Positions 1 through 64,000 of a stretch of DNA of 64,000 bases are shown one piece after another. Source of the DNA: Streptomyces camelliae (lineage in GTDB: Bacteria; Actinomycetota; Actinomycetes; Streptomycetales; Streptomycetaceae); assembly GCF_027625935.1 (NCBI RefSeq), contig NZ_CP115300.1, positions 682,001 through 746,000 on the forward strand, written 5' to 3'. A program made the position numbers and the translations under genes. Each line of letters opens with the position of its first letter. Positions within the stretch are counted from its first letter, which is position 1. The notes beneath the pieces were generated by a model. That model had not been told where the DNA came from. It did no database searches and saw only the letters and a list, made by a program, of their open reading frames with translations.

Positions 1-221
1 GCCGGACGGCCGGTGCCGGGCACGGGGCCGAGGTAGTGGTGTCCGGTCATGTGGCACCAGGCGGGCAGATCGAGCGGGGCCGCAGGGTCGGTGGCGATGA
101 CGCGGACGACCGTACCCGGCGGGGCATTGTCGGTGCCTTTGCGCGGACGCGTCAGGGGGGTGAGGCAGAGCAGGCCGGTGCCGTCGACGGTGAGGGCGGC
201 GTCCCCGCTCGTCGTCGTCAA
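1..221 (-). CDS. TusA-like sulfurtransferase family protein, partial
   Basis: The minus strand reads a TusA/SirA-like domain without interruption from a TTG start at 221 to the window edge, so the C-terminus is missing. Visible landmarks are LLCLTPLTRP near the start and DLPAWCHMTGHHYLGPV, a conserved stretch of actinobacterial TusA-like proteins with the Cys in AWCHMTGH. TusA proteins carry a persulfide sulfur for thio-cofactor or tRNA modification. The start is inferred: no ATG lies nearby and the residue run LTTTSGDAAL fits family N-termini. It sits head-to-head with the decayed MFS gene, with almost no intergenic space left, which suggests that a deletion removed the shared promoter and the MFS 5' end. 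Confidence 0.6.
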   Translation of the reverse strand, partial: MTTTSGDAALTVDGTGLLCLTPLTRPRKGTDNAPPGTVVRVIATDPAAPLDLPAWCHMTGHHYLGPVPGTGRP

Positions 222-1246
222 CGAGCGCGTCGGCGGTCTTCGGGCTGGAACGCGCCACCGTTCCGCTCATCGGCAGCCGCACCTTCGGCATCACCGACGA
301 CCTGGCCGTCTCCTCCTTCATCATCGCCTTCGGCCTCACCAAGGCCCTCCCCAACCTCGCCGCGCTCGGGTCCCCTTCGCGCCCGCGCGGGCGCCGTCCT
401 GGGGCTGGATCGTCGCCGCGAACGTGCTGCTCGGGCTCAACCGGGGGCTGACCTGGTCGATGACGGTCAACATGAAGATCGGCCCGGTCGGCCCGGCCCG
501 CCGCGGACTGGCGACGGGTCTGAACGAGGCCGCCGGATACACCGCCGTGGGCACGACCGCGCTACTCACCGGCTACCTCGCCACGGCCTACGGTCTGCGC
601 CCGATCCCGAGCTGATCGGCGCCGTGTTCGTCGCCGCCGGGCTCGGGCTCGCCCTGGTCGTACGCGACACGGGGCCCATGTCGCTCTCGAACTCGCCCAG
701 CGCGCCACGTCGTTGGCCGACCGCGAGGGCACCGGACTCGGGGCCGCCTTCGCCCTGACGTCCTGGTACGACCGCTCTTTGCGCGGCGCCGGCCAGACCG
801 GACTGGTCAACAACTGCAACGACGACCTGACCTGAGGCGTCTTCCCGCTCCTCTTCACCGACCACGGCCTGGGCATCGCCGCCGTCGGACTGATCAAGGG
901 CTTCTGTCCGATCCTGTGAGGCATGGGCCAGATCCCCACCGGCCACCTCGCCGACGACATCGGTCGCAAACCCCTCATCGTCACCGGCATGCTCATCCAG
1001 GCCGCGGGCTTCGTCCTCGCGCTGACCCTGCTCGAACGCCCGCTGCTCGCCGGTGTCCTGTCCGCCGTGGCCCTCGGCACCTACCGCTTCTGGCACGACC
1101 TCGGCTACGCCGCCGACGCCCTGATCGCGGGCCTCCTCGCGAACGGCTTCGGCCTCGATGCCACGGTCGTCACCGCCGCGATCCTCACCGCCGGCTGAGG
1201 CCTGCTCGCAGCCCACTGGATCACGGACCACCGCCCCGCCCCCTGA
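222..1246 (+). pseudogene. decayed MFS transporter with TGA at Trp codons
   Basis: Fragments of one major facilitator superfamily protein lie in different frames: FGLERATVPLIGSRTFGI (from 239), NVLLGLNRGLTWSMTVNM (frame of 421-615), then ELIGAVFVAAGLGLALVV after a frameshift near 605, another shift near 680, and a last frame running from about 683 to the stop at 1244-1246. The last frame is broken by TGA at 833-835, 917-919 and 1196-1198. The first two sit exactly where the family has Trp (DLT-W-GVFPLL, PIL-W-GMGQIP). The 5' end with the first helices is missing. The motif GHLADDIGRKPL is the conserved MFS loop. Multiple lesions make function very unlikely. Confidence 0.8.
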
Positions 1247-1264
1247 CCACGCCGGACGTGCCTG

Positions 1265-1783
1265 CTACAGGGCGCGCCGGTAACGGAGTTCGGGTACGGA
1301 CACACCGTCGTAGTCGTCGGCCTGGACCGCCCCGTCGGGGACATATCCAGCTCGTTCATAGAAGCGACGCGCCGACGTGTTCCCGGTGAGGACCCACAAC
1401 AGCACCTGGTCGAAGCCGTGGCCGAGGGCACGGGCATGCACGGCTTCGAGCAGTGTGCGACCGATACCGGAACCGATGAGCGCGGGCTGGACGTACAGGG
1501 CGTACAGCTCGGCGGCGGTCCCGGCGGTGGTGTCGGCACTGCGACAGGGGCCGAGGCAGGCCCAGCCCACGACCGCTCCGCCGGCGCCGACCGCCACCAG
1601 GTCGGCCATGCCGTGCCGCGGCCTCGTGACGTGCTGTCGGCGCCGCCGCACATCCGCCTCGACCGTCATGCCATCGAGGTAGGACCGAGGCAGGATCCCG
1701 GCGTACGCGGCCTTCCAGCCGGTCACTCGTATCGCCGAGACAGCCCTGATGTCGGCTTCCGTCATCTCTCGCACCGTCACCAT
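1265..1783 (-). CDS. GNAT family N-acetyltransferase
   Basis: A 172-residue acetyl-CoA-dependent acetyltransferase. It starts MVTVREMTEADIRAVSAI, with the typical first beta strand and helix. The acetyl-CoA loop is at about residues 105-111 (QPALIGSGIGRTL, the Q/RxxGxG/A signature), and the C-terminal part contains NTSARRFYERAGY, the conserved end of motif B. Length is normal for the family. The acceptor substrate is unknown. It is convergent with the decayed MFS gene and divergent from another GNAT gene, with about 130 bases between them. Confidence 0.85.
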   Translation of the reverse strand: MVTVREMTEADIRAVSAIRVTGWKAAYAGILPRSYLDGMTVEADVRRRRQHVTRPRHGMADLVAVGAGGAVVGWACLGPCRSADTTAGTAAELYALYVQPALIGSGIGRTLLEAVHARALGHGFDQVLLWVLTGNTSARRFYERAGYVPDGAVQADDYDGVSVPELRYRRAL

Positions 1784-1911
1784 CTGGGCACCGTAAGGGA
1801 TTCGTCACCACGACCACCTGGGAATTTCGGTTCCGAGGCGGTGCCGGTGCGGGCCCTGCCGGGGGGGGAAATGCGTTGCCCTGCCGTCGCTCGGGCGGCA
1901 TGCTCACGGCC

Positions 1912-2421
1912 ATGGTCACCGAAGACGGTCCCGGCCGGGCCACCCTCGTCGCGTCCGTCCGTGTGCGCGACCTGTCGCCGCGGGATCTGCCCGCCTGCGC
2001 CTGGTCCGGCTCGGCCGCTCATCTGCGCCAGGTGGAGCGGGAGTTGGTGCGTGCCACGGCGGGCGAGGTGGACTATCTGGCCGTGTGCACCCCGGTGGAT
2101 CTGCCGGTGGCGATCGGCGGTGTCGACTACCGGGCCCACGAGGGCGCCGGGACCATCTGGCAGCTCGCCGTGCTCCCGGCACTGCAGTCCTGCGGCCTGG
2201 GTACGCTGCTGATCCGCGCCGCCGAACAGCGCATCGCGGGCCGTGGGCTGGGCAGGGCCGAACTCGCCGTGGAAGAGGACAATCCGCGGGCCCGGGCCCT
2301 GTACGAGCGCCTGGGGTACGTCGCGTACGGTCGCGCCCCGGATGCCTGGGACGTGGAAGGGCCTGACGGGTCGATCCACCGGTACGAGACGATGTGCGTG
2401 CTGATGCGAAAGGACCTCTGA
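1912..2421 (+). CDS. GNAT family N-acetyltransferase
   Basis: A 169-residue GNAT protein, here started at ATG 1912 (MVTEDGPGRA); in-frame ATG 1900 and TTG 1876 are alternatives. Core landmarks are WQLAVLPALQSCGLGTLLI (beta4 and the acetyl-CoA pyrophosphate loop) and EEDNPRARALYERLGYV (motif B). The acceptor is unknown. The end is convergent with the NTF2-like gene, leaving about 30 bases. The two neighbouring GNAT proteins are not close paralogues. Confidence 0.82.
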   Translation: MVTEDGPGRATLVASVRVRDLSPRDLPACAWSGSAAHLRQVERELVRATAGEVDYLAVCTPVDLPVAIGGVDYRAHEGAGTIWQLAVLPALQSCGLGTLLIRAAEQRIAGRGLGRAELAVEEDNPRARALYERLGYVAYGRAPDAWDVEGPDGSIHRYETMCVLMRKDL

Positions 2422-2452
2422 GACGTCGGCCGGCGGCGGCCAAGGGGCGCGT

Positions 2453-2869
2453 TCACTCGGCGTCGTGGCCCGGGAACAGGGTCGCGGCCACATGGCGGGT
2501 GTCCGCGTATTCGACGACCGAGGTGATCCTGCCGTCGCGGACGGTGTAGATGCCGAGGCATCGGTTGTCGTAGACGCCGCCGTACACGGTCCTGGCCTTG
2601 GAGGTCCATTCCGCCACCACGCGGTCGCCCTCGGCGATCGTGCTGATCAGCTCGATCTCCAGGGTGCCGGGCACGAGGATCGGTCCCATGCTGCCGAGGA
2701 ACTCGCCGATGATCCGGTCCCGTCCGTGCCACACCTTGGAGATGGGCAGATCGCCCGGGTAGTGCCAGGTGGCGTCCTCGGCGAAGCTGTCGTGGATGAC
2801 GTCCGCGTCGCCGTCACGGACGGCCTCGACGTAGCGGATGACGACGGCCCTGGGGTCGGTGCTGGTCAT
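2453..2869 (-). CDS. NTF2/SnoaL-like fold protein
   Basis: A 138-residue protein of the NTF2-like superfamily. The N-terminus has VIRYVEAVRDGDADVIHDSF followed by ATWHYPGDLP, the usual helix pair and first strand of polyketide-cyclase/SnoaL-type proteins; later VYDNRCLGIYTVRDGRI and EYADTRHVAATLF complete the cone-shaped fold. Such proteins may be isomerases, cyclases or binding proteins, and nothing in the sequence fixes the reaction. Its start lies about 48 bases after the stop of the MDR gene on the same strand, so the two are probably one transcript. Confidence 0.75.
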   Translation of the reverse strand: MTSTDPRAVVIRYVEAVRDGDADVIHDSFAEDATWHYPGDLPISKVWHGRDRIIGEFLGSMGPILVPGTLEIELISTIAEGDRVVAEWTSKARTVYGGVYDNRCLGIYTVRDGRITSVVEYADTRHVAATLFPGHDAE

Positions 2870-2917
2870 GGTCGTACTCCTTCGGTGAGTGGTGAGATCC
2901 GTCGGTCTGAGCGTGGT

Positions 2918-3838
2918 TCAGGACAGCGTGAGGACGGCCTTGCCCCGGATACGGCGGTCGCGCAGGTCGGTGAGTGCGGTCGCGGTGTCGGCCCAGTCCG
3001 CGACCCGGCCGATCTCGGGACTCAGCCGGCCCTCGGCGGTCAGCCGGACCAGTGCGGCCAGGTCGTCGGCGAGGCGGGTGTCGGCGTCGAGGTAGTGGAA
3101 GTGCCGGATGACGGCCGATTCGGGGCCGGTGAAGAAGTCGAAGAAGTCGAGCGTCGCCGGTGTGCGGCCGGCCTGCCCGAACCAGATGAGGGTGCCGCGC
3201 CGGGCGAGGCGGGCCAGAGCGGTGGCGAGGGCCTGGCCGCCGGTCGACTCCAGCACGATGTCGTACGGCCCTTGGGCGTCGGCGACGTCGTGGACGATGT
3301 CGGCGGCGCCGAGTTCGACGAGCCGCGCGCCGCGCTCGGCGTCCCGGGTCACCGCGGTGACCTGGGCCCCGGCGGCCGCCGCCAGCTCGGTGACGTAGTG
3401 GCCCACTCCCCCGGACGCGCCCGTGAGCAGGATCCGCCGGCCCAGGACGGATCCGGCCGTGCGCAGCAGCCGCAGTGCGGTGAGCCCGGCCAGAGGCAGG
3501 GCCGCGCCCTGGAGCGTGCTGACGCTGTCGGGCAGTTCGGCGAGCGCGCTGGTGGGCACCGCCACGTACTCCGCCCAGCCCCCGGACATGGGGTGTCCCA
3601 CCACCCGGGTGATGCCCGACGGTCCGCTGCCGTCGGCGGCCGGCTGCACCACCAGGCCCGCGATGTCCTTGCCGGGGCGGTCACCGGCGACGGGCTTCTC
3701 CAGCTTGAAGGTCTCGCCCCGGTTGACGGAGAACGCCTCGACCTTCACCAGGGCTTCGTCGGGGCGGGGCGTCGGCTCGGCGACGTCGGCGAGCACGACG
3801 GGCTCGGCGGGATCCCCGGTCGGTATGAAGGCTTTCAT
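2918..3838 (-). CDS. MDR family NADPH-dependent oxidoreductase
   Basis: A 306-residue zinc-independent quinone oxidoreductase-like protein. The start at 3838 gives MKAFIPTGDPAEPVVLADV; longer frames upstream run through the divergent promoter and lack family similarity. Features: the GroES-like fold to about residue 110, the nucleotide-binding motif ILLTGASGGVGHYVTELA (GxxGGVG type) at about 135-152, and no structural zinc cysteines. Members reduce quinones or enones with NADPH. It is divergent from the LysR gene, with about 140 bases between the starts, the classic layout in which a LysR regulator controls a neighbouring oxidoreductase. Confidence 0.85.
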   Translation of the reverse strand: MKAFIPTGDPAEPVVLADVAEPTPRPDEALVKVEAFSVNRGETFKLEKPVAGDRPGKDIAGLVVQPAADGSGPSGITRVVGHPMSGGWAEYVAVPTSALAELPDSVSTLQGAALPLAGLTALRLLRTAGSVLGRRILLTGASGGVGHYVTELAAAAGAQVTAVTRDAERGARLVELGAADIVHDVADAQGPYDIVLESTGGQALATALARLARRGTLIWFGQAGRTPATLDFFDFFTGPESAVIRHFHYLDADTRLADDLAALVRLTAEGRLSPEIGRVADWADTATALTDLRDRRIRGKAVLTLS

Positions 3839-3977
3839 CGGTGTCGTCCTCCTCGCCGGCCTGTCGGCCGTCGGTCGGTTGTGGCGTCGGAGACCATCTG
3901 ACCGGCTCGGGCGCCGACCCGGCCAACAACCGGACGGGCCGGCCGACAACCCCGCGTTGTCGCATAAGGTCAGCGGC

Positions 3978-4970
3978 ATGGATCTCGACCTCGCCCTGGT
4001 CCGCGCCTTCGTCACCACGGCCGGCACGCTGCACTTCGGGCGTGCCGCCGAGGAGCTCGGCACCAGCCAGCAGGCGCTGTCCAAGCGCATCGCCCGGCTG
4101 GAGGAGCTGCTCGGCGTCCGGCTCTTCGAGCGCCAGGGCGGCGTCCGGTTGAGCGCGGCGGGCGAGCAGTTCGTGCCGGCCGCGCGTGAGGCGCTCGCGG
4201 CCGGCGAACGCGCGGTCGCGGCGGTGACGGGCACCGGCGCGGCCGTACGGATCGACACGTGGGGGCATCTGTACGCGCCGATGCGCACCGTCGCCGCCGC
4301 CGTCCAGGCCTCCGATCCGGTGCGGTGGGAGCCGGGCCCGGGACGTGACTGGCCGTCAGTGGCCCAGGCACTGCTGCGCGGTGACACGGACCTGGGATTC
4401 GGCCGGGTGCATCCGCTGCCGGACGGGCGGGAGGCGGGGCTGACCCAGCGGCTGGTGCGGCTGGAACCCGTCGACGTGGTGCTCGGTCCGTCTCACCCGC
4501 TGGCCGGTGCGGATGCGCTCCGGCCCGCCGATCTGCGTGACGGCGTCCTGTGGAGCCCGGCCGAACTGAGCCGCCTGGACTTCCTGCGCCGCTTCGCCGA
4601 CGAGTTCCGCATCACCCGGCGGCACGACGGCCCCAACCTGGGCCTGGACCACCTCCTCCAGCACATCCGCGCCGACCGCGAAGGCTTCACGCTCTTCCCC
4701 GCCGACGCGCCGCTGCCGGACCACGCGGGCCTGCGCAGCATCCCGTTGGCGGACCCGACCCCGCTGTACGCCTGGTCGCTGGCCTGGTCCGACTCCTGCC
4801 GTCACCCGCTGCTGGACACCCTGCTGCGCGGCTTCGCCGAGACCGCCCGCGCCCGCCGCTGGCTGGAGTACTCCCCACAGCGCGACTGGCTCCCCGACAC
4901 CGATCACGCGAAACTGGCGTCGAGTCAGGCGATCGGCGGCTCACCATTCATCGGGCGGCAGCAGCCGTAG
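3978..4970 (+). CDS. LysR family transcriptional regulator
   Basis: A 330-residue LysR-type regulator. The start at ATG 3978 gives MDLDLALVRAFVTTAGTLHF, the standard LysR N-terminus; the helix-turn-helix covers about residues 18-45 (RAAEELGTSQQALSKRI). The remainder is a periplasmic-binding-protein-like effector domain. It is probably the regulator of the divergent oxidoreductase gene and of itself, judged from layout only. The 3' end overlaps the convergent PucR gene by 30 bases, so the two mRNAs would be complementary at their tails. Confidence 0.88.
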   Translation: MDLDLALVRAFVTTAGTLHFGRAAEELGTSQQALSKRIARLEELLGVRLFERQGGVRLSAAGEQFVPAAREALAAGERAVAAVTGTGAAVRIDTWGHLYAPMRTVAAAVQASDPVRWEPGPGRDWPSVAQALLRGDTDLGFGRVHPLPDGREAGLTQRLVRLEPVDVVLGPSHPLAGADALRPADLRDGVLWSPAELSRLDFLRRFADEFRITRRHDGPNLGLDHLLQHIRADREGFTLFPADAPLPDHAGLRSIPLADPTPLYAWSLAWSDSCRHPLLDTLLRGFAETARARRWLEYSPQRDWLPDTDHAKLASSQAIGGSPFIGRQQP

Positions 4971-6137
4971 CGCGTGGAGGGCCACCGAGAGGTCGGCGAC
5001 CGCGCGCGGGTCCTGGAGGGAACGGCCGGTCAGGGCCTCCAGCCGGCGCAGCCGGTAGCGGACGGTGTTGCGATGGCAGTACAGCTTCCGCGCCGCGTCG
5101 GCCGCCGAGCCGCCGGCCGCGTACCACTGCTCCAGGGTCTCCAGCAGCCGGTCGCGTTCCTCGCGGGGCAGGTCGAGTAGGCGCGCGAGGACGGTGCGCG
5201 CGATCCTGGTGGCCTCGTCCACCGACGCGGCCACCAGCAGGGCCACCGGAGCGTCGTCGAACCGTACGACGCCCGTGGCGTCCCGCGGCACCCGGGCCAG
5301 CGCGAGACGGGCCAGCCGCAGCGCCCTGGGGGTGTCGCGCAGGGCGTGGTACGCGGGGCTGACCCCCACCCGGGCCGCGGGGAGACCGCCGAGGACGCGC
5401 AGGGCGGCGTCCCCGGCGTCCGGGCCGCGGGCCGCCACGACGCCGACCTGAAGGTCGGGCAGCAGCCGCCAGGCCGAGCGGACCCCCTCGGCCAGCAGCC
5501 GGGGCTCGATGCCGGGCAGCGCCTCCCGCCCCGGCGTGGGGACACCGGCCGCCACCACCAGGAAGGGCCCCTCGGCCGGCAGGCCGAGCGCGTCAGCGGC
5601 CTCCCAGAGGGTGGTGCGGTCGGTGAGCACACCGGTGAACAGGGCCTCGACCAGCACGGACCGCTCACGGTCGCGTTGGAGCAGCAGTTCCGAGGCGGTT
5701 TCGCGGTAGGCATCGCTGGCCGCCGCCGCGAGGCCCTCGTTCACCCACCACGCCGCGAGGGCCACGACGGTGTCGGCGGTGACGGCGTCCGCGACACGGG
5801 CCGCGGCCGCGAGCTCGGACCACAGGAACTCCGAGCCGACGCGGTAGGCGTGCAGCAGCTCCCCCAGAGGCGCTCCCTCGCGTGCCGCTCTGCGGCCCGT
5901 CTCCTCGGCCGGCTCCATGCCGCCCGTACAGCCGTCGGCCAACTGCCCGAAGACCAGCTCGGTGTTGCGTCGGCAGCTGGCTGTCAACTCCTCCAAGGTG
6001 ACGGGTCCTTCGCCGCCGTAGTAGCCGACCTCGGCGCGGATGCGGCGGGCCATGCGGGCGCCCAGGTCGGACGCGCGGCCGAGCAGTACGGCCGCGACGG
6101 GGGCGATCGCGGCGGGCGGCGGGGGTGTGCGGCTCAT
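4941..6137 (-). CDS. PucR/CdaR family helix-turn-helix regulator
   Basis: A 398-residue regulator. The start at ATG 6137 (MSRTPPPPAAIAPVAAV) is preferred to the upstream in-frame ATG at 6185, whose leader is low-complexity. The C-terminus holds the PucR HTH: TLEQWYAAGGSAADAARKLY followed by HRNTVRYRLRRLEALTGRSL, diagnostic for the PucR_2/CdaR family. The central part resembles the GGDEF-like domain of these proteins and the N-terminus is helical. Family members often respond to purine, sugar-acid or amino-acid signals. It overlaps the convergent LysR gene by 30 bases. The target genes cannot be assigned from the sequence. Confidence 0.85.
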   Translation of the reverse strand: MSRTPPPPAAIAPVAAVLLGRASDLGARMARRIRAEVGYYGGEGPVTLEELTASCRRNTELVFGQLADGCTGGMEPAEETGRRAAREGAPLGELLHAYRVGSEFLWSELAAAARVADAVTADTVVALAAWWVNEGLAAAASDAYRETASELLLQRDRERSVLVEALFTGVLTDRTTLWEAADALGLPAEGPFLVVAAGVPTPGREALPGIEPRLLAEGVRSAWRLLPDLQVGVVAARGPDAGDAALRVLGGLPAARVGVSPAYHALRDTPRALRLARLALARVPRDATGVVRFDDAPVALLVAASVDEATRIARTVLARLLDLPREERDRLLETLEQWYAAGGSAADAARKLYCHRNTVRYRLRRLEALTGRSLQDPRAVADLSVALHALRLLPPDEW

Positions 6138-6318
6138 GACCGGCAGGTTACAAAGAGGCGCCCGGCGCACAGGGTGCTTGTGCACGGGGACAACGGGGCC
6201 GGTGCTCCGCTGTCCGCGGGCACATGGCCCGTGGGGCGGGCGGCTACGACGATGACGGCAACGTTACCGGCCGGTACCGGAGTTGGTCTTCCGTCGTCGC
6301 ACCTCCCCAGGAGCAACC

Positions 6319-7269
6319 GTGCCCCGAGCCGCATCCACGAGCACGCATCACACCCACCGAGCCCCGCACCCACGCAAGGCCGCCCCCCACGCCAAGGCGC
6401 TCAGGAGATGGACATCCGCCCTCGCCGGCGGCCTGCTCCTGGCGACCGCCTCCGCCACCGCCGCCCACGCGACGGCCTCGGACTCCGGTGAGAGCGGCAC
6501 CTATGTGGCGCTCGGGGACTCGTACGCCGCCGGCGCCGGCGTCCCCGCCCAGTCCGCGGGCCTGTGCATGCGCTCCGACCACGACTACGGCCACCTCGTC
6601 GCCCAGTCGCTGGCACCGCCGGCGTACCGGGACGTGACCTGCGCCGGTGCGAAGGTCAGCGCGCTCACCACGGCCCAGACGGACGCCGGGGCCGTCGTCA
6701 ACGGCCCGCAACTCGACGCCGTGACACCGGACACCAGCCTCGTCACGCTCACTGTCGCGGGCGACAACCTCGGCACGTCCGACTTCGGATTCGGCGACGT
6801 GGCCGCCACCTGCTCCGCCCTCTCCGTGACCGATCCGCTCGGCACCCCCTGTCGTGACTACTACCAGAACACCCTCAGCGATCGGCTGAACTCCGCCGCG
6901 GCGCAGCTCGGCAGTGCCCTCCAGCTGATCCACGCACACGCCCCGCAGGCCCGGGTGCTCGTCGTCGGCTATCCGGCGGTGCTTCCCGACGACCCTGGGC
7001 AGTGCCTGGGCAAGATGCCGGTCACGACCGGGGACATCGCGTTCCCGCGCTCGGTTCTCGGCGAGCTCGACGACACGGTCGCCACCACCGCCCGAGCCGA
7101 GGACGCCACCTACGTGGACACGCTCACCCCGACCCTGGGCCACGACAGCTGTTCCTCGTCGCCCTGGATCGAGGGACTGATCCCCACCTCTCCCGCCCTG
7201 TCGCTCCATCCGAACGGCACCGGTGAACACGCCATGGCGGACGCCGTACTGGGCGCGCTCGGCCGCTGA
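6319..7269 (+). CDS. secreted SGNH/GDSL-type esterase/lipase
   Basis: About 316 residues. The GTG at 6319 follows a good AGGAG 5 bases upstream; a longer frame starts at 6283. An N-terminal export signal (about 25 hydrophilic residues, then ALAGGLLLATASATAAHA) precedes the catalytic domain. Block I is YVALGDSYAAGAG (nucleophile Ser in GDS) and block V is SLHPNGTGEHAM (catalytic His). Block III, usually GGND, reads VAGDNLGTSDFGFGD, so the oxyanion Asn is displaced by one position. Six Cys residues suggest the disulfides typical of Streptomyces lipases of this group. Likely an extracellular ester hydrolase. A strong hairpin follows the stop. Confidence 0.85.
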   Translation: MPRAASTSTHHTHRAPHPRKAAPHAKALRRWTSALAGGLLLATASATAAHATASDSGESGTYVALGDSYAAGAGVPAQSAGLCMRSDHDYGHLVAQSLAPPAYRDVTCAGAKVSALTTAQTDAGAVVNGPQLDAVTPDTSLVTLTVAGDNLGTSDFGFGDVAATCSALSVTDPLGTPCRDYYQNTLSDRLNSAAAQLGSALQLIHAHAPQARVLVVGYPAVLPDDPGQCLGKMPVTTGDIAFPRSVLGELDDTVATTARAEDATYVDTLTPTLGHDSCSSSPWIEGLIPTSPALSLHPNGTGEHAMADAVLGALGR

Positions 7270-7278
7270 TCCCGTCCG

Positions 7279-7303
7279 TCCGGCCCGCGGGGCGCGGGCC
7301 GGA
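7279..7303 (+). terminator. hairpin terminator after the esterase gene
   Basis: A perfect 11-bp stem (TCCGGCCCGCG / CGCGGGCCGGA) with a GGG loop begins 9 bases after the esterase stop. There is no long T-run, as is usual for actinobacterial terminators. Confidence 0.75.
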
Positions 7304-7309
7304 CCAGGA

Positions 7310-7450
7310 CGTGTTTGAGATGTCGTCACAGTCCTTGAGGCCACCGCGCGAGCGGCCCAGCGCGCGGTCGTCCGGCTTCCGGGACTGGTGCCCGTCTGGG
7401 GTACGGGCCCGGCGATCTGCGACTGCGCCGTGTGGGCACGACGCCGGCGG
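7310..7450 (-). mobile_element. IS5-type transposase scrap with IS-like end
   Basis: The minus strand encodes RKPDDRALGRSRGGL (about 7333-7380), matching the conserved ALGRSRGGLTTK region of IS5-family DDE transposases. Immediately beyond lies the 11-mer CGTGTTTGAGA (7310-7320 on the plus strand), which recurs inverted at 8774-8784. The rest of the transposase is missing. Identification rests on the remembered motif, so the exact IS is not named. Confidence 0.5.
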
Positions 7451-7793
7451 CCGTCCTGACCGCCGTCGGGAGCAGCTTCGCGTCGAACATGGCAGGGCGC
7501 ATCCGGTCTCGGCGGATTGACGGTATTTCACCTCCGCCCGTGTCGGCCGCGAGCCCGCGCCCCTTCAGGGGCCGGTGTCATCCCCAGGTCTGACACGGCT
7601 TCGCGCGGTGCGACCGAAGTCGCCCATCGGAACGGGAACTGCGGCTGACTTCACGGCCCGCTTACGCCGGGACGATGGAACGGTCCCCACAAAGCAGCAC
7701 CCGTGGGGACAGTCGTGAGCGTCGCCGGATCCAGTACGGCGGTGTCCGGCCTCGGTGCCGTGGGACAACCGATAGCGAGAGGAAGTACCGAAG
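7451..7793. promoter_or_regulatory. intergenic region with two inverted repeats
   Basis: No credible gene. Two dyads are visible upstream of the monooxygenase: CCGGTGTCA/TGACACGG (7572-7580 and 7591-7598) and a perfect 8-bp pair GTCCCCAC/GTGGGGAC (7683-7690 and 7703-7710). Either could be an operator or a leader hairpin for the monooxygenase gene. Confidence 0.35.
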
Positions 7794-8144
7794 ATGGCCA
7801 AGCTGCAGAGCCTGGACCCGATGACGCCGATGTTCGCGCAGTTCAAGGAGAAGACCGGACCCATCGTCCTGGCCAACACCTTCGTCGTCCCGAAGGAGAG
7901 GAATGAAGCGTTCCTGACTCTCTTTCGGAGGCAGGCGGAGTTCATGATGGATCAGCCGGGATTCGTCTCCCTGCAGATGCACAAGGGAACGGCGGACAGT
8001 CAGCTTCTGATGAACGTCGCGGTCTGGGAGTCGACCGAGGCTCTCGCCACGGCGTTCGGCAGCCCGGAGTTCCAGCGCATGGCGGCCGAGTTCCCCGACG
8101 ACATCGTGTCGTACCCGCACATCTTCGAGCAGATCGACGTATGA
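7794..8144 (+). CDS. antibiotic biosynthesis monooxygenase (ABM) domain protein
   Basis: A 116-residue ferredoxin-like dimeric alpha/beta barrel protein with an AGAGGAAG ribosome site upstream. Visible family features are VLANTFVVPKERNEAFLTLF at the first strand and helix, then PGFVSLQMHKG and LLMNVAVWESTEALATAF. ABM proteins include cofactor-free oxygenases and heme-degrading enzymes; the NxxxVW-like pattern (NVAVW) is compatible with either. It shares a strand with the VOC gene about 140 bases downstream, with a hairpin between. The pair lies inside a segment bounded by IS-like inverted ends. Confidence 0.78.
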   Translation: MAKLQSLDPMTPMFAQFKEKTGPIVLANTFVVPKERNEAFLTLFRRQAEFMMDQPGFVSLQMHKGTADSQLLMNVAVWESTEALATAFGSPEFQRMAAEFPDDIVSYPHIFEQIDV

Positions 8145-8158
8145 CACGGCAGCTGCAG

Positions 8159-8198
8159 CCGGGGGGAGGGCAGCCGGCGAGGCCCTGCCCTCCCCCGG
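8159..8198 (+). terminator. hairpin terminator after the ABM gene
   Basis: GGGGGAGGGCAG (8162-8173) pairs perfectly with CTGCCCTCCCCC (8185-8196) across an 11-base loop, 17 bases after the ABM stop. The VOC gene therefore may have its own promoter or receive read-through. Confidence 0.65.
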
Positions 8199-8284
8199 GC
8201 AGCCACGCATCCCTGCACCATGCCGGGTCGCCGAGGCCGCCGAGCACCCATCACGCGTAGCCCCGCCCCTGAAGAGGAGTCACT

Positions 8285-8671
8285 ATGACCGTGGAACTGA
8301 ATCACACCATCGTCCCCGCCCGTGACCCGCAAGCCTCGGCGCAGTTCCTGGCCGACATCCTCGGCCTGAAGGTCGATCCGCCGGTGGCGCACTTCACGCC
8401 GGTCACGCTGGCCAACCAGGTCAGCCTCGACTACGACCAGCTGGACGACTTCGAGCCACACCACTACGCATTCATGGTCAGCGAGCAGGAGTTCGACGCC
8501 GCCCTCGCCCGCATCCAGCACGGCGGAATCACCCACTACGGCGATCCCGCATGCCAAGAAATCGGGCAGATCTATCACAGTAAGCGCACCATGGGCCGCA
8601 GGGGCACCTACTTCCGCGACCCCGACGGCCATCTCATGGAACTCCTCACCCCGGGCGGCGCCGGGTCGTGA
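8285..8671 (+). CDS. VOC (glyoxalase/dioxygenase fold) family protein
   Basis: A 128-residue vicinal-oxygen-chelate protein preceded by GAAGAGGAG. Candidate metal ligands are His in ELNHTIVPARDP, His in EPHHYAFMVSEQEFD and Glu in DPDGHLMELLTP. The single-domain length is usual for glyoxalase-like or antibiotic-resistance-like VOC proteins that dimerise to build the site. No substrate can be read from sequence. It sits inside the IS-bracketed segment with the ABM gene. Confidence 0.82.
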   Translation: MTVELNHTIVPARDPQASAQFLADILGLKVDPPVAHFTPVTLANQVSLDYDQLDDFEPHHYAFMVSEQEFDAALARIQHGGITHYGDPACQEIGQIYHSKRTMGRRGTYFRDPDGHLMELLTPGGAGS

Positions 8672-8675
8672 GACC

Positions 8676-8784
8676 GATGGCGGCCCAGCGGATCATGGCT
8701 TCGCTGGTGGCGGCGGTAGGCGACCTGCCGTCCGCCAAGGCCCCGCTCCCTTGAATACGGGCAGCAAGCCCCTTCTCAAACACG
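8676..8784 (-). mobile_element. transposase C-terminal scrap plus IS-like end
   Basis: The minus strand reads TSEAMIRWAAIGLTTR, resembling the C-terminal helix of IS5-type transposases. The plus-strand TCTCAAACACG at 8774-8784 is the exact inverse of the 11-mer at 7310-7320. The scrap lacks any start or catalytic region. Confidence 0.42.
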
Positions 8785-8786
8785 CT

Positions 8787-9431
8787 CTAGGACCGGCGGC
8801 GTGCGAAGAGGATCGCGCCGGAGGCGGTCTTGTCGAGGTCGAGTGCCATGTGCGCCTCGACGGTGAATCCGGCCTCGCGCAGCCGGTCAGCGACCCGGTC
8901 GGGCCGGCGGCGGTGGACGTGGACGTGCATCGGATGGCCGCCGTAGCCCTGTGTCTTCAGCACCGACTCGTCGCCGGTGTGGAAGCCGAGGAGCAGGGGT
9001 CCGCCGGGGCGCAGTACGCGCCGGAAGTGGTCGAAGACCGTGGGGACGGCCTCGTCGGGAACATGGATCAGCGACCAGAAGGCGAGCAGGCCGGCGAGTG
9101 AGGCGTCGGCGAGGTCGAGGTCCGTCATCGAGCCCACCTCGAACCGCAGTCCGGGGTGGTCGCGGCGGGCCACGTCGATCATCGCGGGGGAAAGGTCGAT
9201 GCCGAAGGCGTCGACACCCAGCGCGCGCAGATGCGCGGTGACATGCCCCGGTCCGCAGCCCACGTCCGCCACCGGCCCACCGCCGGCAGCGTTCACCAGG
9301 TCGGCGAAGAGCGCCAGCGACGCGCGCAAATACGGCGCCCCGGCCAGAGCCTCGCGCACGAAGTCGGCGTAGCTCCCGGCGACCGTGTCGTAGGAGGTTC
9401 GGGTGTCTGCCAGCCAGTGGTCCGCGCTCAT
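8787..9431 (-). CDS. class I SAM-dependent methyltransferase
   Basis: A 214-residue Rossmann methyltransferase. Motif I is VADVGCGPGHVTAHLRALG (about residues 54-72), the acidic motif II is FGIDLSPAMIDVARRDHP, and motif post-I/IV appears in DLADASLAGLLAFWSLIHV; RVLRPGGPLLLGFHTGDES completes the fold. The acceptor is unknown. Its stop codon (CTA on the plus strand) falls 3 bases from the IS-like end at 8784, so the original C-terminus may have been slightly altered by insertion, although the length is normal. Confidence 0.85.
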   Translation of the reverse strand: MSADHWLADTRTSYDTVAGSYADFVREALAGAPYLRASLALFADLVNAAGGGPVADVGCGPGHVTAHLRALGVDAFGIDLSPAMIDVARRDHPGLRFEVGSMTDLDLADASLAGLLAFWSLIHVPDEAVPTVFDHFRRVLRPGGPLLLGFHTGDESVLKTQGYGGHPMHVHVHRRRPDRVADRLREAGFTVEAHMALDLDKTASGAILFARRRS

Positions 9432-9496
9432 GCCGGGTCACGGTAGCCAGTGCGCGGCAACCGGTTGCCGCTGGGGTCCGGCTCCGGCTGGGCCGG

Positions 9497-10522
9497 TCAC
9501 TTCTCCCGGTGCTGGCTGCGGATCCTGGCGGCGACGTCGTTCTGTTCGGTCTCCCACCACGGCCGTACCCGCTCGGCGGACGGCGCCTCGGGGACGGGGG
9601 CGGAGGTGGCCGCGGGTACGACGGCGGGGGCGAGTTCCGCGTCCAGGCGGCGGTCCAGGGCGGCGTTCTGGACCCGCTCCGCGCGCGCCCACTGGTACAG
9701 CAGGGCCAGCAGGAAGGGCAGCGCGACCAGCTCGGCGATGCTGAGCATCGCGCCGCCGCCGATCTGCTGGTCGTGCCGGACGTCCGGGGACCAGGTCGGC
9801 GCGTGGTGCAGGTACCAGGCGCCCGCGATCAGGGTGCCGTGGGTCATCACGACCACGCCGGGGACCGCGTCGACGATGCCGTCCAGGAAGACCAGTCCCG
9901 CCCGTACCGGGTGGGTGCACCAGCTGGGCAGTGCCTCCTCGTGGGTCAGCACCGGTACGACGAACAGGGAGCCGGCCACGAGCAGGTGCAGATACATCAG
10001 CTCGTGCAGCCAGCCCACGCGCAGGGCGGTGGCGAAGTACGGCGTGAAGTACACCGTCAGCTCCGTGGCCAGCACCAGGGCGGTGCTGACCAGGGGGAAG
10101 GTCAGTACGCGTACCAGGCGGCCGGACATCACCCGGCGCACCCGCCCGCCGGCGTGCTCCGGCAGGGCCAGGACGGCCAGCCGGAGCGGGTCGCCGAGGG
10201 CGAGGCCCAGCGGGGCGACCAGGTCCAGGAGGATGTTCTGCACGGCGGCCGGCCAGAACAGCACATGGTCGTAGACGGCCAGCGCGGACATCGTGGCGGC
10301 CACCAGCGCGCCCAGGCCGAGCAGCACGAAGGCGGCGACGCGGCCCGGCGGCCAGGTCTCGCCCCGCCGGCGCAGCCGCGCGACGCCCCAGCCGTAGAGC
10401 GCGCCCAGGGCGATGACCAGCAGCAGCGCGGGGAGGTCCAGCTGCCAGGTGGACAGCAGACGTCCTGTGGTCAGCTCGGGCAGCTCGCCGGCCGACAGGG
10501 CGGTCAGCGCGTGGCCATCCAT
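9497..10522 (-). CDS. CtaG-type cytochrome c oxidase assembly membrane protein
   Basis: 341 residues; ATG 10522 has GAAGGAGG 9 bases upstream. Seven or so hydrophobic helices fill residues 25-280, among them LPALLLVIALGALYGWGV, AFVLLGLGALVAATMSALAV and ALVLATELTVYF. Motifs ALAVYDHVLFWPAAVQNIL, MYLHLLVAGSLFVVPV and GVVVMTHGTLIAGAWY, with several membrane His residues, are typical of the caa3/CtaG_Bsu family that helps insert copper into cytochrome oxidase. The C-terminal 60 residues are cytosolic and charged. It runs in the same direction as the NRAMP operon upstream but 135 bases separate them. Confidence 0.82.
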   Translation of the reverse strand: MDGHALTALSAGELPELTTGRLLSTWQLDLPALLLVIALGALYGWGVARLRRRGETWPPGRVAAFVLLGLGALVAATMSALAVYDHVLFWPAAVQNILLDLVAPLGLALGDPLRLAVLALPEHAGGRVRRVMSGRLVRVLTFPLVSTALVLATELTVYFTPYFATALRVGWLHELMYLHLLVAGSLFVVPVLTHEEALPSWCTHPVRAGLVFLDGIVDAVPGVVVMTHGTLIAGAWYLHHAPTWSPDVRHDQQIGGGAMLSIAELVALPFLLALLYQWARAERVQNAALDRRLDAELAPAVVPAATSAPVPEAPSAERVRPWWETEQNDVAARIRSQHREK

Positions 10523-10657
10523 GCGGATCGTCCTCCTTCGGTTCGGTATGGCGGGCTCGGCGCGGAAGAGTCCGGCTCGGGTCCACCACGGGACGGTAGT
10601 CCCCGGCGGGCCGACACCTGGCATCGGGGTGCCGCGCGCCGGGGTGAAGGGCGAGGA

Positions 10658-11950
10658 TCAGGCAAGATCGAACCAGCCCAGGACCGTCTGCACGAGGAGG
10701 ATCGTCGACATGGCCGCGACACCGACGACCACAGCGGTGGCGGCGATGCGGTAGCGCGGGCCGTTGGCCGCCGGGCCGAGGACGGAGCGGCGGTTGGTCA
10801 GGACCAGGAGGTAGACCAGGACGACGGGGCTGATCAGGCCCTGGAGGACCTGGGTGCCGATCAGCAGCTGGATGACGTCGACCGGGGTCATGGCCACCGT
10901 GGCACCCAGCACGATCTGGGCGGTGAACAGGCCGAGGAAGAGCGGGGCGTCGCGGAAGCTGCGGGAGACGGAGCGCTCCACGCCGGCCGCCTCTCCTATG
11001 GCATAGCTGGCCGAGAGCGGGACGACGGCGCCGGCCAGGGCGGAGGCGCCGAGCAGGCCGAGCGCGAACAGGAGCTCCGCGCCCTGGCCCGCGACCGGTT
11101 TGAGGGCCTCGGCGGCCTGGGCTGCGGAGTTCAGCGGGCCGGTGCCGCCGATGGCGGAGGCCGTGGCGATGATGATGGTCAGGCTGATGACACAGGCGAA
11201 GACAGCGCCCAGGATGGCGTCGGCGCGGATCAGCGGGTAGTCGGCGGGCTTGGCGCCCCGGTCCACGACGCCCGCGGCGGCGTAGAACTGCATGTACGGG
11301 CTGACCGTCGTACCGATCAGCGCGACCGCGAGCAGGATGAAGTCCTTGTTCGCCTCGACGTGCGGGATGACCAGGTTGTGGCCGACCGCGCCCCAGTGGG
11401 GGTGGCCGAGGATCATCGCGAGCGGGTACGCGAAGAAGGCGAGCGACATGATCAGGAAGATGCGCTCGGCCCAGTGGTAGGAGCCGAACAGCACCAGCGC
11501 CCACAGCAGGACCGCCGCCGGCGGGATGACCGCCCACTTCGGCACGCCGAGGAGCTCGAACGCGGCGCCGATGCCGGCGAACTCGGACACGACCAGGCCG
11601 GTGTTGGCGAGCAGCAGGCAGGACACGGCGAGCGCGGTCAGGCGCAGGCTGAACTGTTCGCGGATCAGGGCTCCCAGGCCCTTGCCCGTGTGGGCGCCGA
11701 GGCGTACGGCCATCTCCTGCACCATCACCAGGGCGATGGTGACGAGCACCATGAAGAAGAGGGTGCCGTAGGTGTACTGGGACCCGGCCGAGGCGTAGGT
11801 GGCGATGCCGGCCGCGTCGTTGCCGGCGTTCGCGGCGACCAGTCCGGGTCCGGCGACGGCCGCGATCATGGTGAGGCGCCGCCAGCCGGTCCGGCGCGCG
11901 GGCGCGGGGGCCTGCGGTGCCGGGGTGGCGGTGTCGAGGTCGCGGGTCAC
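10658..11950 (-). CDS. non-canonical NRAMP-family metal ion transporter
   Basis: 430 residues with 11-12 hydrophobic helices arranged as in NRAMP carriers. The helix-1 signature, normally DPGN, reads NDAAGIATY (D45 kept, Asn replaced by Gly48), and the helix-6 metal motif, normally MPH, reads SPYMQF (S217, Y219). Loss of the Met and His ligands argues against Mn/Fe transport and fits NRAMP-related carriers for harder ions such as Mg2+. The start overlaps the stop of the upstream MgtE_N/CBS gene by 4 bases (ATGA), so the two are translated together. Membrane location is certain; the ion is inference. Confidence 0.85.
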   Translation of the reverse strand: MTRDLDTATPAPQAPAPARRTGWRRLTMIAAVAGPGLVAANAGNDAAGIATYASAGSQYTYGTLFFMVLVTIALVMVQEMAVRLGAHTGKGLGALIREQFSLRLTALAVSCLLLANTGLVVSEFAGIGAAFELLGVPKWAVIPPAAVLLWALVLFGSYHWAERIFLIMSLAFFAYPLAMILGHPHWGAVGHNLVIPHVEANKDFILLAVALIGTTVSPYMQFYAAAGVVDRGAKPADYPLIRADAILGAVFACVISLTIIIATASAIGGTGPLNSAAQAAEALKPVAGQGAELLFALGLLGASALAGAVVPLSASYAIGEAAGVERSVSRSFRDAPLFLGLFTAQIVLGATVAMTPVDVIQLLIGTQVLQGLISPVVLVYLLVLTNRRSVLGPAANGPRYRIAATAVVVGVAAMSTILLVQTVLGWFDLA

Positions 11951-13293
11951 TGGAGGAACCTCCGGAAGTGCAGCCGGCCGCGTTCGGGCAGCAGGGCGTC
12001 GAGCAGGTCGTCGGCCAGGATCCGGCCGAGCGGGCGGTCGCTGTCGTCGACCACCAGGAGTGAGGAGGCGCGGGCCGCGACGAGCTGGTCGGCGGCGTCG
12101 GCCAGGGAGGTGTCGGCGTGCACGGTGTCCGGCGGGCCGAACTGGACCCGCCAGGCGACCAGGTCGGCGATCGGGGTGGTGTCCTCGGCCACCGCCAGGT
12201 CGAACAGCGGGATGTCGGACAGCAGCCGGTCCGTGCCGTCCACGACGGCGACCGCGTCGATCTCGGTGCGGTGCTCGGCCTGTTCGGCCAGCCGGCCGCG
12301 CACCTCGGCGACGGACTCGTCCTGCCGGGCGGTGATCAGCAGCGTGGTCATGGCACCGCCCGCCGTGCCCTCCCGGTGGGTCAGCAGCCGGCGCAGTTCG
12401 GCCGCCTCGTCCTTCGGCATCCGGGTCAGCAGGGCTTCGCGCTCCTCGCGGGTGAGGTCGCGCAGGGCGTCGGTGGCCTCGTCGGGCTCCATCTCGTCGA
12501 CCAGGCGGGCCGCGTGCTCCGGCTGGGCCTCGCGCAGCAGGTTCTGCAGCTCGGCCGGTTCCATCTCCTCCAGCGCGTCGGCGGCCCGCTCCGGCTCCAG
12601 CCAGCCCAGCAGCTGCTGGCGTTCGGCGCGGCCGAGGTCTTCGAGGATGTCGGCGAGGTCGGCCGGGCGCAGCCGGTGCAGCGCCGCCCGGGAGGCGCGC
12701 AGCCGCACCTCGGGCGGACCCTCGGTGGCCTGCTCGGCGAAGGGCGCGACGGACTGCCAGTCCAGCACCCGCTCCGGCGTGGGGCGGGCCTGCCAGCGGC
12801 GCGGGCCGAGCCGGCGCAGCAGGGTGGGCAGCGAGACGTCCACCCCGACCAGGACGATCTGGTCCACCAGGGGTGCCAGATACAGGTCGGCGGCCCGGGT
12901 GACCTGTACGCCGTCGACGTCGACCAGCTGGTGGTCGAGGACGTCCTTGGCCAGCAGCACCTCACCGGGCCGGCGTACGAAGTCCCGCAGGTCGACGCGG
13001 GCGGTACGCAGCCGTACGTGTCCGGCGTGCACCTTGCCGACGGCGTCGGCCGGCACGAAGGTACGGCGCCGGCCGATGCGCAGGATGAGCCCGGTGACCG
13101 GAGGGTAGGAGTCGGTGCCGTAGAGCCGGGCGACGACGTCGACGACGCGGCCGACCTCGTCGCCCGACTGGTTGGTGACCTGGCCGCCGATCAGCCCGGC
13201 GAGGGAGACCAGCGAGGTGCGGACCGCCTTGGACGCGGTGGCGCGGCGCTCCAGACTGACCCGGCGGTCCCGCAGACGGGCCGAAGTGGACAT
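11947..13293 (-). CDS. MgtE N-domain/CBS cytosolic regulatory protein
   Basis: 448 residues with no membrane segment. The N-terminus (about 20-110) resembles a PRC-barrel (GGQVTNQSGDEVGRVVDVVA). Residues of about 195-325 form the MgtE_N superhelix with repeats such as LRPADLADILEDLGRAERQQ and EMEPDEATDALRDLTREERE. A CBS pair follows (DESVAEVRGRL, DTSLADAADQLVAARASSLL). This is the Mg2+-sensing gate of MgtE without its channel. The ATGA overlap with the NRAMP-type gene suggests that it gates that carrier. Start at ATG 13293; GTG 13323, with a better AAGGGG site, is an alternative. Confidence 0.85.
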   Translation of the reverse strand: MSTSARLRDRRVSLERRATASKAVRTSLVSLAGLIGGQVTNQSGDEVGRVVDVVARLYGTDSYPPVTGLILRIGRRRTFVPADAVGKVHAGHVRLRTARVDLRDFVRRPGEVLLAKDVLDHQLVDVDGVQVTRAADLYLAPLVDQIVLVGVDVSLPTLLRRLGPRRWQARPTPERVLDWQSVAPFAEQATEGPPEVRLRASRAALHRLRPADLADILEDLGRAERQQLLGWLEPERAADALEEMEPAELQNLLREAQPEHAARLVDEMEPDEATDALRDLTREEREALLTRMPKDEAAELRRLLTHREGTAGGAMTTLLITARQDESVAEVRGRLAEQAEHRTEIDAVAVVDGTDRLLSDIPLFDLAVAEDTTPIADLVAWRVQFGPPDTVHADTSLADAADQLVAARASSLLVVDDSDRPLGRILADDLLDALLPERGRLHFRRFLQ

Positions 13294-13412
13294 GAGCAGA
13301 GTGTGGGCAGCCAAAGTGAACACCCCCTTGCCCCGGCGTGACGGGGCTACGGGCGGCCCACGGCAGCACACGTCCTCCCCCGGACCGCGCGCCGGGCGCG
13401 CCGGGCGCACGA

Positions 13413-13443
13413 CGGCACACCGGCCGGCCGGGCCGGTGTGCCG
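13413..13443 (-). terminator. 13-bp hairpin in the leader of the MgtE_N/NRAMP operon
   Basis: CGGCACACCGGCC (13413-13425) and GGCCGGTGTGCCG (13431-13443) form a perfect 13-bp stem with a 5-base loop. It lies 16 bases after the stop of the candidate leader ORF and about 120 bases before the operon start, where an attenuator would be expected. No T-run follows. Confidence 0.55.
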
Positions 13444-13458
13444 GTGGCCGGTCGGGGG

Positions 13459-13545
13459 TCAGGGAAGAGGAGGCTGCTCCGGGCCGCGGAAGGACAGCGC
13501 GGACAACACGATGAGGGGCCGACTATGGCCCGGACTACTGTCCAT
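13459..13545 (-). CDS. candidate 28-residue proline-rich leader peptide
   Basis: A short ORF with ATG 13545 behind an excellent GGGAGGAGG site, ending TGA at 13459. The peptide is MDSSPGHSRPLIVLSALS then FRGPEQPPLP, with four prolines in its last seven codons. A strong hairpin follows its stop, then the MgtE_N/NRAMP operon on the same strand. Proline-rich leader peptides control Mg2+ transporter genes in enterobacteria (mgtL), so a similar translation-coupled attenuation is plausible. No homologue is known to me; the coding status is inferred from ribosome site, position and context. Confidence 0.42.
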   Translation of the reverse strand: MDSSPGHSRPLIVLSALSFRGPEQPPLP

Positions 13546-13683
13546 GTCGCCTCCTCCCGGTCGCGGCCGCGTCACCCCTCGGGACGGGGGAAGCTGCTCT
13601 GGAACCATACCGCCCGCCACAACCCTCCTTCCGCACCTATGACCCGTCCTTGACCTGCGCACTACACAACGGAGACCGTTTCG
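13546..13683 (-). promoter_or_regulatory. leader/promoter region of the MgtE_N/NRAMP operon
   Basis: This stretch upstream of the leader ORF has no gene. It contains a CCCC/GGGG dyad just ahead of the ribosome site and a possible TATGGT -10 element on the minus strand. I looked for M-box and yybP-ykoY riboswitch signatures and found neither. Confidence 0.3.
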
Positions 13684-16600
13684 TCAGTACACGTCCCGCA
13701 CATAGCGCTTGTCGGCGGCGAGCTGCTTGACGTAGACCGCGGCCTCCGTCTCGTCCAGGCCGCCGTGCACGACGGCGATCTCCCGCAGGGCCCGGTCGAC
13801 GTCCTTGGCCATGCGGGAGGCGTCGCCGCAGACGTAGAAGTGGGCGCCGTCCTGGAGCCAGGACCACAGCAGCGGGCCGTGTTCGCGCATGCGGTCCTGG
13901 ACGTAGACCTTGGCACGCTGGTCACGGGAGAAGGCGGTGTCCAGGCGGCTGAGCGTGCCGTCGGCGAGGAACGCGGTGAGCTCCTCCTCGTAGTAGAAGT
14001 CCGTCGCCCGATGCTGTTCGCCGAAGAACAGCCAGTTCGGCGCACGGTGACCGCGGGCCCGGCGTTCCTCCAGAAAGCCGATGAAAGGGGCGACGCCGGT
14101 GCCGGGGCCCACCATCACCGCGGGGGTGGCGGGGTCGGCGGGCGGCCGGAAGTGCGGCGCCCGCTGGACGCGGACCGGCACCGGGGTGCCGGGCTCGGCG
14201 TCGGCGAGGAAGGGGGAGCACACGCCCTGGCGGGGGCGGCCGCCCAGGTTCTCGTAGCGGACGACGGAGACGGTCAGCGAGACCAGGTGCGGGTCGGTCA
14301 GGGGACTGGACGATATGGAGTACATCCGGGGTTGCAGCCGCCCCAGCACGTCCGCCCATTCCTGCGCCCCGGCCCGGACGCCGAACTCGCCGACCACGTC
14401 GACGGCCTGCCGTCCCCAGGACCACTGCGCCAGCTCGCCCTTGTTGTCCGGCCGGAGCAGCTTGCGCAGCTCGCGCGGGTCGCGGGTGCGGTCGGCGGCG
14501 AAGCGCAGCAGGTCGGGAGTGACCCGGGTGATGTCCAGGTGCCGGAGCAGGGCTTCGCCGAACGGCACCTCTCCGACGGTCCTGAGGGTGACGGCCGTGT
14601 CCGCGTCGAGACCGGTGACGGCCAGCCATTCGGTCACCAGCTCCGGCCGGTTGACGGGGTGTACGGACAGGGCGTCCCCGGCCTCGTAGACCAGCGGGGC
14701 CTCGCTGTCGCGGGTGTCGAAGGTGAAGCGCCGGACCTCCTTGCCCGCGCCGGGCAGACTGAGCAGGCGGTTGCCGGTGAGGCGGGCGATGACGGGCGCG
14801 GGACGGCTCGGCCGCGGGGCCGCCGGGACGGTGCGGGCCGGCTGTTCGGAGGTCTGCAGCGCGGAGCGCACCTGGTCGAGCCAGGCTCCGGCCGCGCTCT
14901 CGTAGTCCGGTTCACAGTCGGTGCGCGGGGCCAGGGGCGTCGCGTCCAGTTCCGCCATGCGCCGGTCCAGGCGGCGGCCGTGGCCGCAGAAGTCGTCGTA
15001 GGAGGAGTCGCCGAAGGCCAGGACGGCGTACCGCCTGCCGTTCAGGCGCGGGGCGTCGGGCGCGGTGAGGGCGTCCCAGAAGCCGGCGCCGTTGTCGGGG
15101 GCGTCGCCGTCGCCGAAGGTGCTCGTGATCAGCAGCAGGTCGGCGTCGGACGGCAGCGCGGCGGGGTCCGCCTCGGCCATGGGCAGGAGGGAGGCGGCGT
15201 GGCCGTCGGCGGTGAGCCGCTCCACCGCGGCGAACGCGAACTCCTCGGCGTTCCCGGTCTGCGAGGCCCAGAGGATCACGACCTGGCGGCGGGGGCCGGC
15301 CACGGCCGGGGTGGACGGCTGTGCGGAGTCGCCGGTCCCGTGTGCGGGCGCCGGCTCGGACCTGGAGTACATCCCGGCGAGTACGCCGTTGACCCACAGG
15401 GCGTGCTCCGGGCTGAACGGGGCGTTCGCCGGCAGGACCGGTACGCCCGCCGAGCCGAACGGGATACCGGCCAGGAAGCCGGTGAGATAGCGGCGTTCGT
15501 GGTCGGCCAGGACCGGTGGCGGTGCGGCTTCCAGCCCGAACGGGGTGGGGACGGACGCCGTCGGCAGGGCGGTGGACGCCTCAGGCGGCGCGACGGCAGC
15601 CGGAGCGGCCCCGACGGGCACCGGGGTCATGGCCTCGGGAGCCGCCGGCACCGGAGTCTGCACGGTCACCGGGGTGGCCACCTTGGTCAGCGACACCGCG
15701 CACACCTTGAACTCGGGCTGGAACGACAGCGGGTCGACGGCGTCGCTGGTCACGGCGTTGACGCTGAGGTACTCGCCGAACAGGTCGTTCCAGTGGAACG
15801 GCGCGAAGCAGCAGCCCGGCCGCACCCGGTCGGTGACGACCGCGGGAAGCACCGCCCGCCCGCGCCGCGAGGCGACCTCCACGGAATCGCCCTCGGCCAG
15901 GTCCAGCCGGGCCGCGTCCTCGGGATGCACCTCCACGAAGGGCCCGGGGTTCAGCTTGTTCAGCTTGGCCACCTTGGCCGTCTTGGTGAGCGTGTGCCAC
16001 TGGTGCTGGAGCCGGCCGGTGTTGAGCACGAACGGGTAGTCGTCGTCGGGCATCTCCGCCGCGGGTATGTGCGGGCGGGCGTAGAAGACCGCACGGCCGC
16101 TCGCGGTCGGGAAGGTCGGTGCCCCCGCTGTTGCGTCCTCGCCGACATACCGGATCGGATTGCGGTCGGGACCGTGGGCGCTCGCCGCCGGCCACTGCAC
16201 GGGCGTGGTGCGCAGCCGCTCGTAGCTCACCCCGCGCAGGTCCCAGCCGGTCACCGGGTTCCAGGCGCGCTTGATCTCCTCGAAGACCTCCTCGGCGCTG
16301 TCGTACGCGAAGCCCTTCTCGTAGCCCATCTGCCGGGCCACGGCGGCGATGATCCGCCAGTCCGCGGTCGCCTCGCCGGGCGGGTCGGCGGCGGGCCGGG
16401 CGAGGGTGAGGTTGCGCTCGCTGTTGATCAGGACGCCCTCGGCCTCGGTCCACAGCGCGCCGGGCAGGACGACGTCGGCGTAGGCGTTGGTCTCGGTCTC
16501 GGCGAACACGTCCTGGGTGACGACGAGTTCGGCGGCCTCCAGGCCCTCGATGACCGTCTTGCGGTTGGCGACGGAGGCGACCGGGTTGGTGCAGATGATC

Positions 16601-17859
16601 CAGCACGCCTTGATGTGCCCGTCGGCCATCTTCTGGAACATCTCGACCGTGCCCTTGCCGACCCCGTCGGCCCGCAGGGTGTTGGGCTCCAGCTCCCACA
16701 GCTCCTCGACGAAGGCCCGGTCGGCGTCGGCGAGCACGGACCGCTGGCCGGGCAGTCCCGGCCCCATGTAGCCCATCTCCCGGCCGCCCATGGCGTTGGG
16801 CTGGCCGGTCAGCGAGAAGGGGCCGGAGCCCGGCCGGCAGATCGCGCCGGTGGCGAGGTGCAGGTTGACCAGGGCGTTGGTGTTCCAGGTGCCGTGCGTG
16901 GACTGGTTCAGGCCCATCGTCCAGCAGCTCGTCCACTCCCCGGCCTCGCCGATCAGCCGGGCGGCCTCCCGTATGTGCTCCTCCGGTATGCCGGTGATCT
17001 CGGCGACGGTGGCGGGCGGGTAGTCGGCGAGGAAGCCGGGCATCGCCTCCCAGCCCTCGGTGTGCGCGGCGATGAAGTCGGGATCGGTGTGCCCGTCCGC
17101 GTGCAGCAGATGCAGCAGCCCGTTGAGCAGCGCGAGGTCCGTGCCGGGCTTGATCTGCAGGAACAGGTCGGCCTTGGCGGCGGTGGCGGTGCGCCGCGGG
17201 TCCACGACGATCAGCTTGGCGCCCGCCGACTTCACCCGCTCCATCATCCGCAGGAAGAGGATGGGATGGCAGTCGGCCATGTTGGAGCCGATGACGAGGA
17301 AGACGTCGGCCTTGTCGAGGTCCTGGTACGACCCGGGCGGCCCGTCCGCGCCCAGGGACAGCTTGTAGCCGGTTCCCGCGCTGGCCATGCACAGCCGGGA
17401 GTTGGACTCGATCTGGTTGGTGCGGATGAAGCCCTTGGCCAGCTTGTTCGCCAGGTACTGCGCCTCCAGGCTCATCTGTCCGGAGACGTAGAGGGCGACC
17501 GCGTCGGGGCCGTGCTCGTCGATGATCGCGCGCAGCCGGCGAGCCGTCTCGGCGACGGCGTCCGCCAGCGGCACGGGCCGCGGTTCCTCGCCGCGCTCGG
17601 GCCGGACGAGGGCGCTCGTCAGCCGGCCCGGGGCGGCGAGCATGTCCGCGGTGGTCGCGCCCTTGGTGCACAGCCGGCCGAAGTTCGCCGGGTGCTCCTT
17701 GTCCCCGCTCGCCTTCAGGACCGTACGGCGCCCGTCCGGCCCCCTGCCGACGTCGAGGACCAGGCCGCAGCCCACCCCGCAGTACGAGCAGACCGTCCGC
17801 ACCTTCGTCGTGCCCTCGCTCAGCGAGCCCGGCGCGGCCACGGGCGCCTCCTTGTCCAC
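13684..17859 (-). CDS. assimilatory nitrate reductase fused to CysJ-like flavoprotein
   Basis: 1391 residues from GTG 17859. Order: a [4Fe-4S] site ([10 protein letters not shown] with GRLCTKG), molybdopterin oxidoreductase core (about 50-560; [35 protein letters not shown]), molydopterin dinucleotide-binding domain (about 610-740), a short [18 protein letters not shown] linker resembling the CysJ N-terminus, a flavodoxin domain near residue 860 ([25 protein letters not shown]), FAD domain ([10 protein letters not shown]) and NAD(P)H domain to the C-terminus ([17 protein letters not shown]). It can thus carry electrons from NAD(P)H through FAD/FMN and Fe-S to Mo within one polypeptide and reduce nitrate to nitrite in the cytoplasm. 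No nitrite reductase is in the window. Confidence 0.9.
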
Positions 17860-18079
17860 TGCTCGACCTGATCTCACCCTTCGTGACGGTACGAACCCCT
17901 CATTACGTCGGTGTCTCCACACCTGATCATCAGGGGTTACGCCCGCCGCACAGGGGCCGGGAGGCGCGTGTGAGCCCGGGTCGTGGATCGCTCGCGGACC
18001 GGGTCCCTCGCTCCTCCCCGCTTGCTGGGGCGCAGGCCACTGTGCTACGAGCCGCTGGAGCCGTGGCGGAGGAAGGCTC
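17860..18079. promoter_or_regulatory. upstream region of the nitrate reductase gene
   Basis: Nested inverted repeats are present: AACCCCT (17895-17901)/AGGGGTT (17932-17938) enclosing CCTGAT-C-ATCAGG (17922-17934). They lie 35-80 bases before the nitrate reductase start and could be an operator. A GTAAC half-site recalls GlnR boxes, but the full repeat is not visible. Confidence 0.4.
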
Positions 18080-18856
18080 TCACTTCCCGTACCGGCGCTC
18101 CCGGGCGCCGTAGCTGCGCAGGGCCCGGAGGAAGTCGACCTCGCGGAAGGCGGGCCAGTAGGCCTCGCAGAAGTAGAGCTCGGCGTAGGCGCTCTGCCAG
18201 AGCAGGAAGTTCGACAGCCGCTGCTCTCCGCTGGTGCGGATCACCAGGTCGGGGTCCGGCCGGCCCGCCGTGTACAGGTGCCGGGCGATGTCGTCCACCG
18301 TCAGGCTCGCCGCCAGGTCGGCCGGCGAATGCCCCGCTTCGGCACATTCGAGCAGGAGCTCCCGCATGGCGTCGATGACCTCCTGCCGGCCGCCGTAGCC
18401 GATGGCGAGGGTGACATGTGCTCCGGTGGTACAGCCCCGGGTGGCCTCCTCGGCGTGCTTCAGGGCGTGGGCGGTGGTGTCGGGGAGGCCGTCGACGGTT
18501 CCGGCGATGTGCACCCGCCAGCGGGCTGCCGGTTGCGCGAGCTTGGTGGTCACGACCCGTTCGATCAGCTCCATGAGGAAGGCGACCTCGCCGTCGTCGC
18601 GGCGGGCCAGGTTCTCGGTGGAGCAGACGAACACCGTGACGTGCCGGATGCCCAGCGTCTCGCACCAGGAGAGCACGTCGTCCACGCGGTCGGCGCCGAA
18701 CTTGTGGCCGAGGCTGGGGTTCGTCATGCCCATCTGGCGGGCCCAGCGGCGATTGCCGTCCATGATCAGCCCCACGTGCTCGGGCAGCGGCCCCCTCTTG
18801 ACCTGGCAGCGCAGGCGGCGGGCGTACAGGGCGTACAGCGGTCCGGTGAGCGGCAC
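18080..18856 (-). CDS. cis-isoprenyl diphosphate synthase (UppS family)
   Basis: 258 residues from GTG 18856 behind AAAGGAC; a longer ATG frame begins at 18958 but adds a leader without similarity. The signature [18 protein letters not shown] holds the catalytic Asp; [20 protein letters not shown] and [20 protein letters not shown] with [13 protein letters not shown] are the other conserved blocks. The family adds isopentenyl units in cis to allylic diphosphates, for example for undecaprenyl phosphate or shorter products. Chain length cannot be read with certainty. It stands alone, so it may be a secondary copy rather than the housekeeping gene. Confidence 0.9.
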
Positions 18857-18950
18857 GGGTCCGGTCCTTTCGTCGGCGAAGCAGCGACCCGTCCAAGGTG
18901 ACAGCTCCGCCGAGGAGGGCGTGGGCGAAGCCGAGGGCCACCGGCCTGGA

Positions 18951-18970
18951 TAGTACATGCCGAGTACTAC
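18951..18970. promoter_or_regulatory. inverted repeat upstream of the cis-prenyl transferase
   Basis: AGTAC (18952-18956) and GTACT (18964-18968) are separated by 7 bases, about 95 bases upstream of GTG 18856. The site could bind a dimeric repressor. Its GTAGTACTC strand resembles the site at 62104-62112, but the outer arms differ. Confidence 0.35.
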
Positions 18971-19243
18971 ATACCGCGTACCATTAGGCGCGTCATAGCC
19001 GCGCGAGCCGCCATCCGAAGAGACAGCCCCGGTCGGCGAGGGCGCCGTCCGGGGCTGGTGTCAGGAGCATGTGGCCGTCGAGGGTGACCGCGGGTCAGCT
19101 GCCGTGGCCGTCATGCCGGACGGCACTGTGACCGTGAATTGCGGGTTTTCACGTTCTGTCGGGCCCACACGCCGTGTCACCTCCCACGCGGCCACCTGAA
19201 AGTGAGCAACGCGTGTGGGCCGATCAGAGCAGTCCGCCGGGCG

Positions 19244-20908
19244 TCAGCGCGCGGGAAGAGTCCGGGTGTGTTCGATGCGTACGGCGTCCAGGCTGCGCGG
19301 GTCGAGGCCCAGCAGCCGCAGGATCGTCGGGGCGATCTGGGTGGTGCGCACCGGGCTGTCGACGCGCACGCCGTGCGGGGCGGCGGCGCCGGAGACGACG
19401 AGCGGGACGTCGAGGTCGTCGGCGTGGGCGCCGCCGTGCTCGGCGATCTTGCCCTTGCCGCCGGTGTAGACGACGCCGTACTGGGTGACGCCGACGAGGT
19501 CGGGCACCCGGTCGTCGCCCGGGCGGGCGTGGAAGTAGCGGGCGGCGGCCGTGCCCGCGTACAGGGTCTGCAGACCGCTCGCGGTGAACGGCCGGGCCTT
19601 GCCGTCGATGCCGTTGCCCGTGCCGGACCGGGCGAGCAGGTAGGCCTTGGCGAAGTCGGCGGCGGCCTGGGACCGGTCGGTGAGCCAGATCAGCATGGCG
19701 TCGTCGTCCACCGCGTGGGCGACCAGGTCTCCGGCTCCGGGGTGGGCGGCCTTCCAGGCGGCGTTGAGACCGTCGAGCAGTGGCCCGTCGTCGATGCGGT
19801 TCAGCGCCGTGGGGTCGGTGGGCGACTGGCCGTGCTTGGCGGACAGGATCACCGTGGTGCTGTCGGCGAGGTGCCGCGTGCGCAGTTCGGTGAGGAGGGC
19901 GCCGACCTGCTGGTCCACGAAGTCGAGGTTCTTCGCCAGCAGCGGACCGGGCACGCCCTTGGCCTGGTAGCCGCCGGTCAGACCGTCGGAGGCGGGAAGC
20001 TTCTGGGCGGTCGAGACGGACTGGAAGTTCATGCCGAAGACGGCCGGGGTGCCGACCTTGTGGGTGCGGCTGTGGTCGTAGCCGTCGATCTCGTTGAGGA
20101 CCGCGCGCACCTTGTAGCCGTCGTACTGCTCGGTCCCTGCGTTGTCCTTCGTCCAGTCCGCGCCCGCCGCGTAGCCGACGGCCTTGCTGTTGATCTCGGG
20201 CGTGAACAGGTCCTGGATGCCCTTGCCGGACGGCCCGTTGAGGATGTCGTAGGCCGCGTGCTTGTCGGACCAGGCGGTGCGCAGGCCGGCGGTGCGGGCC
20301 ACCTCGAAGACGGTGTTCACGCGCAGGTAGGAGTGCGGGTAGACCGGCCTGCACGTCTTCGGGTCGACCGGCAGCTTCGCGGGGTCGAGGAGGGTGGTGG
20401 GATTGCCCGTCATCTGCAGGATGCTGCCGGGCAGTCCGCTCAGGCCCTGGCCCGCGTCGAGGGAGTCCTGGTTCTTGTCGAGATCCTCGGTGAGGTCGAC
20501 CTCGGCGCCGGGCTTCACGCCGGCGCACTTGGTCGTGCCGGCCGGCAGGAGGGCCGAGCTGTAGGTGTCGTCGTAGTAGACGCCCGTGGTGCCCGGGTCG
20601 CCGCCCGTGAGCTGGCCGACCATGCCCGGGAAGGAGTCGGAGGGGTTGGTGGTTCTGGCGTGCGTGTACTCCACGCCGCCACCGGCGAGTCGGGCGAGCG
20701 CCGAGTGCGGGTGGCGGGCGATGTACCAGGCGAGGTCGGCCTGGTGCAGTCCGTCGACGGACAGCAGCAGGACATGCCGGGCGGCGCGGGGGTGGACAGG
20801 GGCGTGCGCCGAGGCGGGCGTGGCCGCCGCGGTGAGCGCGCCGACGGCGGCCAGCGCGGCGGCGGCCGCCGTGACGGAGCGTACGGAGTGAACCGGGCGT
20901 CGGGACAA
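19244..20908 (-). CDS. secreted alkaline phosphatase-superfamily phosphodiesterase
   Basis: 554 residues from TTG 20908, which has GAGGAGAA upstream; the longer frame runs back into an unrelated gene. A signal peptide ends near ASAHA. The catalytic domain starts HVLLLSVDGLHQADLAWYI, with first metal Asp in SVDG, then TNPSDSFPGMVGQLTGGDPG, which carries the Thr/Ser nucleophile region of nucleotide pyrophosphatase/phosphodiesterases. Later metal ligands are in STTVILSAKHGQSPTDP (AKHGQ) and KIAEHGGAHADDLDVPLVVS. Likely an extracellular phosphodiesterase or sulfatase-like hydrolase of type I phosphodiesterase family; substrate unknown. Confidence 0.85.
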   Translation of the reverse strand: MSRRPVHSVRSVTAAAAALAAVGALTAAATPASAHAPVHPRAARHVLLLSVDGLHQADLAWYIARHPHSALARLAGGGVEYTHARTTNPSDSFPGMVGQLTGGDPGTTGVYYDDTYSSALLPAGTTKCAGVKPGAEVDLTEDLDKNQDSLDAGQGLSGLPGSILQMTGNPTTLLDPAKLPVDPKTCRPVYPHSYLRVNTVFEVARTAGLRTAWSDKHAAYDILNGPSGKGIQDLFTPEINSKAVGYAAGADWTKDNAGTEQYDGYKVRAVLNEIDGYDHSRTHKVGTPAVFGMNFQSVSTAQKLPASDGLTGGYQAKGVPGPLLAKNLDFVDQQVGALLTELRTRHLADSTTVILSAKHGQSPTDPTALNRIDDGPLLDGLNAAWKAAHPGAGDLVAHAVDDDAMLIWLTDRSQAAADFAKAYLLARSGTGNGIDGKARPFTASGLQTLYAGTAAARYFHARPGDDRVPDLVGVTQYGVVYTGGKGKIAEHGGAHADDLDVPLVVSGAAAPHGVRVDSPVRTTQIAPTILRLLGLDPRSLDAVRIEHTRTLPAR

Positions 20909-21051
20909 GGGTTCTCCTCGAACTGTGCTGGGCGAGCGCACGCGAACCGTGCACCGACATCCGAGAGGAGGAACGTGTACGGAAGCAGGCCGGAACACCG
21001 CGTTCAGCCCAAGAAACCCATCGCCGCGCGCAAAGGCACCCCCAAGTGTGG

Positions 21052-21850
21052 TCACCGACTCGTGCGCGCGGCGCTCACCGCGCTGTTGACGGTGCCGAAG
21101 TCCGCCGCGCCGGCCGTCGCGTCGTAGGTGCCCGCCTCCAGCAGCTCGGTGGCCGCGCGTTGGATGGCCCCGTACGCGGTCTGGGCGAGCGCGGTGCCCA
21201 CCCTGATCCGGCGGACACCGACCGCCTCGAACGCGGTGACCGACGGCGCTCCCGGGCCCGTCATCACGTTGACCGGCAGCGGGCCGCGGCGGACCAGCTC
21301 GGCCACGGTGCCCAGGTCCACGGGACCGGGCACGAACAGGCTGCCGGCACCCGCGTCGGCGTAGGCCTCGGCCCGGGAGAGCACGCTCTTCACACGGTCC
21401 TCCGGAGCGCCGATGCCGAACAGGAGACGTCCGTGCGTGCGTTGATCCACAGGCCGGGCAGTCCCGCATCCTCGGCGGCGGAACGGGCCGCGCGCAGTCG
21501 TACGGCCTGCGCGGGCACGTCGTGCAGCGGGCCGCCCGGGCCGAGCGAGTCCTCCAGACCGACACCGACCGCACCGGCCTCGATCACCGCGTGGACGGTG
21601 GCCGCGACGGTCTCGGCGCCAGGACCGTAACCGCCCTCGACACCAGCACGCACCAGCACGTCGACCACACCGCTGATCCGCCGCACGGCCTCGGCCATCT
21701 GCTGCCGGCTGAGGCCATGCCCGTCGGGCCGCCCGGCCGACCAGGCGCGAAGGTGCGCACGTCCTCCGCGGGCGGCTTCGCCCCGCGGCCCGGTCTGCGG
21801 TGGACGTCGGTGGTGACCACGGCCGAGCAGGTCGTCATGCCCCGGTTCCA
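21052..21850 (-). pseudogene. decayed PEP mutase/isocitrate lyase family gene
   Basis: Two pieces of one protein lie in different frames. The 5' piece carries LSRQQMAEAVRRISGVVDVL and EGGYGPGAETVAATVHAVIE with VGLEDS; the 3' piece carries FGIGAPEDRVKSVLSRAEAY and PVNVMTGPGAPSV. They join where LWINARTDV should continue into FLFGIG, and a single missing T near 21430 accounts for the shift. The normal start is not recognisable, and the usual VPVTAD reads VLVRAG. This family includes PEP phosphonomutase and methylisocitrate lyase-like enzymes. The gene is non-functional unless the shift is a sequencing error. Confidence 0.75.
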
Positions 21851-21984
21851 AGCGGTCAACGGCCGGGATGCCGGCCGGATTCGGACATGATGCCGGGCAC
21901 CGTGACCGTGACCGAGCCGGAGCCGAGGGAGCGACTGACCTCGACGGGCGCCGGGGGTGGGAGCCGACCTCGTCGACCGCACCG

Positions 21985-22665
21985 TCACGGACGTTGCGTG
22001 TGCGGTTTCACCAGCCCGCTCTGATAGGCGATGACGACGAGTTGGGCGCGGTCGCGGGCATCGAGTTTGGTCATGGCCCGTTGGATGTGGCTGCGTACGG
22101 TCAGCGGGCTCAGGAACAGTTGGTCGGCGATGTCTGCGTTGGACTTGCCGAGTGCGGCGAGTGCGGTGACTTCGCGTTCGCGGTCGGTCAGGGTTCTGAC
22201 CGCGTCGGGGAGGGTGTGGAACTCGTCGGTGGCCGGGGCCGCCAGGAAACGGGTGATGAGGGCGCGGGTGGCCGTGGGCGAGAGGAGCGCGTCGCCGGCC
22301 GCGACGGTGCGGATGCCCGACAGGAGGTCGTCGGGGCTGACGCCCTTGCCGAGGAAACCGCCGGCGCCGGCCCGTAGGGCCTTGGCCACGTTCTCGTCGT
22401 TCTCGAAGGTCGTCAGGATCAGGATGTGTGTGCCCGTCAGTTCCGGGTGGGAGCAGATGGCGGCGGTCGCGGTCACACCGTCGACGCGGGGCATGCGGAT
22501 GTCCATGAGGACGACATCCGGCCGGTGGATGACGGCGAGGTCGATCGCCTCCTGTCCGTCGGCGGCCTCCGCGATCACCGTCAGGTCCGGGACCGAGTCG
22601 ATGAGGATGCGGAAGGTCGCCCGGAGCAGGGCCTGGTCGTCGGCGAGCAGGACGCGGATCGTCAT
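21985..22665 (-). CDS. NarL/LuxR-type response regulator
   Basis: 226 residues. The receiver domain has DD near the start (LLADDQALLRATFRIL), the phospho-acceptor Asp in PDVVLMDIRMPRVDG and Thr/Lys positions ILILTTFEND and GFLGKGVS. The C-terminal LuxR HTH is LTDREREVTALAALGKSNAD followed by IADQLFLSPLTVRSHIQ. Its start overlaps the end of the histidine kinase gene by 4 bases, so the pair is translationally coupled. Confidence 0.93.
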   Translation of the reverse strand: MTIRVLLADDQALLRATFRILIDSVPDLTVIAEAADGQEAIDLAVIHRPDVVLMDIRMPRVDGVTATAAICSHPELTGTHILILTTFENDENVAKALRAGAGGFLGKGVSPDDLLSGIRTVAAGDALLSPTATRALITRFLAAPATDEFHTLPDAVRTLTDREREVTALAALGKSNADIADQLFLSPLTVRSHIQRAMTKLDARDRAQLVVIAYQSGLVKPHTQRP

Positions 22666-23867
22666 GGGGCGGTGCTTTCGTCAAGGCTGTCGTCGTGAGG
22701 GTCGAGCGGGAGGGAGCAGGCGACCTCGAAGCCGCCGTGCGGGCGGTGGCCGGCCTGGAACGTGCCGCCCGCCGAGGTGGCGCGCTCGCGCATGCTGAGC
22801 AGGCCGAAGCCGCCGCCGGAGCCGGCTGTGGCGGTCGGGCGGCCGGGGGCGGTGTCGTTGGCGATGGTCAGGGTCAGGAAGCGGGAGGTGTAGCTGAGCC
22901 GTACCCGCGCGGCGCGGGTGGCGGCGTGCTTGGTGGCGTTGGTCAGCGCTTCCTGGATGATCCGGTAAGCGGTCAGGTCGAGCACGGGGGTGAGCCGGCG
23001 CGCCCGGCCCTCGACGGTGACGGTCACGTCCAGTCCGGCCGCCGCGCAGGCGTCGACGAGGTCCGGCAGGTGCCGTAGCCCCGGCGCGGGGGCCAGGTCG
23101 TCCGCGGGGTCGGTGTCCTGACGCAGGAGTCCCACGGTGGCCTTGAGTTCACGCAGGGCCGCGGCCGTGGTCTCGGGCAGTTTCGCGATGATCTCAAGGG
23201 CCTGGTCCGGGTGGGTGCGGGCGAGATGGGCCGCGGTCCCGGCCTGAGCGTCGGCGAGGGTCAGGTGATGGGCGACGACGTCGTGCAGTTCGCGGGCGAT
23301 GCGCATGCGTTCCTGGATCACGCGATGGCGTGCCTCCTCCTCCCGCTGCCGGTCGGCGTGCTCGGCGCGGGCCGCCGCGTACTCACGGCGCACCCGGATG
23401 TAGCTGCCGAGGGCCGCGCACAGCAGCACCCAGGCCACCGGGTTGACGACGGCGAGGATCAGGGAGTGGTGCAGGGTGGTGTGGAACACGCCGGTGACGA
23501 CCATGCCGGCGGCGGCCGCCAGTGCGCTGTTCCAGGCGGTGCGCCGGGGTGTGCGCAGGTTGGTGACGTACTGCGCGACCAGCAGCGGGCCCATCAGGAG
23601 CAGGGTCATCAGGTAGCCGAGCGCGGCCTCGGCCATGGTGCACAGCGTGGTCACCCCGAGGACGTGCAGCGGATGGGTACGTCGCCGGTACAGCGCGGCG
23701 CAGGCCACGGCGGACAGCGCGATGCCGGGCCACGCGGCCGGCGGCTCGGGCATCACCGCCCGGGTGAGGAAAACCCCGCCGACGGTGCCCGCGAACAGCA
23801 GGATCAGCCCGGCGGCCTCGACCGCTCTCGGACGGGCCGCCGCCCGCCGCTGCCAGCTTGTGTTCAT
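22662..23867 (-). CDS. sensor histidine kinase (HisKA_3 type)
   Basis: 401 residues from ATG 23867. Four or five N-terminal membrane helices (for example AAGLILLFAGTVGGVFLTR and LHVLGVTTLCTMAEAALGYL) precede the dimerisation box RMRIARELHDVVAHHLTLAD with the phospho-acceptor His in ELHDVVAHH. The ATPase domain shows the N box (EALTNATKHAATRAARV) and G box GGGFGLLSMRERATSAGG. It is the partner of the overlapping NarL-type regulator. The signal is unknown; the adjacent MMPL exporter is a possible target. Confidence 0.92.
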   Translation of the reverse strand: MNTSWQRRAAARPRAVEAAGLILLFAGTVGGVFLTRAVMPEPPAAWPGIALSAVACAALYRRRTHPLHVLGVTTLCTMAEAALGYLMTLLLMGPLLVAQYVTNLRTPRRTAWNSALAAAAGMVVTGVFHTTLHHSLILAVVNPVAWVLLCAALGSYIRVRREYAAARAEHADRQREEEARHRVIQERMRIARELHDVVAHHLTLADAQAGTAAHLARTHPDQALEIIAKLPETTAAALRELKATVGLLRQDTDPADDLAPAPGLRHLPDLVDACAAAGLDVTVTVEGRARRLTPVLDLTAYRIIQEALTNATKHAATRAARVRLSYTSRFLTLTIANDTAPGRPTATAGSGGGFGLLSMRERATSAGGTFQAGHRPHGGFEVACSLPLDPHDDSLDESTAP

Positions 23868-23949
23868 CACGCTCCGAGAGACGACCGAACGTAGACATAC
23901 TCCCACCCGACAGGCCACCACGACGCGGCCTGCCGGGCGGGCACCGGAT

Positions 23950-24222
23950 GTGAGACCCGGGTGCGGGGCTGAGGTCAGGTGAGGGGCTCGGGCGTGGGGC
24001 CCGAATACGGGGTCCAGGGGCGGGGCCCGGCCCGGGGCGAGGTCCGGGGGCGTGGCCCGGTGGCTTGGCCCAGCCCGGCTACGAAGCCCAGGTGCGGGGC
24101 CCCGACGCGGCGCCCGCGGACGCGGGGCCCGGACCTGGCCCCGGGCGCAAGGCCCGAGTGCGAGGCCCGGGCGTGGGACCCGGGCATGAGGCCTGGTGAG
24201 GCGCCCGGTTGTGAGGCCCGGG
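23950..24222. repeat. imperfect GC-rich tandem-like repeat tract
   Basis: Between the kinase and MMPL genes, variants of a roughly 10-12 base element built around GGGGCCCGG or AGGCCCGGG recur about 15-20 times with irregular spacing. No gene with normal codon bias occupies it. Such tracts arise by slippage and can form strong secondary structure; a transcription-stop role is possible. Confidence 0.6.
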
Positions 24223-26439
24223 TCAGGTGCGGGCCGGTTCCTGTGGTGCCGTTTCGGTGTCCGTGGGTTCGGTGCCGTGGGCCGGCGACGTGGTGAGACC
24301 GGCGCCCTCGACGTCCACCCGGGGCAGCAGCCGGTCGAGCCGGCGCGGGAGCCACCACGCCTTGTCGCCGAGCAGCGCCAGTACGGCGGGCACAAGCGCC
24401 ATGCGGACGACGAACGCGTCCAGCAGCACCGCGACGGCGAGACCGAAACCGATCGTCTTGATCATCGACTCGCCGGAGCCGATGAACGCCGAGAAGACCG
24501 CGATCATGATGACCGCCGCGGCGACGACCACCCGCGCACTGTGCCGGAAACCGGTCTCGACCGCCTGCGGGGCCCGGTCCCCGTGGACGTACGCCTCCCG
24601 CATCCGGGCGACCAGGAACACCTCGTAGTCCATCGCCAGGCCGAAGACGATGCCCACCAGGAAGATCGGCATCAGGCTCATGATCGGACCGGTCTGCTCC
24701 ACGCCCAGCAGCCCGGCGCCCCAGCCCCACTGGAAGACCGCCACGACCGCGCCGAGTGCGGCCAGCACCGACAGCAGGAAACCGAAGGCGGCCTTGACCG
24801 GCACGAGCACGGACCGGAACACCACCAGCAGCAGGACCAGTGCCAGGCCCACGATGACGGCCAGGTACGGCACGAGCGCGTCCTGCAGGGCCTGGGCGAT
24901 GTCGATGTTCATCGCCGTCGTGCCGGTCACCTCGAAGGTCGCCCCCGTCCGCCGTTCGAGACCGGGGCGCTCGGCGCGGATGGTCTTGACGAGGCTCTTG
25001 GTGTCCTCGGTGTTCGGGCCGGTGGCCGGCACGGCCGAGACGAGTGCGGTGTCGCCGGCCCGGTCGAACCGCGCGGGAGAGACGGAGACGACACCGTGCG
25101 TCGCACGGATCTCCTGGGTGATCTCGGTGACGGCGGCCTTGGGGTCGGCCGCGCCCTTGGCGTCGACCACGATCGTCAGCGGCCCGTTGAACCCCGCCCC
25201 GAAACCGTGGGCGAGGGCGTCGTAGGCGCGGCGCTCCGTCGTGGAGACGGGCTTGGACTCGTCACCCGGCATGCCCATCTGCAGGTGCGTGGCGGGCAGC
25301 GCCAGGGCGCCCAGTCCCGCGACGCACGCGAGCAGCACGGCCACCGGGCGGCGCAGCACGAAGCGAGCCCACCGGGCACCGGCGTTGTCGACCGTGCGGG
25401 CCATGCGACCGCGCTTGCGTACGGCCCGGGAGAGTACGGCGTTCGGCCACATGCCGAGCAGGGCGGGGACGAGAGTGAGGGCGACCAGGACGGCGACGGC
25501 CACGGCACCCGCGGCGCACAGCCCCATCTTGGTGAGCATCGGTACGTCGACCACGGCCAGCCCGGCCAGCGCGATGATCACGGTGAGGCCGGCGAAGACC
25601 ACGGCGGAGCCGGCCGTGCCGACGGCGAGCCCGGCCGCCTCGCGCGGAGCGTGGCCGGCGGCCCGTTCCTCGCGGTAGCGGGAGACGACGAAGAGGGCGT
25701 AGTCGATGCCGACCGCGAGACCGACCATCGTGGCGAGGGTCCCGGAGGTCAGCGACAGGCCGAGGGCGCTGCCGAGGGCCAGGATGGCGGCCATGCTGAC
25801 CCCGACGCCGACGACGGCGGTCAGGAGCGGGAGGCCGGCGGCCGCGAGGGAGCCGAAGGTGATCAGCAGGACGACCGCGGCGAGGACGATGCCGATGGTC
25901 TCGGAGGAACCGCCCGCCGCGGGCTGCGAGGCGAGCGCGCTGCCTCCGGTCTCGACCGTGAGGCCGGAGTCGCGGGCCTGGTCGATGGCCTTCTGCAGGG
26001 CGGCCTTGTCGTCCTTGGTGAGGTCATCGGCCTTCACCTTGAAGTTCACGGTGGCGTAGGCGGTGGAGCCGTCCTTGCTCACCGCACGCGCGGTGAACGG
26101 GTTCACGGCGCCGGCGACCTCGGGCTCGCCGGCCGCCTCCGCGACCAGCGTGTCGATGGCGGTGCGGTGTCCGGACGCGGTCACCTTCTCCCCGTGGGGT
26201 GCGACGAACACGATCCGCGCGGTGGCGCCGTCGGCGTCCGAGCCCGGGAAGCGCTGTCCGATCAGGTCGAAGGCCTTCTGTGCCTCGATGCCGGGCATGA
26301 AGGACGTGCCGGCGTCGGAGGAGGCCGGAGCCTTGACGGCGCCGAATCCTACGGCGCCGAGGATCAGGGCCCACAGCAACGTCACGAGCCAGCGCCGCCG
26401 GAAGGCGGTACGGCCCCATCGATAGAGCAGGGTAGCCAC
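24223..26439 (-). CDS. MMPL family RND-type transporter
   Basis: 738 residues from GTG 26439; the longer ATG frame at 26583 adds a leader without similarity. Twelve membrane helices are arranged as two halves: helix 1 (WLVTLLWALILGAVGFGAV), an extracellular loop, a five-helix block ending MLTKMGLCAAGAVAVAVLVA, a second loop, and a second block with YLAVIVGLALVLLLVVFRSV. The sequence AVGIDYALFVVSRYREER and its repeat FGLAMDYEVFLVARMREAYV hold the proton-relay DY pairs diagnostic of MMPL proteins. It probably exports lipids or drugs. The ArsR gene lies upstream on the same strand. Confidence 0.92.
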   Translation of the reverse strand: MATLLYRWGRTAFRRRWLVTLLWALILGAVGFGAVKAPASSDAGTSFMPGIEAQKAFDLIGQRFPGSDADGATARIVFVAPHGEKVTASGHRTAIDTLVAEAAGEPEVAGAVNPFTARAVSKDGSTAYATVNFKVKADDLTKDDKAALQKAIDQARDSGLTVETGGSALASQPAAGGSSETIGIVLAAVVLLITFGSLAAAGLPLLTAVVGVGVSMAAILALGSALGLSLTSGTLATMVGLAVGIDYALFVVSRYREERAAGHAPREAAGLAVGTAGSAVVFAGLTVIIALAGLAVVDVPMLTKMGLCAAGAVAVAVLVALTLVPALLGMWPNAVLSRAVRKRGRMARTVDNAGARWARFVLRRPVAVLLACVAGLGALALPATHLQMGMPGDESKPVSTTERRAYDALAHGFGAGFNGPLTIVVDAKGAADPKAAVTEITQEIRATHGVVSVSPARFDRAGDTALVSAVPATGPNTEDTKSLVKTIRAERPGLERRTGATFEVTGTTAMNIDIAQALQDALVPYLAVIVGLALVLLLVVFRSVLVPVKAAFGFLLSVLAALGAVVAVFQWGWGAGLLGVEQTGPIMSLMPIFLVGIVFGLAMDYEVFLVARMREAYVHGDRAPQAVETGFRHSARVVVAAAVIMIAVFSAFIGSGESMIKTIGFGLAVAVLLDAFVVRMALVPAVLALLGDKAWWLPRRLDRLLPRVDVEGAGLTTSPAHGTEPTDTETAPQEPART

Positions 26440-26634
26440 GGGAAACGGATCTCCAGGTCTGGGGTCGGGGACCTGACCAGCCTGGCCGGAACGGGGGTGC
26501 CGGGGCGTCGTGCCGGTGCTGGCAATACCGCCTGGTGGCAGCGCACGAGCCGACGCGCTCAGCTCCGCCTCAGGGAGGAGCACCCTCTACTGCGCGGGGA
26601 TGACGTCACCGGGTCCGCGCAGATGAGCAGCGGC
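26440..26634. other. intergenic gap, nothing recognised
   Basis: Between MMPL and the ArsR gene on the same strand. It contains a poor-quality GGAG ribosome site near the MMPL start and no convincing ORF or dyad. Confidence 0.4.
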
Positions 26635-26979
26635 TCAGCCCGCGTCGTCGTCGCGCAGCAGGAGGTCGAGCAGCCCGGGGAAGCGCGCCTCGAACTCCTC
26701 GCGCCGCAGCCGGTTGACCCGCCGCGGCCCCTCGTCGCGCTGCTCGACGAGCCCGGCGCCGCGCAGCACCGAGAAGTGGTGGCTGAGCGCGGCCTTGCCG
26801 ACGGGTACGTCGAAGCTGCCGCAGCTGCGCGTCCAGTCGGCGGAGCCGGCCAGCTCCCGGATCAGCTGGACACGCACGGGATCGGCGACCGCGGACAGCG
26901 CGGTCAGGACGGAGACGTCCTCGGGATCCGTGTGCACCGGCGCGGCTCGGTGACTCGCGCCCGCGGCCTGGTTCGCCAT
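26635..26979 (-). CDS. ArsR-family winged-helix repressor
   Basis: 114 residues. The winged-helix core is LTALSAVADPVRVQLIRELA, then CGSFDVPVGKAALSHHFSVL as recognition helix and GLVEQRDEGPRRVNRLRREE as wing. The ELCVC-type metal box is absent, so it is a non-classical, perhaps redox- or ligand-sensing member. It is divergent from the MDR oxidoreductase at 27154, and a strong palindrome lies between them, so auto-regulation and control of the oxidoreductase are likely. It may also serve the MMPL gene downstream. Confidence 0.88.
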   Translation of the reverse strand: MANQAAGASHRAAPVHTDPEDVSVLTALSAVADPVRVQLIRELAGSADWTRSCGSFDVPVGKAALSHHFSVLRGAGLVEQRDEGPRRVNRLRREEFEARFPGLLDLLLRDDDAG

Positions 26980-27043
26980 GCCCCACTCCTCGCCCTGTGC
27001 GCCTCGCGGGTGACACCCCGCCGGGTACCCGGACCACTTGCCG

Positions 27044-27095
27044 AGTGTTCGATGGATATCTTACAGTCCCAGTGTTCGCTTTCCATTGAACACTG
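27044..27095. promoter_or_regulatory. candidate ArsR operator (palindrome plus half-site)
   Basis: CAGTGTTC (27070-27077) and GAACACTG (27088-27095) are perfect 8-bp arms separated by 10 bases. A further AGTGTTCGAT half-site lies at 27044-27053, 27 bases upstream of its match AGTGTTCGCT. The cluster is between the divergent ArsR and oxidoreductase genes, close to both expected promoters. Confidence 0.65.
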
Positions 27096-27153
27096 AGGGA
27101 TCCCCCTGTGGATGCATCCCTTGACACACCGTGCAGAAGGGCGGTTTCCGCTG

Positions 27154-28131
27154 ATGCGTGCAGTCGAATTCCAGGAGTACGGCGGCCCCGAGGTGCTGAA
27201 GGTCGTCCAGGCCGACATCCCCGAGCCGGGGCCGGGGCAGGTGACCGTCGACACCGCCTACGCAGGCGTGAACTTCGCGGACCTCAAGGCCCGCGCCGAG
27301 GGGTACCGGGTGCAGTCACTGCCGTTCCGCCCCGGGCTGGAGGTCTCGGGACGGATCCGGGCCGTCGGCCAGGGCGTGGCGGGACTGCGACCGGGTCAGG
27401 AGGTCGTCGCGTTCGTCAGCGGCGGCGCCTACGCGGAGGTCGTGGCCGCCGACGCCGCGACCGTCTTCCCGTTGCCCGAGGGCGTGGACCTGCGCACCGG
27501 GGCCGCGCTCCCCACGGTGGTGCCGACCGCGCACGCCCTGCTGCACGAGGTCGGGCGGCTGCGCGCCGGTGAGAGTGTGCTGGTGCACGGCGCGGCGGGC
27601 GGCGTCGGCACGGCGGCCGGTCAGCTGGCCCGGGCGGCGGGCGCCGGCGCGGTGTACGGCGTGGTCTCCACTCCCGACAAGGCCGAGTACGCCCTCAAGC
27701 ACGGCTACGACGAGGTGTTCACCGTCGGCACCTTCGCCGAGGACGTCCGCCGTGCCACCGGCGGTCGGGGTGTCGACCTGGTGCTCGACCCCGTCGGCGG
27801 CGACACTCTGCGCCGCGGCCTGGACGCGCTGGCCGTCTTCGGCCGTCTGGTGTCCTACGGCAACGCGAGCGGAGCGGAGCCGTGGCACGTCGGGCAGGCG
27901 GAACTCGGCGCGCAGGGCCGGTCCGTCGCCGCGTTCTCCATCCTGAATCTCGCGCAGTCGGCCCCCGAGGCGCTGCGCGCACTCGCCGAGCGCTCCTTCC
28001 GCAAGGTCGCCGACGGCACCGTGACACTGCCCGTCACCGCGGAGTTCGCCCTGACGGACGCCGCCGGGGCACACCGGCTGATGGGCGGACACACCTCGAC
28101 GGGCAAGCTGCTGCTGCGCACGGCGGACTGA
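27154..28131 (+). CDS. MDR family NADPH:quinone oxidoreductase
   Basis: 325 residues from ATG 27154 (MRAVEFQEYGGPEVLKVV); an upstream ATG at 27112 is in frame but lies in the operator/promoter zone. GroES-like domain, then VLVHGAAGGVGTAAGQLAR as the NADPH motif and VDLVLDPVGGDTLRRGLDAL, typical of QOR/zeta-crystallin-type reductases without zinc. Divergent from the ArsR regulator and probably repressed by it through the palindrome at 27070-27095. Confidence 0.88.
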   Translation: MRAVEFQEYGGPEVLKVVQADIPEPGPGQVTVDTAYAGVNFADLKARAEGYRVQSLPFRPGLEVSGRIRAVGQGVAGLRPGQEVVAFVSGGAYAEVVAADAATVFPLPEGVDLRTGAALPTVVPTAHALLHEVGRLRAGESVLVHGAAGGVGTAAGQLARAAGAGAVYGVVSTPDKAEYALKHGYDEVFTVGTFAEDVRRATGGRGVDLVLDPVGGDTLRRGLDALAVFGRLVSYGNASGAEPWHVGQAELGAQGRSVAAFSILNLAQSAPEALRALAERSFRKVADGTVTLPVTAEFALTDAAGAHRLMGGHTSTGKLLLRTAD

Positions 28132-28192
28132 CCGCGCATGCGCCTCGCCCTGCCGGACAAACCAGTGGTGACGTGGGCAGGTTGATGACAGG

Positions 28193-28560
28193 GTGACGCT
28201 CATTCCGTCGCCCGCAGCCGGCTCACTGTTCCGTGAACTGCACGCCACACTCACCCTGCGCAAGCCCCCGGAGGATGTGGCCCGGCTCAGCCACGAGCAG
28301 CGCCGCCGCGACGTCACCATGACCGGCAAGAGCGCGCTGGCCCACGCCCTGCCGTACGAGTTGTTCGCCGCCGACCCGGACACGGCGGGCCTTCATCCCG
28401 TACCTCACGGCGCGCGGCCAAACGCGCAGCATCTTCACCGACGGCCGGCAGCGTCAGGTCTACGACGAGGTCGCCGACGCGCTGTTCCAACGCCTGTGGA
28501 CTCGTCCCGAGCGGACCCGCTGGACGCGATTACACGACCTTCAACCGGCCGTAGTCGGCG
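28193..28560 (+). pseudogene. unrecognised broken ORF
   Basis: GTG 28193 opens a frame (SLFRELHATLTLRKPPEDV, then TMTGKSALAHALPYELFAAD) that loses natural codon pattern near 28395; the plausible continuation is in another frame (IPYLTARGQTRSIFTDGRQR, QVYDEVADALFQRLW), ending near 28553. The two halves look like one protein with a frameshift. I do not recognise the family. It abuts the ricin/GH74 fragment, so the original downstream context is lost. Confidence 0.4.
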
Positions 28561-28579
28561 CGCCCACGCGGCCGGTGGC

Positions 28580-29671
28580 GTGCGGCGCTCGCGTGGGCGC
28601 CACCGGCGGCGCTGGACCACGCTGGGCCTGGCGGTGGGCGTGCCCGCTGTGGTCGGCTCCTACCTGCTGTTCGTGCAGGCCGATTCGAACGCCGCGACGG
28701 TGGATCCCGACGTCTCCTACACGCTGGTGTCCGTCCGCAGCGGCAAGGCGCTGGACGTGCCCGGGGCGAACATCTCGGACGGCGTCCGGATACGGCAGGA
28801 GAGCCGCGTGGCCGGTGCCGCGAGCCAGCAGTGGCGGCTGAGGCCGGCGGGGGACGGCTACGACGAGCTGGAGAACCGCAGCACCCACAAGGTCATCGGA
28901 GTCCGGGGCGCCTCTTCGAAGTCGCTCGCCGCCGTCGAGCAGCAGACCGACCACGGTTTGCCCGCGCAGCAGTGGCGGATGCAGGACGTGGGCGGTGGAG
29001 CGGTGAGGTTCGTCTCCCGCAGGAGCGGGATGGTGCTGGACGTGTGGGGCGGCGGCAGCAGTGCGGGCGTGCCACTCGTCCAGTACGCCGGCCGGGGCAG
29101 CACCAACCAGCAGTGGCGACTGGTGAAGGTGTCCGGCAGGGGCGGGTACAGCTGGCACAACGCGCAGATCGTCGGCGGCGGGTTCGTGACCGGGCTGGTC
29201 TTCAACCCCGCCCGCAAGGACCTGCTGTACGCCCGGACCGACATCGGCGGCGCGTACCGCTGGGACGCGGCCGCAGGCCAGTGGACCTCGCTGACCGACT
29301 GGATCGGTGGTGCCGACTGGAACCTGCTGGGGATCGAGAGCCTGGCGACCGACCCGGTCGACCCGAACCGGCTGTACCTGGCGAGCGGCACCTACACCAA
29401 CGACTGGGCGGGCAATGGCGCGATCCTCCGCTCCACCGACCAGGGGCGGACGTTCCAGCGCACCGACCTGCCGTTCAAGCTGGGCGGCAACGAGGACGGG
29501 CGGTCGATGGGCGAGCGACTGGTGGTGGACCCGTCCGACCACAGCACCCTCTACCTGGGCACCCGCAAGAACGGCCTCTGGCGCCGACGTCACCAAGCCG
29601 TCGCACGGCACTGCCACTACCGGCGCCGCACGCACTTCGATCAGGTGAGTCACGAACCACCGCGCCTCTGA
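28580..29671 (+). pseudogene. truncated ricin-lectin/GH74 xyloglucanase-type gene
   Basis: From GTG 28580 (a weak start without a good ribosome site) the protein has a membrane-spanning signal (TLGLAVGVPAVVGSYLLFV), a RICIN/CBM13 domain with repeated QQW signatures (ASQQWRL, AQQWRM, NQQWRLV) to about residue 190, then the first blades of a GH74-type beta-propeller: HNAQIVGGGFVTGLVFNPAR, LLYARTDIGGAYRW and ILRSTDQGRTFQRTD. GH74 enzymes cut xyloglucan and need two seven-bladed propellers of about 700 residues; only about 140 remain before the frame breaks at 29580 and stops. Likely inactive. Confidence 0.78.
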
Positions 29672-29755
29672 TTGCCGGCCCGTGTCCCCCTTCCCGGGCC
29701 GCCCCTCGATCGTGTGCCGCCGCCGGTGGTGTCCCAGCGGCCGCCCGAGAAGTGC

Positions 29756-29787
29756 GTGCGTCCGGCGCCTGTGCGCGCCGGACGCAC
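29756..29787. terminator. 13-bp hairpin between GH74 remnant and GH29 gene
   Basis: GTGCGTCCGGCGC (29756-29768) pairs perfectly with GCGCCGGACGCAC (29775-29787). It lies 19 bases past the GH29 stop on the minus strand and can serve as its terminator, possibly in both directions. Confidence 0.75.
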
Positions 29788-29805
29788 GTCTCTTACGATC
29801 CGCTG

Positions 29806-31749
29806 TCAGGAGGGGATGATCTGCCACTGCTGCCGGGGGATGGCGGTGTAGGTCCACTGGTTGATGGCGGCTCCGTCGGCGGTGGAGCCACTGTCGACGT
29901 TGAGGGACAGGCCGCTGAGCCGGTTGGTGAGGAGGTAGTAGCCGCCGCCGGTGGGGGTGATGGCCCAGTGCTGCTGGGGTGCGTCGGCGTCGACCCAGAT
30001 GTCGGCGCCTCCGCCGTCCACGCGGGAGAGTCCGCCGATTTCCATGAGCGTGCCACTCTTGACGTTGCGGATCTTGTAGTAGCCGTTGTCGGCCAGGGCG
30101 ATGGTCCACTTCTGGCCGGCCTGCTTCTGCCAGGACGACTGCAGGAGGGGGGTGTTGTTGGCAGTGCCGGCACCTGAGACGTCGGCGACCTTGCCGCTGT
30201 GCCGGGCGACGAGGCGGTACACGGTGCCGTCGCCGGGGAAGAGGGTGGAGACCAGGGCGGGTGTCGCGGTGCGGCCGCCGATGCGCAGGTTGCCGATGTT
30301 GGCGTAGCCGCCGGTGCCGGCGGTGACCTGGATGCGGACGAAGGCGGCGTTGCGGGCCGGCCATTCGACGAGTTTGGTGGTGCGGTCGCCGGGCCAGCGG
30401 GCGGTGGCGACCTGGGTGAAGGTGGTGCCGTCGGTGCTGGTGGAGATGGCGCAGGCGGTGATGTCGCCGTCGGTGGTGTTGGTGCGGTTCCACTGCTTGG
30501 GCAGGTATTCGAGGGTGGAGATGTTGCTCCATACGCCGCCCAGGTCGATGGTGATGCTCTGGGGAAGCGGGAGGCTCCAGGTGGACCAACAGGTCTCGAA
30601 GTTCCGGTCACTGAGGCCGTCGATGGCGTTCAGGGGGCCTTCCCCGGTGAGGTATGCGGTGGCGTAGGCGGCCACGGGGGTGACCGGGTGTTCGGCGCGG
30701 AGCATCTGGGTGGGCAGGGGCGGCCGGGAGGTGTCGGGGCCGCTCCAGGCGGCGCCGACCTCGGAGAGCCGGTTGACGATGTTGGTGTCCAGCACACCAT
30801 TGCGGTTGGGCGGGCAGTTGAGGATGAACGAGGTGTACTTGGGCTCCAGGTCAGCCAGGTGGGAGAGGATGGAGTCCCTGCTCATCGGATCGGTCGTGGG
30901 CGTTGTCGGATGCCAGAACCACCCGTTGCTGATCGTCTGGCCCTGCAGCGAGGCGTAGGTGTTGCCTGCCGGTGAGGTGATGCCGAGTGGCTCCTCGAAG
31001 TAGATCGCGTCGCCGAGGAAGGGCACCGACAGCCCACCGTGGTCGATCATCACGATGTCGGGCTGCAGGGACTTCACGTGTTCCCTGATGCGCTGGTAAG
31101 GGACGGCCTGCTGGCCCATCTGCCAGGCGTAGCCGTCGGTGACGAACATGTCGATGGTGCCGTAGTTGGTGAGCAGTTCGGTGATCTGGTTGAGGATGTA
31201 GGTGATGTCGCCGGGCTGGACGGCCTGGCCGGAGGCGACTTTGTGGCGGGTGTCGTAGGCCTGCACGCTGTAGGTGCGGTCCCAGATGGAGAAGTACAGG
31301 CCGACCTTGAGGCCCTGGGCCCGGAAGGCGGTCACGTACTGCGCGACGATGTCGTGCTTGTAGGAGCTGTTGGCTACGTTGTAGTTGTTGTAGGCGCTGG
31401 GCCACAGGCAGAAGCCGTCGTGGTGCTTGGTGGTCAGAACGCCGTAGCTCATCTTCGCCGCCGCAGCGGCCGCCGCCCACTGGGCGCAGTCGACCGCCGT
31501 GGGCGCGAACAGAGCAGGGTTCTGGTGCGGGGAGGCCCACTCCTGGTTGGTGAACGTGCCCATGTTGAAGTGGTTGAACATGCCGAACCGCATGTTCACC
31601 AGGTTGCTGAGGTTGGTCTGTAGGTCCGCGGCGGCCGCCTGAGGGAGCAGGCGGGAGAAGCCGGGAACCACGGGCAGCGCGCTCGCGGCCACAGCGGCGC
31701 CCGCGGCGCCCAGCAGGGTTCGACGGGACGGTCCTCTTCCTGACGGCAT
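29806..31749 (-). CDS. secreted GH29 alpha-L-fucosidase with CBM32 and CBM13
   Basis: 647 residues. The Tat-type signal is GPSRRTLLGAAGAAVAAS. The GH29 barrel covers about 45-340: TTKHHDGFCLWPSAY (sugar-binding HH at 109-110) and TIDMFVTDGYAW with the likely nucleophile D205. A discoidin-like CBM32 domain follows (about 365-500) and the C-terminus is a ricin-type CBM13 (KWTI, QHWAI, QQWQI at strand ends). It should release L-fucose from external glycans. The general acid of GH29 is variable and was not assigned. It is downstream of another GH29 gene on the same strand with about 170 bases between. Confidence 0.9.
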   Translation of the reverse strand: MPSGRGPSRRTLLGAAGAAVAASALPVVPGFSRLLPQAAAADLQTNLSNLVNMRFGMFNHFNMGTFTNQEWASPHQNPALFAPTAVDCAQWAAAAAAAKMSYGVLTTKHHDGFCLWPSAYNNYNVANSSYKHDIVAQYVTAFRAQGLKVGLYFSIWDRTYSVQAYDTRHKVASGQAVQPGDITYILNQITELLTNYGTIDMFVTDGYAWQMGQQAVPYQRIREHVKSLQPDIVMIDHGGLSVPFLGDAIYFEEPLGITSPAGNTYASLQGQTISNGWFWHPTTPTTDPMSRDSILSHLADLEPKYTSFILNCPPNRNGVLDTNIVNRLSEVGAAWSGPDTSRPPLPTQMLRAEHPVTPVAAYATAYLTGEGPLNAIDGLSDRNFETCWSTWSLPLPQSITIDLGGVWSNISTLEYLPKQWNRTNTTDGDITACAISTSTDGTTFTQVATARWPGDRTTKLVEWPARNAAFVRIQVTAGTGGYANIGNLRIGGRTATPALVSTLFPGDGTVYRLVARHSGKVADVSGAGTANNTPLLQSSWQKQAGQKWTIALADNGYYKIRNVKSGTLMEIGGLSRVDGGGADIWVDADAPQQHWAITPTGGGYYLLTNRLSGLSLNVDSGSTADGAAINQWTYTAIPRQQWQIIPS

Positions 31750-31923
31750 GGGTGCACTCCCGGTTTCGGGTGGCTCTGATGTGTCGGAGGTGAGGCGGTT
31801 GGGGCGGACGGCGCATACGGCTACGAAGGCGCCAAGCTCCGCCGGTACGAGACATCTGCCGACTCGAACTCCCAGTCCCCGCGAGCGCGCCCACCGCAGC
31901 CGCGTGTCGTGCCGGTGCGAGGG
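31750..31923. other. gap between the two GH29 genes
   Basis: No ORF with normal bias and no clear terminator. It may contain the promoter of the 29806-31749 gene. Confidence 0.35.
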
Positions 31924-34155
31924 TCACAGCGCCGTGAAGGTCCACAGCAGGTTGGTGCTGCTTCCGTAGGCCCACTGCTTGGTCACGGAGCCCGAGGCCA
32001 CGTTGCCGCCGCCGTCGAGAACCAGGCCGGTGGTGCGGTTGGCGATCGTGTGGCGGCCGTCGCCGCGGTGGGTGATCGTCCACTGCTGGTTCGTGCCGCC
32101 GTTCCACGGCGCCTGCCTGGCCGCTGAACCGTTGCCGGTGGCCCCCCAGCCGTCGGCGACCATGCCGTTGGTGCGGTTGACCAGCTTGTAGTAGCCGCCG
32201 CCTACCTCGACCGCCTGCCACTGGAGGTTGGGACTGCCGTCCCAGGGCCACTGCTTGAGGTTGGACCCGGAGGCCACCGTGCCGCCGCTGTCCAGGGCGA
32301 GGCCGTCGGTGACGTTGGTGATCCGGAAGTACGTCGACGGATTGAGCTGGACCTTCAGCGAGGTGACCTGGTCGTTGTTGCCCGTGACCCGGAGGTCGGG
32401 GTTGTCGGCGATGAAGGTCCATGAGGTGCCGGAGAAGTTGTCTCCCGAGTAGCCGATCACCTGGAAGCCGGAAGCCAGGCGCAGGGACGAGAGGCTGAGC
32501 GGGCCAAGGCCGGCGAGCGTCAGCTGGTCCGCGGTGTAGTCGCCGACAGGGAGCACGGCGGTCGTGCCCGAGTAGTTGACGTCCCCGAAGACCACGGCGC
32601 CGGAGAGGGGCCGCAGGCTGGGTATCTGCCCGGAGAAGGAGAGCTTGAGAACGTACGCGTCGGCGCTGAACGGCGCTGACGACGGCAGGGTCACCTTCAG
32701 ACCGGACGCGTCCTGCGTGGGCGTGGCGAGACTGATGTAGTTGCCGGCCGTCGAGTCGAGCAGCTTGGCCGACGTCAGCGAGGAGAGGCCGATCCGGTCG
32801 GAGCTGAGAGTCTTGATCGTCAGCGAACTGCCGGGCCAGCCGAGGACGGTGGCGTACAGGACCGTGTTGGTCTTGTCCCGGGTGAAGCGTATGTCCTGCG
32901 CCGTGCCGGCCGTCGGGGTGGTGAAGGAGCCGCCACCCATCTTCGTCGGGCCTTCGCCGTACGCCGTCCAGGGCCGGGTCGAGTAGACCGACTCGCCGAA
33001 GCGCTTCAGGTAGTCGCCGATGCCGAGCAGAACGTCCTTCTGCGCCTGCGGGATGGTGCCGTCGGCCATCGGCGCGATGTTCAGCAGCATGTTGCCGTTC
33101 TTGCTGACCCGGTCGATGAGTGAGTGCAGCATCTGCTGAGTGCTGTAGTAGCCGATGCCCTGCGTGTAGCACCAGCTGGAGCTGGAGATGCTGTCGTCGG
33201 TGAGCCAGTAGGGGCTGGTCAGGTCGGCCGGGCCGCCGCGCTCGTAGTCGAAGACCTCGCCCTTGTTGTCGAGCCCGTCCTTGTACGTGGCGACGACCTC
33301 GCGGCCCCAGGCGTTGGCCTGGTTGTAGTAGTACGACAGGAAGTTCAGGCGCTGCGTCTCGTCGACCGCGTCCAGTCTGAAGTCCTGCCACAGGATGTCC
33401 GGCTGGGCGAGGTCGATGACCTCCTTCAGCTTGTCGTACCAGAGCTGGTTCTCCTGCGTCCTGTCCAACTGCCCGTAGAGCTTCTGCAGGCTCGGGTCCG
33501 ACTGGGCGGGGACGTGGTCGTAGTAGCCGTTGAAGTTGTACGCGTGGTGCATGGCGACCAGCAGCTTGAGCCCCTTGGCCCGGATCGCCGTGGTGAACAG
33601 CTGCAGCAGATTGAGCTTCGGGCCCTTGGCGACCGAGTTCCACTCGTTGACCTGGCTGTTCCACATGGAGAAGCCGTCGTGGTGTTCGGCGACCGGTCCG
33701 GCGAACCTCGCTCCCGCGTCGACGAACAGCTGCGCCCACGCGTCGGGGTCGAAGGTGCCGCCCGCCGACGTGAGCCTCGGTGCGAACTGCACGGTGTTCC
33801 CAGCGAGGTCCTTCGCCCCGTTGATGAAGTTGTGGTACGGCCACACGGACGGGTCGCCGTAGGTCGCGATGTGGTGCTGGTTGGCCGCGCTGCCGGCTAT
33901 GTACATGTTGCGCGGGTACCACTCGCTGTCGTAGGCCGGAACGCTGAAGACGCCCCAGTGGAAGTAGATGCCGAACTTGGCGTCCTGGAACCACTCCGGG
34001 GCCGGTGGGTGCTGGTCGACCGAGGGCCACGCCGGTGTGTAGGTACTCGGTGCCGCCTGTGCGACGCCGGCCCCGAGGCCGCCGCCGGCGACGGCTGCCG
34101 CCGCTACACATGTGGCGGCGGAGAGGAACTGGCGTCTGTTGAAAGAGCTCGACAT
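31924..34155 (-). CDS. secreted GH29 alpha-L-fucosidase with crystallin-like and CBM13 domains
   Basis: 743 residues from ATG 34155 (MSSSFNRRQFLSAATC), a Tat-type signal. GH29 domain: FGIYFHWGVFSVPAYDSEWY, VAEHHDGFSMWNSQ and QPDILWQDFRLD with the likely nucleophile D258; SKNGNMLLNIAPMADG is also family-typical. A C-terminal sugar-barrel domain is followed at about 525-605 by VVFGDVNYSGTTAVLP and GYSGDNFSGTSWTFIADNPD, two Greek-key motifs of beta/gamma-crystallin type, then a ricin-type CBM13. The module combination differs from the neighbouring GH29, so the two may act on different linkages. Divergent from the sugar ABC transporter operon. Confidence 0.9.
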   Translation of the reverse strand: MSSSFNRRQFLSAATCVAAAAVAGGGLGAGVAQAAPSTYTPAWPSVDQHPPAPEWFQDAKFGIYFHWGVFSVPAYDSEWYPRNMYIAGSAANQHHIATYGDPSVWPYHNFINGAKDLAGNTVQFAPRLTSAGGTFDPDAWAQLFVDAGARFAGPVAEHHDGFSMWNSQVNEWNSVAKGPKLNLLQLFTTAIRAKGLKLLVAMHHAYNFNGYYDHVPAQSDPSLQKLYGQLDRTQENQLWYDKLKEVIDLAQPDILWQDFRLDAVDETQRLNFLSYYYNQANAWGREVVATYKDGLDNKGEVFDYERGGPADLTSPYWLTDDSISSSSWCYTQGIGYYSTQQMLHSLIDRVSKNGNMLLNIAPMADGTIPQAQKDVLLGIGDYLKRFGESVYSTRPWTAYGEGPTKMGGGSFTTPTAGTAQDIRFTRDKTNTVLYATVLGWPGSSLTIKTLSSDRIGLSSLTSAKLLDSTAGNYISLATPTQDASGLKVTLPSSAPFSADAYVLKLSFSGQIPSLRPLSGAVVFGDVNYSGTTAVLPVGDYTADQLTLAGLGPLSLSSLRLASGFQVIGYSGDNFSGTSWTFIADNPDLRVTGNNDQVTSLKVQLNPSTYFRITNVTDGLALDSGGTVASGSNLKQWPWDGSPNLQWQAVEVGGGYYKLVNRTNGMVADGWGATGNGSAARQAPWNGGTNQQWTITHRGDGRHTIANRTTGLVLDGGGNVASGSVTKQWAYGSSTNLLWTFTAL

Positions 34156-34621
34156 GAGGACATCCCTGAAATGGGGGACAAGGGGGGACACACGACGCCC
34201 ACGGCTCTGGAGCGCCGGAGGTTACGCACGAAGTTCGACCATGTGACGCACTGATGTCAACGGGCGTGCAGGGATGAAAGCAGCTCCATGACTCGCACTT
34301 TCGTCCAATATGAGCGCTATGACGCCATTTTCTGGCGCCAGACATCGAATGTTTGAGGGCCGGCGACGAAGGCACCGTCACACGGGGAGTCCGCAGACAA
34401 GCCGTCAGCGCATCACGAATACGCATCATTGATGGGATTGATTTAGTGGCCAGGATGCCGCTGCGAGCTCCAAACCCCCCTCCTTTCCAGCATTTCCTGC
34501 CGACATCTAGACAGCACCCTCGGGTCGCCGTATACATACATCCCATGTCTTCGATGCGGCGGCACACAGCTGCCGCCCAGCACACCAACTCCCGCTCCGG
34601 GACCAGCGCGAGGAAGTACCG
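34156..34621. promoter_or_regulatory. divergent promoter region with two ACAT-N3-ATGT dyads
   Basis: 466 bases without a gene between the GH29 and ABC operons. Two copies of a short palindrome are present: ACATCGAATGT (34342-34352) and ACATCCCATGT (34538-34548), with partly conserved flanks (AGACAT, ATGTTT or ATGTCT). The second lies 74 bases before the binding-protein start. They are candidate sites for the FadR/GntR regulator at 45659 that ends the operon. Confidence 0.5.
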
Positions 34622-35680
34622 ATGAGACTCAGAACTGCTCTCTGCTCCACCGCCTCAGCCCTGTCCGCCCTGGCGCTGCTCAGCGCCTGCAGCGGCTCGG
34701 GCACCGCTTCGTCGAGCAGTTCCCCGCTGGTCGGCGTCGACTACCCCCGCTCCGACACCGACTTCTGGAACTCGTACATCAAGTACACGCCCAGGTACGC
34801 CGGACAGCTGAGCCTGTCGCTGAAGACGACGAACTCGCAGAACGACGTCGCCAAGCTGACCGCCAACGCGCAGACGTTCATCAGCCAGGGTGTGAAGGGC
34901 ATCGCGATGGCGCCCCAGGACACCGCCGCCATCGCGCCGACGCTGGCGCAGCTGGAGGCGAAGAAGATCCCCGTCGTCACCATCGACACCCGCCCCGACA
35001 GCGGCAAGGTGTTCATGGTGGTGCGGGCCGACAACCGCGCCTACGGCGAGAAGGCCTGCCGGTTCCTCGGCACGAAGCTGAACGGCAAGGGCAAGGTCGT
35101 GATGCTGGAGGGCGGCCTCGACTCCATCAACGGCCGTGACCGCACAGAGGCGTTCAACGCGTGCATGAAGGCGAACTACCCCGGCATCAAGGTGTTCGGG
35201 GAGGCCACCAACTGGGACGGGGCCACCGCCGCGCAGAAGCTCCAGACCGACCTGACCGCCAACCCGGACATCAAGGGCGTCTACATGGAGTCCAGCTTCG
35301 CCCTGTCCGGCACGCTTCAGGTGCTCAAGCAGAAGGGCCTGCTGGTCGGCCCGAAGGACGAGAAGCACGTCTTCATCGTGTCCAACGACGGCATCCCCGA
35401 GGAGCTCAAGGACATCGCGGCCGGCAACATCGACGCCACCGTCTCCCAGCCGGCCGACCTGTACGCCAAGTACGCCCTGTACTACCTGAAGGCCGCGATC
35501 GACGGAAAGACGTTCAAGCCCGGCAAGACCGACCACAACAGCACCATCATCCAGGTCCGCTCCGGTCTGCTTGAGGACCAGCTCTCCGCTCCCCTGGTCA
35601 CCGTCGACGGCGGCACCTATGGCGGCGTGTCCAGCGTCAAGAGCACCGACACCTCCCTGTGGGGCAACAACCTCGGCTGA
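34622..35680 (+). CDS. sugar ABC transporter substrate-binding lipoprotein (CUT2)
   Basis: 352 residues. Lipoprotein signal with lipobox LLSAC. The body is a type I periplasmic binding protein of the RbsB/LacI-like class: VDYPRSDTDFWNSYIKYTPR, TAIAPTLAQLEAKKIPVVTI and ATVSQPADLYAKYALYYL. It probably binds L-fucose or a related pentose/deoxyhexose; the neighbouring fucosidases and fuconate genes support this. It begins an operon with the ATPase and permease. Confidence 0.9.
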   Translation: MRLRTALCSTASALSALALLSACSGSGTASSSSSPLVGVDYPRSDTDFWNSYIKYTPRYAGQLSLSLKTTNSQNDVAKLTANAQTFISQGVKGIAMAPQDTAAIAPTLAQLEAKKIPVVTIDTRPDSGKVFMVVRADNRAYGEKACRFLGTKLNGKGKVVMLEGGLDSINGRDRTEAFNACMKANYPGIKVFGEATNWDGATAAQKLQTDLTANPDIKGVYMESSFALSGTLQVLKQKGLLVGPKDEKHVFIVSNDGIPEELKDIAAGNIDATVSQPADLYAKYALYYLKAAIDGKTFKPGKTDHNSTIIQVRSGLLEDQLSAPLVTVDGGTYGGVSSVKSTDTSLWGNNLG

Positions 35681-35727
35681 CCTGCCCTGTCAGGCACCCA
35701 ACGGCTATCGAGTACAAGGCGGTTGTG

Positions 35728-37293
35728 ATGAGTGACGGGGAGCGAGCAGTCAGCCCCGCGCCCGCCCCGGCGGACGACGGACGGTCCCAGGTGAGCCCGC
35801 CTGTCGTCGAGGCGACGGGCATAGTCAAACGATTCGGTCCGACGGTGGCCCTCAACGGCGCCCGGATCACCATCAGGCCCGGCGAGACCCACGCGCTCGT
35901 CGGCCGCAACGGGGCCGGCAAGTCGACGCTCGTGTCGGTCCTCACCGGCCTGCAGGCCCCCGACGAGGGAACGGTCACCTTCGGCGGCAGCCCCGCACCG
36001 CGACTCGCGGACCGCGACGCCTGGCGAGAGCGCGTGGCCTGCGTCTACCAGAAGTCGACGATCATCCCCACCCTGACCGTCGCCGAGAACCTCTTCCTGA
36101 ACCGGCACGACCACGGCCGCAGCCGGCTCATCAGCTGGCAGGGTGTGCGCCGGCGGGCGCAGGAGCTGCTGTCGACGTGGTCGGTGGACGTCGACCCGCA
36201 GACTTCGGCCGGCGATCTGAGCGTGGAGCAGCGGCAGTTCGTGGAGATCGCCCGGGCGCTGTCCTTCGGAGCCCGGTTCATCATCCTCGACGAGCCGACC
36301 GCCCAGCTCGACGGTGCGGCCATCAACCGGCTCTTCGACCGCATCCGCGACCTGCAGCGCCAGGGTGTGACCTTCCTGTTCATCAGCCACCATCTCCAGG
36401 AGGTCTACGACATCTGCGACATGGTGACGGTGTTCCGCGACGCCCGGCACATCGTGACCGCGCCGGTCGCGGAGCTCCCCCGTACCGAGCTGGTCGCCGC
36501 GATGACCGGCGAGGCGGCGGCCGACCGGCTGCAGATGCGGTCGAGCACCCTCGACCGCACCGCCACGCCCGCGCTGTCCGTGCAGGCGCTCGGCAGTGAC
36601 GGCGCTTACGGTGATGTCACCTTCCAGGTGGGCGCCGGGGAGATCGTCGGACTCGCCGGTGCCGCCGGCAGCGGTCGTACCGAGGTCGCCGAGACCGTCG
36701 TAGGGCTGCGGGCGGCCCAGGCGGGCGAGGTGGAGATCGCCGGGCGACGGCCCCGGCCGGGCAGCGTGCCCGCCGCGCTCGCCGCGGGCGCCGGGTTCGT
36801 CCCGCAGGACCGGCACCACCAGGGATTCGTGCCCGACATGTCGATCGCGGACAACGCCACGCTGTCCGTTCCTCACCGGCTCGGCAAGAACGGCTTCCTC
36901 AGCCGCGACCGACGGGACCGGCTCGCCGACAACATGATCGAGAAGCTGGCGATCAAGACACCGGGACCCGAGCTGCCCGTCTCGGCGCTCTCGGGCGGCA
37001 ACCAGCAGAAGGTCGTCATGGCCCGCGCCCTGGCGGACGACCCGCGCCTGCTGGTGCTGATCAACCCGACCGCGGGCGTGGACGTGCGCTCCAAGGAGTT
37101 CCTCCTCGGCAAGGTCGAGGAGACCGCCGAGTCCGGAACCGGCGTGCTCATCGCCTCCGACGAACTCGACGACCTGCGCATGTGCGACCGGGTCCTGGTG
37201 ATGTTCCAGGGCCGGGTGACCTCAGAGATGGCCCGCGGCTGGCACGACCACGACCTCGTGGCCGCGATGGAAGGAGTGGACTTGAATGCCTGA
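35728..37293 (+). CDS. sugar ABC transporter ATP-binding protein (RbsA-like, two domains)
   Basis: 521 residues from ATG 35728. Domain 1 has Walker A GRNGAGKST, a signature LSVEQRQFVEIARAL in place of LSGGQ and Walker B FIILDEPTAQLD. Domain 2 has a degenerate Walker A (GAAGSGRTEV), the canonical signature LSGGNQQKVVMARALADDP, and Walker B LLVLINPTAGVDV in which Asp-Glu reads Ile-Asn. The asymmetry is usual for CUT2 ATPases. The end overlaps the permease start by 8 bases. Confidence 0.93.
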   Translation: MSDGERAVSPAPAPADDGRSQVSPPVVEATGIVKRFGPTVALNGARITIRPGETHALVGRNGAGKSTLVSVLTGLQAPDEGTVTFGGSPAPRLADRDAWRERVACVYQKSTIIPTLTVAENLFLNRHDHGRSRLISWQGVRRRAQELLSTWSVDVDPQTSAGDLSVEQRQFVEIARALSFGARFIILDEPTAQLDGAAINRLFDRIRDLQRQGVTFLFISHHLQEVYDICDMVTVFRDARHIVTAPVAELPRTELVAAMTGEAAADRLQMRSSTLDRTATPALSVQALGSDGAYGDVTFQVGAGEIVGLAGAAGSGRTEVAETVVGLRAAQAGEVEIAGRRPRPGSVPAALAAGAGFVPQDRHHQGFVPDMSIADNATLSVPHRLGKNGFLSRDRRDRLADNMIEKLAIKTPGPELPVSALSGGNQQKVVMARALADDPRLLVLINPTAGVDVRSKEFLLGKVEETAESGTGVLIASDELDDLRMCDRVLVMFQGRVTSEMARGWHDHDLVAAMEGVDLNA

Positions 37294-38338
37294 AGTAATG
37301 CCTGAACCCGTCCTCGCGGACGCAGCCGCCAAGGCCGCGGAACCCAAGCCCAGGCGCACCGCGCTGCTCGGCGGCCGGATCCCCCTGGCCCGCCTGCGCG
37401 ACCTCGCCCTCGTCCCCGCGATCGTCGTCATCGCGATCGTCGGTCAGATCGTCAACCCGGTCTTCCTGCAGGCCGACAACCTCATCAACGTCCTGCAGAC
37501 CATGTCCGAGATGGCCCTGCTGGTCCTCGCCCAGACGATGATCCTGATCGTCAAGAAGATGGACCTCTCCCTGGAGTCCACCATGGGCCTCGCGCCCGGC
37601 GTCGCGGCCTGGCTGGTCGTCCCGGCCGGCGCCGGACACGGACTCGGCCTGCTCCCCGGTGCCTGGTCGATCCCCCTCACCCTCGCCGTGGGCGCACTCG
37701 TCGGAGTGATCAACGCTCTGCTGATCATCCGCTTCGGCCTCAACGGCTTCATCGTGACCCTGGGCATGCTGATCGTGCTGCGCGGTGTCCTCACCGGAAT
37801 CTCCGGCGGCCAGACCTTCTTCCAGCTGCCGCAGTCGATGCTCTACATCGGCACCGCCGAATGGTTCGGTATGCCCGCCTCCATCTGGATCTGCCTGGCC
37901 CTGTTCGCGGTCGCGATCGTGGTGCTCGGCTGGACCGGCTTCGGCCGCTCCCTGTACGCCATCGGCGGCAACGTCGACGCGGCGAAGGCGGCCGGCATCC
38001 GTACCGACCGGGTGCTGTGGATCGTGATCGTCACCGGCAGCGTGCTCGCCGCCCTCGCCGGCCTGATGCTGTCCGGACGCCTGGCCTCGGTCGCCTCCGC
38101 ACAGGGCAACGGCTACATCTTCACCGTCTTCGCCGCCGCCGTCATCGGCGGGATCAGCCTGAACGGCGGCAAGGGCACCATGTTCGGCGCGTTCTGCGGC
38201 ATCCTGCTGCTCTTCATGATCCAGAACGTGCTCACGCTGGGGGGCGTCCCCGCTCAGTGGATCGGCGCTCTCAACGGCCTGATCATCCTGGTCGCCCTCG
38301 CCATCTCCCGCATCACCGGCGGCAAGGTCCAGGAGTGA
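37286..38338 (+). CDS. sugar ABC transporter permease (RbsC-like)
   Basis: 350 residues with about 9-10 helices ([60 protein letters not shown]). The CUT2 permease motif is [19 protein letters not shown], and [20 protein letters not shown] is conserved in the family. With the binding protein and ATPase it forms a complete importer. A hairpin follows the stop. Confidence 0.93.
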
Positions 38339-38340
38339 CC

Positions 38341-38363
38341 CGGGCGGCCCCACCGGCCGCCCG
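38341..38363 (+). terminator. hairpin between permease and fuconate dehydratase genes
   Basis: GGGCGGCC (38342-38349) pairs with GGCCGCCC (38355-38362) with a 5-base loop, 3 bases after the permease stop. It may partially uncouple transporter and catabolic gene expression. Confidence 0.55.
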
Positions 38364-38432
38364 ACCTCCGCCGCGTTCACGTCTCGTCGCGAGGGGACCG
38401 ATTGCCCCTTGCCCCTCACAGGAGTTGCCGCC

Positions 38433-39758
38433 ATGTCCTCCACCGTGCCCTCATCCGCCCGCATCACCGCCCTGGACGTCCTGGACGTGCGGTTCCCCAC
38501 CTCCGAACACCTCGACGGCTCGGACGCCATGAACCCCGAGCCCGACTACTCCGCCGCCTACGTGGTCCTGCGCACCGACGCCGGCGACGGGCTGGAGGGC
38601 CACGCCCTGGCCTTCACCACCGGACGCGGCAACGACGTGCAGGCCGCCGCCATCGCGGCGCTCGCCCCACACGTGGTCGGCCTGTCGGTGGAGGAGGTCT
38701 GCGCCGACCTCGGAGCGTTCTCCCGCTCCCTCGTGCACGACCCCCAACTGCGCTGGCTGGGACCGGAGAAGGGTGCCATCCACATGGCCACCGGCGCGGT
38801 GGTCAACGCCGCCTGGGACCTCGCGGCCAAGCGTGCGGGCAAGCCCGTGTGGCGCTTCCTCGGGGAGATGTCGCCCGAGGACCTGGTCGCGCAGGTCGAC
38901 TTCCGCTGGCTCAGCGACGCCCTCACCCCCGCGGAGGCCCTGGACATCCTGCGCCGTGCCGAACCGGGCCGCGAGGAGAGGATCGCGCGGCTGCTGGAGC
39001 GCGGCTACCCGGCCTACACCACCACGCCCGGCTGGCTCGGCTACTCCGACGAGAAGCTGGCCCGCCTGGCCCGCGAGGCCGTCGCCGACGGCTTCACCCA
39101 GATCAAGCTGAAGGTCGGCGCATCCCTGGAGGACGACGTACGGCGCATGCGCACCGCCCGCGCGGCGGTCGGCGACGGCATCCGCATCGCCGTCGACGCC
39201 AACCAGAGATGGGATGTCGCCCCCGCGATCGACTGGATGCGCGCCCTCGCCCCCTACGACCCGTACTGGATCGAGGAGCCCACCTCCCCCGACGACATCC
39301 TCGGCCACGCGGCCGTCCGCGAGGCGCTCAGCCCCATCAAGGTCGCCACCGGCGAGCACATCGCCAACCGGGTCGTCTTCAAGCAGCTCCTGCAGGCGGG
39401 CGCGGTGGACATCGTGCAGATCGACTCCGCGCGGGTCGGCGGCGTCAACGAGAACATCGCGATCCTCCTGCTCGCCGCCAAGTTCGGGGTGCCGGTCTGC
39501 CCGCACGCCGGCGGTGTGGGGCTGTGCGAGATGGTCCAGCACCTGTCGATGTTCGACTACGTCGCCGTCTCCGGCACCGTCGAGGACCGGGTCATCGAGT
39601 ACGTCGACCACCTGCACGAGCACTTCGTCGACCCCGTCCGCATCATCGACGGCCACTATCTCGCGCCGACCCTGCCCGGGCTGAGCGCGCAGATGCTGCC
39701 GGACTCGCTGAAGGAGTACGCGTACCCCGACGGCCCCGTCTGGACGGCCCGTGTCTGA
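38433..39758 (+). CDS. L-fuconate dehydratase (enolase superfamily)
   Basis: 441 residues from ATG 38433 behind CAGGAG; ATG 38409 is an alternative. Enolase-superfamily landmarks: [20 protein letters not shown] (KxK bases), [17 protein letters not shown] and TGEHIANR as the three metal-ligand blocks, and [20 protein letters not shown] with the catalytic His. The combination [19 protein letters not shown] and the length match FucD proteins. The reaction is L-fuconate to 2-keto-3-deoxy-L-fuconate plus water. Overlaps the lactonase gene by 8 bases. Confidence 0.9.
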
Positions 39759-40653
39759 CGCCCAGATCCTCGTAGACGCCCACCATCACGTCTGGAACCT
39801 TGATGTCCGGCCGCAGCCCTGGCTGGACGAACCCGGGCACGAGCCGCTCCGCCGCAACTTCAGTTCGCACGCCCTGCGCTCGGCCGCGACCCGGCCGATC
39901 GCCGGACGACGGCTGACGAGCACGGTGGTCGTCCAGTGCATCACATCCGTCCCCGAGACACGTGACCTCCTCGCCCTGGCCGACAGCGACCCGCTGGTCG
40001 GCGCCGTCGTCGGCTGGGCGGACCTGGCGTCCCCCGCGATCGGCGACGTTCTCGACGACCTGCGGACAGGGTCAGCGGGCCGGTACCTGCGGGCCGTACG
40101 GCACATCGTGCAGGGCGAGTCCGACCCGCACTGGCTCGGGCGCCCGGACGTCGAGCGGGGACTGCGGGCGGTGGGCGAACGGGGCCTCGGGTACGACCTG
40201 CTCATCCGCAGCCACCAGTTCCCCCAGGCGATCCGCCTGGCCGAACGCCTCCCCGGTCTTCCCCTGGTCCTCGACCACGCCGGAAAACCACCCATCGCCC
40301 GGCAGGACCTGGCCGACTGGGAGCGGGGCGTGCGGCGGCTGGCCGCGCATCCCCAGGTGCGGTGCAAGGTGTCGGGCCTGGTCACCGAGGCCGACCACGA
40401 GAAGTGGACCGTCGACGACATCCGGCCGGTGTGGGAGGTCCTGCTGGCGGCCTTCGGCCCCGACCGGCTGATGTTCGGCTCGGACTGGCCGGTCTGCGTC
40501 CTCGCCGGCGGCTGGAACCGGTGGGCGGCCACCGTAGAGGAACTCCTGGCCGGCTGCTCCGCCGCCGAGACCGAGGCGGTCCTCGCCGGTACCGCCAGCA
40601 CGTTCTACCGCCTCGACCCCACTCGAAGCAAAGAGGGCACTCCATGCTGCTGA
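39751..40653 (+). CDS. amidohydrolase-2 family fuconolactonase
   Basis: 300 residues from GTG 39751, overlapping the end of the dehydratase gene. [20 protein letters not shown] holds the HxH-like metal site; [40 protein letters not shown] and [15 protein letters not shown] complete the COG3618 signature. It should open L-fucono-1,5-lactone or 1,4-lactone to L-fuconate. A close paralogue lies at 54240-55136. Confidence 0.88.
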
Positions 40654-41081
40654 CCGAACTCCTGCACCCGGGCATCCTCGAAGCCCTGGCGGGCGCCGGG
40701 CATGGAGCCCGCGTCCTGCTCGCCGACGGCCACTATCCGGCGAGTACGGCCACCGGCCCGCGAACCAGGACCGTCCATCTCAACCTGGCGCCGGGTCTGC
40801 TGGACGTCACCACCGTGCTCGACGTCCTGCTGCGGGCTCTGCCCGTCGAGTCGGCGCATGTGATGGTGCCGCCCGAGGGCGAGCCGGAGCCGCCGGCCAT
40901 CGCCGAGTACCGCTCGATGCTGGCGCCCGTCCCCGTCGAGACGCTCGGCCGCTTCGAGTTCTACGACGCCGCCCGCTCACCCGACCTGGCCCTCGCCGTC
41001 GTCACCGCCGACATCCGCACCTACGCCAACCTGCTGCTCACCATCGGCGTCCGCGCTGAAGGGACCCTGAGAACACGATGA
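40644..41081 (+). CDS. RbsD/FucU family mutarotase
   Basis: 145 residues from ATG 40644, overlapping the lactonase by 10 bases. HPGILEALAGAGHGARVLLA with the His-Asp dyad region (LLADGHYPAS) and the C-terminal GEPEPPAIAEYRSMLAPVPV typify FucU/RbsD. It interconverts the fucopyranose anomers, giving the dehydrogenase its preferred form. ATGA overlap with the next gene. Confidence 0.85.
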   Translation: MLLTELLHPGILEALAGAGHGARVLLADGHYPASTATGPRTRTVHLNLAPGLLDVTTVLDVLLRALPVESAHVMVPPEGEPEPPAIAEYRSMLAPVPVETLGRFEFYDAARSPDLALAVVTADIRTYANLLLTIGVRAEGTLRTR

Positions 41082-42121
41082 CACTCGCAGTCCGCTACCT
41101 CGCCGCCCGCACCCTGGACACCGCGCCCGCTGAGAACCCGCCCCCCGGCCCCGGCCAGGTGGAGATCGCCCCCGCCTACGTCGGTATCTGCGGCACCGAC
41201 CTGCACATCTTCCACGGCGACATGGACGCCCGGGTCGCCGCGCCCGCCGTCCTCGGGCATGAGATGTCCGGCCGGATCGTGCGGGTGGGTGCAGGAGTGG
41301 AGGGCTGGTCGCCCGGGGACGCGGTCACCGTGATGCCGCTGCGCTGGGACGACACCTGCCCGGCCTGCCAGGCGGGGCACCGGCACATCTGCCAGCACCT
41401 GGACTTCATCGGCATCGACTCCCCCGGCGCGATGCAGCAGCGCTGGGCCGTGCCCGCCACGACCCTCGTACGGCTGCCCGGCTCCCTCCCCCTGGACCAC
41501 GCCGCCCTCGTGGAGCCCACCGCGGTCGCGGTGCACGATGTCGGCCGGGCCCAGGTCCGCGACGGCGAGAAGGCCGTCGTGGTCGGCGGCGGCCCTGTCG
41601 GCATCCTCATCGCCCTGGTCGCCCGGGCGGCCGGAGCCGACGTCCGGGTGGTCGAGCTGAGCCCTCACCGGCGGCGGCTCGCCGAGGAGCTGGGGCTGGC
41701 CACCTGGGATCCGGGCGCCGACGACGTGCCCGAGCTGGTCCGGCAGTGGACCGGCGACGCCGGTGCGGACGTCGCCTTCGAGGTCTCCGGCGCGCAGGGC
41801 GGAGTGGACACCGCCGTCGAGGTTCTCCGCGTCCGCGGCCGGTTGTGCCTGGTGGCGATCCACGCCCGCCCGCGCGAGGTGAACCTCCACCGCTTCTTCT
41901 GGCGTGAACTCACCCTCGTCGGCGCCCGGTTGTACGACCGCTCCGACTTCGAGAAGGCGGTCGCCCTGGTCTCCGACGGCACGATCCCGGCTGAGCGGCT
42001 GATCAGCAAGGTCGTGCCGCTCACCGAGGCGCCCGCCGCATTCGAGGCCCTGGAGGGCGGCGGCGACGTGATGAAGATCCTCGTGGACTGCACCGACGAC
42101 GCCCAGGGAGCCGCCGTATGA
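41078..42121 (+). CDS. zinc-binding alcohol dehydrogenase-like protein (MDR)
   Basis: 347 residues. Catalytic zinc motif ICGTDLHIFHGDMDARV and GHEMSGRIVRVGAGVEGWSP; the structural zinc loop is WDDTCPACQAGHRHIC, in which the first Cys of the usual CxxCxxC run is replaced. NAD(P) site: AVVVGGGPVGILIALVARAA. It resembles sorbitol, threonine or galactitol-phosphate dehydrogenases. In this operon it may oxidise a polyol or aldonate rather than L-fucose itself. A degraded copy is at 55277. Confidence 0.87.
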   Translation: MTLAVRYLAARTLDTAPAENPPPGPGQVEIAPAYVGICGTDLHIFHGDMDARVAAPAVLGHEMSGRIVRVGAGVEGWSPGDAVTVMPLRWDDTCPACQAGHRHICQHLDFIGIDSPGAMQQRWAVPATTLVRLPGSLPLDHAALVEPTAVAVHDVGRAQVRDGEKAVVVGGGPVGILIALVARAAGADVRVVELSPHRRRLAEELGLATWDPGADDVPELVRQWTGDAGADVAFEVSGAQGGVDTAVEVLRVRGRLCLVAIHARPREVNLHRFFWRELTLVGARLYDRSDFEKAVALVSDGTIPAERLISKVVPLTEAPAAFEALEGGGDVMKILVDCTDDAQGAAV

Positions 42122-42879
42122 CCGCCTTCGACCTCACCGGGAAGCTCGCCGTCGTCACGGGAGCTCGGCGCGGTATCGGCCGGGCCATGGCCCGCGCGCT
42201 CGCCGAGGCCGGTGCGGACGTCATCGGCGTCAGCGCCTCACTGGAGGAGTCCGGCAGCGACGTGGAGAAGGACGTCCTGGCCGCGGGCCGTACCTTCGAG
42301 GCCATCCGCACCGACTTCGCCGACGCCGCCGCCGTCCGGGCCCTGGGCGCGGACCTCGCCGGGCGCGAGCGGCCGGTCGACATCCTGGTCAACAACGCGG
42401 GCACGATCCGCCGCGCCCCTGCCGCCGAACACCCCGATGACGAATGGGAGTTGGTCCTCCAGGTCAATCTCAACGCCCAGTTCACCCTGTCCCGCGCGGT
42501 GGGCGCGGCGATGGTGGCGCGCGGCCACGGGAAGATCATCTTCACGGCGTCTCTGCTCAGCTTCCAGGGCGGCATCACCGTCCCCGGCTACACCGCCGCC
42601 AAGCACGGCGTCGCCGGCCTGACCAAGGCCCTGGCCAACGAGTGGGCGCCGCACGGCGTCAACGTCAACGCCATCGCGCCCGGCTACATCGCCACCGACA
42701 ACACCCAGGCCCTGCAGGACGATCCCGTCCGCAGCAAGGCGATCCTGGACCGCATCCCGGCCGCGCGCTGGGGCAGCGCCGACGACCTCGCGGGCGCCAC
42801 GGTGTTCCTCGCCTCGGACGCCGCCGCCTACGTCCACGGCACCGTCCTGCCCGTCGACGGCGGATGGCTCGGCCGATGA
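42118..42879 (+). CDS. KduD-type SDR dehydrogenase
   Basis: 253 residues. LAVVTGARRGIGRAMARALA is the cofactor motif, DILVNNAGTIRRAPA is the NNAG motif, and SLLSFQGGITVPGYTAAKHG contains catalytic Ser, Tyr and Lys. NEWAPHGVNVNAIAPGYIA and the VDGGWLGR C-terminus closely follow KduD (2-deoxy-D-gluconate/DKII dehydrogenase). It could act on 2,5-diketo-3-deoxygluconate or on 2-keto-3-deoxy-L-fuconate. ATGA overlaps on both sides. Confidence 0.87.
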   Translation: MTAFDLTGKLAVVTGARRGIGRAMARALAEAGADVIGVSASLEESGSDVEKDVLAAGRTFEAIRTDFADAAAVRALGADLAGRERPVDILVNNAGTIRRAPAAEHPDDEWELVLQVNLNAQFTLSRAVGAAMVARGHGKIIFTASLLSFQGGITVPGYTAAKHGVAGLTKALANEWAPHGVNVNAIAPGYIATDNTQALQDDPVRSKAILDRIPAARWGSADDLAGATVFLASDAAAYVHGTVLPVDGGWLGR

Positions 42880-43508
42880 GTGACACCGACCTGGCCTCCG
42901 TACTGGCCGGCGCCCGCGTCATGCCGGTGCTGACCGTGCCCTCCGCAGCGACCGCCGGCCCGCTGGCCGACGCGCTCGCGGCGGGCGGCGCCCGGTGCGC
43001 CGAGGTCACCTTCCGCACCCCTGACGCCGAGCAGGTACTCAAGACGATGGCCGCCCACGGCGGGCTGACGGTCGGCGCCGGTACGGTCCTCACGCCCGAG
43101 CAGGTGGACCTGGCCGTGGCGGCCGGGGCCCGTTTCGTCGTCTCTCCCGGCTTCGACGAGGCAGTCGTCGCCAGGTGCGGCGAGCTGGGGGTACCCGTGG
43201 TGCCCGGCATCGCCTCCGCCACCGAGCTGATGCGCGCGCTGCGGGCCGGCCTCGACACCGTCAAGCTCTTCCCCTCCGAGCCGCTCGGCGGCATCCCGAT
43301 GCTGCGAGCCCTGGCGGCGCCCTTCCCGCAGGCACGATTCGTGCCGACGGGCGGCATCGACGCCTACCGCATGACCGCCTACCTCGCCGACCCGGCGGTC
43401 CTCGCCGTCGGCGGCAGCTGGATGGCCACCGCCGCCCATCTGGAACGAGGCGAGTACGAGGAGATCCGCCGGCTGACCGCCGAGGCCGTACAGAGGAGCG
43501 CGACGTGA
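42876..43508 (+). CDS. KDPG/KHG-type aldolase
   Basis: 210 residues. RVMPVLTVPSAATAGPLADA, CAEVTFRTPDAEQVLKTMA and TVGAGTVLTPEQVDLAVAAG are aldolase blocks; the Schiff-base Lys is in LDTVKLFPSEPLGG. It cleaves 2-keto-3-deoxy acids (KDPG or KHG, possibly the 6-deoxy analogue) to pyruvate and an aldehyde. Overlaps the kinase by 4 bases (GTGA). Confidence 0.9.
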   Translation: MSDTDLASVLAGARVMPVLTVPSAATAGPLADALAAGGARCAEVTFRTPDAEQVLKTMAAHGGLTVGAGTVLTPEQVDLAVAAGARFVVSPGFDEAVVARCGELGVPVVPGIASATELMRALRAGLDTVKLFPSEPLGGIPMLRALAAPFPQARFVPTGGIDAYRMTAYLADPAVLAVGGSWMATAAHLERGEYEEIRRLTAEAVQRSAT

Positions 43509-44593
43509 CCGACGTGGTGGCCCTCGGCGAGGTGATGCTCCGCTTCGACCCGGGCGAGGGCAGGATCCGCACCGCCCGCACCTTCCAGGTCTGGGAAGGC
43601 GGCGGCGAGTACAACGTGGTGCGGGGACTGCGCCGCTGCTTCGGCCTGCGCGCGGCTGTCGTGACCGCCCTGGTCGACAACGCGGTGGGGAGGCTTGCCG
43701 AGGACCTGATCCTCCAGGGCGGAGTCGAGACCTCCCTGATCCGCTGGGTGTCCGACGACGGTATCGGCCGCACCTCCCGCAACGGGCTGAACTTCGTGGA
43801 GCGGGGCTTCGGCATCCGGGGCGCACTGGGCGTCAGCGACCGCGCGGGCACAGCCGTATCGCAGCTACGCAAAGGGGATGTCGACTGGGACGCGGTCTTC
43901 TCCTCGGGGCCGCGCTGGTTCCACACCGGCGGCATCTTCGCCGGCCTGTCGGACACCACCGTGGACGTCGCGGACGAGGCCATGGCGGCCGCGCGGCGGC
44001 ACGGTGTGACGGTCTCCTACGACCCCAACTACCGCCCCAGTCTCTGGGCCGGCCGGGGCGGCGCCAACGCCGCCCGCGAGGTCGACCTGCGGCTCGCCCG
44101 TCACGCCGACGTCGTCGTGGGTGCCCTGGGCCTGGCCGGACCGTACCCAGGGGCGCTACGGGTCGAGGCGGACGAGGTGCAGGACGCGCTCGCAGAGGTC
44201 GCGGGACACCTGCCCCAGGCCGAGGTGCTGGCGACGACCGTGCGCACCGTGCCCTCGGCCGGGGTGAACGACTGGTCCTCGGCCGCCTGGTCGGCCCGGA
44301 CCGGCTGCGTGCGTGGCCCCGAGATGCCCGGTCTGCACGTCCTGGACCGCATCGGCTCCGGCGACGCGTTCGCGGCCGGACTGATCTACGGACTGCTGAC
44401 GGGCGACGGCGGTGGCGCGGCGGCTCGCGCCAGGCCCGCGGCGACCCTCGATGCCGCCGGCCTGCAACGCGCTCTGGCCTACGGCACCGTCCACGGCGCA
44501 CTGGCCATGACCACGCCCGGTGACGTCTCCATGGCCTCACTCGCCGAGGTCGAGGCGCTCATGGCAGGTGGCTCGGCCGCCGTCAGACGATGA
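43505..44593 (+). CDS. PfkB-family sugar kinase (2-keto-3-deoxygluconate kinase-like)
   Basis: 362 residues from GTG 43505. VVALGEVMLRFDPGEGRIRT and WEGGGEYNVVRGLRRCFGLR are the N-terminal KDG-kinase-type blocks; RIGSGDAFAAGLIYGLL carries the catalytic Asp and anion hole. A small Gly/Ala-rich insertion (TGDGGGAAARARPAATLDAA) precedes the last helix. KDG kinases need a 6-hydroxyl, which 2-keto-3-deoxy-L-fuconate lacks, so the natural substrate may be a uronate-derived KDG. Confidence 0.85.
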   Translation: MTDVVALGEVMLRFDPGEGRIRTARTFQVWEGGGEYNVVRGLRRCFGLRAAVVTALVDNAVGRLAEDLILQGGVETSLIRWVSDDGIGRTSRNGLNFVERGFGIRGALGVSDRAGTAVSQLRKGDVDWDAVFSSGPRWFHTGGIFAGLSDTTVDVADEAMAAARRHGVTVSYDPNYRPSLWAGRGGANAAREVDLRLARHADVVVGALGLAGPYPGALRVEADEVQDALAEVAGHLPQAEVLATTVRTVPSAGVNDWSSAAWSARTGCVRGPEMPGLHVLDRIGSGDAFAAGLIYGLLTGDGGGAAARARPAATLDAAGLQRALAYGTVHGALAMTTPGDVSMASLAEVEALMAGGSAAVRR

Positions 44594-44639
44594 CCGGCCC
44601 TCGGCCGCCGTACCGAACCGCACTACCAGAGGGGCACAG

Positions 44640-45668
44640 TTGACACATCGGACCATGGGACACCGGAAGATCACGAACACCCGCGTCGAGCTCACGGCCC
44701 TCGGCTTCGGGGCCTCCGTGATCGGCAATCTCTACCGTGTCACCCCTCCTCACGACGCGCAGGCCGCGATCGAGGCGGCCTGGGAGTCCGGCATCCGGTA
44801 CTTCGACACGGCACCGCACTACGGGCTCGGTCTCTCCGAGCGACGCCTGGGAGCCGCCCTGAGGGACCGTCCACGCGACGCGTACGTCGTCTCCTCCAAG
44901 GTCGGCCGCCTGCTCGTCCCCAACGAGCAGCCGCGCGGCATCGACACCGAGGGCTTCGTGGTGCCGGACGACCTGCGCAGGCAGTGGGACTTCAGCCGTG
45001 ACGGAGTGCTCCGCTCCATCGAGGCGACCTTGGAACGCACCGGCCTTGACCGCCTGGACGTCGTCTACCTGCACGACCCCGACGACCACTGGAGACAGGC
45101 CGCCGAGGAGGCCATGCCGGCCCTCGCGGACCTCCGCGACCAGGGGATGATCGGCGCGATCGGCGCCGGTATGAACCAGTCGGCCATGCTCGCCCGCTTC
45201 CTGCGCGAGACCGCAGCCGACCTGGTCATGCTGGCCGGGCGCTACACACTCCTCGACCAGTCGGCTCTGGACGATGTCCTGCCCGCCGCGCGGGAACTCG
45301 GCAAGAGCGTCGTGGCGGTGGGCGTCTTCAACTCGGGGCTGCTCTCCCGCGACCGCCCCGCCGAGGGCATGAAGTACGACTACCAGGACGCCCCGCCTGC
45401 CCTGGTAGCCCGCGCTCGGGCGATCGCCGACGTCTGCGCGGCGCACGGCACGACCCTGCCCGCCGCCGCGATCGCCTTTCCGCGCACCCATCCCAGTATC
45501 ATCAACATCACCCTCGGTATGCGGAATGCGGAGCAGGTTGCACAAAACGTGGAACTCCACGATCAGCGGATCCCTGAAGATCTCTGGGATGATCTCCGTG
45601 CCCGAGGACTGATCAGGTCGGACGTGCCCACGGCGAACGATCCCGGAAGGAGCTCGCAGTGTCTCTGA
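44640..45668 (+). CDS. aldo/keto reductase, probable L-fucose-type aldose dehydrogenase
   Basis: 342 residues from TTG 44640, which has AGAGGGG 5 bases upstream; ATG 44655 is the alternative. The AKR signature is TALGFGASVIGNLYRVTPPH, with catalytic Asp/Tyr in YFDTAPHYGLGLSERRLGAA, Lys in YVVSSKVGRLL and His in VVYLHDPDDHW. The layout resembles D-threo-aldose 1-dehydrogenases, which oxidise L-fucose to its lactone. The end overlaps the GntR gene by 10 bases. Confidence 0.88.
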   Translation: MTHRTMGHRKITNTRVELTALGFGASVIGNLYRVTPPHDAQAAIEAAWESGIRYFDTAPHYGLGLSERRLGAALRDRPRDAYVVSSKVGRLLVPNEQPRGIDTEGFVVPDDLRRQWDFSRDGVLRSIEATLERTGLDRLDVVYLHDPDDHWRQAAEEAMPALADLRDQGMIGAIGAGMNQSAMLARFLRETAADLVMLAGRYTLLDQSALDDVLPAARELGKSVVAVGVFNSGLLSRDRPAEGMKYDYQDAPPALVARARAIADVCAAHGTTLPAAAIAFPRTHPSIINITLGMRNAEQVAQNVELHDQRIPEDLWDDLRARGLIRSDVPTANDPGRSSQCL

Positions 45669-46366
45669 CGGACAAGGCCATAGCGCAGATCCGCGAGCTG
45701 ATCCGCACGGGAGCGCTGCCTCCGGGCTCCAAGCTGCCGCCGGAGCCGGACCTGGCAGCCCAGCTGGGTCTGTCCCGCAACCTGGCCCGTGAGGCGGTCA
45801 AGGCGCTGGCCGTCGCGCGGGTTCTGGAGGTCCGGCGAGGTGACGGCACGTACGTGACCAGCCTGCAGCCGAGCCTGCTCCTGGAAGGGCTCGGCGGAGC
45901 GGTGGAACTGCTGCAGGGCGACTCCGCCGCCCTGCAGGACCTCATGGAGGTGCGGCGTCTACTCGAACCGGTCGCCACCGCCCTGGCCGCCACCCGGATC
46001 TCCGACGAGCAGCTTGCCGAGGTCAAGCGGCACCTGGATGCCATGCGCGAGGCCCGCGACGACGTCGAGCAGCTCAACATCCACGACGCGGCCTTCCACC
46101 GCGCCGTCATCACGGCCACGGGCAACGAGACCCTGCTCACCCTCCTTGAGGGCATCTCCGGCCGCACTCTGCGCGCCCGCATCTGGCGCGGCCTGGTCGA
46201 CACCCAGGCCGCGGGCCGGACCCTCGCCGAGCACGAGGCGATCTTCCATGCCCTGTCCACCCGCGACGCCTCCCTCAGCCAGGCCGCCGCACTGCTGCAC
46301 GTGAGCAACACCGAACAGTGGCTCAGAGAACACCTGCGCTCCGGCCAGGCCCCTCCCCTTCGGTAG
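45659..46366 (+). CDS. FadR/GntR family transcriptional regulator
   Basis: 235 residues from GTG 45659 behind AAGGAG. Winged HTH: LIRTGALPPGSKLPPEPDLA, AQLGLSRNLAREAVKALAVA and RRGDGTYVTS. The FCD effector domain has the metal-binding Asp/His set in HDAAFHRAVITATGNETLLT. It closes the catabolic operon and probably controls it and the divergent fucosidase/transporter promoter by sensing an intermediate. Confidence 0.92.
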   Translation: MSLTDKAIAQIRELIRTGALPPGSKLPPEPDLAAQLGLSRNLAREAVKALAVARVLEVRRGDGTYVTSLQPSLLLEGLGGAVELLQGDSAALQDLMEVRRLLEPVATALAATRISDEQLAEVKRHLDAMREARDDVEQLNIHDAAFHRAVITATGNETLLTLLEGISGRTLRARIWRGLVDTQAAGRTLAEHEAIFHALSTRDASLSQAAALLHVSNTEQWLREHLRSGQAPPLR

Positions 46367-46369
46367 ACG

Positions 46370-46555
46370 TCGATGACGCGCGGGCCGGGCGTGTCGTCGG
46401 TGAGGCGCAGTTCGCTCGGCCGGTCCAGGCCATTGCCGATCTGCGTCCAGTGCACGAGGTGAGTCCAGCGCGGGCTGCCGTCGTCATTGATGAGGATCTC
46501 CAGACAAGGGGCCTCGTGCTCCGGATGGTCTGCTGTTTCTTGCGCATGGTGGCCT
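46370..46555 (-). pseudogene. unrecognised coding remnant
   Basis: The minus strand reads EAPCLEILINDDGSPRWTHL, HWTQIGNGLDRPSELRLTDD and PGPRVIDVYR with good codon bias but no start or stop of its own. The family was not recognised. It abuts the GntR 3' end and looks like the C-terminus of a lost enzyme. Confidence 0.35.
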
Positions 46556-46562
46556 TTCCAGG

Positions 46563-47098
46563 TCAGGGCTTGCGCAGCACCGCGCGGCCACCGGGCGGCA
46601 CTTCGTGTGCCACGGCCCCGGTGAGCAGGTCGTGGGCGGGCTCCGGCAGGTGCAGGGCGGTGGTGCTGTGGTTGATCAGGACGTGCCAGCGGCGGCCGTC
46701 GGACGCCTGCCGGGTGACGGCCTCGACACCGGTCGGCAGACCTGGCAGTTCGGGCTCGATACCGGCCTCGTCGAGCAGCCGGCGGACCAGGGCGGCGTAG
46801 TCGGTCTCCTTCAGGCGGATCGAGAGGTACCAGCCCTGCCCGGTGCCGTAGCGATGCCGGGTGAGCGCGGGGCTGTCCGTGAGCATGCCGTGGGTGTAGG
46901 CGGCGAGCGTCTCCGCGCCCTCGGCGCGCACGGACTCGCTCCAGGCGGTGCCGTACGACCCGTCCGACAGGACGATCCGCTCCCCCTGCCGCAGCGGCCG
47001 GTACTCCTCGACGCGGATGCCCAGCGCCTCACGCAGCGGCCCGGCGGGATAGCCGCCCAGCCGGGCGTGCAGGCGCTCGTCGACGAATCCGCTCGCTT
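46563..47098 (-). pseudogene. 3' remnant of a GH42 beta-galactosidase
   Basis: The minus frame carries HARLGGYPAGPLREALGIRV, EEYRPLRQGERIVLSDG and HRYGTGQGWYLSIRLKE, then LHLPEPAHDLLTGAVAHEVP and a normal stop at 46563. These are the trimerisation and C-terminal domains of GH42 beta-galactosidases. The catalytic barrel is missing and the frame ends at 47098 where unrelated sequence starts. Confidence 0.68.
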
Positions 47099-47137
47099 GC
47101 TGGACGCGTCGCCGACACCCCAGGTACCTGTGCCGTC

Positions 47138-47400
47138 ACCCACGATGAGGGTTTTGCCAGTGCTGAGGGTGCCGATGCACTCCACCGTCATGGTGACCAT
47201 GTCTCCGGGGGCCGGCGGAGGCGGATCCAGCCTCCCCCTGCGGCCCCAGAGCTCGGCGAGGTACCCGTGCCGCAGGTGCCGGAGCCGAGGAGGTCTCCGG
47301 GCCGAACCTCGGTGCCTCGGGCGGCGTACGCGGCCATCACCTTCTCGGTCGAGGGACGCAGTGTCGTTCTGGCTCCCGCCGGTCAGGTGGGAACCGAACA
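47138..47400 (-). pseudogene. 3' remnant of a fumarylacetoacetate hydrolase-family gene
   Basis: In two frames the minus strand reads MAAYAARGTEVRPGDLLGSG with TCGTG, then YLAELWGRRGRLDPPPPAPG and DMVTMTVECIGTL. This matches the C-terminal half of FAH-family hydrolases. One frameshift near 47265 separates the pieces, and only about 80 residues remain. In deoxysugar pathways such enzymes cleave 2,4-diketo-3-deoxy acids. Confidence 0.65.
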
Positions 47401-47405
47401 CGACG

Positions 47406-48203
47406 CTATCCGAACAGGCGCCGCTGGATCTCCCGTCGGTAGTCTTCGAGTGTCCTGTCGAGATGTGCCGCCGTAGCCTCGGCCGCCTCGTCGGGCCGGC
47501 CGTCGCGAATGGCCCGGTAGATCACCTCGTGCTCCACGACCGCGGACTCGGTGCCATCGCCGAACATGTCATGGATCCCGATCGCGCTGGACTGCCGCTG
47601 CAGGCGTCGCGCGTCACGCACGGCGCTGACGAGGAAGGCGTTGTGCGAGGCCGCAGCCACGGCCCCGTGGAAGTCGTCGTCCGCCTGGTTGAACTCGTCG
47701 ACCTGACCGTGGACGAATCCGTGCCGGCACTGCTGCACGGCCACCTCGATGGTCCGCAGCTCGGCGGGCGTGGCACGGGTGGCGGCCAGACTGCTCGCGG
47801 CCATCTCCTGAACCCTGCGGAACTCGAACAGCATGAGGACATGATCGAGGTCGACGGGGCGGAAGAAGCCGCCCCAGCGGCTGGTGACGAGCATGCCCTC
47901 GTCGTCCGCGACGAACAGTCCGCGCCCCTTGTGTGCCCGGACCCGGCCGAGCGCCGAAAGGATCTTCACGGCCTCCCGTACCACGGCCCTGCTGGTGTTC
48001 AGCCTCTGGGCCAGATCGTTCTCCGTGGGCAGCCGATCACCTGCCGCCAGACGAGCCTCGGCGATGAACTCAAGAATCCGCTCCGCCACGACTTCGTAAC
48101 CGGGGCGGTAGTCACGCCGCTCGTCTGAGCCGTTCACCGCTGCTGCCGCAGTGGGAGAGGCCTGCGCCGGCCAGGCGGCTTCGGTCGCGGGCGTGTCGTT
48201 CAT
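47406..48203 (-). CDS. FadR/GntR family transcriptional regulator
   Basis: 265 residues from ATG 48203 behind AGGCAGGA; longer in-frame starts upstream enter the promoter. HTH: EARLAAGDRLPTENDLAQRL, NTSRAVVREAVKILSALGRV and AHKGRGLFVAD. FCD domain: LFEFRRVQEMAASSLAATRA and ADDDFHGAVAAASHNAFLVS with ligand His residues. It is divergent from the CUT1 ABC operon, and the perfect dyad ATGAGT-CGT-ACTCAT lies between the two starts, so autoregulation and control of the operon are likely. Confidence 0.92.
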   Translation of the reverse strand: MNDTPATEAAWPAQASPTAAAAVNGSDERRDYRPGYEVVAERILEFIAEARLAAGDRLPTENDLAQRLNTSRAVVREAVKILSALGRVRAHKGRGLFVADDEGMLVTSRWGGFFRPVDLDHVLMLFEFRRVQEMAASSLAATRATPAELRTIEVAVQQCRHGFVHGQVDEFNQADDDFHGAVAAASHNAFLVSAVRDARRLQRQSSAIGIHDMFGDGTESAVVEHEVIYRAIRDGRPDEAAEATAAHLDRTLEDYRREIQRRLFG

Positions 48204-48280
48204 CTGTCCTGCCTTCGGGATGACTGCTACGAGGGCGGTTGATCGCTGTTGAGCTGTGCTCATCGTATCCCAACTCAATA

Positions 48281-48295
48281 ATGAGTCGTACTCAT
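48281..48295. promoter_or_regulatory. candidate GntR operator
   Basis: ATGAGTCGTACTCAT is a 15-bp dyad with perfect 6-bp arms, 78 bases upstream of the GntR start and 247 bases upstream of the binding-protein start. A 13/15 match occurs at 62100-62114 upstream of the beta-helix enzyme. Confidence 0.6.
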
Positions 48296-48541
48296 CATGC
48301 GATGACATACACCGTAGAGTTGCCATCACGGTGGGCAAAATAAGGGATATAGGGGACTTTCTCCGGTGCAAATACGGGCATCAGTCGTAGATCACTGAGA
48401 AGAAGCCTGCTTACACCCTTGACGGATCCTCAGATAAGACGCCTAATTTCTTCCGCGACGGCAAGCGGGACGGCCGTCCGCCCATCCTCGCGCCACCTGC
48501 CCATCTGCTCGGGGCGCCTTGTGAAACCAGTGGAGTGGCAC

Positions 48542-49903
48542 ATGACCGTCGACAAGCCTTCGTCCGGCCCGGAGAGAGTGTCCAGCAAGAGGCGTGCGGC
48601 GTTGCTGGCCGGCTGCGCGGCCACCGCGGCGCTGACCCTGACTGCCTGCGGCGGCGGCACCACGGGTACGACGACCAAGGACGGCTTCGCCCAGGTGCCG
48701 CAGAAGGACGGTGCGTTGACGGTCTGGGTGGACGCGACCCGTGTGGAAGCCGCGAAGCTGTACCAGCAGCAGCACCCGCACGTGAAGCTGCACATCGTCA
48801 CCTACGACGGCGACGCCAACGGCTCGAACTACCTCCAGACCAAGGTCCAGCTGTTCAACCGCACCGGCAAGGGCTGGCCGGACGTCGTGTTCAGCTCTCA
48901 GAACAACGAGGTGACCTGGGCGGTCGAGGCGGGCTTCGCCGCTCCGCTCAACAAGGGCCTGATCCCCACCGCGACCCTGGCCGACTTCGCCAGCGGCGCC
49001 AACGACGTCTGCACGGTGGACGGCACCGCCTACTGTCTGCGCAACGACCTCTCCCAGGCAGTGCTCTGGTACAACGCGCCGCTGCTGAAGAAGTTCGGCT
49101 ACACGGTCCCCACGACGTGGGAGGACTACCAGCAGCTCGGCGAGAAGGTGGCCAAGGAGCACCCCGGCTACCTGGTGGGCGACGCGGGCGACTCCTTCAC
49201 CCCCGAGATCTACCTGTGGGCGAGCAAGTGCGGCGCCAACCACGTCACCGGCCCGAAGGCCGTGTCGGTGAACACCTCCAGCGAGGCCTGCACCAAGATG
49301 GCCAGGCTCATGGACGTGCTGATCAAGAACAGGTCCATGTCCATCAGCGGGGTCTTCAGCACCGACTTCGGCAAGAACGAGGCCGCCAAGGTCCTGCTCA
49401 TGCCGGGTCCGGCCTGGTACGGCGGCGCGCTGTTCGAGGGCACCTTCAAGACGCCGGCCAAGCAGATCGCCGCGGCGCCCATCCCGCAGTGGAAGGGGGA
49501 GACCGCGCCGTCCACCGGTAACGTCGGCGGCGGCACCTGGCTGCTGTCCCAGCACTCCGCGCACATCAAGGCCGCCACCGACTTCCTGAAGTGGGTCACC
49601 ACCGACAACGCCTACCAGGGCGAGAAGGCGCCGGGCTTTCCCGCATACGCGCCCGCCGCCGGCACCTGGCTGAAGAGACAGGACGCCTCCGGCTACTTCA
49701 ACGGTGACCTGAGCGCCCTCAAGGCCGCCTCCTCCCAGGTCTGGCCCGGCTGGGGCTCGGGGCAGTTCAGCCAGGAGGCGATCTGGGCCGCCACCGTCAA
49801 GCCCGGCCTGACCCAGGGCAAGAGCGTCGTCTCGATGCTGCCGGCCTGGAAGGACTCCATCGTCAAGTACGCCACATCCAACGGATACAAGGTCTCCCAG
49901 TGA
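48542..49903 (+). CDS. extracellular solute-binding lipoprotein (CUT1 sugar importer)
   Basis: 453 residues from ATG 48542. Lipobox TLTAC after a Lys/Arg-rich start. MalE-like features: ALTVWVDATRVEAAKLYQQQ, GKGWPDVVFSSQNNEVTWAV and PGPAWYGGALFEGTF. Expected ligand: an oligosaccharide, because CUT1 systems mostly carry these. It begins an operon with two permeases; no ATPase gene is in the window, as is normal in Streptomyces where MsiK serves many CUT1 systems. Confidence 0.92.
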   Translation: MTVDKPSSGPERVSSKRRAALLAGCAATAALTLTACGGGTTGTTTKDGFAQVPQKDGALTVWVDATRVEAAKLYQQQHPHVKLHIVTYDGDANGSNYLQTKVQLFNRTGKGWPDVVFSSQNNEVTWAVEAGFAAPLNKGLIPTATLADFASGANDVCTVDGTAYCLRNDLSQAVLWYNAPLLKKFGYTVPTTWEDYQQLGEKVAKEHPGYLVGDAGDSFTPEIYLWASKCGANHVTGPKAVSVNTSSEACTKMARLMDVLIKNRSMSISGVFSTDFGKNEAAKVLLMPGPAWYGGALFEGTFKTPAKQIAAAPIPQWKGETAPSTGNVGGGTWLLSQHSAHIKAATDFLKWVTTDNAYQGEKAPGFPAYAPAAGTWLKRQDASGYFNGDLSALKAASSQVWPGWGSGQFSQEAIWAATVKPGLTQGKSVVSMLPAWKDSIVKYATSNGYKVSQ

Positions 49904-50814
49904 CCCTCACCCACTCCCCGGCAGGCTCTGCGACCCGGCGCCGTCGCGGCGCCGCCCGGCAGAGCCGGGCCGGTATGGCCTTCGTCGCCGCCTACGTGGT
50001 CTTGCTCGTCGCCTTCGGCGTCCTTCCGACCGCTTACGCGATCTACTTCGCCTTCACCGACGCCGGGGGCACGGTCACCGGCTTCGCCAACTTCGTCACC
50101 ACGGCGCAGGACTTCCGCTTCCTGGACGCCGTGAGCCATGTCGCCGTCTACCTCGCCTTCTGGCTCCTGTCCCTGGTGGTGTTCGTGGTGGCCCTGGCGC
50201 TGCTGCTGCACCGCCTGGCCTCGGGTTCCGCAAGCAAGGCGCTGCGCTTCCTCTACTACATCCCCGGAGCGCTCGCCGGCGCGGCGAGTGTGCTGGTGTG
50301 GCTGTTCATGCTCGACCCGACCGTCAGCCCGGTCAGCTCGCTGCTGGGCGCGCTGGGGTTCCACACCTTCGGCGAGGTGATCGCACCCGGCAACCTGCCC
50401 CTGCTGTTCACGGTCATCGCGTTCTGGACCGGCGCGGGCGGCTGGATCGTCGTCATGTACGGCGCGCTCAACAACATCCCCGCGGACGTGATGGAAGCCG
50501 CGCGCATTGATGGCGCGGGTGCCTGGCAGACCGCCTGGCACGTGCAGATCCCGATGCTCCGCAAGTGGATCGTGTACATGGTGATCCTGGCTTTCGCGGG
50601 CGGCGCCCAGCTCTTCGTCGAACCGCAGTTGCTCTCCCTCGCCAGCGTGGGCGTGGCCGGACGCGACTACTCGCTCAACCAGCTGACGTACGACTTCGCC
50701 TTCCAGATGAACAACATCAACGGCGCCGCCGCGGTCTCGGTGGAGCTCCTGGTCGTCAGTGTGTCGGCCGCCGCCGTCTTCGTCGCACGGTCGGGGTTCT
50801 TCGATGCCGACTAG
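49900..50814 (+). CDS. ABC sugar transporter permease (MalF-like)
   Basis: 304 residues from GTG 49900, overlapping the binding-protein stop (GTGA). Six helices, among them MAFVAAYVVLLVAFGVLPTA and ALRFLYYIPGALAGAASVLV. The EAA loop is DVMEAARIDGAGAWQTAWHV followed by QIPMLRKWIVYMV. Confidence 0.92.
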   Translation: MTLTHSPAGSATRRRRGAARQSRAGMAFVAAYVVLLVAFGVLPTAYAIYFAFTDAGGTVTGFANFVTTAQDFRFLDAVSHVAVYLAFWLLSLVVFVVALALLLHRLASGSASKALRFLYYIPGALAGAASVLVWLFMLDPTVSPVSSLLGALGFHTFGEVIAPGNLPLLFTVIAFWTGAGGWIVVMYGALNNIPADVMEAARIDGAGAWQTAWHVQIPMLRKWIVYMVILAFAGGAQLFVEPQLLSLASVGVAGRDYSLNQLTYDFAFQMNNINGAAAVSVELLVVSVSAAAVFVARSGFFDAD

Positions 50815-50869
50815 AACCTCTGGCAGTCGAGTCACCGGCACAGCGAACTCGGAACGGGAAGCGCCCCTC

Positions 50870-51772
50870 ATGAGCCGATCTCACCACCGGCCGCCGCACC
50901 GTCGGCCCGTACGGCACCTGCCCTCCCGGCTGTTGACCGGATCCGTACTGGCCGTGTTCCTCGCCTTCTTCGTGCTGCCGGTGCTGTGGCTCGTCCTCGC
51001 GGCGACCAAGACCGACCAGCAGCTGGTCCACGACAACCCGCTGTCCTTCGGGTCGTGGCACGCGCTGAAAGCCAACTGGCACGCGCTCACGGCGTTCCAG
51101 GACAACGCCGTCATGCAGTGGCTGGGCAACTCCGCGCTCTACGCGGTGATCTCGCTGGTCATCACCCTCGGTGTCGCCATTCCCGCGGGATATGCCCTGG
51201 CCATGACCGAGTTCCGCGGTCGGCACACCCTGCTGTTCGCGACGCTGGTCGTGATGCTCATGCCGAACGCCACCCTGGTGGTGCCGTTGTTCCTGGAGAT
51301 CAACGCGGTGCACCTGATCGGCACGATGTGGTCGATCATCCTGCCGTACTCGTTCTACCCGTTCGGCGTGTACCTGACGTACATCTACTTCACCACCGCC
51401 GTACCGAAGGACCTGCTGGCGGCGGCACGGATGGACGGCTGCTCGGAGTTCCGCGTCTTCTGGCACATCGCGCTGCCGCTGGCGACCCCGGTCGTCGCGC
51501 TCGTGGGCTTCTTCAGCTTCGTCGCCAACTGGACCAACTACTTCCTGCCCTACGTCATGCTCCCCGAGAGCAGCCAGATGCCCATCCAGGTGGGAGTCGG
51601 AACCCTGCTCAGCAACGTGCCGTCCTTCAATCCGACCGTCGGTGACCTGGCGATCCAGCGCCCGCAGCTGGCACTGGCGACGCTCGTGGCCATCACGCCC
51701 GTGCTGATCGTCTTCCTCTTCGCCCAGCGCTTCCTGGTCAGCGGGATGCTCGCCGGCGCCACCAAGGAATAG
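50870..51772 (+). CDS. ABC sugar transporter permease (MalG-like)
   Basis: 300 residues from ATG 50870. Six helices (LAVFLAFFVLPVLWLVLAAT, ALYAVISLVITLGVAIPAGY and others) and the EAA loop DLLAAARMDGCSEFRVFWHI with ALPLATPVVALV. An earlier in-frame ATG near 50804 would overlap the upstream gene. It completes the CUT1 membrane unit. Confidence 0.92.
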   Translation: MSRSHHRPPHRRPVRHLPSRLLTGSVLAVFLAFFVLPVLWLVLAATKTDQQLVHDNPLSFGSWHALKANWHALTAFQDNAVMQWLGNSALYAVISLVITLGVAIPAGYALAMTEFRGRHTLLFATLVVMLMPNATLVVPLFLEINAVHLIGTMWSIILPYSFYPFGVYLTYIYFTTAVPKDLLAAARMDGCSEFRVFWHIALPLATPVVALVGFFSFVANWTNYFLPYVMLPESSQMPIQVGVGTLLSNVPSFNPTVGDLAIQRPQLALATLVAITPVLIVFLFAQRFLVSGMLAGATKE

Positions 51773-51844
51773 CGGCCCGTCCCGACCGCCCGGCCGTCGT
51801 CCCCGGCGTGCGCCGTCCTGCCGCCACCCGAACGGAGATCTTCC

Positions 51845-53857
51845 ATGCACCACAGCTCCGCCGACCGCACCTCGGCCGAGGACGCCCCCTGCGACCACCC
51901 GGTCGCGCCACCCGAGATCGAGGCGGAGGTCCCGCTGCTCGAACCACCCGGCTGGGCCGTGGCCCAGCGGTCCCTGTTCGACCTGCTCGACCACGCCTGG
52001 CGCCGCTTCGCCCGCGACTTCACCGGTGCGGACGGACGGCTGAAGTACACCGGCCCGCTGACCACTCGTGACGGTGTGGACGACTTCTACGAGGTGTTCT
52101 TCAACTGGCCCCAGCTGTACCTCCTCGGCGGTGCCGACGATCTGCTGCCCGCCAGTGAGAAGCACTGGGAGGGCGTGACCCGGCAGCTCACCGAACTGGG
52201 CATGCTGCAGCAGGAGTTCGAGCGCGGCTACGACTGGTTCCACCAGGGCGAGAGCCTGCTCCTGCTCTACTTCCTGTGCATGGCCGCTCCCGACCGCTGG
52301 TCCGAACGCGCCCTGCGCTTCGCCGAGTTGTACGTCGACCCGGCCAAGGGCAACTACGACTCCGGGCACCGCGTGATCACCCGCCCGCACAACGGCAGCG
52401 ACCCCGACCGCACGGGCCTGTTCGACGGTGACGTCTATCCCTGGCTGCTCAAGGAAGCACAGACGTACGGCTTCCCACTCGACTGGATCCCCGAGGCCGA
52501 CGGCGGCCCCTACCCGCTCTCCGCGGACCCGCGTCTCGGCGCGCAGATGCGGGACCGGATGGGCGTCGGCGACACCGCGGTCAACCTCGCCGCGGCCGGG
52601 CTGGTGCTCAACGCCTGGATCCTGTCCGGCGAGGAGCGCTACCGCGACTGGATCGTCGGGTACGTCGACGCGTGGCGGGAGCGCACCGAGGCGAACGGCG
52701 GTCTCATCCCGGACAACGCCGGCCCGGACGGCGTCGTCGGCAGCCTGCTGGAGGGCCGCTGGTACGGCGGCCATTACGGCTGGTCCTGGCCGCACGGCTG
52801 GCACAGCGTGGGCCACGCGGCCTGTGTGGCGGCACTCGCGGCGGCCACGGTCACCGGGGACGACGACTACCTCTCCATGGTCGCGACCTCCCTCGACACC
52901 CTCATCGGCCGCGGCAAGGTGATGCCCCACACGGAGGCGGACTCCAGCCTCCCCTCCAAGTGGGCGGTCGAACTCGGCCCCGACATCCACACGCCCACGC
53001 TCCACCTTCCGTTCCGCCACAACGACTCGGGCTGGTTCGACTACAACCCGGCCACCCCACCGGTCCCGGTGGCCCTGTGGCACCACACGGCCTCCGAGGC
53101 CGACCGCGCCCGGCTGGAGCGACTGCGTGAGGCCGACGGCATCGACTGGCGCACCGTGCGGCCGTTCCGCGCCAAGGAGGAGTCCGGGCACGAGAAGGCG
53201 TGGTTCGCCTTCCTCGCCGGCGACGACCCCGGCTACCCCGAGCGGATCCTCGCCGCGGCGCAGGCCCAGGTGCGCCACCGGCTGCGCCGCATCGACCGCT
53301 ACCGCGACCTGGACGTGTCCGAGGCCGACATCCATGTGTGGCAGCAGTGCAACCCGGTCGTCACCGAAGCCCTCGTCCAGCTGACCTGGGGCGGCCCCCA
53401 GGTGATGTACAACGGCGGCCTGCAGCAGGCCAGGCTGCGCTACCACGACGCCGAGGCCCGCCGTGCCGGCCTGCCGCCGGACGTTGCCGCTCTGGTCACC
53501 TCCATCGACCCCGAGGAGACCACCGTCGAGCTGGTGAACCTCTCTCCCGAGGCCGAGCGCACGGTGATCGTCCAGGCGGGCGCCTTCGCCGAGCACACCA
53601 TCACCGCCGTCCGGTACACCACCTGTCAGGACGACGGCTGGATCGGCGACATGTACGACTACGGCCACGCCGAGCCCGTCGTCACCGAGTCGGAGCAGCT
53701 CTGCGGCAGCACCTCCCTGACGGTCCGGCTCCCCGCCTCCACCCGCATCCGGCTCGCCCTGTGCCTCCAGCTGCGGGCCAACACACCCAGCTACCGCACT
53801 CCGTTCGACACCCCAGCCGGCCGGCCCTCGCCGGGCTCGGAAGGAGAAACCGCATGA
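51845..53857 (+). CDS. unrecognised 670-residue cytosolic enzyme-like protein
   Basis: No signal peptide or membrane segment. Helix-rich from about 35 to 470 with many Trp and acidic residues: SLFDLLDHAWRRFARDF, FYEVFFNWPQLYLLGGADDL, YDWFHQGESLLLLYFLCMAA and YGWSWPHGWHSVGHAACVAA. This looks like an (alpha/alpha)6 or 7 barrel, as in several intracellular glycosidases or lyases; the last 130 residues look beta-rich (VELVNLSPEAERTVIVQAG). I cannot assign a CAZy family. It follows the CUT1 permease genes and overlaps the RhaM-type mutarotase (ATGA), so it most likely processes the imported saccharide. Confidence 0.75.
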   Translation: MHHSSADRTSAEDAPCDHPVAPPEIEAEVPLLEPPGWAVAQRSLFDLLDHAWRRFARDFTGADGRLKYTGPLTTRDGVDDFYEVFFNWPQLYLLGGADDLLPASEKHWEGVTRQLTELGMLQQEFERGYDWFHQGESLLLLYFLCMAAPDRWSERALRFAELYVDPAKGNYDSGHRVITRPHNGSDPDRTGLFDGDVYPWLLKEAQTYGFPLDWIPEADGGPYPLSADPRLGAQMRDRMGVGDTAVNLAAAGLVLNAWILSGEERYRDWIVGYVDAWRERTEANGGLIPDNAGPDGVVGSLLEGRWYGGHYGWSWPHGWHSVGHAACVAALAAATVTGDDDYLSMVATSLDTLIGRGKVMPHTEADSSLPSKWAVELGPDIHTPTLHLPFRHNDSGWFDYNPATPPVPVALWHHTASEADRARLERLREADGIDWRTVRPFRAKEESGHEKAWFAFLAGDDPGYPERILAAAQAQVRHRLRRIDRYRDLDVSEADIHVWQQCNPVVTEALVQLTWGGPQVMYNGGLQQARLRYHDAEARRAGLPPDVAALVTSIDPEETTVELVNLSPEAERTVIVQAGAFAEHTITAVRYTTCQDDGWIGDMYDYGHAEPVVTESEQLCGSTSLTVRLPASTRIRLALCLQLRANTPSYRTPFDTPAGRPSPGSEGETA

Positions 53858-54243
53858 AGCGCGTCGCCCAGACCATCAGGCTCCGACCCGAGCACCGCGC
53901 GGAGTACCTCGAACTCCACTCGGCCGTCTGGCCCGGAGTCGAAGCCGCCCTGCACCGGGCGAACATCCACAACTACAGCATCTTCCTCCACGGCGAGGTG
54001 CTGTTCGCCTACTTCGAGTACCACGGCGACGACTTCGAGGCCGACATGGCCGTCCTCGAAGCCGACCCCGAGACCCGGCAATGGTGGAAACTCACCGACC
54101 CCTGCCAGGAACCCTGGCCCGACCGGGGCGACGCCCGCCAGTGGACGGAACTCACCGAGATCTGGCACCTGAACCCGCCAGGCGAAGACGCCACCGCCTG
54201 TCACGGCCCGCACCAGACCGACCCGACTTGGAACCAGCCGTGA
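53854..54243 (+). CDS. RhaM-type L-rhamnose/L-fucose mutarotase
   Basis: 129 residues from ATG 53854 behind AAGGAG. RLRPEHRAEYLELHSAVWPG contains Tyr and His used by RhaM; ALHRANIHNYSIFLHGEVLF with FAYFEYHGDDFEADM and WWKLTDPCQEPWP are also conserved (COG3254). It speeds anomer interconversion of 6-deoxyhexoses. Overlaps both neighbours by 4 bases. Confidence 0.88.
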   Translation: MKRVAQTIRLRPEHRAEYLELHSAVWPGVEAALHRANIHNYSIFLHGEVLFAYFEYHGDDFEADMAVLEADPETRQWWKLTDPCQEPWPDRGDARQWTELTEIWHLNPPGEDATACHGPHQTDPTWNQP

Positions 54244-55136
54244 CCTCCACCCCCTCCCCCGTCCTCATCGACGCCCACCACCACCTGTGGGACCTCGACC
54301 GGCGTCCGCAACCCTGGCTGGACGACCCCACCGTGGCATCGATCCGCCGCACCTTCACCCCCGGTGACCTGCGTGCCACCGCCATCCAGCCCATCGCGGG
54401 CCGCCGTCTGCACAGCACGGTGGTCGTGCAGTGCATCCCGGACGTGCCCGAGACCGAGGACCTGCTCGCCCTCGCCGAGCAGGAGCCGCTGATCGAGGCC
54501 GTGGTCGGCTGGGCTGACCTGACGTCTCCAGCCATCGGCGAGGTGCTGGACCGGCTGCTCGCCGGACCGGGCGGCGCGTATCTGCGCTCCCTGCGCCACC
54601 TCGTCCAGGGTGAGACGGACCCGGAGTGGCTGCAAACCCCCGATGTGGAACGCGGGCTGGCGGCGGTCGGCGAACGCGGGCTCTGCTACGACGTACTGGT
54701 CCGCAGCCACCAACTCGGCCAGGCGATCCGCCTGGCCGAACGCTTCCCCGGCCTGCCCCAGGTACTCAACCACGCGGGCAAGCCGCCCATCGCCCGGCAC
54801 GAACTGGCGGACTGGGAACGCCAGGTGCACCGGTTGGCCGGACACCCCCAGGTGGCCTGCAAGGTGTCGGGACTGATCACCGAGGCCGACCACGACACCT
54901 GGACCACCGCCGACATCCGCCCCGTCTGGGACATCCTGCTCACCGCATTCGGCCCCGACCGGCTGATGTTCGGATCCGACTGGCCGGTCGCTAACCTCGC
55001 GGGCGGCTGGAACCGCTGGGCGGCCACCGTGGACGAACTGCTCGACGACTGCGCCGAGAACGAGATCCACGCGCTCCTCGCAGGCACCGCGACCGCCTTC
55101 TACAGCCTTCCCGCAAGGCCGGAGAACTGGAGATGA
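54240..55136 (+). CDS. second amidohydrolase-2 family fuconolactonase
   Basis: 298 residues from GTG 54240. [40 protein letters not shown] and KVSGLITEADHDTWTTADIR parallel the enzyme at 39751 along its whole length, with many identical runs such as [14 protein letters not shown]. It is intact and in the second operon, followed immediately by the decayed duplicate of the first catabolic operon. Confidence 0.88.
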   Translation: MTSTPSPVLIDAHHHLWDLDRRPQPWLDDPTVASIRRTFTPGDLRATAIQPIAGRRLHSTVVVQCIPDVPETEDLLALAEQEPLIEAVVGWADLTSPAIGEVLDRLLAGPGGAYLRSLRHLVQGETDPEWLQTPDVERGLAAVGERGLCYDVLVRSHQLGQAIRLAERFPGLPQVLNHAGKPPIARHELADWERQVHRLAGHPQVACKVSGLITEADHDTWTTADIRPVWDILLTAFGPDRLMFGSDWPVANLAGGWNRWAATVDELLDDCAENEIHALLAGTATAFYSLPARPENWR

Positions 55137-55205
55137 CCGCCCACACCCCGCACACCTGACCCGTCTCCTCCACCTCCACCGAAGGCACCCGCGGCAAACG
55201 CTCGC

Positions 55206-55279
55206 GACATCCTGCACCTACGCAGCCTGCTGCTGCCGGCGATCGGTGTCCGCGCCGAAGGGACCCTGACCACACGATG
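55206..55279 (+). pseudogene. 3' remnant of a duplicated FucU mutarotase gene
   Basis: The last 16 codons (GVRAEGTLTTR then TGA) match the end of the FucU gene at 40644-41081 almost base for base, including the ATGA junction with the next gene. Upstream, a one-base deletion in CTACGCAGCC breaks the frame, and the remainder is missing. Confidence 0.72.
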
Positions 55280-55822
55280 ACTCTCGCCGTCCGTCACACA
55301 GCCGCCCGCACCCTGGACACGGCCCCCGCACCCAGTACGCCGCCCAGTCCCGGCGAGGTGGAGCCGGTCCCCGCCTACGTCGGTATCTGCGGCACCGATC
55401 TGCACATCTTCCACGGCGACATGGACGCCCGGGTGTCCACACCCGCCGTCCTGGGACACGAGATGTCCGGCCGTATCGTACGCGTCGGCGCCGGCGTCGA
55501 GGGCTGGGAGCCCGGGGACACGCTCACGGTGATGCCGCTGCGCTGGGACGACACCTGTCCCGCCTGCCAGGCCGGGCATCAACACATCGGCCAGCACCTG
55601 GACTTCATCGGCATCGACTCCCCGGGCGCGATGCAGCAGCGCTGGACGGTGCCCGCCTCGACGCTGATCCGGCTGCCGGAGTCCCTGCCCCTGGACCTGA
55701 CCGGCAGGCTTGCCGTCGTCACCGGTGCCCGCCGCGGCATCGGCCAGGCCCTGGGCGCGGACCTCGCCGGGCGCGACATGATCCGCCGTGCTCCGGCCGC
55801 CGAACACACCGATGTCGACTAG
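55277..55822 (+). pseudogene. in-frame chimera of MDR N-terminus and SDR fragments
   Basis: Residues 1-138 copy the zinc MDR protein at 41078 (ICGTDLHIFHGDMDARV, GIDSPGAMQQRW) and then pass directly into LTGRLAVVTGARRGIGQAL, the start of the KduD-type SDR, with a further internal deletion before GADLAGRDMIRRAPAAEHTD and a stop at 55820. Neither catalytic domain is complete: the MDR cofactor domain is lost and the SDR lacks its NNAG and Ser-Tyr-Lys blocks. The structural zinc Cys in QHICQH reads QHIGQH here. Confidence 0.8.
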
Positions 55823-56012
55823 GAGTTGGTGCTCCAGGTCAACCTCGCCGCGCTGTTCGCGCTGCGCCGGGCGGTCGGCGCGTCGATGGTGGCTCGCGGT
55901 CAGGGGAAGATCATCTTCACGGCGTCGCTGCTCAGCTTCCAGGGCCGCATCACCGTCCCCGGCTGCACCGCCGCCAGGCACGGCGTAGACGACACGATCC
56001 ACGCGCTCCCCG
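55823..56012 (+). pseudogene. internal fragment of the duplicated SDR gene
   Basis: Continuing after the TAG at 55820, the frame reads ELVLQVNLAALFALRRAVGA, SMVARGQGKIIFTASLLSFQ and GRITVPGCTAARHG, matching the KduD-type SDR except that the catalytic Tyr (GYTAAKHG) is Cys and the Lys is Arg. It then loses similarity near 55990. Confidence 0.75.
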
Positions 56013-56119
56013 TCGTCGCCACGACCGCTTTCTGTCGCCGAACCGACCGATTGCACAGGCTACGCCGAGCCCGTCGCGAGGGAAGCCCGCACCGCTGTGT
56101 CGCTGCGAAGCCGCCCCCG

Positions 56120-56212
56120 ATCCGCGAGGTTGTGCCGCTGACCGACGCTCCTGAGCCCTCGGGACGCTCAAGGGCCAGGGGCGGTGAAGATCCGCGTCAA
56201 CCGCACTGACAA
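56120..56212 (+). pseudogene. C-terminal scrap of a duplicated MDR gene
   Basis: EVVPLTDAPEPS followed, in another frame, by VKIRVNRTDN matches the MDR C-terminus VVPLTEAPAAF and MKILVDCTDD of the gene at 41078. It lies downstream of the SDR fragments, which reverses the order seen in the intact operon. Confidence 0.55.
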
Positions 56213-56273
56213 CACCCCGGAGCCGCCGCATGAACGCGTTCCCGACCGTCCGAACCGGCAGGAGGGGCAGACG

Positions 56274-56507
56274 ATGAAGCCCGTCACCTCCGCCATCCGC
56301 ACCTTGTCAGCAGTGCTTGCGACGGCTCTCTCCGCGGTGCTGCTGACATCCCTCACGACGCCGACCCCGGCCTCGGCCGCGACCCGGACGACCTACTATG
56401 TCGCCCCCGACGGGAACAGCACGCGGTGGTGGCCTGCAGGGAGATCCGGGAGCCGGGCGTCAGCGAGCCGGTGCTGGTCGAGCCGCTGCTGTAGCCGGCG
56501 GCGGTGA
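56274..56507 (+). pseudogene. 5' fragment of a secreted TYYVAPDGNS-type protein
   Basis: ATG 56274 follows GGAGGGG. A signal peptide (AVLATALSAVLLTSLTTPTP then ASAATR) leads into TTYYVAPDGNS, a common start of parallel beta-helix lyases and glycosidases. At about 56420 the coding pattern ends because the sequence passes into the antisense of the GH54 gene. Confidence 0.65.
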
Positions 56508-57357
56508 TGTTGGCCTGTACGGCGTTCTCGGTGGCGTCCGAGGGGTAGCCCGAGGTCATGACACCTTCGTAGAAGGTGCCCGCGGAGCCCTTGCTGTTGT
56601 CACCGCCGATGCCGAGGATGATCGCGCCTTCCTTGTGCATCGGGTTGTAGCCGGAGAGGTTGGGGCGCACGCCGCTGTAGAAGGTGGACAGGCTGCCCGA
56701 CTGGGCGTCGCCGCCGCGGATGGCCCACTGGTTCGGGCCGCCCTTGACGATGGCGGTCAGGAACCGGTTGTTGACGGTGGGGTCGCCCGGGTTGAGGTGC
56801 TGGTTCACGCCGGAGAACAGGCCGTTCTCCAGGTCGGCCATGACCCAGGGGCCGTTGCCGCTGCCGGAGCCCCAGTGATTGTTGTTGCCGAAGTAGATGG
56901 CCTCCATGTGGCCGTTGCCGGTGTCGTGGCTGTTGGTCTCGGCGTTTCCGTAGTCGAAGCAGCAGCCGCCGTTGAAGTGCGTGCCGTCCGCGGGTGCCTG
57001 GGTGAGGTTGTTGCCCTTGCCGGACTGGTCGTAGAGGACGGTGATGACGCAGCTGGTGCCCGCGCAGAAGGAGTCCTGTGCGGCGGCGTTGGCGTATCCG
57101 CCGGTGCTCAGCACGCCGATGTCCTTGGTCGTGTTGTCGGAAGCGCGCCTGATCTGGTACTGCGGACCGTTGTACGCTGCGTACAGGGCGCGGGTGGTGC
57201 TGTGCGCGGCGACGCAGGGGGTGCCGCCTGCGGCGTAGATGTCGCACGGCCCCTGGGTGGCGGCCTGCGAGGTGGTGGCCGTGGCAGTGAGCAGGCCGGC
57301 GGCGAGCGCGGCGGTGGCACCGGCCGCCTGGAGCGGGCGCCTGACGCGGCGGATCAC
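56353..57357 (-). CDS. GH54 alpha-L-arabinofuranosidase, C-terminally truncated
   Basis: About 334 residues from GTG 57357. Signal peptide (LQAAGATAALAAGLLTATAT), then the complete GH54 catalytic domain: GPCDIYAAGGTPCVAAHSTT, CCFDYGNAETNSHDTGN, WVMADLENGLFSG and YNPMHKEGAIILGIGGD. At LQATTACC the normal CBM42 domain should begin but the frame enters unrelated sequence and stops at 56353. Because the catalytic domain is whole, residual activity is possible. A ribosome site and ATG at 57371 encode only MSKPP and stop, overlapping the GTG as GTGA. Confidence 0.75.
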   Translation of the reverse strand: MIRRVRRPLQAAGATAALAAGLLTATATTSQAATQGPCDIYAAGGTPCVAAHSTTRALYAAYNGPQYQIRRASDNTTKDIGVLSTGGYANAAAQDSFCAGTSCVITVLYDQSGKGNNLTQAPADGTHFNGGCCFDYGNAETNSHDTGNGHMEAIYFGNNNHWGSGSGNGPWVMADLENGLFSGVNQHLNPGDPTVNNRFLTAIVKGGPNQWAIRGGDAQSGSLSTFYSGVRPNLSGYNPMHKEGAIILGIGGDNSKGSAGTFYEGVMTSGYPSDATENAVQANITAAGYSSGSTSTGSLTPGSRISLQATTACCSRRGRHSRSSGSRPRPGSAS

Positions 57358-57455
57358 GGTGGCTTGGACATGAAGAAACTCCTTCACAGGGTGGGTCGGG
57401 TGTGAGCCTCGACGAACCCCCGGTGTCCGGCTGTGCGGACGGCGCGGGCTGCTGG

Positions 57456-59015
57456 TCAGCTCCAGGGGGCGGCGGCGAGCCAGCTGGTGTCCTGGGCCCA
57501 CAGTGAGGTGGTGTCCCAGGCGTTGCCACCGCCGTTGCTTGCGATGTAGCCGGTGAGGCTGTAGTGACGGATGTACTTGGCCGGGTAGTTGAAGGACTGC
57601 AGGGAGTAACCCGTGCCGCTGTTTCCCGGCTTGGGGCAGAAGGTGGCGTCGGCGGCGAACTGGCCGGTGCCGTCATTGGGCTGGAGGTGGAGCTGGAAGG
57701 CGTAGTGCCTGAGGTAACTGCCGGATGCGTTGGCCGACTCCAAGGAGATGCAGTTGCCGTTGGCCAGGCCAGGCCTGACGATCCAGGTGGCGTCGGCCTT
57801 GGCGGTGGAGGTACTGCTGGAGGTCACCGGCGCGATCACGACCTTGTCGTCGTTGGTGTCGTGCTGCAGGTAGGCGCCGGTGCAGCAGGAGGTGGTGGCC
57901 TGCAGCGAGACCTTCGCGCCCGGGGTGAAGGGGTTGGTGGTGCCGGTGGTGTAGCCGGCTGCGGCGATGTTGGCCTGGACCGCGGCCTCGGTGGCGTCGG
58001 AGGGGTAGCCCTTGACCATGGCTCCCTCGTAGAAGGTGCCCGCGCTTGCGTTGTGGTTGGTCTGGCAGCAGTCGCCGCCGCTGCCGAGGATGATGGCGCC
58101 CTGCTTGTGCATCGGGTTGTATCCGCTGGGCAGTGAGCCGCTGTAGAGCTTGGTCAGGCTCCCGGACTGGGCGCCTGCGCCCTTGAGCGCCATCTGGGTG
58201 GTGCCGTTGTTCTTGAGCATCGCGGTCACGAAGTGGCTGGTCTCGGAGACCTGGCTGGGGTTCCACGCCTTGCTGCCGCCGGAGAACAGGCCGTTCTCCA
58301 GGTCCGCCTGCACCCACGGCCCGGTTCCGCTGCAGCCGCCGAACCAGCATTCCGTGCTGAAGTTGATCGCGTCCATGGCACCGTTGCCGTCGGCATGGTG
58401 GTCGGTCTCGGTGTTGCCGTAGTCGAAGCAGCAGCCGCTGTTGACGTGGGTGCCGCTGGTGACCATGTACTCGCCCTCGGGTGAACTGCCGGTCGGCACG
58501 CCCCCGCTGGAGCTGTCGGCGAAGTAGCTGTTGCCGGGGTTGATGTACAGCGCGTAAGCCTTCTGTCCGCCCACGCTCAGCGCTTCGGTGGTCGCGGTGG
58601 CCGCCGTGTCGGCGCCGCCGGTCCCGCCGGGTCCCTGGTAGACCAGGGTGTTGCCGCCGCCGGTCTGGTCGTAGACGCGGGTGATGGTGCAGGTGGTGCC
58701 CGCGCAGAACGAGTCCTGCGCCGCGGCGTTGGCGACCCCTCCGGCGGACAGTACCCCGATGTCCTGCAACGTACTGTCCGACGCCCGCCGCACCTGGTAG
58801 AGCGGGCCGTTGTAGGAGGCGGACAGCGCGCGGGTGGTGCTGTGCGCCGCGACGCACGGCGTGCCACCCGCCGCGTAAATGTCGCAGGGCCCCTGCGCGG
58901 CGGCCTGCGAAGCGCCGCTGAAGGCGACAAGTCCGGTGAGGGCGAGCGCCATCGCAGCCAGGCAGACAACCACCGCCCGGCCCAGTCTTCGGAAGATGAG
59001 CAGTTCAGGCACCAT
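57456..59015 (-). CDS. secreted GH54 alpha-L-arabinofuranosidase with CBM42
   Basis: 519 residues. Signal peptide LGRAVVVCLAAMALALTGLV ending GASQAAA. GH54 catalytic domain of about 40-370: GPCDIYAAGGTPCVAAHSTT, CCFDYGNTETDHHADGNGAM and WVQADLENGLFSGG. The C-terminal AbfB/CBM42 domain (TGAYLQHDTNDDKVVIAPV, SGSYLRHYAFQLHLQPND, AKYIRHYSLTGYIASNGG) has three beta-trefoil repeats that bind arabinofuranose side chains. It should release arabinose from arabinan or arabinoxylan. It lies upstream of the truncated copy on the same strand. Confidence 0.93.
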   Translation of the reverse strand: MVPELLIFRRLGRAVVVCLAAMALALTGLVAFSGASQAAAQGPCDIYAAGGTPCVAAHSTTRALSASYNGPLYQVRRASDSTLQDIGVLSAGGVANAAAQDSFCAGTTCTITRVYDQTGGGNTLVYQGPGGTGGADTAATATTEALSVGGQKAYALYINPGNSYFADSSSGGVPTGSSPEGEYMVTSGTHVNSGCCFDYGNTETDHHADGNGAMDAINFSTECWFGGCSGTGPWVQADLENGLFSGGSKAWNPSQVSETSHFVTAMLKNNGTTQMALKGAGAQSGSLTKLYSGSLPSGYNPMHKQGAIILGSGGDCCQTNHNASAGTFYEGAMVKGYPSDATEAAVQANIAAAGYTTGTTNPFTPGAKVSLQATTSCCTGAYLQHDTNDDKVVIAPVTSSSTSTAKADATWIVRPGLANGNCISLESANASGSYLRHYAFQLHLQPNDGTGQFAADATFCPKPGNSGTGYSLQSFNYPAKYIRHYSLTGYIASNGGGNAWDTTSLWAQDTSWLAAAPWS

Positions 59016-59157
59016 GTACTCCCTTGTTCATGGTTACGGGGACAGCGAGCCGCGCCCCCAACCGGGTTCGTCGTGGGGCTGGGGGCGGGCTGCGGGGTGT
59101 TGACGGCGGGCGGACGCGTCCGGGCGAGCGGATTCGCCGACGCGTCGGGTCACCCTG

Positions 59158-61848
59158 TCACTGGATCGTCCAGGCCTGGTTGGACTGGTTCAGCGGCATC
59201 CACTGACTGATGGCGGCTCCGTCGGCCGTCGATCCGCCGCCGACCTCCAGGACCTGCCTGCTCTCGAAGTTGCGGATGACGTACCCACCGCTGGTCGGCT
59301 CGAAGTACCACAGCTGGTTGTTGCCACCGTCGTAGGTGTACTGCTGCAGCGCAGTGCCCTTCCAGTGACTGGAGGCGTTGACGTCGAGGGCCTTGCCGCT
59401 GTTCCTGTTCACGATCTTGTAGAGCTGGCCGCTGACCGGAACGATGTTCCACTGCTGGTTGGCACCACCGTTGCTCGGCCACTGGATGACGCTCCCGCCG
59501 TCGGCGGTGGAGTTCTGGTACACGTCCATCATCTTCCCGCTGTTGACGTTCTTGATCGTGTAGTTCGTCGACGGGTTGATGGTCGGGGTACCGGTCGCGT
59601 CCTCCAGTGCCCCGCCGGCCTGCTGCACACCGAAGTCCGTGATGAAGAAGTACGCGCCGTCGGTCTTGGCGACCCGCACATAGCGGAACTTCTGGCGGAC
59701 GTCGATGTTGCCCGTGAGCGTCGAGGCGAGCGGCAGGGTGCTCGTCTGGCGTCCGACGACGGTGTAGGTGCCGAAGGACGGGTCGTTGGAGGCCCGGATC
59801 TCGAAGTTGCCGCGCGTCTCGGGCTGGTCCAGGTCCTGACGGGCTGTCAGTGAGAACTGTCCGAGTTGGTAGGCCTGTCCCAGGTCGACCTGCCACCAGG
59901 CGGAGGTGTCGCTTCCGGTCGGCGACCAGCCGGTTGCACTGTTGTTGTCGTTGGCTTTGGCCGCGTCCCAGGAGGAGCCGTTCACCGAGGAGGCGGACGC
60001 CGGCTTGTTGTAGGCGAGGTTGAGCTTCGCCGCCAGGCCCTGGTAGGCGGACTCAAGACCGGAGGCCTTGATCACGGAGTCGCCGGACGTCGTGTTGTTG
60101 GTGAGCGTGACGTTGGAACCGTTGCGGTTCTGGTTGATGAAGCCGTCGGTGTGGGACAGCACGTTGTTCGACAGGGTCATGTTGTTCGACCCCTCGTCCG
60201 TGTACAAGCCGGACACGGCCGAGCCGCAGGCGGCCGGCGTGCGTATCACGTCGTGGACGTAGTTGCCGTTGACGACCGTGCCGGGGTCGTTGGAGAGGTG
60301 GTAGATGCCGGCGGAGTCACAGAGCCGGTTCATCACGTTGCCGATGCGGTTGTAGCTGATGCTGTTGTTGCCTTCGGCGTTGGCCGCCGACTGCCAGCCC
60401 CAGCCGAGCGAGATGCCGGCCCACGGGGCGTCGGAGATGTCGTTGTGATCGATGGTGGTGCTGTTGACGAAGCCCGCGTTGATGCCGGCCGTGCCCAGAT
60501 AGTCCTCACCGATCCGGGTGATCAGGTTGTCCTTGACGGTGACGTTCTTGACCACTTCCCGGGCATCCTCGCCGGCCGGTGAGGTGGGCGGGTTGTAGAT
60601 GGTGTGGTACTCCACGGTCGGGTCGGAGAACTTGCCGACCATGATCCCGTTGCCGGCGATGTCGTAGACGAGGTTTCCGGTCACGGTGCTGTCGTGCACG
60701 CCGTGGGACAGATCGAGGGCCGTGGCCCCCATCTGCGTGAAGGTGTTGCCGGTGAAGGAGACGCGGTCGGCGTCCGCGGCCTGGACCCCGGCCGGCGGGC
60801 GGCCCACGTACTGGTTGTTGGAGGTGTCGGCCGAGAGGTTGTAGTTGCCGCCCTGGCCGTTGAGGTAGCCGTTGTTCGTCGCCTCCATCCACGTGGTCTG
60901 GGTGAAGGTGAGCCCGGAGAAGCGCAGGTCGTGGGCGGGAGAGTCGAGGCTCGTGCCCTTGACGTCGAAGAGCGTCTGCGCCGTCGGCGCCTGCACGGTG
61001 GCCGTGGACATGTCCTCGCCGGGGCGGGGCTTGTAGTAGACGGTCTGCGCGCCGGTGTCGACGTAGAACTCGCCCGGTTCGTTGAGGAATTCGTGGGCGT
61101 TCTCGAAGTGCAGGGGAGAGCCGTTCGAGAGGACCGGGAAGGGGCGCGGGAACAGGATGCCCGCCTCGTGGTCCTGGATGGACACGTCGGCGGTGCCGTT
61201 GGCGGAGCTGATCGACTTCAGCCGCAGGTAGCTCTCGCCCCACTGCGTCTCCAGCATCATCTCGACCTGGTCCAGGTGGTTCCAGTTGGAGACCTGTGAA
61301 CTGAGCACCTTCAGCAGCTTGTTGGCCTTGTCGCCGCCCTGCAGCTGGAAGTCCGTGCCGAGGTCGGGGAAGCGGGCCCGGGTGGCGCGGACCCCGTTGA
61401 CGTACAGCTGCCGGAAGCTGAGGCTGCCGACCGGCGCCTTGTACTCGCCGCCCGCGGCCGGGGTCCAGCCGGTGATCGCCTTGCCACCGCTGATGACCGG
61501 CGTCTCACCGTTGTAGGCCTGGTAGACGACCGTGTGGCCGTTCGTGCCCGAGTCGCTGGTGCCGAAGGTGATCGGCGTGGTGAGGGGGTAGGTGCCTCCG
61601 CGCAGGTTCACGACGATGTCGTCGGACATGTTCGCGTTGACGGCTCGGACCGCGGCCTGGGCGGCCTGGATGGTCTTGAACGCTGCGGCAGTGCTGCTTC
61701 CCGAGTTGCTGTCACTGCCATGGACAGGGTCGACGTAGAAGTTTGTCGTGGCCGCGTAGGCGGGTTGAGCGGGCAGCACGGCCGCGAAGACGACAGCCGC
61801 CGCTGCGAGCGCCTTGACCGTCCCCGAGCCGATGCGTAGGGGTCTCAT
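59158..61848 (-). CDS. secreted parallel beta-helix glycosidase-like protein with CBM32 and CBM13
   Basis: 896 residues. A signal peptide ends near ATTNFYVDPVHGSDSNSGSS. Residues of about 55-600 are a right-handed parallel beta-helix: YVNGVRATRARFPDLG, DQVEMMLETQWGESYLRLKS and TGNTFTQMGATALDLSHG. Architecture resembles the GH141 type (alpha-L-fucosidase or xylanase), which fits the fucose theme, but the family is inferred. A discoidin CBM32 (YNKPASASSVNGSSWDAAK) and two ricin-type repeats (NQQWNIVPVSG, QAWTIQ) close the protein. Operator-like dyads lie upstream. Confidence 0.82.
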   Translation of the reverse strand: MRPLRIGSGTVKALAAAAVVFAAVLPAQPAYAATTNFYVDPVHGSDSNSGSSTAAAFKTIQAAQAAVRAVNANMSDDIVVNLRGGTYPLTTPITFGTSDSGTNGHTVVYQAYNGETPVISGGKAITGWTPAAGGEYKAPVGSLSFRQLYVNGVRATRARFPDLGTDFQLQGGDKANKLLKVLSSQVSNWNHLDQVEMMLETQWGESYLRLKSISSANGTADVSIQDHEAGILFPRPFPVLSNGSPLHFENAHEFLNEPGEFYVDTGAQTVYYKPRPGEDMSTATVQAPTAQTLFDVKGTSLDSPAHDLRFSGLTFTQTTWMEATNNGYLNGQGGNYNLSADTSNNQYVGRPPAGVQAADADRVSFTGNTFTQMGATALDLSHGVHDSTVTGNLVYDIAGNGIMVGKFSDPTVEYHTIYNPPTSPAGEDAREVVKNVTVKDNLITRIGEDYLGTAGINAGFVNSTTIDHNDISDAPWAGISLGWGWQSAANAEGNNSISYNRIGNVMNRLCDSAGIYHLSNDPGTVVNGNYVHDVIRTPAACGSAVSGLYTDEGSNNMTLSNNVLSHTDGFINQNRNGSNVTLTNNTTSGDSVIKASGLESAYQGLAAKLNLAYNKPASASSVNGSSWDAAKANDNNSATGWSPTGSDTSAWWQVDLGQAYQLGQFSLTARQDLDQPETRGNFEIRASNDPSFGTYTVVGRQTSTLPLASTLTGNIDVRQKFRYVRVAKTDGAYFFITDFGVQQAGGALEDATGTPTINPSTNYTIKNVNSGKMMDVYQNSTADGGSVIQWPSNGGANQQWNIVPVSGQLYKIVNRNSGKALDVNASSHWKGTALQQYTYDGGNNQLWYFEPTSGGYVIRNFESRQVLEVGGGSTADGAAISQWMPLNQSNQAWTIQ

Positions 61849-62117
61849 CTGTGGTGTCCCTCCTCAAACCCGCTTCCTATGAGTTGCATTTATCGATGCA
61901 AGAAGGCACTCCAGTCAAGACAATAGGCATACCTATTTTTCACCTGGCGCAACACAGAGGACATGCGGAAGCATCGGGCTCGGCACCGCGTGCACCATCT
62001 GTAGCGAAGAATCATCCCAGGTAGCAATGCAATTGTCCGTGCCGATCGGCCACCGACCGCATCCCACCCAGCCTGTCCAGCGACATCACCCTCCCCGAAA
62101 TAAGTAGTACTCATTTC
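61849..62117. promoter_or_regulatory. promoter region of the beta-helix gene with three dyads
   Basis: TTGCAT-N6-ATGCAA (61884-61901), AATAGG-CATA-CCTATT (61922-61937) and GAAATAAGTAGTACTCATTTC (62097-62117). The last matches the GntR operator at 48281 in 13 of 15 core bases, the first two are nearer the start at 61848. Local AT content is higher than in genes. No ORF here is convincing. Confidence 0.55.
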
Positions 62118-62249
62118 AGGAATCTTGTCGCCGTCAATCTCCCACATCGCATGGGACGGCGAACCACTGCCCCCGGGCGGTGGAACCGGCGGGACGGTGG
62201 CTGCGCGGGCGTGTGCCCGCGTGGACGCGTTGTGGCCGGTTTCAGACCG

Positions 62250-62500
62250 GGCCTGCGGCCGAGTTCGGTGCTGATCCGGTTCCGGGTCTGTCCGGTGCGG
62301 CGTTCGGCGACGCGGATCAGCAGCAGCGCGAGCAGCACAGCAACATGTGGGCGCGGATGCGGTGTTCGGGACGGTGGAAGACCTGCCGCAGCTCCGGCAC
62401 CGTTTTCAGATCACGGAATCCGCGCTCGGCTTCCGGGAGACCTTGTACCCGACCGCGATCTCCTCGGCGGTCAGGTGCGGATCGGAACTGGTCAGAGGGC
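62250..62500 (-). mobile_element. remnant of an IS1634/IS4-type transposase
   Basis: In two frames the minus strand carries LPEAERGFRDLKTVPELRQV with FHRPEHRIRAHMLLC, then LLALLLIRVAERRTGQTRNR, the C-terminal domain of IS1634-type transposases. Upstream TSSDPHLTAEEIAVGYK is another piece. Frameshifts and a stop disable it, and no ends were found. Confidence 0.68.
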
Positions 62501-62551
62501 AGCCCCCCGGCGGACCAGCCCCGATCCGGCGAAATCCCAGGTCACGGCCGC

Positions 62552-64000
62552 TCATCCATGGCTCAGGACGACTGCCTGGCCACCCGCGGGGGCCATCGCG
62601 ACGCTCAGCGTGGTCGACGAGGTCACGGTCTGTGTGCTCACGACGACGGGGGTCTGGTACGGGCTGCTTCCCGGTGTTCCGTCGGCGTAGATCGTCGCGG
62701 TGTAGGTGCCGCTGCCGAGGAAGGACAGCGGGATCGACAGGGTCCGGGCGGTCTCGTTGGTCATCGCCCCCAGGTACCAGGTGCTGCCGCTGCGCCGGGC
62801 GACGGCGACGTACTCGCCGATCGAACCGGCGAGGGTCCTGCTCTGGTCCCAGACGGTGGGGATGGCATCGAACCAGGGCAGCCCGGGCCACTTGGACGGG
62901 GTGGAGTACATCGAGGGGGTGCCGTACCAGTACAGGAAGTCCAGGGGCTGGTAGTACACGGCGGCCATCGCCATCTGGTGGGCGTTGGTCGTCCGGTCGC
63001 GGGACTGGCCGTAGCAGATGGTGTAGTCCATCGGCCCGCCGATGTTGCGGGTGAAGGGCAGCGTGACGTTGTGGGTGGCGGTCGGGAAGTGCTCGTTGCC
63101 CCGCACGCCCTCCAGGCTGATCCAGTTGGGGTAGGTCCGCTCGTAGCCGAACGGCCGCACGTCGTCGTGCATGTCGATCAGCAGCTTGTACTCGGCCGCT
63201 GTCCTGGCCCAGGCGGTGATCTGGTTCGTCATCGCCTGTGTGCCGTCGTTGATGAAGCCCAGCTTGACGCCCGCGACGCCCCAGCTCCGGTACCGGGCGA
63301 ACAGGCTGTCCGGGCTGCTCAGTGCCATGGGGTTGACGTAGAGGATGACGCCGATTCCCTTGCCGGTGGCGTAGGAGATGACCGTGGGCAGGTCGATGGC
63401 GGAGATCGGCTTTGTGGCGTCGGTCGAGGTGTGCTCCGGGCCGTACCACCCCGAGTCGTACTCGATGTACTGCAGGCCTCGGGCGACGGCGAAGTCGACG
63501 GCCGCCAGCCCGTCCGCGGTGGTCAGATTGCACCGGAAGACCTTGCCCGGCTTGATCCACGACGTGTCGGCGAGGGCGCCGGCCGGGGCCAGGTTGAGCA
63601 CCAGCTCCGCGTTGTCGACCAGTTCGGCGTGGGTGGAGCCGATCACCACCGCGCGCCAGGGCGTGGCGAACGGCGTCGTGACGGTGGAGGTCGTCTGGAC
63701 CGTTCCGGAGCCGCGCGCCGTGTGCCGCATCAGGTACGCCGCGAGGGCGTTGGGCTGCCCCGAGATCGAACTGAGCATCATCCGTGGATAGTTGATGCGG
63801 GCCGACTCGCAGACGCAGGCGATGAGCCCGCCGTTGTAGGTCGCAGTGAGGGGGAGGTCGGTCAGGGGGCCGGTGTCCGTGGAGGAGGTTCCAGTGGGCG
63901 GGATGGAGCCGGGCTCGACCGGGTTGTAGTCGTCCTCGTCCCGCGCGCTGTAGACGAGTGTGCCGTCCGGGAAGACGAACGTCGTCAGTTCACCGGCGAT
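62552..64000 (-). CDS. secreted GH97-type glycoside hydrolase, 5' partial
   Basis: The frame is open from the window edge to the stop at 62552 (482 residues shown). Early residues (ELTTFVFPDGTLVYSARDED) belong to the GH97 N-terminal domain. The barrel shows GLQYIEYDSGWYGPEH, VAGVKLGFINDGTQAMTNQI and DMHDDVRPFGYERTYPNWIS, then LPFTRNIGGPMDYTICYGQS. A C-terminal beta domain ends GGQAVVLSHG. GH97 members are alpha-glucosidases or alpha-galactosidases using calcium. Position VKxD of the galactosidase type reads VKLGF and the glucosidase HE pair reads HD, so the subtype is open. Confidence 0.82.
   Translation of the reverse strand: MAGELTTFVFPDGTLVYSARDEDDYNPVEPGSIPPTGTSSTDTGPLTDLPLTATYNGGLIACVCESARINYPRMMLSSISGQPNALAAYLMRHTARGSGTVQTTSTVTTPFATPWRAVVIGSTHAELVDNAELVLNLAPAGALADTSWIKPGKVFRCNLTTADGLAAVDFAVARGLQYIEYDSGWYGPEHTSTDATKPISAIDLPTVISYATGKGIGVILYVNPMALSSPDSLFARYRSWGVAGVKLGFINDGTQAMTNQITAWARTAAEYKLLIDMHDDVRPFGYERTYPNWISLEGVRGNEHFPTATHNVTLPFTRNIGGPMDYTICYGQSRDRTTNAHQMAMAAVYYQPLDFLYWYGTPSMYSTPSKWPGLPWFDAIPTVWDQSRTLAGSIGEYVAVARRSGSTWYLGAMTNETARTLSIPLSFLGSGTYTATIYADGTPGSSPYQTPVVVSTQTVTSSTTLSVAMAPAGGQAVVLSHG

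Follow-up and report, generated by a model that had tools for sequence, protein, structure and literature searches.

Genes of the NrmT group were described by Shin et al. (2014; PMC4072509), whose main text reports that most of them adjoin a homologue of the MgtE cytoplasmic domain and offers feedback regulation or chaperoning by this fragment as speculation. According to the same text, the clostridial NrmT transported without its MgtE-like fragment, and the carrier of A. capsulatum, which behaved mainly as a Mn2+ transporter, gave full rescue of Mn2+ uptake but rescued Mg2+ uptake at low millimolar Mg2+ only. Co-expression of the A. capsulatum fragment did not improve Mg2+ rescue. The pairing and the idea of feedback are already published there and are not new. 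The main text of that paper does not contain the words PRC, CBS, Streptomyces or DUF1003 and uses the word fusion for reporter constructs, so the PRC-like part, the sensor-carrier fusions, the census of magnesium sites and the DUF1003 branch described below seem to be additions to it. Later work on the MgtE-like fragment was not found by a full-text literature search, which mostly did not reach subscription papers. The structurally characterized carrier closest to our subject is EleNRMT (7QIA; Ramanadane et al. 2022, PMC8806188). It is described as carrying both Mg2+ and Mn2+, exchange of its T224 for Ala made Mg2+ transport undetectable, and the signature of the NRMT clade is given as DxxG-TxxA/T. 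For the channel TtMgtE, the regulatory sites are given as Mg2 (E258), Mg3 (D259), Mg4 (D91/D247), Mg5 (D226/D250), Mg6 (D95) and Mg7 (E59), and closure is stated to require every one of Mg2 to Mg7 (PMC5882242).

The window analysed here, i.e. the whole stretch of 64,000 nucleotides from Streptomyces camelliae, contains a carrier gene (product P0001) and a sensor gene (product P0002), both on the minus strand and sharing four bases at 11947-11950. The sequence-only reading had described an NRAMP-type protein whose start overlaps a 448-residue MgtE_N/CBS protein; the Pfam matches and the 4-base overlap bear this out, and the gene pair is real. The features of the locus are as follows.

10658..11950, minus strand: NRMT-type (SLC11/NRAMP outgroup) carrier P0001, 430 aa (PF01566, 2e-78; EleNRMT 7qia, 295 bits)
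10850..10852, minus strand: Gln367 of P0001, aligned with EleNRMT Q379
11300..11311, minus strand: Thr214-Thr-Val-Ser217 of P0001, TxxS where NRMT proteins have TxxA/T, aligned with EleNRMT T224..A227
11816..11818, minus strand: Asp45 of P0001, metal-site aspartate by alignment (EleNRMT D55), with Gly48 three codons on
11947..13293, minus strand: channel-less sensor P0002, 448 aa (Pfam domains; AlphaFold model, pLDDT 87)
11950..11982, minus strand: basic C-terminal tail RGRLHFRRFLQ of P0002, aligned at the position of the acidic plug helix of MgtE (residues 441-448 with pLDDT <50)
11983..12369, minus strand: CBS pair, residues 309-437, by Pfam and alignment; D429 and D432 correspond to TtMgtE D247 and D250, and R408 replaces D226
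12370..12672, minus strand: MgtE_N, residues 208-308, by Pfam and alignment; D239, D271 and D275 correspond to TtMgtE E59, D91 and D95
12754..13203, minus strand: PRC-like region, residues 31-180, modelled as two beta-rich units (PF05239 scores of relatives; secondary structure of the model)
13459..13545, minus strand: upstream ORF of 28 residues, MDSSPGHSRP..., preceded by GGGAGGAGG and conserved in relatives

The start of P0002 is ambiguous, as an in-frame TTG at 13314, seven codons upstream, would give a 455-aa form, which is the length of many P0002 homologues among the listed database proteins. The database proteins closest to P0001 and to P0002 were both from Streptomyces. In the 9.6-Mb host genome no NRAMP match other than P0001 was found; there were three CorA matches and none to the PF01769 channel domain of MgtE. 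A Caa3_CtaG-type gene (9497-10624, minus strand) begins 33 bases past the carrier stop codon. Directly upstream of the sensor operon, a gene on the minus strand at 13684-17922 encodes a 1412-aa molybdopterin oxidoreductase with a fused flavodoxin/FAD/NAD reductase part.

Named genomes were scanned with an NRMT alignment, and the best 80 of 527 confirmed stretches, weighted to close relatives, were taken as NRMT loci. A gene of the MgtE_N-CBS type was located upstream of the carrier gene and on the same strand at 65 of these 80 loci, which include members of the Actinomycetota, Acidobacteriota, Chloroflexota, Bacillota, Armatimonadota and other phyla. With starts chosen by script, the gap between the two genes was -19 to 168 bases, the exception being L064 with 1470. 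The sequence-only reading had proposed a survey of channel-less MgtE_N/CBS genes beside NRAMP-like genes. Chance neighbourhood was rejected on this linkage, on the neighbours of MgtE_N genes in 60 genomes (see below) and on three other neighbours of the pair in the window, which recurred at hardly any of the best 80 of 527 loci: a CtaG-like gene at one, a molybdopterin oxidoreductase at none and a methyltransferase at one. An operon shared with the downstream CtaG-like gene was likewise rejected; because its relative was present at only one of the 80 loci (L009, on the opposite strand), this gene is placed outside the unit. The remaining 15 of the best 80 of 527 loci had no partner gene in the stretch scanned, and a profile search at maximum sensitivity of all 15 revealed none; upstream of L084, one of the 15, there is hardly any sequence. 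The NRMT carrier and the channel-less sensor thus form a real and widespread module, of which the window holds an actinobacterial member. Its order, with the gene for the MgtE cytoplasmic domain directly before the carrier gene, is that of the NrmT operons with an MgtE fragment as reported by Shin et al. (PMC4072509); the window has no M-box, a riboswitch that many but not all of these operons carry.

PF01566 was the only Pfam match of P0001. Among solved structures EleNRMT was the best match of P0001, scoring 295 bits where the best classical MntH reached 66 bits, and the score with the NCBIfam MntH model (115 bits) was far below its cut-off of 430. Alignments showed NDAAGIA in place of DPGN and TTVSPYM in place of the A..MPH motif, so that the classical Asn, Met and His of NRAMP proteins are all absent, as had been noticed from the sequence (NDAAGIAT for DPGN and SPYM for MPH). 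The conclusion drawn there, that the carrier is without metal ligands, does not hold, as this loss is the very pattern that defines NRMT proteins. Alignment with EleNRMT led us to reject it: D45, G48, T214 and Q367 of P0001 correspond to D55, G58, T224 and Q379. Asp45 is thus kept, together with the NRMT set except for Ser217 at the position where NRMT proteins have Ala or Thr. P0001 and EleNRMT have the D, G, T and Q of the ion site and the fold in common, and differ in that Ala227 is replaced by Ser217 and Trp229 by Tyr219. The helix 1 motif DxxG of the clade is present (D45-A-A-G48); of the helix 6 motif TxxA/T, T214 is present and the final position is Ser217, a position at which S, T and A are mixed among the best 80 of 527 NRMT loci. 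P0001 thus probably belongs to the NRMT clade and is a predicted Mg2+ carrier.

P0002 was found to comprise a PRC-like part, MgtE_N and two CBS domains. Pfam recognised MgtE_N at residues 208-308 (7.7e-25) and two CBS stretches, and gave no match of P0002 to the PF01769 channel domain; the NCBIfam mgtE model scored 72.9 bits, far below its cut-off of 232.75. Matches to FliG and other Pfam families below threshold were disregarded. P0002 has MgtE_N and the CBS domains in common with the MgtE channel, and compared with TtMgtE (2YVX/2YVY) it lacks the channel and the acidic plug helix and has the PRC-like part in addition. Of the make-up proposed from the sequence, MgtE_N and the CBS pair are confirmed by Pfam, whereas the PRC-like part is recognised by way of relatives, the Pfam PRC model giving no match in P0002 itself. 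This model (cut-off 21.2) was passed by a paralogue from the same genome (24.1) and by P0340 (27.5), and scores just under the cut-off were obtained for the fused proteins P0243 (17.6), P0244 (19.4) and P0247 (17.6). PRC-barrel structures were absent from the fold-match lists of the sensor model, lists which a single domain can fill.

The C-terminal half of the PRC-like part was the best conserved stretch of P0002-type sensors, with a mean identity of 0.67 over 60 compared rows, a set that includes database proteins taken by sequence irrespective of gene context. In 14 rows from distant phyla the mean identity was 0.41, and with three DUF1003-linked sensors it was 0.18. Because it is best conserved among P0002-type sensors and little shared with the DUF1003-linked ones, this half is a candidate docking surface. 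The partners at two mycobacterial loci, L039 and L048, have kept the PRC-like part, but of MgtE_N only half remains, the D91/D95 positions are gone and neither CBS domain is present, indicating that Mg2+ sensing is apparently dispensable at those two loci.

The magnesium sites were counted in 66 NRMT-linked sensors with full N/CBS, among which the rows of L034 and L105 are identical; L038, L039, L048 and L059 were left out owing to incomplete profile coverage, and L067 was placed in another group. For Mg4, position D91 was Asp in 62 and D247 was Asp in 64 of the 66 sensors. Asp or Glu was found at the Mg6 position D95 in 65/66 and at the Mg7 position E59 in 64/66. The two halves of Mg5 behaved differently, D250 being Asp or Glu in 61/66 and D226 being Asp in 2/66 and Arg in 45/66. 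At the Mg2 position E258, Glu was never found and Arg or Lys occupied 54/66, and at the Mg3 position D259 there was no Asp (0/66). By comparison, all 14 full MgtE proteins of the census had E258 and D259, with Asp or Glu at E59 in ten and at D95 in eleven of them. In DUF1003-linked sensors, D91, D95, D247 and D250 were present in 7/7, Asp or Glu at E59 in 6/7 and D226 in 5/7, and E258 was replaced by Arg in 7/7. By this residue census, NRMT-linked sensors have kept the N-CBS switch (Mg4, Mg6, Mg7) and the link to the channel plug (Mg2, Mg3) is gone.

Natural fusions were searched for with both proteins joined as the query, a search admitting proteins of about 480-1540 aa; 99 proteins were returned, some of them with both domain sets. 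P0243 and P0244, each of 882 aa and 94% identical to each other, are intact fusions in the order sensor, short linker, carrier. Five further proteins (P0245, P0247, P0248, P0285 and P0296) looked by eye like frameshifted members of that lineage; P0246, P0249 and P0250 were other partial or irregular cases, likewise by eye. As indels at the gene overlap could create such fusions, only P0243 and P0244, both single-contig entries, are taken to be real, and there was no fusion among the best 80 of 527 named NRMT loci. In a structure model of the fusion both halves were confident, the linker (residues 459-476) had pLDDT <50 and pTM was 0.59; the interface was not resolved. The gene order at 65 of the best 80 of 527 loci, the two intact fusions and the retained Mg2+ sites give good support to the view that an MgtE-type Mg2+ sensor is paired in trans with a different carrier. 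Of the original proposal of a gate re-paired in this way, the pairing has thus held up, while the published co-expression test, which was without effect, speaks against gating.

To place P0002 among other channel-less proteins, 60 genomes of the phylum, including the window's own, were searched for MgtE_N. Of 49 matches, 41 were full-length (two of them from the host genome); the eight short partial ones were counted apart, with one beside NRAMP, one within a channel gene and six beside neither. A PF01769 channel followed in 23 of the 41 full-length matches, two of which also adjoin NRAMP. The other 18 were without a recognised channel: nine adjoin NRAMP, nine adjoin DUF1003 and none stands alone in the 60 genomes. 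The NRAMP-linked genes comprise eight counted by script and G035:C34, with NRAMP upstream, read from the listing. Among these 18, G012/L102 has a hydrophobic tail of about 199 aa missed by PF01769, and G054/L088 has one hydrophobic segment. Soluble homologues unlinked to NRAMP, which the sequence-only reading had named as evidence against itself, do exist, but the full-length ones in these 60 genomes are all beside DUF1003 and form a separate clade. The host genome has one sensor of each type. Its DUF1003-linked PRC-MgtE_N-CBS paralogue (L001:964-2253) overlaps a DUF1003 gene at 2243-2848, and a CorA match lies about 1.5 kb upstream of it.

An unrooted tree of 95 N/CBS domains placed the DUF1003-linked sensors in one starred group of eight, the eighth being a second copy of L015 with a DUF1003 gene beside it, and 45 NRMT-linked sensors, mostly actinobacterial, in a separate group. 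Five PRC-MgtE proteins with a membrane part (L067, L092, L094, L102 and L106), which shows a weak or no PF01769 match, clustered with full MgtE, and L088 with its single hydrophobic segment nested among them. Four of the five (L067, titled Coriobacteriales, L094, L102 and L106) have an NRMT gene beside them, which suggests, as far as an unrooted tree allows, that partnership with NRMT can precede loss of the channel. We tentatively propose that PRC-MgtE_N-CBS proteins without a channel constitute a general class of soluble Mg2+ sensor subunits serving different membrane proteins, with an NRMT branch and a branch dedicated to DUF1003, though we would put this at somewhat less than an even chance. 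The DUF1003 branch is the most novel lead; a full-text search, which mostly did not reach subscription literature, found no publication on DUF1003 together with magnesium. If the proposal is true, DUF1003 would be a membrane component of divalent-cation homeostasis that had so far gone unrecognised.

No M-box was found in the window at the gathering threshold, and a lax search of 12900-14400 gave two sub-threshold matches to unrelated families. A scan of all of the best 80 of 527 NRMT loci showed an M-box at six, before the sensor gene in the Streptomycetaceae loci L007, L008, L010 and L014 and before the carrier gene in the Clostridium loci L065 and L066. A small ORF with a strong ribosome-binding-like sequence before it sits between the M-box and the sensor gene. 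It is present in the window and at 9/9 close Streptomycetaceae loci (L007-L014, L044), with a GTG start and MDSSPGHSQP in one copy and an extra in-frame Ser in another; the same search did not find it at two more distant Streptomyces NRMT loci (L026, L037). Small-ORF loci were noted at L007-L014, L044 and L116-L122. Among 199 genomes of the genus the exact pattern occurred in seven, and it is these same seven whose carrier shares 88% identity or more with P0001; in another four genomes the carrier matches were of 34-36% only. Just one of these seven has an M-box, and partial or diverged M-box sequence was seen by eye in L121, L011 and L120. As M-boxes are few and such remnants stand beside a kept small ORF, the aptamer seems to be eroding and the ORF to persist. 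In 15 copies of the ORF, a set that counts the window's own twice, contains two more pairs that seem identical and leaves out the GTG-started one of L013, the changes at codons 5, 7 and 9 were synonymous, in a search whose pattern prescribed the residues encoded by codons 1-7. Since the pattern prescribed these residues and the nucleotides are nearly invariant across the 15 copies, an RNA role of this region is possible. The layout of such M-box/small-ORF leaders resembles the mycobacterial M-box/uORF2 as described in PMC12810186.

We consider it somewhat more probable than its alternatives taken together (about 0.6) that P0002 is a soluble Mg2+ sensor subunit which gates the NRMT carrier P0001, the two forming one Mg2+-uptake unit. 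P0001 would take in Mg2+, and probably Mn2+ too, without H+ coupling, as inferred by analogy with EleNRMT. P0002 would act as a dimer-forming MgtE N/CBS regulatory subunit, docking on the cytoplasmic face of the carrier via the PRC-like part and/or the short basic tail. At high cytosolic Mg2+, ions at the N-CBS sites equivalent to Mg4, Mg6 and Mg7 would render the sensor compact, and the compact sensor would keep the carrier from transporting; once Mg2+ drops, the sensor would loosen and uptake would resume. That the gate has been detached in this manner is likely and better supported than before, gating and metal identity being what we infer; contact in the unfused pair, dimerisation, the docking surface, the direction of control and the choice of Mg2+ over Mn2+ belong with these. 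A LeuT-fold carrier under a cytosolic ligand-sensing part is also found in KimA, a K+ carrier controlled by a cytosolic c-di-AMP domain, whose structure 8B71 was among the listed fold matches. In KimA the sensor is covalently attached, its ligand is a nucleotide and its fold is unrelated.

Several observations speak against gating by P0002. In the main text of Shin et al. (PMC4072509), the clostridial NrmT works without the fragment and a co-expressed fragment is without effect. Among the best 80 of 527 NRMT loci 15 are partnerless and none is a fusion, the intact fusions are single-contig entries, and their interface was not resolved in the model. The partners at L039 and L048 lack CBS domains, and the window lacks an M-box. 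Most sensors no longer have Mg2, Mg3 or the D226 half of Mg5, though closure of MgtE requires all of Mg2 to Mg7, which argues against a simple gate. The soluble protein might instead be a partner in assembly, stability or targeting, with the PRC-like part acting and the sensor domains optional. The high conservation of the C-terminal PRC half (0.67, against 0.18 with three DUF1003-linked sensors, in a set taken by sequence), its retention by two mycobacterial partners without CBS domains and the unchanged Mg2+ rescue in the one co-expressed pair (PMC4072509) would all fit such a role. We regard it as unlikely, given that a mere scaffold would not need the Mg4, Mg6 and Mg7 positions, which are kept in 62 to 65 of 66 full-N/CBS sensors.

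It is equally improbable, in our estimate, that the pair handles Mn2+, with the carrier importing manganese and the MgtE-like protein sensing Mn2+ or total divalent ions. The full rescue of Mn2+ uptake and weak rescue of Mg2+ uptake by the A. capsulatum carrier (PMC4072509) and the transport of both ions by EleNRMT (PMC8806188) would be consistent with this, as would Ser217 in place of Ala/Thr and the absence of an M-box from the window; moreover, P0001 as the sole NRAMP match of the genome may have to cover Mn2+ as well. Retention of T214 argues for Mg2+ instead, since EleNRMT showed no detectable Mg2+ transport once the equivalent Thr had been exchanged for Ala (PMC8806188); the M-box riboswitches before some sister operons and the conserved Mg4, Mg6 and Mg7 positions point the same way.

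What the MgtE-like fragment does next to NRMT genes has been a matter of guesswork since 2014. On the basis of the fusions, the residue counts and the partner rule, it can be tested directly whether a detached MgtE gate controls a LeuT-fold carrier. If gating by P0002 is true, the same sensor module would serve a channel, a carrier and perhaps DUF1003 as well, which would give a domain of unknown function a testable role.
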